This document shows, in pieces, positions 1 to 29,452 of a stretch of DNA of 29,452 nt. Origin of the DNA: Podochytrium sp. JEL0797 (taxonomy: Eukaryota > Chytridiomycota > Chytridiomycetes > Chytridiales > Chytriomycetaceae); contig JADGJG010000231.1 in assembly GCA_027596195.1 (NCBI GenBank), positions 1-29,452 on the forward strand, written 5' to 3'. Position numbers and translations under genes: made by a program. Below the pieces are notes generated by a model. It was given only the letters and a program-made list of their open reading frames with translations. It was not told the DNA's origin and ran no database searches. Each line of letters begins with the position of its first letter. The stretch's first letter is position 1.

Positions 1-211
1 TTTTGGGGGTTGTTTTGGTGGGGTGTCTGTTGGTTGGGCTGGGGGGGGGGGGCGCTCAATTGGCGGTGTATTATGTGGGGGGGTTTTTTGTTTTTTTGGT
101 TGTTTTTGCACCCCCCCCCCCCCCTCCTCCTCCTCCTCGAATACGTGTGTGTGTGTTTTGGAGCGGGGATTGATTGAAATTCGGTCCCTGCTCCCTTTTT
201 TGAACCCACAG
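1..211. other. Low-complexity leader, probably intron of the first gene
   Basis: This stretch holds a run of 12 G (41-52), a run of 14 C (111-124) followed by TCC repeats, and GT-rich sequence. It ends with a usable 3' splice site (CACAG at 207-211) that opens in frame into the exon at 212, so it reads best as an intron of a gene whose 5' part lies off the left edge. No telomere-type repeat is seen. The long homopolymers are places where base counts may be wrong. Confidence 0.45.
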
Positions 212-1406
212 CGCAATAGCGAGCTTGTCGAAAAAGAACGCGACTGGGCGTCCAAAGTGGATCAACACAAGACCGAAGTGGAGCACTTGCGTATTGAGAT
301 TAGTGGGCTTCAAGTGGCGTTGCAGCAGCAGCAACAGCAGCAACATCGACCTCAGCAGCAAGGGACGACGCACCCAAAGTCGCCGGGCAGAGTTTCGTTT
401 AGCGATTCGGTTGTGTATCACAGCGTACGTAAATGTTTTGTGTGTTGCACCGTGTCCCTCGTTGTTGATTTGTTTTACGGGAAAACAGTCTCCATCTTCG
501 CAACGCTACTCGTCCTCGCAGCAACAACAACAATACCCTTCGTCTCAGTCCCAACCGCGGTTCAGTCAACCCGTTGCAGACAGTCAAGCGTCGAATCCAT
601 TCTACAACGAGTCTTCACGCGGCGTCGGGGGGTCCCAAAAACGGACTGCGAGTGACTTGTTGTCGTCGGAGGATGCGGAGCACTCTTCGGCTGGAGAGAA
701 TGGGGTGTTTGGAGACAAGAGTAAGCGGTACAAGAAGGTAAAGACTCGAACTTGTGGATTTGAAACTCTCGGCCAGGACGTTATCTGACACGAAAAAAAT
801 GCTGACATACATACTTGCAAAACAAAATCAGGGTTCCGACGCTGCCAGTTTGACGTCTTCCTCCCCCTTTGGTTCTGAGTCTTCCCGGTTGACGACTACG
901 AGACGGAACCCACCGCAACAACCCGTGACGCATGACTCTGCAACTGTGCCCGCCATTCGTGGTGGTGCGACTCAAAAAAAGAACGCGTTGGTGATGCAAG
1001 GTGGGGGGATTGCGGCGGGTGGTGGCGGTGGGATTGCTGCCGGGGGAGGGGGTGGGAAGTTTGAACGGTTTGAGGCGATGGGGATTACGCGTGGACGGAG
1101 CAGTGGGGGTGGAGGAGGGGGGATGCAGGAGACGAGTGGTGTGCGTGCGCAGGTTTGTGTTGTGTTTTTTTTTTTTGCGCGAGTGCTTTTTGTTTACGAG
1201 TTTTGGGTGGTGGGGTGGTTTATTAGAAAGCGGCAACAACGCGTACGTCCAGAAGTCAACAGCCTTTGTCGCGCTCTACGACGGGAGTGAGCGGTGGGAA
1301 GCAGGGCGGGAGGCAGAACAAGGGGGGATTGAAAAAGGCGGGGATTGTGATTCCGGAGGATGATGAAGTGGAGGAATTTGAGGATGCGTTTGCGTTCAAG
1401 GCGTGA
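212..1406 (+). CDS. 3' part of an unrecognised coiled-coil, low-complexity protein (5' end off window)
   Basis: Four exons can be joined without breaking frame: 212-424, 489-737, 832-1152 and 1227-1406 (stop TGA), giving about 320 residues. All introns are GT-AG (donors GTACGT, GTAAAG, GTTTGT) and phase 0. The first visible exon has a heptad-like charged helix (ELVEKERDWASKVDQHKTEV) followed by a polyglutamine run. The second exon is Ser/Gln-rich, and the third has Gly runs separated by IAA. The tail is basic (GGKQGGRQNKGGLKKAG) and then acidic (EDDEVEEFEDAF). I recognise no family. The composition suggests a scaffold or nuclear protein, but that is only an impression. The upstream exons and true start are missing. 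The last intron was set to end at TTATTAG because the alternative AG four bases later gives the wrong frame. Confidence 0.6.
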
Positions 1407-2093
1407 CTTTGGGGGTGTCGTGCACGGTGGCATGTCGGTTTTTGCTTTCTTTTGATTCTTTTGTTTTTTCATTCTTTTAGTTTCTTTGTGGGTTTTTTTC
1501 TTTCGTTGGTTTGTTTTTGTGGAATAAGATGTTGTGTTTTTCGTTTTTGTAGTATGGTCTGATGCGGTGCCGCGGGAATTTTTTTTCCAGTCTTTGATGG
1601 ATGTTGGGGATAAACGCGACTTTGGTTGTCAAGGAGGTGTCTGCGAAGGCTGCGACACCGCGGGGACGGCAAAGCGTTGGATGAGGCGGCACGCACACAG
1701 CTGAGACGGATGTGGTGAAGGAAGCGGCGGGATTTGGTAGCGGCGCGAAAAAGAGGCCAAGGAGCGCGTCCAGGGGACATGCGCAGGGCGAAGTTTGCAC
1801 CGCACTTCCACGCAACGGCAATTAACTTTAATCATCGGAATCCTTCGTGCTGCGCTCGCTGTCCATGGAACCCTTCAAGCAACAAGTCTTGCCTATTTTG
1901 CAACGCCGTCAACCGCGGTGAAAAGCCTGCTTTCTCTTCGATTTTTTGTCACGCGACCGCAATGTCAATTCCACGATTCTTCCGTCCCAAAAGAGCGCAA
2001 AAAGAGCGTGGATCAATTGCGATCAATCGAAAAATTTCATCACTGCGTGGGCTTGGAATTTTTCCCCAGGAATTGGTGCCCACATCAAGCCGA
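1407..2093. other. Intergenic region with scattered coding-like fragments
   Basis: No complete gene is seen between the first gene and the receptor gene. The first part (1407-1560) is T-rich, as expected of a 3' untranslated region. Between about 1607 and 1825 three plus-strand frames in turn look coding-like: one containing VVKEVSAKAATPRG, one with ALDEAARTQLRR, and one with DVVKEAAGFGSGAKKRPR that stops at 1823-1825. They could be a frameshifted gene remnant, or exons joined in a way I could not resolve. The remaining part to 2093 is open in the receptor frame but does not look like protein of that family. Confidence 0.35.
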
Positions 2094-3214
2094 ATGTCGA
2101 ATGCAACAAGCGCCGCCCAGTGGACCAACCTACAGCAATGGAATACGTCCGTAGCGGTTTGGGTCACCGCTTCAAACGCCGCAACAGGCGTCTGCCTCTT
2201 TGGGTCCCTCGTGAACCTCACGGTGTTGGCATCCATCTATTGTAACCGGAAGCGACTCTTCGACTCCACCAACAACATCGCATGGATCGTCACAACCATG
2301 GTCTCCGCATCTATCCTGAATGGAATCTTCCAAGCAACCTGCAGCCAGCTCTCCGTGTTTGACTTCACCAACAATCAAAACGTGACGAGTTTAACTCCAG
2401 CAGCATCCGATGTCCTCTCCTCAACAGGATACCTCCTTCTCATCCTCCTCTTCACCCTCAACCTCCTTCTCGCCCTCGAAAGGAACTGGCTCGTGCGTTT
2501 TTCGCAAAAGCTGCCACTCAAATGGATTATATCCATCGGCCTTGTGGGCTTGCCATTTTGGGCCGCCCTTGTGGCTTCGTTCACGCTCGCTCAGGACTGC
2601 GATTGGAGCTTCTTGCCACTCGGTGTTCCGATCCAATACGACGCCCTCGGTGCTCCTTCCGCGGCACCAACAAGCTTGCATGGTATTCTTTTCATCTGCG
2701 GGTTCTCATACTTTGCTCTCGTCTCGATTGCCATTTGCGCGATTTACGAGGACACCTATTTTCTCATTGCCGACATATACGACGATGAGGAGCAAAAATG
2801 GGCCGAGCATCCACGAACCTCCGCGACCACGCGACGGCACCGGTAACAAAATTCTCCTTCCTTAATTCGACATCCTGAATATTAAATTTTTGATATTTTT
2901 TGCATAAAAGAATGGTCCTCCTCCGCTGCGTCGTCATGTCAATCTTCCAACTCGCACTCTACTCCCCCTCCATTATCATGATTTACCTTTCCATGTGGAA
3001 GACACACATGTTTGAAAACTATTACGCGTCAACGTGCATGCAAATCGCGGCTGCAATCATTCCAGCGCTGGATCCGCTCGCCACCGTTTTTGTGATTTTG
3101 TGTTTTCAGACCGAGTTTCGGGATACTTATTTTGAAGCTTTTAGAAAGCTCTGTGGGGTGCCGGCAGAGTCTGAAAAGGTGGAAATGCATGTTGATATAA
3201 TACAGAAAAGTTAA
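2094..3214 (+). CDS. Seven-transmembrane, class-A-like G-protein-coupled receptor
   Basis: Two exons, 2094-2842 and 2911-3214, are joined by a GTAAC...AAAAG intron (phase 2) and give 350 residues. Seven hydrophobic segments lie at about 25-50, 60-84, 106-130, 142-166, 195-218, 251-278 and 288-314. Helix 3 ends in LERNW, in the place of the E/DRY motif. Helix 7 carries LDPLATVFV, in the place of N/DPxxY, and is followed by an amphipathic FRDTYFEAFRKL resembling helix 8. The start was set at 2094 because the resulting N-terminus is short and has two N-glycosylation sequons (NAT, NTS), as expected of an extracellular end. The frame is open further upstream to 1734, but that part looks non-coding. 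Ligand and G protein are unknown. The receptor's place in the plasma membrane or flagellar membrane is inferred from family knowledge only. The gene ends 46 bp before the kinase start codon. Confidence 0.75.
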
Positions 3215-3260
3215 ATTGTCGTGGCTGCTATTTTTATTCGGATCTGGCGAGTGGCGACAA

Positions 3261-6200
3261 ATGCTCACTCCCCAACACCGTCCACCACACCCCGAGATCG
3301 CCGCATACTCGATCGGCAAATGCATCGGATCGGGCCAATACGGAAAAGTGAGCAAACTCAAAAACGAAATACAAACATGAACGTCTTTTGACAGGTCCTC
3401 CGTGCCATCCACAAACAATCATCCACCCCCGTAGCCCTTAAACTCATATCCATCACAAATCGTACGAAGCCCGAAATCACATCTTTACGCGACGAGATCC
3501 TTTGTCATCGCCGGTTGATCCATCCCAATATTGTGCGATGTCTCGACAGCTTCGTGACGCGCGTGGGGGAGGAAGTGGCCGTGATTACAGAGCTTTGTAC
3601 GCAGGGAGATTTGATGGACGCTTTGAGACTCGCGGGTCGGTTTGATGAGCCGCGTGTGTGTGATTTTGCTGTGCAACTCGTGTCGGGACTCGAATTTTTG
3701 CACTGCAAAGCGGGGATTGTTCACCGGGATCTTAAGCTTCAAGTTTAGTTGGCTTCTCGACTCTTTAGAACAGGAAAATATTAATGCATGCACCGCGCTT
3801 TAGAACATTTTGATTTCCTCGACGGGAACGCTAAAAATCTGTGACTTTGGCTTCGCGCAACTCTTTGAGCCATCAGGAAAGTTGACTCTCACATCCGTAA
3901 AGGGAACACCTATCTATATGTCACCAGAACTCATCAAGGAAGAACCCTATACGCATCTCGTCGACCTCTGGGCCCTGGGAATCATTCTGTTCGAGGTTGA
4001 AACACTTTAACACATCCCTTTAAACTCTTCCTTACACTCACACACTCGCTTTTTCTCAGCTGCACACAGGAGTTCCTCCATTCTACACAACCAACATTTT
4101 CAAACTCATTCAAATGATTCTCGCCGACACCCCCACATTCCCAAACACCGTATCCCCCATATTCCAACATTTCACCTCCTCGTTGCTCCAAAAGCTCCCT
4201 GCAAACCGCCTTGACTGGCCCCATGTATCCACACACGCTTTCCTCTCAGAACCCTCTGCAGAATCTATCACCACAGCCGACACGATGATCGCCGCAACGA
4301 AACCTCGTCCCTGGACAACCGACTCTGGAATTGATGTGGCGAGTGCAAGAAGACATAAATCCGCTAGTGGTAGAGTCGGTTTGGAAATGTGGGGTGACGT
4401 GGACGGTTTGGATATTCTTGAGGAAGAGGAATCAGCGCTTGTTGAAACGAAACTCCCAGTCGAGCCCACAGAGTGCCCAACTTCAGTTCAAATTGACTGG
4501 GACGACTTGTTGATTCTCTCTGAAAGCCAAAACTGGTTGAGGTCATCCATCAAAGAACCCGGGTTCTTGGTGGATGTGTATTTGGGAATCTGTCGTCTTA
4601 CCCCCCCTGACCCCTCGGAATCGTGCACCACAACACCCACATATCTAATCAATCCCCTTATTATTCTTCAACGCATCGTTGTCAATCTCGGAACGTCTTC
4701 TCCCATACCCGCAGACTTCGACCTCGTCTCCCAAACCAAATCCATCATCTCCTGGTCCTGCACCCAAATCCACCACCTCCTGCTCCAAGATTCTACAATC
4801 TCCTATTTCGACCTTGATCTCTGTCACGTCCTCTCTCTCACTCTCCAACTCATCTCTGACACGATCCAAAGCTCCTTCAACCTTAGCACCAATCACCCGA
4901 CACTGGCAACAACCATCACCCCCTTCCTTCTCCGCGTCTATATCCCCCTTCTCCCCCGAATCTTATACTCTGCAACCAAACTCGACCCCAGAGACTCTTC
5001 CGCAACGTCCCCCACCTCCAGACAAACCGAAAAATGGGTCCCAATCCTCCTACCCACACTCACCGCCACCAAACACACGCTCCGCCTCCTCCACTCTATC
5101 CATCAGCCACTGCAGAAATCCGAAAGCCTGCAGGACGTGGTTGAACTGGGTATCGTGTATTCCCTCATGGACTTTTTGAACTCATTTTGGGATGAGAGTC
5201 GAGAGCGGAGAGCTGTTGTGGATGCTGGATTGTCTCTCCTGGAAGCGTTTGCGTGCAGTAGCTGGAGAGATGATGTCTCAACGAACGCTGATAACGATGG
5301 GCTTCTGATGAAATCATGGTCCAACGCCCTCGTAGCGACCCAGAAATCTCTCCTCATGAACTCCAATTTCGGCATCCACTTGTTGATGTATGTGGTTTGC
5401 AAACTAGAATGGAGAGCCTCCAGTCGTACATCGGCGATGTTGCTGTTGGGTGTGATGGCTTCCTCCAGTTCAACGATTCGCCATCTCGCGCGCAAAGAGG
5501 AGAGCCTCACTTCCACGTTGATTGGCATTATTGAAAAGGGCGACAACTCTACCGCTCTCTTTACGCTAAACGTCCTCGGTCATTCCACCACGAATCGCAA
5601 ATTGGCCAACAAACTCGCAACGCGACTGTTTCAAACAACCGACACACCCCTCACCGCATCATACATGCGTTTTCTCGCAACAAAATCATCACCTCGAAGC
5701 CACAAAATTCTTGATGAACTTTTTCTCCGCCTGTATTCGTCACTCGACTGGCCCTCCAGTCTCGAAAATCTCTCACCACCACCAACATTTTCACCACTCC
5801 CCAACGCCTTCCACGACCTCCTCATCACGTCCCTCACTCTCCTTCACACGAATCCTTCATCCCAGTTCGCGTTGAAATGCATCACCAACCTGCTGAGCTT
5901 CAAACACACGACCGGAATCTTTCGAATCGTAATGCCACTGCATCTAGCAAATAATTTCGCACGTACAGAAACCCTGCAGCTACCAGAATCTTCTACAATC
6001 ACACTCATCCACTCCCTTTGCAATCTCCACTCCCAACTCATACGCCACGAATTTCCCGTCGCGTTGGTGACACCCTTTCTCACAAGCTCGATATTGCTCA
6101 AATCAGATGAGCTGCAGACTAAATCTGCTCTCCTCGAATGCGCCACGGAAGCACTCATTGTGGAACTGGATCGTCTCGAACTAGGCACTCTGAAACACCC

Positions 6201-6624
6201 GGAAACCTTGTCAAAAGCCGTCTCCGCCGTCTGCGCCACTCTGCCTGCTTTGAAGTCGAAAGCTCTGATCTTAGCCATGCCTTTTTTAGCCAACATTCTA
6301 CTCAAATGCAGCACAGAAAACACGCCAGAATCCACCCAACTGCATCACAAGATTGTCGCCCACTTTATACACCACACTCACGTGTTCGGAGAGTCATTTT
6401 GGGAAAGGATATTTTCCTGCCGCGCGCACGGCTCAGAAACTGATGCGATTCTTCACACGAACGCGTTGATTTGCATGGAGCATGTGGAAAAAGTTGTGAC
6501 CGGAAGAATGAAGCTCGAATTCGTGAGATCGGTTTCGCGATTGGTGGAAAGAGTTGCACTAGACGAATGTTTTTGTGAGAGGGTGAAGGGGCGAGCCATG
6601 AAGTTTCATTTAGAAATTATTTAG
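3261..6624 (+). CDS. STK36: Fused/STK36-type serine/threonine protein kinase
   Basis: Four exons (3261-3347, 3395-3742, 3804-3995, 4060-6624) are all phase 0 and give 1063 residues. The kinase domain is complete: glycine loop GSGQYGKV (23-30), ATP lysine in VALK (K45), probable helix-C Glu63, catalytic HRDLKLQN (139-146), DFG (159-161), GTPIYMSPE (179-187) and DLWALG (199-204). After the activation loop, LHTGVPPFYTTNIFKLIQMI closely follows the Fused family pattern. The remaining 750 or so residues are Leu-rich helices resembling the ARM/HEAT-like C-terminal half of Fused kinases; human STK36 is somewhat longer, about 1315 aa. In animals Fused acts in Hedgehog signalling and in building the central pair of motile cilia, and in plants the homologue acts in cytokinesis. 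In a zoosporic fungus a flagellar role is plausible but inferred. The third exon start was chosen at 3804 because it restores HRDLKLQNILI. Confidence 0.85.
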
Positions 6625-7686
6625 TGAATATTGAATTGAGGAGGAATAGAAAGAGAGTTAGAAACACAATCAATAACAATTCTCGAAGTGAGTGGGCAAA
6701 TGACGTGTTGCGAATTTGGCTCAATTCTCAAATTCCACTCGAATTCATTCGTCGGCGCGTTTTCCAAAAAGGGAATTCTATGCTAGCGGATTGTTTCTGT
6801 GAGGTTTATGCGTTGTAAACGGGGTCGAAGAACTTTCTCCTCTTCCAAGTCTGCAAACGCGGTATCATCGACGCAAGTCGCGCAACTCTCACGCAGAACC
6901 GTCGAAACGATCTGACCGTTCCGGAGACTCATGACGGTCATCAAATGACTGAAGGAGATGGGAAATCCACGCGTTCACGATCCGGTCTAAAGCCGCATTA
7001 CCATCGCGTGACGGTGTCCCAGAATCGCAAATCCCTTTCCAGCGGTTTCGGCAGTCGATACAGAGCTTCACTAGGTCAAGAAAACTGGTTTGGAACACTG
7101 CACTCGAGAATGCATGTGCGCCCAGAAACACCTCCAATTGCGACCGGCGCGGGGCGGGCGCGGCCGGGCGGGGGGGGGGGGGGGGGGGGGGGGCGCGGGC
7201 CCCCCCTTCATCTCGCGTACCAAGCCTCAATAATTCTATGTCAATACTACCGCTGCAGACTGGTATGAGTCCGGATTCCACATGTCAGACGTGATGAAAG
7301 CGACAAGTTTTAAACTTTCGAAAGAATCACAGTGAGGGAAGCGTTGGACGACAACTCCGAGGCGAGAATGCATCCGTCGACCATCCATCGGGGCGGAATC
7401 GCACATTTGGTTGCATGCGCATCTTCGATTTAGTTGCGCGACCTTCGTGGGAAATCTCGTGCACGAATGTGGAACCCGTTGGGGTGCGAGGAGGCGTGGA
7501 GGTGCGAGAGGGTGCTTCGAAAGGTTGCACGGCGAACGGGCAGCGACAGATGACAGAGAATGCTTTTGTTTCAACGGTGGGGGTGGTAGACAAGGTGAGA
7601 GAGAGGAGGATGGGACTCAGCAGGGCCGTTCGGAGCGTCAAAAAACAAAAACAGTGCGATTGATGATCGTTTATGCGATACTGCGA
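6625..7686. other. Region without a confident gene, containing a long G tract
   Basis: After the kinase stop, no exon chain can be supported up to the naa38 stop codon. A minus-strand frame from about 7140 down to 6889 has coding-like content (FLDLVKLCIDCRNRWKGI), but it runs into the GC-only block at 7148-7206 and matches nothing I know. Minus-strand frames around 7240-7640 are also open but are Ser/Arg/Pro-rich, and they disagree with each other. It may be a decayed gene or an exon set broken by base-count errors near the homopolymer. Confidence 0.4.
7148..7206. repeat. GC-only block with a 24-G homopolymer
   Basis: About 59 bases with only G and C, containing an uninterrupted run of 24 G (7170-7193) and ending in 7 C (7200-7206). 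It stands out sharply from the surrounding mixed sequence. It could be a real G-quadruplex-forming tract or a sequencing or gap-closing artefact; the exact length should not be trusted. Confidence 0.8.
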
Positions 7687-8038
7687 CTACGCAAAACTCT
7701 CCACCTGCATCCGCACAAGATGCTTGCCCGGAATCATCACCATCCCCACATACCGCCGTTCCTCTGAGTCGAAAATCACTCCGTTAGCAACATCCTCACA
7801 CCTAATAACACTACTCACCCCGAGGCTCCCCCGTCGTCTCATCCACACCGCGGTTAAACTCCTCCGCCCCACTGAGAATCACATTCTTGTACTTGTCAAC
7901 ACAGAGAAAGACCCCACAGAACCGCCGTCCATCCGACGCCGTGCATTGTGCCTTGATCCCAAGCATGGTCGAAAGCTCACGGATTTCCGGTGTGTCCACG
8001 TCCTGGTCCACCGATGTTGCGAGGGGTGATGATGCCAT
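7687..8038 (-). CDS. NAA38: NatC auxiliary subunit Naa38 (LSMD1), LSm-fold protein
   Basis: Two exons on the minus strand, 8038-7819 and 7763-7687, give 98 residues. The 55-bp intron has a GTGAGT donor, a TGCTAAC branch-point box and a CTCAG acceptor; only this acceptor keeps the frame. The Sm1 motif lies at about 25-60 (IRELSTMLGI, then DGRRFCGVFLCVDKYKNVIL) and the Sm2 half at 80-95 (GMVMIPGKHLVRMQVE). Length and motif order match LSMD1/Naa38. Naa38 binds Naa35 and Naa30 in the NatC complex, which acetylates N-terminal Met followed by hydrophobic residues on nascent chains at the ribosome. The start MASSPLATSV is the first Met that gives a family-like length; an upstream in-frame Met at 8158 lies inside the divergent DUF952 gene. 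A related LSm protein is possible, but the CVDKYKNVIL pattern favours Naa38. Confidence 0.8.
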
Positions 8039-8067
8039 TTGGGAGTTTTTGCTTCCGCGAAATCCAA
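8039..8067. promoter_or_regulatory. 29-bp spacer between divergent start codons
   Basis: Only 29 bp separate the naa38 start codon (minus, 8036-8038) and the DUF952 start codon (plus, 8068-8070). There is no room for two separate promoters and 5' leaders, so the transcripts must overlap at their 5' ends, share core elements lying inside coding sequence, or use other start sites. No TATA or CCAAT box lies within the spacer. Confidence 0.55.
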
Positions 8068-8516
8068 ATGTCTCCAACCGACGTTGTCTGCAAAATCCTC
8101 CTTCCGACAGAATGGCCCCTGAACCCCGCCTCACAATTCCCCACCCCAATTGATGCACGCGACGGCTTTATCCACCTGAGGTGACCTGCCTTTCCCCCCC
8201 TCTCCCTCGAAGTCGAACCACGAACACGCCCTGATCACCCACCCCCCACAGCACAAGACACCAAGCCCTCACAGTCGCCAACCTCTTCTATACATCCCAT
8301 CCCTCCATCCTCCTCCTCTCGCTCTCAGTCTCGTCATTCTCAGAACACGATTTGAAATGGGAAGCCCCCGTTCACCCGACATCCACAGACAAGCCTGTTG
8401 TTTCAAACATTGAGGAAGAACGGTTCCCGCATTTGTATAATGCGAGGTTGACACAGGAGTGTGTGGTCAAGGTTGAAACGATTGCGCGGAATGCGGAGGA
8501 AAAGTTTGAATTTTGA
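8068..8516 (+). CDS. DUF952 family protein
   Basis: Two exons, 8068-8180 and 8252-8516, are joined by a GTGACC...CCACAG intron in phase 2 and give 125 residues, the usual size of the family. The typical DUF952 landmarks are present in order: VVCKILLPTEWP near the N-terminus, RDGFIHLST (31-39) spanning the splice junction, LKWE (72-75) and RFPHLYN (95-101) near the C-terminus. The family is a small cytosolic alpha/beta fold common in bacteria and fungi, with no firmly established reaction. The splice choice is supported because it restores the GFIHLST motif exactly. The gene is divergent from naa38 with a 29-bp gap and lies 120 bp upstream of the HeH-domain gene on the same strand. Confidence 0.75.
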
Positions 8517-8636
8517 TACGCATGTTGGGAGTGGGTCTTCGGGTTACACTGTTGTATTGATTTTGGAAGTAAGAATATGAATACACATAAAAGAAGTTAT
8601 CTCCAATGCAATTCGCAAAAAAGAAACAAAAATCGC

Positions 8637-9479
8637 ATGTCCAGACGAACCACAGAACGCGCCCCAATCGCTGCCCCTGCCGCAGAGCCCGCCCTCTACC
8701 CACACTACCTCGATTCATCCTTCGACCCCCAAAAGGCAACGGTAAGCCAGCCCGGTTTGCCGTCCACGTCTCACTTTCCTCAACACCATCACAGGTCTCC
8801 GAACTCAAATCAATCCTCTCCGAATGCAATGTCCCGTTCCCAACGAACCAACGCGCCCTAAAAGCTGACTTCGTCCTGCAGTGTAGGCTCACCTGCGTTG
8901 CTCTTTGTTTCCGCGCGATTTCAAAAACTAATCCCACTTCACCCCCCAGTCCAAACCCACATCGCCTCCAAATCCGCTTCCCTCCGCTCCAAAATCGCCC
9001 GCGTGAAACCCAGCTCAAAAGGAATCGAAATCGTGCACTCGTCGCCTCTCCAAACGCGCAAACTCGACACGAACCCGGCAGCAGCCCTCGAGGCGTTCGA
9101 AAAGCTCTCCTTGAATGAAGAGCCTGGTTTCGATAAATTGCCGAGTGTCGACACGAGGAGGAAGCCCCTGAAGAACACCGTGGTTGCCGAACAGTTCAAA
9201 GCGGCCCCAACGGCTTGTTTTTACGCGGCAGCGACGAAGAAGGAAGTTGAGAAACCCGTCGACAAGGCTTACCAACCCCGCCCCGCCAAGATCATCTCAC
9301 GCCGCGTGATTATGCCCGTCAAGGACCCGTTGAGTGTCGCGTTCGAATGGGAGGGAAGGCGGTTTAGGTTGGTTCCGGAGGAGGAGGCGGGGCCGCTGTC
9401 GCGTCGGGGCGGTGCAGAGGCTGTGGTGAGGATTGAGAGGGATGAATGGAATGAGGATGATGAGGAGGAGGACGATTAA
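8637..9479 (+). CDS. HeH/LEM-domain protein (Heh1/Src1-like N-terminal domain)
   Basis: Three exons (8637-8741, 8795-8882, 8950-9479) give 240 residues. Residues 24-70 (HYLDSSFDP, then ATVSELKSILSECNVPFP and ALKADFVLQFQTHI) fit the HeH helix-extended-loop-helix domain of fungal inner nuclear membrane proteins Heh1/Src1. That domain binds chromatin or DNA-associated factors. Unlike Heh1/Man1, no membrane segment and no MSC domain are visible. The remainder is charged and ends in an acidic tail (NEDDEEEDD), so a soluble nuclear protein is more likely. The second intron was placed at GTAGGC so that the helix reads VLQFQTHI. Alternatives are a SAP-like protein or a truncated member of the Heh family. 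An AATAAA lies downstream at 9546-9551. Confidence 0.65.
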
Positions 9480-9785
9480 GTTTTTGCGGCCGTGCTTGGC
9501 TCTCGCGCCCAGTGCCCAGTGTCCGATTATTTTGTTTTCATGACAAATAAAGTCAGAGTTTCTTCCTCCTGTTCAAAGAGTAATACATTCATTTCGATTG
9601 TAATAAGCATAAAGGGAAGAAGGGAAGAATACCGACTCGATTGGCTGATTTCTTGATCTTTGGCAAGAAGCCAATTCTCAGAATAAGAGTCCTCTGTTCA
9701 TTTCGCCCAGATAGTCTAAAACTGCGTGATGATCTGATTCTTGTAAACTTTTCCAGACACGTCCCAGTCGTGTCCGAAAACCAAA
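9480..9785 (+). promoter_or_regulatory. Intergenic region with a pair of inverted CCAAT boxes
   Basis: The left part is the 3' region of the HeH gene with AATAAA at 9546-9551. Close to the next gene, an inverted CCAAT box (ATTGGC, 9640-9645) and a direct one (GCCAAT, 9670-9675) face each other. The inner arms TTCTTG and CAAGAA extend the symmetry around an 8-bp centre, with a 4-bp interruption in one arm. CCAAT boxes are bound by the Hap/NF-Y complex in fungi. The arrangement sits about 110 bp upstream of the start codon at 9786, so a promoter role is plausible but untested. Confidence 0.4.
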
Positions 9786-11085
9786 ATGGCCTCGCAGCCC
9801 ACCACCACACACACACACAGTCATACGCACACACACCACCACCACCACTACACTCGCGATGCTCCCTTCCGCGCGCAGTACTCCTCCTTCACGCCCACAC
9901 GCAGTCCCTCTCCCGACTGGAACCACCGCTCGCGCCACGCCCATCCAGGCTCCTCTGCCACGAACGCCCCAAACACCCCAACCCACACATCCCAACACAT
10001 CCCCAGAGACCCTTATGCCACGGAATCTTCCAGAGACGCCTCCTCTGCCCGCCCAACCGCCGAGCCCAACGCCCCGCTCCCAAGCACACCCAAAAGCACC
10101 GGCGACGTCGAAGATCCCAGCGACTCGGGCATCTTTGTCTCGGAAGACTGTTTCTGTCTAAACCAGATGCATCATCGTGAAACCCAGCAACACAGCTACA
10201 ACGGCCAACACGTCCCATTCCGCTCGCCCCTCGCCCCGCACCGCGACAGCTTCGTGGAGCCCCAATCTCCCGCCACCTTCTGGTCCGAACGTGAACGCGG
10301 TACCTCTGAGGCTCTCCTCGACTCGAACGCCAGCAAACGCAAACGTACCGAATACGACGCGAATTTGTGCACGAGCCTCGCGACCGAGGAGCTCTTTCGT
10401 TCAGAGCCTGTGTGTACCGCAGACGAAGAAGATCTCGTGTTGATTGAAGAGTCCGTCAGTTCCGTCTGCGAGGAAGTTGGAAACGGCCACGAATTCCACA
10501 ACGATCGTCGCGTGTTTGGCACCAAGGCCGATCTCATTCGCGAGGAGCCTTTTTTGCAGCAACGCGATGGAAACCAGTACAAGGAGATGCAGGAGCGTGA
10601 ATTCAACGAACAAGACGCATTCGGGGGTCTTCAAGAACCACTCGGTCACGAACCGGCGAACCAAGCCGACCCCACCCCCACCAACCACCACACACTCTTC
10701 ATGAACCAAGAATTCGATCGCATGGCCACCCTCGTGGCACACCTGCAGTCCGAAAACGAGTCGCTGAAGCTGCACCTCGCGTTCCCAGACTCTGTCGACG
10801 ACGAAACCGCGAATCCTCATGAAAACCCCATGACGCTCCTGCGTACTGAGGCGCGACAAATCGTTCAAGAGCTCGTGGGTGCGATTGCCAAGATTCGGGA
10901 GGGGTTCGATAAGGGACGTGCGGAAGTGGTTCAAGGTTGGGAAGTGGTGTTGTTTTTCGTGGTTCCCCTTCATTCTTTGAGATTCTCACGCGCTTTATAT
11001 TTGATTGCTATTTGCAGGAATGAATGCAGTTGCGAACGTGGAGCAGCGCTTGGAGGCCCTCGGAAGAATGTTGAGCTTCGACTGA
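9786..11085 (+). CDS. Unrecognised His/Thr-rich, coiled-coil protein
   Basis: Two exons, 9786-10935 and 11018-11085, are joined by a phase-1 intron (GTTGGG...TTGCAG) and give 405 residues. Without splicing the frame runs into a non-coding-looking stretch, while splicing gives a tidy helical end (VANVEQRLEALGRMLSFD). The N-terminus is built from CA/CCA repeats that encode Thr-His and His runs. The middle is Ser/Pro-rich and then acidic. A helical segment around 310-335 (MATLVAHLQSENESLKLHL) has leucine-zipper-like spacing, followed by a second helix near the C-terminus (LRTEARQIVQELVGAIAKI). No catalytic motif, signal peptide or membrane segment is seen. A structural or regulatory coiled-coil protein is possible; I do not recognise a family. 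Confidence 0.6.
9802..9852 (+). repeat. CA/CCA microsatellite inside coding sequence
   Basis: A run of ACC, CA and CCA repeats in the first exon of the gene at 9786 encodes the HTHSHTHTHHHHH stretch. Such repeats change length easily, so the number of N-terminal histidines probably varies between strains. Confidence 0.75.
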
Positions 11086-13097
11086 GCTTGGTGGGGTGAT
11101 TCTGTTATTTTGATTTGATTTTTGCTCGTTTTTTTTTGTTTGCTGTCTTTCGATTTATTCCTCAATCCACAATGCATAAAAGAGAAGTGGCAAGAAAGAG
11201 TTTTTTCCATCGCGTGGGGACATCCATTTCGTCGCTGTTTTCAACAAGGAAAATTCGAGAAACAAACCCCTTTTGGTCGTCATCACAATCCTGCCCTCCC
11301 TTGACCATATTTAGACGCCGCACAAGAGTTCCACAAAAATGAAGTAAGGAGGGTCTGGGGGAAGGTTTCGCAAAAAGCGTTGCCAAAGCGTAAACCTTTC
11401 GTTTTTCTTCACTCCCCGTCCATATTTAATATATATAAACGAAAATTACATTTATTTTATATTTTTGAGAAAAAATATAAATCAAATTAAAGGAACACCG
11501 TGTATAACGCCACCCCACCCCACATCCACCAACTAACGGGCAGTGGACCCACATCCCCATCACTGGGTCCCACGCTGAGTACCATGGGTGGTGAGGAATA
11601 CACTGAGAATACGTACCTTGAAAGCAGGGAATAAACTCCTGCGCGCAGGAGTTTAAGCGGCGAGGGCGGTCATGGTAAGGTTTCGGGTGACGAGGAGAAA
11701 TGTCTGCAACGGCCGAATCGCGCAAATCGTGGGAGGAGGTGGTATCGATGTGGGTCATATGTAAGTATCGTAAAGGGTTGTGTGAAAACGAAATGCTGCG
11801 CGACGCGAGTTAACAAACAAGCCTTCCTCTGCTCCCCCCCCCTCGCTCCTCGACAAAAAGAACGCTCACAGAGGTGTGTTTTCGAAGAATGTTTTTTTCG
11901 CGTTTTAGAGTTGAGAGCCCACGCAGGGAAAATGCCCGAAAATGGAGAGGCAGGCGGTCGAGAACCAAGACGCATTTATTGTAGAATCAACTGCAAATAA
12001 CATAGGAAAATAAAGGCTCTGACTCTGTTCCGACAACTATCCGTGAGTGTATCAAACGAGACTGAAATCAGAACCACTCAGGCCGAGACAGCCTTCTGGC
12101 TATCGGGACGCAGGATCCAACATCAGAACAGGTGATTCAAACGACCCACATGTCCGGTTGTTTCGCGAACTCCGTCAATGAGGTGGTTTCGGAAAAAAAC
12201 GAAACGAAAATCCGCACAGACGCATGATGGCGAATCGATCCGACAGCTACGCACTCGCCAGTAGAAGGATACAGAAACAGGAGCAGTAGGTGAGATGGAG
12301 AGAGTGCAGCGCAGTGTTGACGAAGACCAAGTGGGGTGAATGTTGATGGATCAAACACCGAAACAGGATGCCGATTCGCAATCACACGGCTCCATAAGAC
12401 TGAATTGGATGCAAACTCAATGTGAATCGCTGATGGGTTATATCCTCGCGCAAAGCCATGGCGATGTATTCAGGTCGCTCAGCATCTCTGCCGTGTTTCC
12501 CGTTCCAGTGGCTCAGTTGGAATCCGTCGCAGGGTTGTGATCACATCGATACGAGATATTGCACCAGATTGCCAGCGTCTGTTGGAAGACCAAATCGATT
12601 CACTTGGAACCATCCGCATCCAGCAAAACAAACACCGGCAAACAAATTCCGAAATTGGATCGACAGTGCCGTGGACTCGTGAAGTGCTGCTTTTTTTGTC
12701 TGAGACGCGCTGTTTGACCACGAAGGGATTGCTGGTTTGGATGCTCCGTACGTTCGAGTTTGTCGCTTTAGCGTGTCCCACCCACGCGCCGAAATGACAA
12801 ACGCAAGGCGATTTGATATCAGTGACCAATATGGAGATGATGCCGCATTCCAGGGGAGTGTTTGGTGGGGCTGAGACATGCCGGGGAGAGACTTAGCAGG
12901 TCTTTCGTCGCGATGCCACACCCAGCAGGTGGGACTCCCGTTGTCAGAGGGTTCGAGCTCACTCCCGGGAAACAATTCCGGGAAAGCGGAAGTTTCTGCA
13001 TCCGGTCGGATAGTTCGGAACGCTCCTTTTCCATCCTGCGCGGTGTTGATACGGTTTCCCCATATTCACGGAGACGAAACTCGTTGGATTCGAACAT
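11086..13097. other. About 2 kb without a recognisable gene
   Basis: The left end is the 3' region of the preceding gene and an AT-rich block (11410-11490). Further right, many short overlapping frames are open on both strands, but none shows a domain, a convincing exon chain or a consistent coding frame. A minus-strand frame from 11758 (MTHIDTTSSHDLRDSAVADI) could be a short exon, but it leads nowhere clear. The rest (about 12000-13097) may hold decayed repeat or gene sequence. A perfect palindrome lies at 11632-11655 and the inverted-repeat element begins at 13098. Confidence 0.4.
11632..11655. repeat. 24-bp perfect palindrome
   Basis: The two 12-base halves are exact reverse complements (first half TAAACTCCTGCG) with no spacer, centred between 11643 and 11644. 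It could form a cruciform or be a dimeric protein site. Nothing in the neighbourhood identifies a partner, and a palindrome of this length in 29 kb is uncommon by chance. Confidence 0.75.
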
Positions 13098-13122
13098 TAG
13101 ACAGGTTTCGCAATCGGGAAAT
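13098..13122 (+). repeat. Left terminal inverted repeat of the element
   Basis: Pairs with 13644-13668 over 25 bp with a single mismatch at position 5. The inner 20 bp are identical. TTTCCTTCG follows a few bases inside on both ends, so similarity continues past the terminal repeat with small indels. Confidence 0.85.
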
Positions 13123-13142
13123 TTGAATTTCCTTCGTTGAAT

Positions 13143-13169
13143 TTTCCTTGTGCGTTGGCCACAAGGAAA
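13143..13169. repeat. Subterminal hairpin with CCTTGTG motifs
   Basis: A 10-bp perfect stem (TTTCCTTGTG, 13143-13152, with CACAAGGAAA, 13160-13169) encloses a 7-base loop just inside the left terminal repeat. The same CCTTGTG/CACAAGG word recurs near 13203-13225 and near the right end (13602-13643). Clusters of this kind are typical transposase-binding subterminal repeats. Confidence 0.7.
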
Positions 13170-13643
13170 CTTGACTGTTCAAAATTCCTTGCCAAAAAAG
13201 CTCACAAGGAACAAAATATCCTTGTGACGAGGCCCCACTGCAACATGTCAAACAACACCCCCACCGCCTGCCACCGCCCTCGCGACTCTTCTGAGGAACC
13301 CGTAATGATTACGCCAGGTAGTTCAAGCTCGATGATGAGGTCCATGATGCTCAGTTTGTTAAAGCGGAATTGGAATTCGCAGTGGGATCGTCTAAAGCAT
13401 CGAAATCGAAGCGTGATTGTGGTATCTGGATCGCTTTGGAGCTTGTGAGTAAGGAGTGGCATCCGGCAGCCATTGCAATCAGCAGAGCGGCCTGCAAGCG
13501 GCGTTTTTTTCGCCTCCTGAGGTTGGCGACAGGTCCGACCATTGTTGATCGTGTTATTTGGAAGGATTTTTGATATTTTCTTTTTGCGAACACCATGTCA
13601 CCACAAGACATTCCTTGTGGCCACCGAAGGAAATCTCACAAGG

Positions 13644-13668
13644 ATTTCCCGATTGCGAAACCTCTCTA
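13644..13668 (-). repeat. Right terminal inverted repeat of the element
   Basis: Reverse complement of 13098-13122 with one mismatch. It ends 53 bp before the left boundary of the large tandem unit at 13722. Confidence 0.85.
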
Positions 13669-13878
13669 TTTATTCATACTTCCAGAAAATAGGGTGGGAG
13701 CAGTGGGAAGTAGCAAGAGCAAAAGAATAAAACCCGTGTGCTGGCAGCATTCCAACACATTCCCCCCCATGCCTTCTCGTAGAGAATGTTCACCGCCAGC
13801 CCACCGGGAGTACTTTTTCTAGTGATGCAGAGGTGGCGGACCTTTGCGAAGGCTTGCCACTAAGCATAACAAAAAAGT

Positions 13879-13961
13879 GATATCAAGCCAGAATTAAGCA
13901 AGTGCCAAGCCAAGTGCACAACAAAAAAAATTTGATATCAAGCCAGAATCGAGCACGTGCC
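13879..13961 (+). promoter_or_regulatory. Paired 28-bp direct repeat upstream of chitinase (copy 1)
   Basis: GATATCAAGCCAGAAT followed by a 12-base tail occurs at 13879-13906 and again at 13934-13961, 55 bp apart start to start, with 3 mismatches in 28. The second copy carries CACGTG while the first has CAAGTG. The spacing of about five helical turns would place two bound proteins on the same face. It lies 290-375 bp upstream of the chitinase start. Probable regulatory site, by inference. Confidence 0.55.
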
Positions 13962-14156
13962 GATGGGCCCAGCGTGCCACCCGCTGATCTTTCACCACCC
14001 GCTACAACGATTTGATCATGCCAGTTACGACCGCTGTTATCAGGATGTTATCAGCATGGCATTACGCAGCCGTGTGGTTTTCGAGGAAGTGTGCTTCGCG
14101 GCGAGGGAGCGATCAATTTTGCGGTCACGCACCGCAACACGTGACGGACACACGTG
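13954..14156 (+). promoter_or_regulatory. Three CACGTG boxes upstream of chitinase (copy 1)
   Basis: Palindromic CACGTG hexamers stand at 13954-13959, 14138-14143 and 14151-14156; the last two are both followed by AC. CACGTG is the core site for fungal bHLH regulators of the Pho4/Cbf1/SREBP group. All three lie within 300 bp of the chitinase ATG, and all three are conserved in the second copy although this region carries most of the inter-copy differences. A TATA-like TTTAAAAG follows at about 14199. Confidence 0.5.
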
Positions 14157-14252
14157 ACATTTGATGTCGCTTTTGGTTTGGAGCCACCTGAATCGGTTTA
14201 AAAGCGCAGGTATTCCCGCGGTGTTCATGTTCATGCGCCAACAATCTCAACA

Positions 14253-16970
14253 ATGAAACTCCTCTCCATCGTCTCGCTTGCTGTGGCGACCATTTATTCA
14301 GTCGCTGCTCTGGCCACACCACCAGTTGGCGAGGAATTCGTCGGTAAGTGAGGGAGCAACATTGATAGGCAACCGATTCTCAATTAATTTCTCAATTTCC
14401 CTGTCTCCCTTTTTTATAGGCGGCTATGTTCTGTTTGGAAACCCCAAGAAGCTCCAACTCCTCGCCGAGACCGCAGCGACTCTGCCAGTCAACCGCGTCT
14501 TTCTGTCGTTTGTCCGCCCCGACATGTACTACGTTCCAGGCTCCAACACGCTCGTCGGTGCCGGCTTGAATTACAACAACACGCAAACTGATTTCGGGTT
14601 CGCTGAGGTCAAGAAGTACGTGCAGCAGCTCCAAGCAGGGGGTGTGGAAGGTGAGAACGCTGTTGTTTCCCCAAAATCTTCGATTGACATCAACAACTCA
14701 TTCTCTTTTTTTTGTATTCAGTTTTCATCGCAATGGGTGGATGGGACTATACTTGCTGGCCATGGGCATACATGCAGGTAAATTATTTCTTCAATCTATT
14801 GATTGCAAATATTCCCTGAGATTAAAATCGGCCCACGTCTTTTCAACAGCACTCCATCTCCAACTACGGAACCACGTCACCCACCTTCCAATCCACGATC
14901 CAAAAGTACGGCGGGGGCAACGTGGCCAACTGTAACGAAGCGAACCAGTACTGTTACACCTGTGAACCCATCACGAACGGCAACACGCCCGAGTCCTTCA
15001 CCATTTTCCCGGAGCCCGAAAACAGCCCCACCTGGAAGCAAGCGCAGGCGTATGTGACGAGCAACAACAAGATGGGCGTGACGCCCGTCTGGCACCCGGA
15101 ATTGATCGGAGGCGCTTCTTATTCGACTCCTCTTAATGGCGTCGTAAAAGTGCCTGGAGATGCGACGTGGGCCAAGATGGGACGCGACCCGTACCAGGAT
15201 TTGGTGTACATGGCCAAGGACTTGGGTCTTGACGGTGTTGACATTGACGTGAGTTTGTTTTTCTTTTCAACTTAGTTCCTCGCACATTCTAATCGCAATT
15301 CCCATTTTCGAAACAGTACGAAGAGTTCTGGCACGCAGACATGTACTTTCTTTTATTATATTTTTTTATCTTTCCGTCCTGACCTCTTCAAAAGGTTCAA
15401 GGTGGATGCTTCTGCGCAAAAGAACTGTGGAAACGGGTGCACGCTGTTCCAGACTGTTTTCAAGGTGAGTTGGTGGCGGTGTGTTTGAATTTTGGAGGAG
15501 TTTGTGTTATGGTGCTAATGTTTCAAGTTTTGCAGTTCACGGCCATTCTTGAGGACCTCAGAATCAACGTCCAGAAAATCTACCCGAGCTTGAAAGTCGC
15601 AACGGCTGCCTCTGCCGCCGGCGCGTGGGCTGGCACGTGGTGGGGTGGAAACTTGAAGGGACTTACTCTCAACATGGTGCCCTCCTACCCAGACTTGGTC
15701 TCGTGGGTTGGCACTGGTGCCAACGCAGGCGGCTGGAACATTATGACCTACGACCTGTCCAACTCAACCGTCAACTGCCCCCCTGCGCCAGCCACGTGCT
15801 CCCTCGACGGACAAGTCGATTTCTACATGGCCCAGCACATTGCCGCTGGAGTGTCTGCCAACGTTGGATATGAACTCGGCACGCCCGCCTACCCCCCGTA
15901 AGTAATTGAGGATTTTCATTTTTCAAATCTTACTTCCGCACGTTCTTACCGTTTTTTTGCACAGACCCGCCGACAAAATTCACCAAATGCCCCTCTCCAA
16001 CGATCTCGCTGGTGCCATCTTGTCCAACGTGCAGCCCTACTACAAGGGTGGATTCTTTTGGGAAATGTTCAAGCCCCAAGGCTCCAACGGCGACGTTCCC
16101 GTCTCTGTCCTCGCCCAAGCCATCTGCAAAAAGATTCTTGGCGCCAACACTCCGCGTTGCTCTGGATCCATCCCCACTCTCGGCGGTCCTCCCGCTCTGC
16201 CAGGGTCTTCTGACGTTGTGAAAGTGTCGGACAAGCCAGCTGGCCCCAAACCTCTTGGCCCGCAACCCTGCGCCGCGCCTTTCGTGGCGACCCAGCAATA
16301 CACTGCCGGAAACAAGGCTTCCTTCCAGGGATACAACTACATCGTGAACTACTACCCCATCCTCGGAACGCTCCCAAACACTCCTTCGTCCGGCTGGGCC
16401 CAGCAGGGACTCTGCATCCCCACCACCGTCCCCACCGCTTCTACTGGCGTGCAACCCACCGCGGGCACAGCGGTTCCACCCGCCACGACCGCTGCCCCCC
16501 CGACGCAAGCAACGCCATGCCACCCGAGCTACGTCAAGGGCCAATCCTACAGCGCCTCCGCCCTCGTTTCTTACAACTCTGTCAACTACCAGGCCAAGTG
16601 GTGGCAATCGGGCGCCACGACGCCAGATCTTCCCGGCGACGGCGGTTGGGCCTCGCAGGGCGCTTGTTCGGGATCTGTGGCACCCAAGCCTAGCACCACC
16701 GCTCTCGCTGTTTCCACCTCAGCGGTTGTTCCCCCTCCCCAAACTACTGCCGCGGTCCAGAATACCACAGCGGTTGTTCCCCCTCCTCAAACGACTGCTG
16801 CGGTGCAGACCACCACGGCTTCCGCGCCCCAAACCACGGCTGCCGCCGGTACTTCTCCTCTTGGACAGGTCTGCACTGCTTATTCGTCTTCGCAGTGCGT
16901 GAACGGGACCATGTTCGTCTGTCTCGGGGCTGGGCCTTACACTTGGTCCGTCTGGTACAAGGGCTGCTGA
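14253..16970 (+). CDS. Secreted GH18 chitinase with C-terminal chitin-binding-type modules (copy 1)
   Basis: Eight exons (14253-14343, 14420-14650, 14722-14777, 14850-15248, 15317-15342, 15395-15464, 15536-15897, 15965-16970) give 746 residues, with GT-AG introns and matching phases throughout. Residues 1-21 are a signal peptide (MKLLSIVSLAVATIYSVAALA). The GH18 barrel shows IAMGGW (110-115) in the SxGG position, the catalytic DGVDIDYE (254-261, acid Glu261) split by intron 4, MTYD (361-364) and a barrel-end Trp (FFWEMF, 442-447). Two modules of about 50 residues (514-562 and 597-646, the second with YQAKWW) resemble CBM5/12. A Thr/Pro-rich linker leads to a four-cysteine C-terminal module (about 714-746). 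The enzyme would hydrolyse beta-1,4 GlcNAc bonds in chitin outside the cell or in the wall. The Cys-rich insert between barrel strands (around 145-165) is uncommon in GH18. Exons are assigned by eye from frame continuity. Confidence 0.88.
16722..16817 (+). repeat. Two 48-bp tandem repeats in the chitinase linker (copy 1)
   Basis: Units 16722-16769 and 16770-16817 each encode 16 residues containing AVVPPPQTTAAVQ. They lengthen the flexible, probably O-glycosylated linker ahead of the C-terminal Cys module. Confidence 0.8.
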
Positions 16971-16999
16971 AGAGAAAGAGGGTTTAATATAGAGAAAAG

Positions 17000-17026
17000 A
17001 ATAAAAGATAAGATGAATTTAATAAA
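17000..17026 (+). terminator. AATAAA polyadenylation signals after chitinase (copy 1)
   Basis: Two AATAAA hexamers (17000-17005, 17021-17026) lie 30-56 bp after the chitinase stop codon in A-rich sequence, the usual place for 3' end formation. Confidence 0.55.
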
Positions 17027-17046
17027 AGGGGAAGTTTCCAAATATT

Positions 17047-17358
17047 TTACTTTGCATCAACGTGTGTGGAAATTGATGTCCAATCAATGAACTTCGATAA
17101 TCTTTGGGCACAGCCTCTCAAATAATTCAAACTCACTGCGCATTCATCCAGCAGAATCAACGCGTTTCTCTGGTGGTAAAAATGAACTGAGGAGTCACCC
17201 GCTTCGCCCGAAGGAGAATCGTCCACGATTATCCGCTTTGGCCTTTCCGATTTCACAGTCGCGGCCATGAAAGTTCCCGCGGGTATATCTTTTTGCACAG
17301 TGTTCGCATGAAACGAGTGGGGCTCGCCATTAGGCGTCAATAATGAGAAATATTGCAA
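17047..17358 (-). CDS. Small hypothetical protein (copy 1)
   Basis: A 103-residue minus-strand frame (MQYFSLLTPNGEPHSFHANT at the N-terminus, ending in STHVDAK) fills the gap between the chitinase 3' end and the monooxygenase pseudogene. Its ATG lies 16 bp beyond the end of that pseudogene. It has mixed composition, no signal peptide and no membrane segment, and I recognise no domain. It may be a real short gene, a 3' exon of something lost, or a chance open frame. Confidence 0.3.
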   Translation of the reverse strand: MQYFSLLTPNGEPHSFHANTVQKDIPAGTFMAATVKSERPKRIIVDDSPSGEAGDSSVHFYHQRNALILLDECAVSLNYLRGCAQRLSKFIDWTSISTHVDAK

Positions 17359-17374
17359 AAATTAGAGCAGAAAT

Positions 17375-18732
17375 TCAGCTCGAATCCTGCGCAATCGCTT
17401 TCGAAACCTGTTCCGAACAGTCAATAACTTCAGGAAACTTAATCAAGTTACGAGTCAGCGCGAAAACGCAGACTCTCAACAAGAAGTGACCAAATCTGGC
17501 CCCAAATCTCGATTTCGCATAAAACCGCATCGCGAAATAGCGACTAAATTGCGAGGTTTTCGTGCCGCGCGGGACGCGGAGTCTTGAAAACAGCTCAAGC
17601 ACTTTGAACAAGTCCGACGCGCTGGGGAGCTGTTTCAACAGCTCCATCAAAATTCCAACGTCTTCAAGCCCAGTTGAAAGCCCCAACGCTGCGTTCGGCA
17701 CCATCCCATGCGCCGCGTCCCCAATCAACAAAATGCGCCCCTTGTGATATGTAGCCAAATCAGGCAAATTGTAAACACTCACGGGGGTGATTCGGTATGC
17801 CTTGCGCATCTCGACCTGATTCGCGCCAGTTTTCCAGAACGTCAGCCAACCTCGCAGAGTGTTCGGGCAGGTCATTGTACGGGCGGTAGTCTTGGGACTC
17901 TTCCGGATCGGGATCGCCAAACTTCACGGCTTGGATGGCAGCAATTTCATCCGAAACTTTGAAGACGCATACCATGTGGTTGTTCTTGCGGTCAACGTAG
18001 AACGCACACCGTTCATCAAGACGGATGTCGTGTTGCCTCAGATTGACGACGCCAATGTAGCCAATCACACCCGTGTATTGCGCCTTGAGGTCCGCGCCAA
18101 AGACTGTTCGACGCGTCGTTGAGTGAATTCGTCAGCACCAATAAGGAGGTCTCCACTGGATGAAGTTCCGTCGGCGAATTGGGCCGCGACACTGGATTCC
18201 GTGTTGACACTTGACAACAACAACGAATTGCTTGCCGATAAACGTTTGGACCCCGGCCTTGAAGGCAGTTTTGATACAGCTATCAAAATCATTCAGTCTC
18301 AGAATGGAGAACTGCAAGAATGCGAAACGTACTGTGGATCGAAGGATATGAACAAAACATTGAGTCGATGGTTCCTTATCACCACTATTGATTGCCAGTC
18401 TAATGGTCTCAGTTGAAATTGGACGCGATCCGTCGATTTTGAACCATTTGATCGTGGGTGAGGGGAGGGAGTTGGCCAAGACCTCGCCAAGCACTCCGAG
18501 CGATTTCAGCACGCGCAAGCCATGTGTTCCGACTAAAACGGTGCCTAAGCATCGGAATGAGACATCTCGCATAGATAGTCAGTCCGCGCCCACCTCCCGA
18601 TTCGCCAAAGTCGACTGCCTCATGCGGTGCACCTTGGACTTGATCATACAGAGTGCATTCGTGGCCCACTTGGCGGAGGGCAATTGCCGTAGCAGCGCCG
18701 ACGAGACCAGCTCCGGCGATAACGACTTTCAT
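17375..18732 (-). pseudogene. FAD-dependent monooxygenase pseudogene (copy 1)
   Basis: Paralogue of the plus-strand gene at 19159 with the same exon layout. The start (VVIAGAGLVGAATA) and both intron positions are kept, but the frame is broken at least four times against the intact paralogue. There is an 11-bp loss just after intron 2 (about 18265-18279), a 7-bp gain (about 18205-18235), a 1-bp loss after LLIGAD (about 18105-18140) and an 11-bp loss after LENW (about 17806-17826). Conserved blocks survive in separate frames, including GYIGVVNLRQHDIRLDERCA and LLIGDAAHGMVP. The breaks are identical in both large units, so decay came before the unit duplication. Some could in principle be spliced around, but four together make a functional enzyme unlikely. 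Confidence 0.8.
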
Positions 18733-18748
18733 GACCCAGTTCGGAGAT

Positions 18749-18898
18749 GCGAGAAAATTTGCAAAATTGAGATTCGGGCCCGGATTCAGTCACTTCTTGA
18801 AAAACTTTTTCGCACTGAAGCACGACGGGATCGAGTTTTCTGAAGTTCTAGACTGTTCGGAACAGGTTTCGAAAGCGATTGCGCAGTATTTGAGCTAA
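18749..18898 (+). pseudogene. C-terminal scrap of a monooxygenase gene, A (copy 1)
   Basis: The plus-strand frame reads ARKFAKLRFGPGFSHFLK and ends DCSEQVSKAIAQYLS with stop TAA at 18896-18898. It matches the end of the minus-strand pseudogene (FAKSRFGARFGHFLL after one adjustment, and DCSEQVSKAIAQ exactly). The downstream untranslated bases match as well. It abuts the start codon of that pseudogene in the opposite orientation. Only the last 50 or so codons of the gene are present. Confidence 0.75.
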
Positions 18899-19060
18899 AT
18901 TCGCTCTAATTTTTGCATCATTACATAAAGCTCATGCTCATGAACTAGGCAGTTTCCTGGGAGTTTCTTTCATTTTTTGACCTACATATTTTAAAATATC
19001 CGGGGTTTTAAGGTGTCGACGCCAAGTCAATGCCAAGTCGTTCAGCCCAGGCCTTCCTGA
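18899..19060. other. Spacer between the two divergent monooxygenase halves (copy 1)
   Basis: Short AT-rich spacer between scraps A and B. The first bases continue the similarity to the 3' flank of the pseudogene (TCTAATTTTTGCA). Nothing else is recognised. With the scraps on each side it must also serve as promoter region for the plus-strand monooxygenase. Confidence 0.4.
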
Positions 19061-19150
19061 TAAGTCTTGAAAAAAATGAGTTTGGAAATCCAGGCCAGAT
19101 CGATCGATGAAATAGAATCTCGATTTTGCAAATTTTCTCGCTATCTCCAA
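19061..19150 (-). pseudogene. C-terminal scrap of a monooxygenase gene, B (copy 1)
   Basis: The minus-strand frame MEIARKFAKSRFYFIDR, then GLDFQTHFF, matches scrap A at DNA level over the first 30 or so bases (GCGAGAAAATTTGCAAAAT). It then continues weakly after a short insertion. It sits directly upstream of the intact monooxygenase start codon, opposite in direction, exactly as scrap A sits beside the pseudogene. It is more decayed than A, and the far end is a judgement. Confidence 0.55.
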
Positions 19151-19158
19151 ACTGGGTC

Positions 19159-20553
19159 ATGAAAGTCGTGATAGCCGGAGCTGGTCTCGTCGGTGCTGCT
19201 ACTGCAATCGCCCTCCGACAAGTGGGCCACGAATGCACGCTATATGATCGAGTCCACTTGGCTCACACGGAGAATGGAGCCAACGAGGCAGTCGATTTTG
19301 GCGAAGTGGGAGGTGGGTGCGCCGTGTAGACTGATCTCTGATCCAACAACGGCTAACATCGATTGTTTGTGAATCAGGTGCCGTTCTAGTGAGTTCAACG
19401 GGCTTGCGCGTGCTCAAGTCTCTCGGTGTGCTTGGCGAAGTCCTGGCCAACTCTCTGCCTACTCCGCTCATCAAATGGTTCAAAATCGACGGATCGTGTC
19501 CAATTTCGATTGATACCATCAGAATGGCAATCAATAGTGGTGATAGGGACCCATTGACTCAATGCGCCGCTTATATCCTTCGTTCCCTGGTCTGTTCCAC
19601 ATATTTTCCGTTTTCGATGGATTAAACGAATTCGACAGCTGCATGAAATTTTGATCAAGGCTGCCTTCAAGGCCGGGGTCAAAACGATTGTCGGCAAGAA
19701 ACTCATTGGCGTTGTCCAAACGGAATCCAGTGTCACGGCTCAATTTGCTGACGGAACTTCAGCCAGCGGAGACCTCCTCATAGGCGCCGACGGAATCCAC
19801 TCAATGACACGTCAAAAAGTCTTTGGAGCCCACCTCAAAGCACAATACACTGGCGTGATTGGCTACATTGGCGTCGTCAATCTGAAGCAACACAACATTC
19901 GTCTCGATGAACGGTGTGCATTTTACCTTGACCGCAAGAACAAACTCATGGTTTGCGTCTCCAAGGTTTCGGATGAAGTCGGGACCATCCATGCTGTGAC
20001 ATTCAAAGATCTCGATCCAGAGGAGTCACAAGACGACGCGTACCGCCCGTACAATGACTTGCCTAAACACTCTGCTCGGTTGGCCGACTTTCTGGAAAAC
20101 TGGGGCGCTCCCGCACACGCGGTGAAGATGATGCGCAATGCCTACAGCATTTCCCCAACGAGCATTTACGATTTGCCAGATCTGGCCAGATACCACAAGG
20201 GCCGCGTTTTGTTGATTGGAGACTCGGCTCACGGAATGGTTCCAGCTGGAGGGTTGGGCTTGTTGGCGGGACTGGAAGATGTTTGGACATTGTTGGAGCT
20301 ATTCAAACAGCTTCCCCAAGGCACAGAACTGTCGAGAGTTTTGGAGCTCTATTCGAAAATTCGCGTTCCATTGGCTGCTGAAAAGGCCCAACGCAGTCGC
20401 AAGATGGCTGATCAGAAATTCAAAATGTCAATTTTCGGAAGTCGATTCAGCCATTTTGTGATGAGGGTGGGTGTATTTGCGTTCAACGGTGATTTTGTCA
20501 AGTTTGACAAAGTTTTTGATGCTCCAAAAGCAGTGAAAACCGCGATTAAATAA
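19159..20553 (+). CDS. FAD-dependent monooxygenase, PHBH/salicylate-hydroxylase-like (copy 1)
   Basis: Three exons (19159-19312, 19378-19589, 19639-20553) give 426 residues. The N-terminal Rossmann motif GAGLVG (7-12) binds the FAD ADP part, GADGIHS (171-177) is the DG motif, and GDSAHGMVPAGGLG (316-329) is the second FAD motif that contacts the ribityl chain. Length and motif order fit group A flavoprotein monooxygenases (FAD_binding_3), which use NAD(P)H and O2 to hydroxylate aromatic or polyketide-like substrates. The substrate cannot be named. The second intron has a weak donor (GTCTGT) but is supported by phase and by restoring the helix LHEILIKAAFKAG; the pseudogene has an intron at the same place. 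Neither a signal peptide nor a membrane anchor is seen. The gene is transcribed away from its broken paralogue and converges with the SulP fragment. Confidence 0.82.
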
Positions 20554-21009
20554 ATTATATACGTATCAATTGACTCCCCCGAATTGTTGTCCACACCTCC
20601 GCCATGCAATCGAACGTCTCGGCAAACTCGGCCTAGTTGTGATTGAAAAGCAAACACGCCAATGCGCAACAAGAAATGCCCAAACCCTCCCGTAAGAACC
20701 ATTCCTTACATATCCTCCGAAAGTTGGCCTCATCTTTTGATGTGTCTGCGGCCTATGAAGTACGCATTCTCCCGGAGGGGGAGGGGGTGTAGAATTAGCG
20801 ATGGAAGATTGCCCGAATACGCCTGCTTGCGCGTTGGCAAACTTCAATACTTCAACGTGTGCTACGAACATGGCTATACCTCACCTGGGAGTTTTTGGGT
20901 ACAACTATAGAACCTTTTCATTTTTATATATCTTGGTAAGGGAGAGGTTAATGAGAACAACAAGTATTGCATTCAATTCATTTTACTTATAAGGTTTACA
21001 TACAAAAGA
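20554..21009. other. Intergenic region after the intact monooxygenase (copy 1)
   Basis: It holds AT-rich 3' sequence, monooxygenase scrap C (20595-20702, minus) and then about 300 bp in which I see no gene. Two short open plus-strand frames (20662-20910, 20801-20992) have no recognisable content. Confidence 0.45.
20595..20702 (-). pseudogene. C-terminal scrap of a monooxygenase gene, C (copy 1)
   Basis: The minus-strand frame contains GGFGHFLLRIGVFAF followed by QLGRVCRDV. This corresponds to FGHFLLRVCVFAL in the minus-strand pseudogene and FSHFVMRVGVFAF in the intact gene. Similarity stops on both sides. It faces the intact gene tail to tail, so it is a third leftover of an older monooxygenase array. 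Confidence 0.6.
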
Positions 21010-21615
21010 TCACTTTGACTCGCTCACAACCTCCACCGTATTCCGAGAATCCGCCATCACCACATCCCTTGTTTCCACCTCCGCCGCCTGCACAGCCTCA
21101 TCCACGCTGAAATGGAAATACTCCAGAGCAGCCAACTTCCCTTCCCGCTCCATACTCACCGTCTCGGGGTCCTTCTTGAACTTTTTCAACAACCCCGCCA
21201 CAAACCCTTCCTGATGATGACTCGGTGCACCAGGGGTCGCATCCACACTCGCTCCCGAAATCGTCCCTGGAACACGCACGAGTGTGTTCAACTGCTGTTT
21301 CCGCACATTGGCGAAATGGAATGGCACAGAACGGCCCGCGAACCGCATCAAATCGTCTTTGGAGTCCAGAAGCGCTTGAAGACCAGTGTAATCCACATTG
21401 TTGACGGCCGAAAAGTCTAACACGATTGCACGAAGAGGAGGCAACGCGTCCGTGAGCCCCTGCGCCTCTCGTGCACGTGCGCGTTCTTCGGTATCGTCGC
21501 TCCACACACGGTCGGATGATTTGGTGATGGAGTTGGTGTATCGGAAGTGTGTCAACACGGTTTCCTTGAGACGGTCGCCAAAGTATAAAGAATAAAACCC
21601 GTGTGCTGGCAGCAT
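21010..21615 (-). pseudogene. SulP sulfate transporter, C-terminal STAS part only, with a junction-made start (copy 1)
   Basis: The minus-strand frame has 201 codons. From YFGDRLKETV onward it is the C-terminal cytosolic part of a SulP-family anion transporter. The STAS core is LPPLRAIVLDFSAVNNVDY with TGLQALLDSKDDL, then HFANVRKQQ. The membrane domain is absent. The upstream boundary at 21586/21587 is the junction of the two large units, and the first 10 or so codons (MLPAHGFYSL) are antisense sequence of the next unit's leader. The fusion is in frame, so a soluble STAS-only protein could be made if this strand is transcribed, but it cannot transport sulfate. I treat it as a truncated gene. 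Confidence 0.75.
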
Positions 21616-21743
21616 TCCAACACATTCCCCCCCATGCCTTCTCGTAGAGAATGTTCACCGCCAGCCCACCGGGAGTACTTTTTCTAGTGATGCAGAGGTG
21701 GCGGACCTTTGCGAAGGCTTGCCACCAAGCACAACAAAAAAGT

Positions 21744-21826
21744 GATATCAAGCCAGAATGAAGCAAGTGCCAAGCCAAGTGCACAACAAAAAAAATTTGA
21801 TATCAAGCCAGAATCGAGCACGTGCC
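21744..21826 (+). promoter_or_regulatory. Paired 28-bp direct repeat upstream of chitinase (copy 2)
   Basis: Same pair as in copy 1, at 21744-21771 and 21799-21826. The first member differs from copy 1 by one base (G for T after GAAT). Confidence 0.55.
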
Positions 21827-22022
21827 GATGGGGCCCAGCGTGCCACCCGCTGATCTTTCACCACCTGCTACAACGATTTGATCATGTCAGTTACGCCCGC
21901 TGTTATCAGGATGTTATCAGCATGGCATTACGCAGCCGTGTGGTTTTCGAGGAAGTGTGCTTCGCGGCGAGGGAGCGATCAATTTTGCGGTCACGCACCG
22001 CAACACGTGACGGACACACGTG
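21819..22022 (+). promoter_or_regulatory. Three CACGTG boxes upstream of chitinase (copy 2)
   Basis: CACGTG at 21819-21824, 22004-22009 and 22017-22022, all intact although surrounding bases differ between copies at six places. Confidence 0.5.
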
Positions 22023-22118
22023 ACATTTGATGTCGCTTTTGGTTTGGAGCCACCTGAATCGGTTTAAAAGCGCAGGTATTCCCGCGGTGTTCATGTTCAT
22101 GCGCCAACAATCTCAACA

Positions 22119-24836
22119 ATGAAACTCCTCTCCATCGTCTCGCTTGCTGTGGCGACCATTTATTCAGTCGCTGCCCTGGCTACACCACCAGTTGGCGAGG
22201 AATTCGTCGGTAAGTGAGGGAGCAACATTGATAGGCAAACGATTCTCAATTAATTTCTCAATTTCCCTGTCTCCCTTTTTTATAGGCGGCTATGTTCTGT
22301 TTGGAAACCCCAAGAAGCTCCAACTTCTCGCCGAGACCGCAGCGACTCTGCCAGTCAACCGCGTCTTTCTGTCGTTTGTCCGCCCCGACATGTACTACGT
22401 TCCAGGCTCCAACACGCTCGTCGGTGCCGGCTTGAATTACAACAACACGCAAACTGATTTCGGGTTCGCTGAGGTCAAGAAGTACGTGCAGCAGCTCCAA
22501 GCAGGGGGTGTGGAAGGTGAGAACGCTGTTGTTTCCCCAAAATCTTCGATTGACATCAACAACTCATTCTCTTTTTTTTGTATTCAGTTTTCATCGCAAT
22601 GGGTGGATGGGACTATACTTGCTGGCCATGGGCATACATGCAGGTAAATTATTTCTTCAATCTATTGATTGCAAATATTCCCTGAGATTAAAATCGGCCC
22701 ACGTCTTTTCAACAGCACTCCATCTCCAACTACGGAACCACGTCACCCACCTTCCAATCCACGATCCAAAAGTACGGCGGGGGCAACGTGGCCAACTGTA
22801 ACGAAGCGAACCAGTACTGTTACACCTGTGAACCCATCACGAACGGCAACACGCCCGAGTCCTTCACCATTTTCCCGGAGCCCGAAAACAGCCCCACCTG
22901 GAAGCAAGCGCAGGCGTATGTGACGAGCAACAACAAGATGGGCGTGACGCCCGTCTGGCACCCGGAATTGATCGGAGGCGCTTCTTATTCGACTCCTCTT
23001 AATGGCGTCGTAAAAGTGCCTGGAGATGCGACGTGGGCCAAGATGGGACGCGACCCGTACCAGGATTTGGTGTACATGGCCAAGGACTTGGGTCTTGACG
23101 GTGTTGACATTGACGTGAGTTTGTTTTTCTTTTCAACTTAGTTCCTCGCACATTCTAATCGCAATTCCCATTTTCGAAACAGTACGAAGAGTTCTGGCAC
23201 GCAGACATGTACTTTCTTTTATTATATTTTTTTATCTTTCCGTCCTGACCTCTTCAAAAGGTTCAAGGTGGATGCTTCTGCGCAAAAGAACTGTGGAAAC
23301 GGGTGCACGCTGTTCCAGACTGTTTTCAAGGTGAGTTGGTGGCGGTGTGTTTGAATTTTGGAGGAGTTTGTGTTATGGTGCTAATGTTTCAAGTTTTGCA
23401 GTTCACGGCCATTCTTGAGGACCTCAGAATCAACGTCCAGAAAATCTACCCGAGCTTGAAAGTCGCAACGGCTGCCTCTGCCGCCGGCGCGTGGGCTGGC
23501 ACGTGGTGGGGTGGAAACTTGAAGGGACTTACTCTCAACATGGTGCCCTCCTACCCAGACTTGGTCTCGTGGGTTGGCACTGGTGCCAACGCAGGCGGCT
23601 GGAACATTATGACCTACGACCTGTCCAACTCAACCGTCAACTGCCCCCCTGCGCCAGCCACGTGCTCCCTCGACGGACAAGTCGATTTCTACATGGCCCA
23701 GCACATTGCCGCTGGAGTGTCTGCCAACGTTGGATATGAACTCGGCACGCCCGCCTACCCCCCGTAAGTAATTGAGGATTTTCATTTTTCAAATCTTACT
23801 TCCGCACGTTCTTACCGTTTTTTTGCACAGACCCGCCGACAAAATTCACCAAATGCCCCTCTCCAACGATCTCGCTGGTGCCATCTTGTCCAACGTGCAG
23901 CCCTACTACAAGGGTGGATTCTTTTGGGAAATGTTCAAGCCCCAAGGCTCCAACGGCGACGTTCCCGTCTCTGTCCTCGCCCAAGCCATCTGCAAAAAGA
24001 TTCTTGGCGCCAACACTCCGCGTTGCTCTGGATCCATCCCCACTCTCGGCGGTCCTCCCGCTCTGCCAGGGTCTTCTGACGTTGTGAAAGTGTCGGACAA
24101 GCCAGCTGGCCCCAAACCTCTTGGCCCGCAACCCTGCGCCGCGCCTTTCGTGGCGACCCAGCAATACACTGCCGGAAACAAGGCTTCCTTCCAGGGATAC
24201 AACTACATCGTGAACTACTACCCCATCCTCGGAACGCTCCCAAACACTCCTTCGTCCGGCTGGGCCCAGCAGGGACTCTGCATCCCCACCACCGTCCCCA
24301 CCGCTTCTACTGGCGTGCAACCCACCGCGGGCACAGCGGTTCCACCCGCCACGACCGCTGCCCCCCCGACGCAAGCAACGCCATGCCACCCGAGCTACGT
24401 CAAGGGCCAATCCTACAGCGCCTCCGCCCTCGTTTCTTACAACTCTGTCAACTACCAGGCCAAGTGGTGGCAATCGGGCGCCACGACGCCAGATCTTCCC
24501 GGCGACGGCGGTTGGGCCTCGCAGGGCGCTTGTTCGGGATCTGTGGCACCCAAGCCTAGCACCACCGCTCTCGCTGTTTCCACCTCAGCGGTTGTTCCCC
24601 CTCCCCAAACTACTGCCGCGGTCCAGAATACCACAGCGGTTGTTCCCCCTCCTCAAACGACTGCTGCGGTGCAGACCACCACGGCTTCCGCGCCCCAAAC
24701 CACGGCTGCCGCCGGTACTTCTCCTCTTGGACAGGTCTGCACTGCTTATTCGTCTTCGCAGTGCGTGAACGGGACCATGTTCGTCTGTCTCGGGGCTGGG
24801 CCTTACACTTGGTCCGTCTGGTACAAGGGCTGCTGA
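22119..24836 (+). CDS. Secreted GH18 chitinase with C-terminal chitin-binding-type modules (copy 2)
   Basis: Exons are 22119-22209, 22286-22516, 22588-22643, 22716-23114, 23183-23208, 23261-23330, 23402-23763 and 23831-24836. The protein is identical to copy 1. Of four differences inside the gene, two lie in the signal-peptide exon (Ala and Ala codons), one in exon 2 (Leu codon) and one in intron 1; all three coding changes are silent. Catalytic DGVDIDYE, both CBM5/12-like modules and the Cys-rich end are unchanged. Upstream it now faces the end of unit 1, so its distal promoter beyond 468 bp differs from that of copy 1, where the inverted-repeat element lies nearby. Confidence 0.88.
24588..24683 (+). 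repeat. Two 48-bp tandem repeats in the chitinase linker (copy 2)
   Basis: Identical to the pair at 16722-16817, so the repeat number has not changed since the unit duplicated. Confidence 0.8.
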
Positions 24837-24865
24837 AGAGAAAGAGGGTTTAATATAGAGAAAAG

Positions 24866-24892
24866 AATAAAAGATAAGATGAATTTAATAAA
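24866..24892 (+). terminator. AATAAA polyadenylation signals after chitinase (copy 2)
   Basis: Same two hexamers as in copy 1, at 24866-24871 and 24887-24892. Confidence 0.55.
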
Positions 24893-24912
24893 AGGGGAAG
24901 TTTCCAAATATT

Positions 24913-25224
24913 TTACTTTGCATCAACGTGTGTGGAAATTGATGTCCAATCAATGAACTTCGATAATCTTTGGGCACAGCCTCTCAAATAATTCAAACTC
25001 ACTGCGCATTCATCCAGCAGAATCAACGCGTTTCTCTGGTGGTAAAAATGAACTGAGGAGTCACCCGCTTCGCCCGAAGGAGAATCGTCCACGATTATCC
25101 GCTTTGGCCTTTCCGATTTCACAGTCGCGGCCATGAAAGTTCCCGCGGGTATATCTTTTTGCACAGTGTTCGCATGAAACGAGTGGGGCTCGCCATTAGG
25201 CGTCAATAATGAGAAATATTGCAA
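24913..25224 (-). CDS. Small hypothetical protein (copy 2)
   Basis: The same 103-residue frame as in copy 1, without change. Identity here adds no evidence for function because the whole surrounding 7 kb is identical. Confidence 0.3.
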   Translation of the reverse strand: MQYFSLLTPNGEPHSFHANTVQKDIPAGTFMAATVKSERPKRIIVDDSPSGEAGDSSVHFYHQRNALILLDECAVSLNYLRGCAQRLSKFIDWTSISTHVDAK

Positions 25225-25240
25225 AAATTAGAGCAGAAAT

Positions 25241-26598
25241 TCAGCTCGAATCCTGCGCAATCGCTTTCGAAACCTGTTCCGAACAGTCAATAACTTCAGG
25301 AAACTTAATCAAGTTACGAGTCAGCGCGAAAACGCAGACTCTCAACAAGAAGTGACCAAATCTGGCCCCAAATCTCGATTTCGCATAAAACCGCATCGCG
25401 AAATAGCGACTAAATTGCGAGGTTTTCGTGCCGCGCGGGACGCGGAGTCTTGAAAACAGCTCAAGCACTTTGAACAAGTCCGACGCGCTGGGGAGCTGTT
25501 TCAACAGCTCCATCAAAATTCCAACGTCTTCAAGCCCAGTTGAAAGCCCCAACGCTGCGTTCGGCACCATCCCATGCGCCGCGTCCCCAATCAACAAAAT
25601 GCGCCCCTTGTGATATGTAGCCAAATCAGGCAAATTGTAAACACTCACGGGGGTGATTCGGTATGCCTTGCGCATCTCGACCTGATTCGCGCCAGTTTTC
25701 CAGAACGTCAGCCAACCTCGCAGAGTGTTCGGGCAGGTCATTGTACGGGCGGTAGTCTTGGGACTCTTCCGGATCGGGATCGCCAAACTTCACGGCTTGG
25801 ATGGCAGCAATTTCATCCGAAACTTTGAAGACGCATACCATGTGGTTGTTCTTGCGGTCAACGTAGAACGCACACCGTTCATCAAGACGGATGTCGTGTT
25901 GCCTCAGATTGACGACGCCAATGTAGCCAATCACACCCGTGTATTGCGCCTTGAGGTCCGCGCCAAAGACTGTTCGACGCGTCGTTGAGTGAATTCGTCA
26001 GCACCAATAAGGAGGTCTCCACTGGATGAAGTTCCGTCGGCGAATTGGGCCGCGACACTGGATTCCGTGTTGACACTTGACAACAACAACGAATTGCTTG
26101 CCGATAAACGTTTGGACCCCGGCCTTGAAGGCAGTTTTGATACAGCTATCAAAATCATTCAGTCTCAGAATGGAGAACTGCAAGAATGCGAAACGTACTG
26201 TGGATCGAAGGATATGAACAAAACATTGAGTCGATGGTTCCTTATCACCACTATTGATTGCCAGTCTAATGGTCTCAGTTGAAATTGGACGCGATCCGTC
26301 GATTTTGAACCATTTGATCGTGGGTGAGGGGAGGGAGTTGGCCAAGACCTCGCCAAGCACTCCGAGCGATTTCAGCACGCGCAAGCCATGTGTTCCGACT
26401 AAAACGGTGCCTAAGCATCGGAATGAGACATCTCGCATAGATAGTCAGTCCGCGCCCACCTCCCGATTCGCCAAAGTCGACTGCCTCATGCGGTGCACCT
26501 TGGACTTGATCATACAGAGTGCATTCGTGGCCCACTTGGCGGAGGGCAATTGCCGTAGCAGCGCCGACGAGACCAGCTCCGGCGATAACGACTTTCAT
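25241..26598 (-). pseudogene. FAD-dependent monooxygenase pseudogene (copy 2)
   Basis: Carries the same four frame breaks as the copy 1 pseudogene (about 26131-26145, 26071-26101, 25971-26006 and 25672-25692). Shared lesions date the decay before the unit duplication. Confidence 0.8.
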
Positions 26599-26614
26599 GA
26601 CCCAGTTCGGAGAT

Positions 26615-26764
26615 GCGAGAAAATTTGCAAAATTGAGATTCGGGCCCGGATTCAGTCACTTCTTGAAAAACTTTTTCGCACTGAAGCACGACGGGATCGA
26701 GTTTTCTGAAGTTCTAGACTGTTCGGAACAGGTTTCGAAAGCGATTGCGCAGTATTTGAGCTAA
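26615..26764 (+). pseudogene. C-terminal scrap of a monooxygenase gene, A (copy 2)
   Basis: Identical to scrap A of copy 1, ending in DCSEQVSKAIAQ plus three residues and a TAA stop. Confidence 0.75.
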
Positions 26765-26926
26765 ATTCGCTCTAATTTTTGCATCATTACATAAAGCTCA
26801 TGCTCATGAACTAGGCAGTTTCCTGGGAGTTTCTTTCATTTTTTGACCTACATATTTTAAAATATCCGGGGTTTTAAGGTGTCGACGCCAAGTCAATGCC
26901 AAGTCGTTCAGCCCAGGCCTTCCTGA

Positions 26927-27016
26927 TAAGTCTTGAAAAAAATGAGTTTGGAAATCCAGGCCAGATCGATCGATGAAATAGAATCTCGATTTTGCAAATT
27001 TTCTCGCTATCTCCAA
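26927..27016 (-). pseudogene. C-terminal scrap of a monooxygenase gene, B (copy 2)
   Basis: Identical to scrap B of copy 1, directly upstream of and opposite to the intact monooxygenase. Confidence 0.55.
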
Positions 27017-27024
27017 ACTGGGTC

Positions 27025-28419
27025 ATGAAAGTCGTGATAGCCGGAGCTGGTCTCGTCGGTGCTGCTACTGCAATCGCCCTCCGACAAGTGGGCCACGAAT
27101 GCACGCTATATGATCGAGTCCACTTGGCTCACACGGAGAATGGAGCCAACGAGGCAGTCGATTTTGGCGAAGTGGGAGGTGGGTGCGCCGTGTAGACTGA
27201 TCTCTGATCCAACAACGGCTAACATCGATTGTTTGTGAATCAGGTGCCGTTCTAGTGAGTTCAACGGGCTTGCGCGTGCTCAAGTCTCTCGGTGTGCTTG
27301 GCGAAGTCCTGGCCAACTCTCTGCCTACTCCGCTCATCAAATGGTTCAAAATCGACGGATCGTGTCCAATTTCGATTGATACCATCAGAATGGCAATCAA
27401 TAGTGGTGATAGGGACCCATTGACTCAATGCGCCGCTTATATCCTTCGTTCCCTGGTCTGTTCCACATATTTTCCGTTTTCGATGGATTAAACGAATTCG
27501 ACAGCTGCATGAAATTTTGATCAAGGCTGCCTTCAAGGCCGGGGTCAAAACGATTGTCGGCAAGAAACTCATTGGCGTTGTCCAAACGGAATCCAGTGTC
27601 ACGGCTCAATTTGCTGACGGAACTTCAGCCAGCGGAGACCTCCTCATAGGCGCCGACGGAATCCACTCAATGACACGTCAAAAAGTCTTTGGAGCCCACC
27701 TCAAAGCACAATACACTGGCGTGATTGGCTACATTGGCGTCGTCAATCTGAAGCAACACAACATTCGTCTCGATGAACGGTGTGCATTTTACCTTGACCG
27801 CAAGAACAAACTCATGGTTTGCGTCTCCAAGGTTTCGGATGAAGTCGGGACCATCCATGCTGTGACATTCAAAGATCTCGATCCAGAGGAGTCACAAGAC
27901 GACGCGTACCGCCCGTACAATGACTTGCCTAAACACTCTGCTCGGTTGGCCGACTTTCTGGAAAACTGGGGCGCTCCCGCACACGCGGTGAAGATGATGC
28001 GCAATGCCTACAGCATTTCCCCAACGAGCATTTACGATTTGCCAGATCTGGCCAGATACCACAAGGGCCGCGTTTTGTTGATTGGAGACTCGGCTCACGG
28101 AATGGTTCCAGCTGGAGGGTTGGGCTTGTTGGCGGGACTGGAAGATGTTTGGACATTGTTGGAGCTATTCAAACAGCTTCCCCAAGGCACAGAACTGTCG
28201 AGAGTTTTGGAGCTCTATTCGAAAATTCGCGTTCCATTGGCTGCTGAAAAGGCCCAACGCAGTCGCAAGATGGCTGATCAGAAATTCAAAATGTCAATTT
28301 TCGGAAGTCGATTCAGCCATTTTGTGATGAGGGTGGGTGTATTTGCGTTCAACGGTGATTTTGTCAAGTTTGACAAAGTTTTTGATGCTCCAAAAGCAGT
28401 GAAAACCGCGATTAAATAA
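27025..28419 (+). CDS. FAD-dependent monooxygenase, PHBH/salicylate-hydroxylase-like (copy 2)
   Basis: Exons are 27025-27178, 27244-27455 and 27505-28419. The 426-residue product is the same as in copy 1, with GAGLVG, the DG motif and GDSAHGMVPAGGLG intact. If both units are real, the genome carries two identical intact genes for this flavoenzyme here. Confidence 0.82.
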
Positions 28420-28875
28420 ATTATATACGTATCAATTGACTCCCCCGAATTGTTGTCCACACCTCCGCCATGCAATCGAACGTCTCGGCAAACTCGGCCT
28501 AGTTGTGATTGAAAAGCAAACACGCCAATGCGCAACAAGAAATGCCCAAACCCTCCCGTAAGAACCATTCCTTACATATCCTCCGAAAGTTGGCCTCATC
28601 TTTTGATGTGTCTGCGGCCTATGAAGTACGCATTCTCCCGGAGGGGGAGGGGGTGTAGAATTAGCGATGGAAGATTGCCCGAATACGCCTGCTTGCGCGT
28701 TGGCAAACTTCAATACTTCAACGTGTGCTACGAACATGGCTATACCTCACCTGGGAGTTTTTGGGTACAACTATAGAACCTTTTCATTTTTATATATCTT
28801 GGTAAGGGAGAGGTTAATGAGAACAACAAGTATTGCATTCAATTCATTTTACTTATAAGGTTTACATACAAAAGA
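28420..28875. other. Intergenic region after the intact monooxygenase (copy 2)
   Basis: Same content as 20554-21009: AT-rich 3' sequence, scrap C, then about 300 bp in which I see no gene. Confidence 0.45.
28461..28568 (-). pseudogene. C-terminal scrap of a monooxygenase gene, C (copy 2)
   Basis: Identical to scrap C of copy 1 (GGFGHFLLRIGVFAF in the minus-strand frame). Confidence 0.6.
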
Positions 28876-29452
28876 TCACTTTGACTCGCTCACAACCTCC
28901 ACCGTATTCCGAGAATCCGCCATCACCACATCCCTTGTTTCCACCTCCGCCGCCTGCACAGCCTCATCCACGCTGAAATGGAAATACTCCAGAGCAGCCA
29001 ACTTCCCTTCCCGCTCCATACTCACCGTCTCGGGGTCCTTCTTGAACTTTTTCAACAACCCCGCCACAAACCCTTCCTGATGATGACTCGGTGCACCAGG
29101 GGTCGCATCCACACTCGCTCCCGAAATCGTCCCTGGAACACGCACGAGTGTGTTCAACTGCTGTTTCCGCACATTGGCGAAATGGAATGGCACAGAACGG
29201 CCCGCGAACCGCATCAAATCGTCTTTGGAGTCCAGAAGCGCTTGAAGACCAGTGTAATCCACATTGTTGACGGCCGAAAAGTCTAACACGATTGCACGAA
29301 GAGGAGGCAACGCGTCCGTGAGCCCCTGCGCCTCTCGTGCACGTGCGCGTTCTTCGGTATCGTCGCTCCACACACGGTCGGATGATTTGGTGATGGAGTT
29401 GGTGTATCGGAAGTGTGTCAACACGGTTTCCTTGAGACGGTCGCCAAAGTAT
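28876..29452 (-). CDS. SulP sulfate transporter, C-terminal STAS part (partial, runs off window; copy 2)
   Basis: The minus-strand frame is open from the window edge to the stop at 28876-28878. It contains the STAS domain (LRAIVLDFSAVNNVDY, then GLQALLDSKDDL) and a charged C-terminal tail (DVVMADSRNTVEVVSESK). SulP transporters import sulfate or related anions with a membrane domain that would lie beyond the right edge. If the unique flank follows here, this is the 3' end of the complete parental gene. If another unit follows, it is again a truncated copy. Confidence 0.65.
   Translation of the reverse strand, partial: YFGDRLKETVLTHFRYTNSITKSSDRVWSDDTEERARAREAQGLTDALPPLRAIVLDFSAVNNVDYTGLQALLDSKDDLMRFAGRSVPFHFANVRKQQLNTLVRVPGTISGASVDATPGAPSHHQEGFVAGLLKKFKKDPETVSMEREGKLAALEYFHFSVDEAVQAAEVETRDVVMADSRNTVEVVSESK

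Follow-up and report, generated by a model that had tools for sequence, protein, structure and literature searches.

The window analyzed here, the whole stretch of 29,452 bases, is one entire contig (C148) in the 24.4-Mb, 995-contig genome of Podochytrium sp. JEL0797, a chytrid of the order Chytridiales, and the fungal origin proposed in an earlier note was therefore correct. BLASTN of the window against itself aligned 13722-21586 with 21587-29452 on the same strand over 7866 columns at 99.86% identity, with 10 mismatches and 1 single-base gap, which confirms the head-to-tail near-identical repeat reported from the letters alone. Copy 1 of this 7.87-kb unit (13722..21586, plus strand) comprises 7865 bases and copy 2 (21587..29452, plus strand) comprises 7866, the last of which is also the last base of the contig. 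Each unit contains a GH18-type chitinase gene and flavin monooxygenase sequences, as the note had stated and as a spliced gene model and Pfam PF01494 now support, followed by part of a sulfate-transporter gene.

The chitinase gene (HDU98_005122) lies at 14253..16970 on the plus strand in copy 1 and at 22119..24836 on the plus strand in copy 2. Its spliced model has 8 exons and encodes 746 amino acids, equal to the public protein HDU98_005122 (P0121). The two gene copies differ at three coding positions, all silent, and the predicted proteins are identical. The GH18 catalytic motif is DxxDxDxE, and the protein carries a matching DGVDIDYE at residue 254. Its PF00704 (GH18) score was 22.7 bits, below the curated cut-off of 29.6; PF00704 is present in the precomputed domain list of the relative P0122. 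The CBM5/12 domain (PF02839) was borderline, scoring 26.1 against a cut-off of 26.2 in the whole protein and 27.6 in the last-exon open reading frame (ORF). A search of solved structures with the first 412 chitinase residues gave 0 matches up to E 0.1. Within the same fungus, relatives share 76% (P0122), 63% (P0123), and 73% (P0124) identity; genes for the first two lie in tandem on contig C730, and that for the third lies on the 64,854-base contig C357. Further relatives occur in Chytriomyces, Rhizoclosmatium, Siphonaria, and Obelidium, and among the GH18 plus CBM5/12 chitinases of Chytridiales and Mortierella, HDU98_005122 shows nothing out of the ordinary; its Pfam GH18 score is sub-threshold. 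A PF00704 profile search of the genome gave a list of 56 matches, from which C148, C730, and C357 were absent. That search missed this chitinase subfamily, probably because the exons are short and the score is weak.

The FAD monooxygenase gene (HDU98_005123, 426 amino acids, PF01494 at 93.9 bits against a cut-off of 22) occupies 19159..20553 on the plus strand, with its second copy at approximately 27025-28419. Upstream of it, tblastn with the protein P0001 detected an inverted FAD-monooxygenase-like copy on the minus strand at 17393..18732 (copy 2 at approximately 25259-26598). This copy matches in three frames. The note had described pseudogenes in both units; the inverted copy may be either a pseudogene or an intron-split gene. 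In self-BLASTN, the inverted pair within a unit (17354-18917 versus 18760-20316) showed approximately 76 to 79% identity over the aligned pieces. HDU98_005123 has many relatives, several of those listed being on 171,620-base and 40,927-base contigs of Podochytrium sp. JEL0797 and others on contigs of Rhizoclosmatium sp. JEL0117; in Chytridiales, PF01494 genes form clusters. In contrast to such clusters, the unit holds one full gene and one inverted three-frame relative. On the 171,620-base contig, approximately 16 of the listed relatives lie between HDU98_000015 and HDU98_000071. Ten ORFs, which cover part of the window, were scanned with Pfam and gave no sign of the suggested link to secondary metabolism. 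The chitinase, the FAD monooxygenases, and the transporter fragment described below belong to ordinary families that are already multicopy in this fungus.

Both units end within a sulfate-transporter (SulP) gene on the minus strand. ORF, Pfam, and alignment evidence placed the 3' STAS part of this gene at 21010..21586, cut at the junction between the units, and the same fragment of copy 2 at 28876-29452, cut at the contig end (STAS domain PF01740, 25.6 against a cut-off of 22.6). The SulP membrane domain (PF00916) had no place on this contig among the 40 matches listed. The earlier description of two complete units thus holds for the letters but is not confirmed for the biology, since unit 2 has its right edge where the contig stops and the transporter gene is truncated at 21586 as well as at 29452. 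A relative of this gene on contig C556 (86% identity over 635 columns) continues unbroken past the cut point and includes the linker and the membrane portion, and another on contig C946 extends 44 bases past the cut point, where its contig starts. A third contig, C168, opens partway through the front part of a closely related SulP gene (positions 1-717, 97% identity to C556), so that transporter genes are broken at the end of C148 and at the starts of C946 and C168. The identity between C168 and C556 rounds to 100% within the initial 400 bases of C168, while the back part of the transporter gene in the window shares no more than 84 to 86% identity with its counterparts on C556 and C946. Gene conversion or collapse is possible as the source of this contrast between front and back parts. 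Close transporter paralogs appear to tangle the assembly here. The last 150 bases of the contig matched four places (both units and the C946 and C556 relatives), and no continuation contig was found among them; C168 could follow either C148 or C946. The smallest contig met in the searched assembly had 10,250 bases, compared to a protein of the strain that is encoded on a 4,777-base contig, so short contigs seem to be missing and the search for a right-hand neighbor would have covered only the longer ones.

The differences between the units are confined to one edge. When they were listed singly, all 11 (10 substitutions and 1 indel) fell within the first 739 of 7866 positions, at 13861..14460 in copy 1 and 21726-22326 in copy 2, and the remaining 7126 bases (14461..21586 and 22327-29452) were identical. 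The left edge thus diverges by approximately 1.5%, and under an even spread the chance of such clustering is approximately 5e-12 by our own arithmetic, for a 739-base boundary picked after the data were seen. Three of the four differences in the chitinase gene are silent and the other is intronic, and for this reason the differences look like true variants rather than read errors. Two versions of the left end therefore seem to exist, with the body printed twice without difference. Version A adjoins the unique flank and version B adjoins the junction, and outside the unit the two diverge immediately (GAGCA/AAAGAAT at 13721/13722 versus AGTAT/AAAGAAT at 21586/21587). Unit 2 stops at base 29452 of 29452, leaving a block of exactly two units and no right flank. 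The window contains no N, the junction at 21586/21587 included. Beyond the two copies on C148, the searched assembly contained no further copy of the left 200 bases of the unit, nor did it contain a second haplotype of the first 300 bases of the window. Just left of the unit lies a dispersed repeat of approximately 110 bases (13551-13660, 98% identity to C515:2-111, at the start of that contig). Sequence similar to contig C134 was also seen at 13564-13670 (97%, C134:2191-2295) and at 13189-13300 (96%, C134:709-817).

A set of 21 contig ends was compared against 46 loci and the window, scoring exact matches that begin at the last base of a contig. Three of the 21 ends had a match elsewhere of exactly 55 bases: the C148 end (C946:45-99), the C531 start (C531:1542, reversed), and the C311 start (C160:498). 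The other 18 had no match of that length, and once self-repeats were set aside the longest remaining match was 30 bases. The self-repeats left out of this comparison comprised the matches of the C148, C531, and C730 ends to their own tandem copies and that of the C730 start, a simple repeat, to itself at a one-base shift, which extends over up to 64 bases. At the contig end of the window, the 55-base match to C946:45-99 covers 29398..29452 on the minus strand; the units do not differ in this part, so the match recurs at the internal junction (21532..21586, minus strand). When C946 was aligned to the window (537 columns, 81 non-identical), only one exact run reached 55 bases, the one at the junction, and the next longest were 52 and 38. 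By our own arithmetic, an independent breakpoint would land at that spot approximately once per several hundred tries. A breakpoint made in the cell has no reason to sit exactly one assembly word from the nearest mismatch of a paralog. Because the exact end overlaps have one fixed length, they suggest de Bruijn assembly with 55-base words, and it is on this basis that we infer both the word length and the type of assembler. SPAdes is commonly run with 55-base words. We also considered a word length of 99, drawn from C946:1-99 together with a 239-base array at the C730 end (99 + 2 x 70), and rejected it in favor of the three exact 55-base end matches, which fit better. With 55-base words, C730 shows only an array cut by the contig end.

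We self-aligned 13 other contigs (rows above 200 bits) that had been chosen for their transporter or chitinase relatives rather than at random. Six were compared whole (C531, C946, C939, C730, C510, and C160) and seven in part, with their right ends outside the compared stretch (C976, C188, C204, C168, C177, C219, and C311); no N was present in any of the stretches compared. On C531, 6628-11448 equals 11449-16269 over 4821 bases with zero differences, and the contig ends 2 bases later, at 16271. This doubled block holds a sulfate-transporter gene. The last 200 bases of C531 matched only C531 in the searched assembly. Because the contig overruns the unit by 2 bases and that end has no 55-mer partner in the searched assembly, C531 looks more like a true breakpoint than like a false joint. 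C730 ends within an array of 70-base period. No terminal doubled block was present in the other four whole contigs (C946, C939, C510, and C160) or seen in the compared parts of the seven partial ones. On contig C79, two pairs of GH18 matches (35217-36558 and 41468-42809) are offset by 6251 bases with equal scores and stop counts and possibly represent another repeated block.

Taking the edges, the differences, and the end matches together, we consider it probable, at roughly 60%, that the doubling is a product of the assembly graph rather than a proven recent gene amplification. An assembler using 55-base words probably wrote one 7.1-kb path twice, having entered it first by one and then by the other of two left ends that differ slightly, so that the contig would read flank, version A, and body, and then version B and body. 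The two left ends would be alleles or a close paralogous pair. The joint would likely lie at the end of the graph edge of the body, where the shared 55-mer forks, and 21586/21587 would then be two joined path ends rather than a breakpoint in DNA. The contig probably stops where a 55-mer common to another sulfate-transporter gene would fork the graph. The simplest fit is a single locus whose left 0.74 kb occurs in two versions. Because unit 2 ends with the contig, the differences cluster, the end matches are of 55 bases, and C531 has the same layout, the copy number, the near-identity, and the junction are all probably set by the graph. The identity of the body is uninformative on age, since two printings of a single graph path are bound to be identical, and nothing in the sequence dates a duplication. 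The doubling thus stands as an observation on the letters, but the proposal that it is very recent or homogenized, and that it represents segmental amplification, does not follow from a unit that coincides with the contig end, differs only in its first 739 bases, and has the 55-base word at both unit ends. In draft chytrid genomes, expansions of gene families are easily taken as adaptation to chitin. Such claims can be checked by asking whether a contig end closes a whole unit, whether the differences lie at one end, and whether the edge lies one word from a mismatch to a paralog.

Several observations argue against an artifact. The joint contains no Ns, and to our knowledge assemblers have no step in which two paths are joined without overlap or gap. 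The order flank, unit, unit, and end is also what a short-read graph would yield for a real tandem duplication. C531 overruns its unit by 2 bases, as would be expected of a true breakpoint with 2-base microhomology, and 18 of the 21 contig ends tested had no 55-base match. We also compared the block with marks of false and of true duplication. By our own criterion, copies in a false duplication are bounded by a contig end or a graph word, as they are here; in a true tandem, differences are expected along the whole unit or not at all, and here 11 of 11 are at one edge. In a 2022 study (Genome Biol. 2022, PMC9516828), gaps between copies are listed as a mark of false duplication, and the heterotype false duplications described there likewise place two near-identical copies on one contig, here possibly alleles printed as paralogs. 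Unlike in that description, the copies on C148 are not separated by Ns. In the parts available to us, the literature on the strain, false duplications, chytrid GH18 proteins, and assembly-graph collapse contained nothing on this locus.

The same layout can arise from a real tandem duplication of two or more copies, in which the junction exists in DNA and forms a loop in the graph of which only two turns were printed. We regard this as possible but somewhat improbable. The absence of Ns is consistent with it, as are the flank-unit-unit-end layout in two contigs (C148 and C531), the position of version A beside the unique flank and of version B beside the junction, the GH18 match pairs of C79, and the two related chitinase genes in tandem on C730. 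It would, however, require that the breakpoint happened to land at a distance of exactly 55 bases from the closest mismatch to C946. Under a real duplication, the divergence between copies may exceed that printed, since only reads near the unique left flank are assignable to a copy. In a special case of such a duplication, which we judge quite unlikely, the event would be very recent or the copies homogenized by gene conversion or unequal crossing-over, the left edge of copy 1 having escaped. The 7126 identical bases next to an edge with approximately 1.5% difference fit this idea, and divergence is the expectation for units at the edge of a tandem array; a short-read graph, though, would print a shared path identically whatever the truth, so the identity would be no evidence. 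Less probable still is a cycle derived from an extrachromosomal circle of the locus or an amplification chimera, outside the chromosome. Either would give the same graph loop, but the two left-end versions and the 55-base position would go unexplained.

A duplication that proved real would be an ordinary one, involving a segment whose gene families already have multiple copies. In its broadest form, which we hold to be unlikely, C148 would carry an array of two or more 7.87-kb chitinase-monooxygenase units in which ongoing conversion or unequal exchange maintains the identity of the body, the outer left edge having drifted by approximately 1.5%, and the chitinase, monooxygenase, and transporter families would all be growing by segment duplications of the kind represented by C148, C531, and C79.
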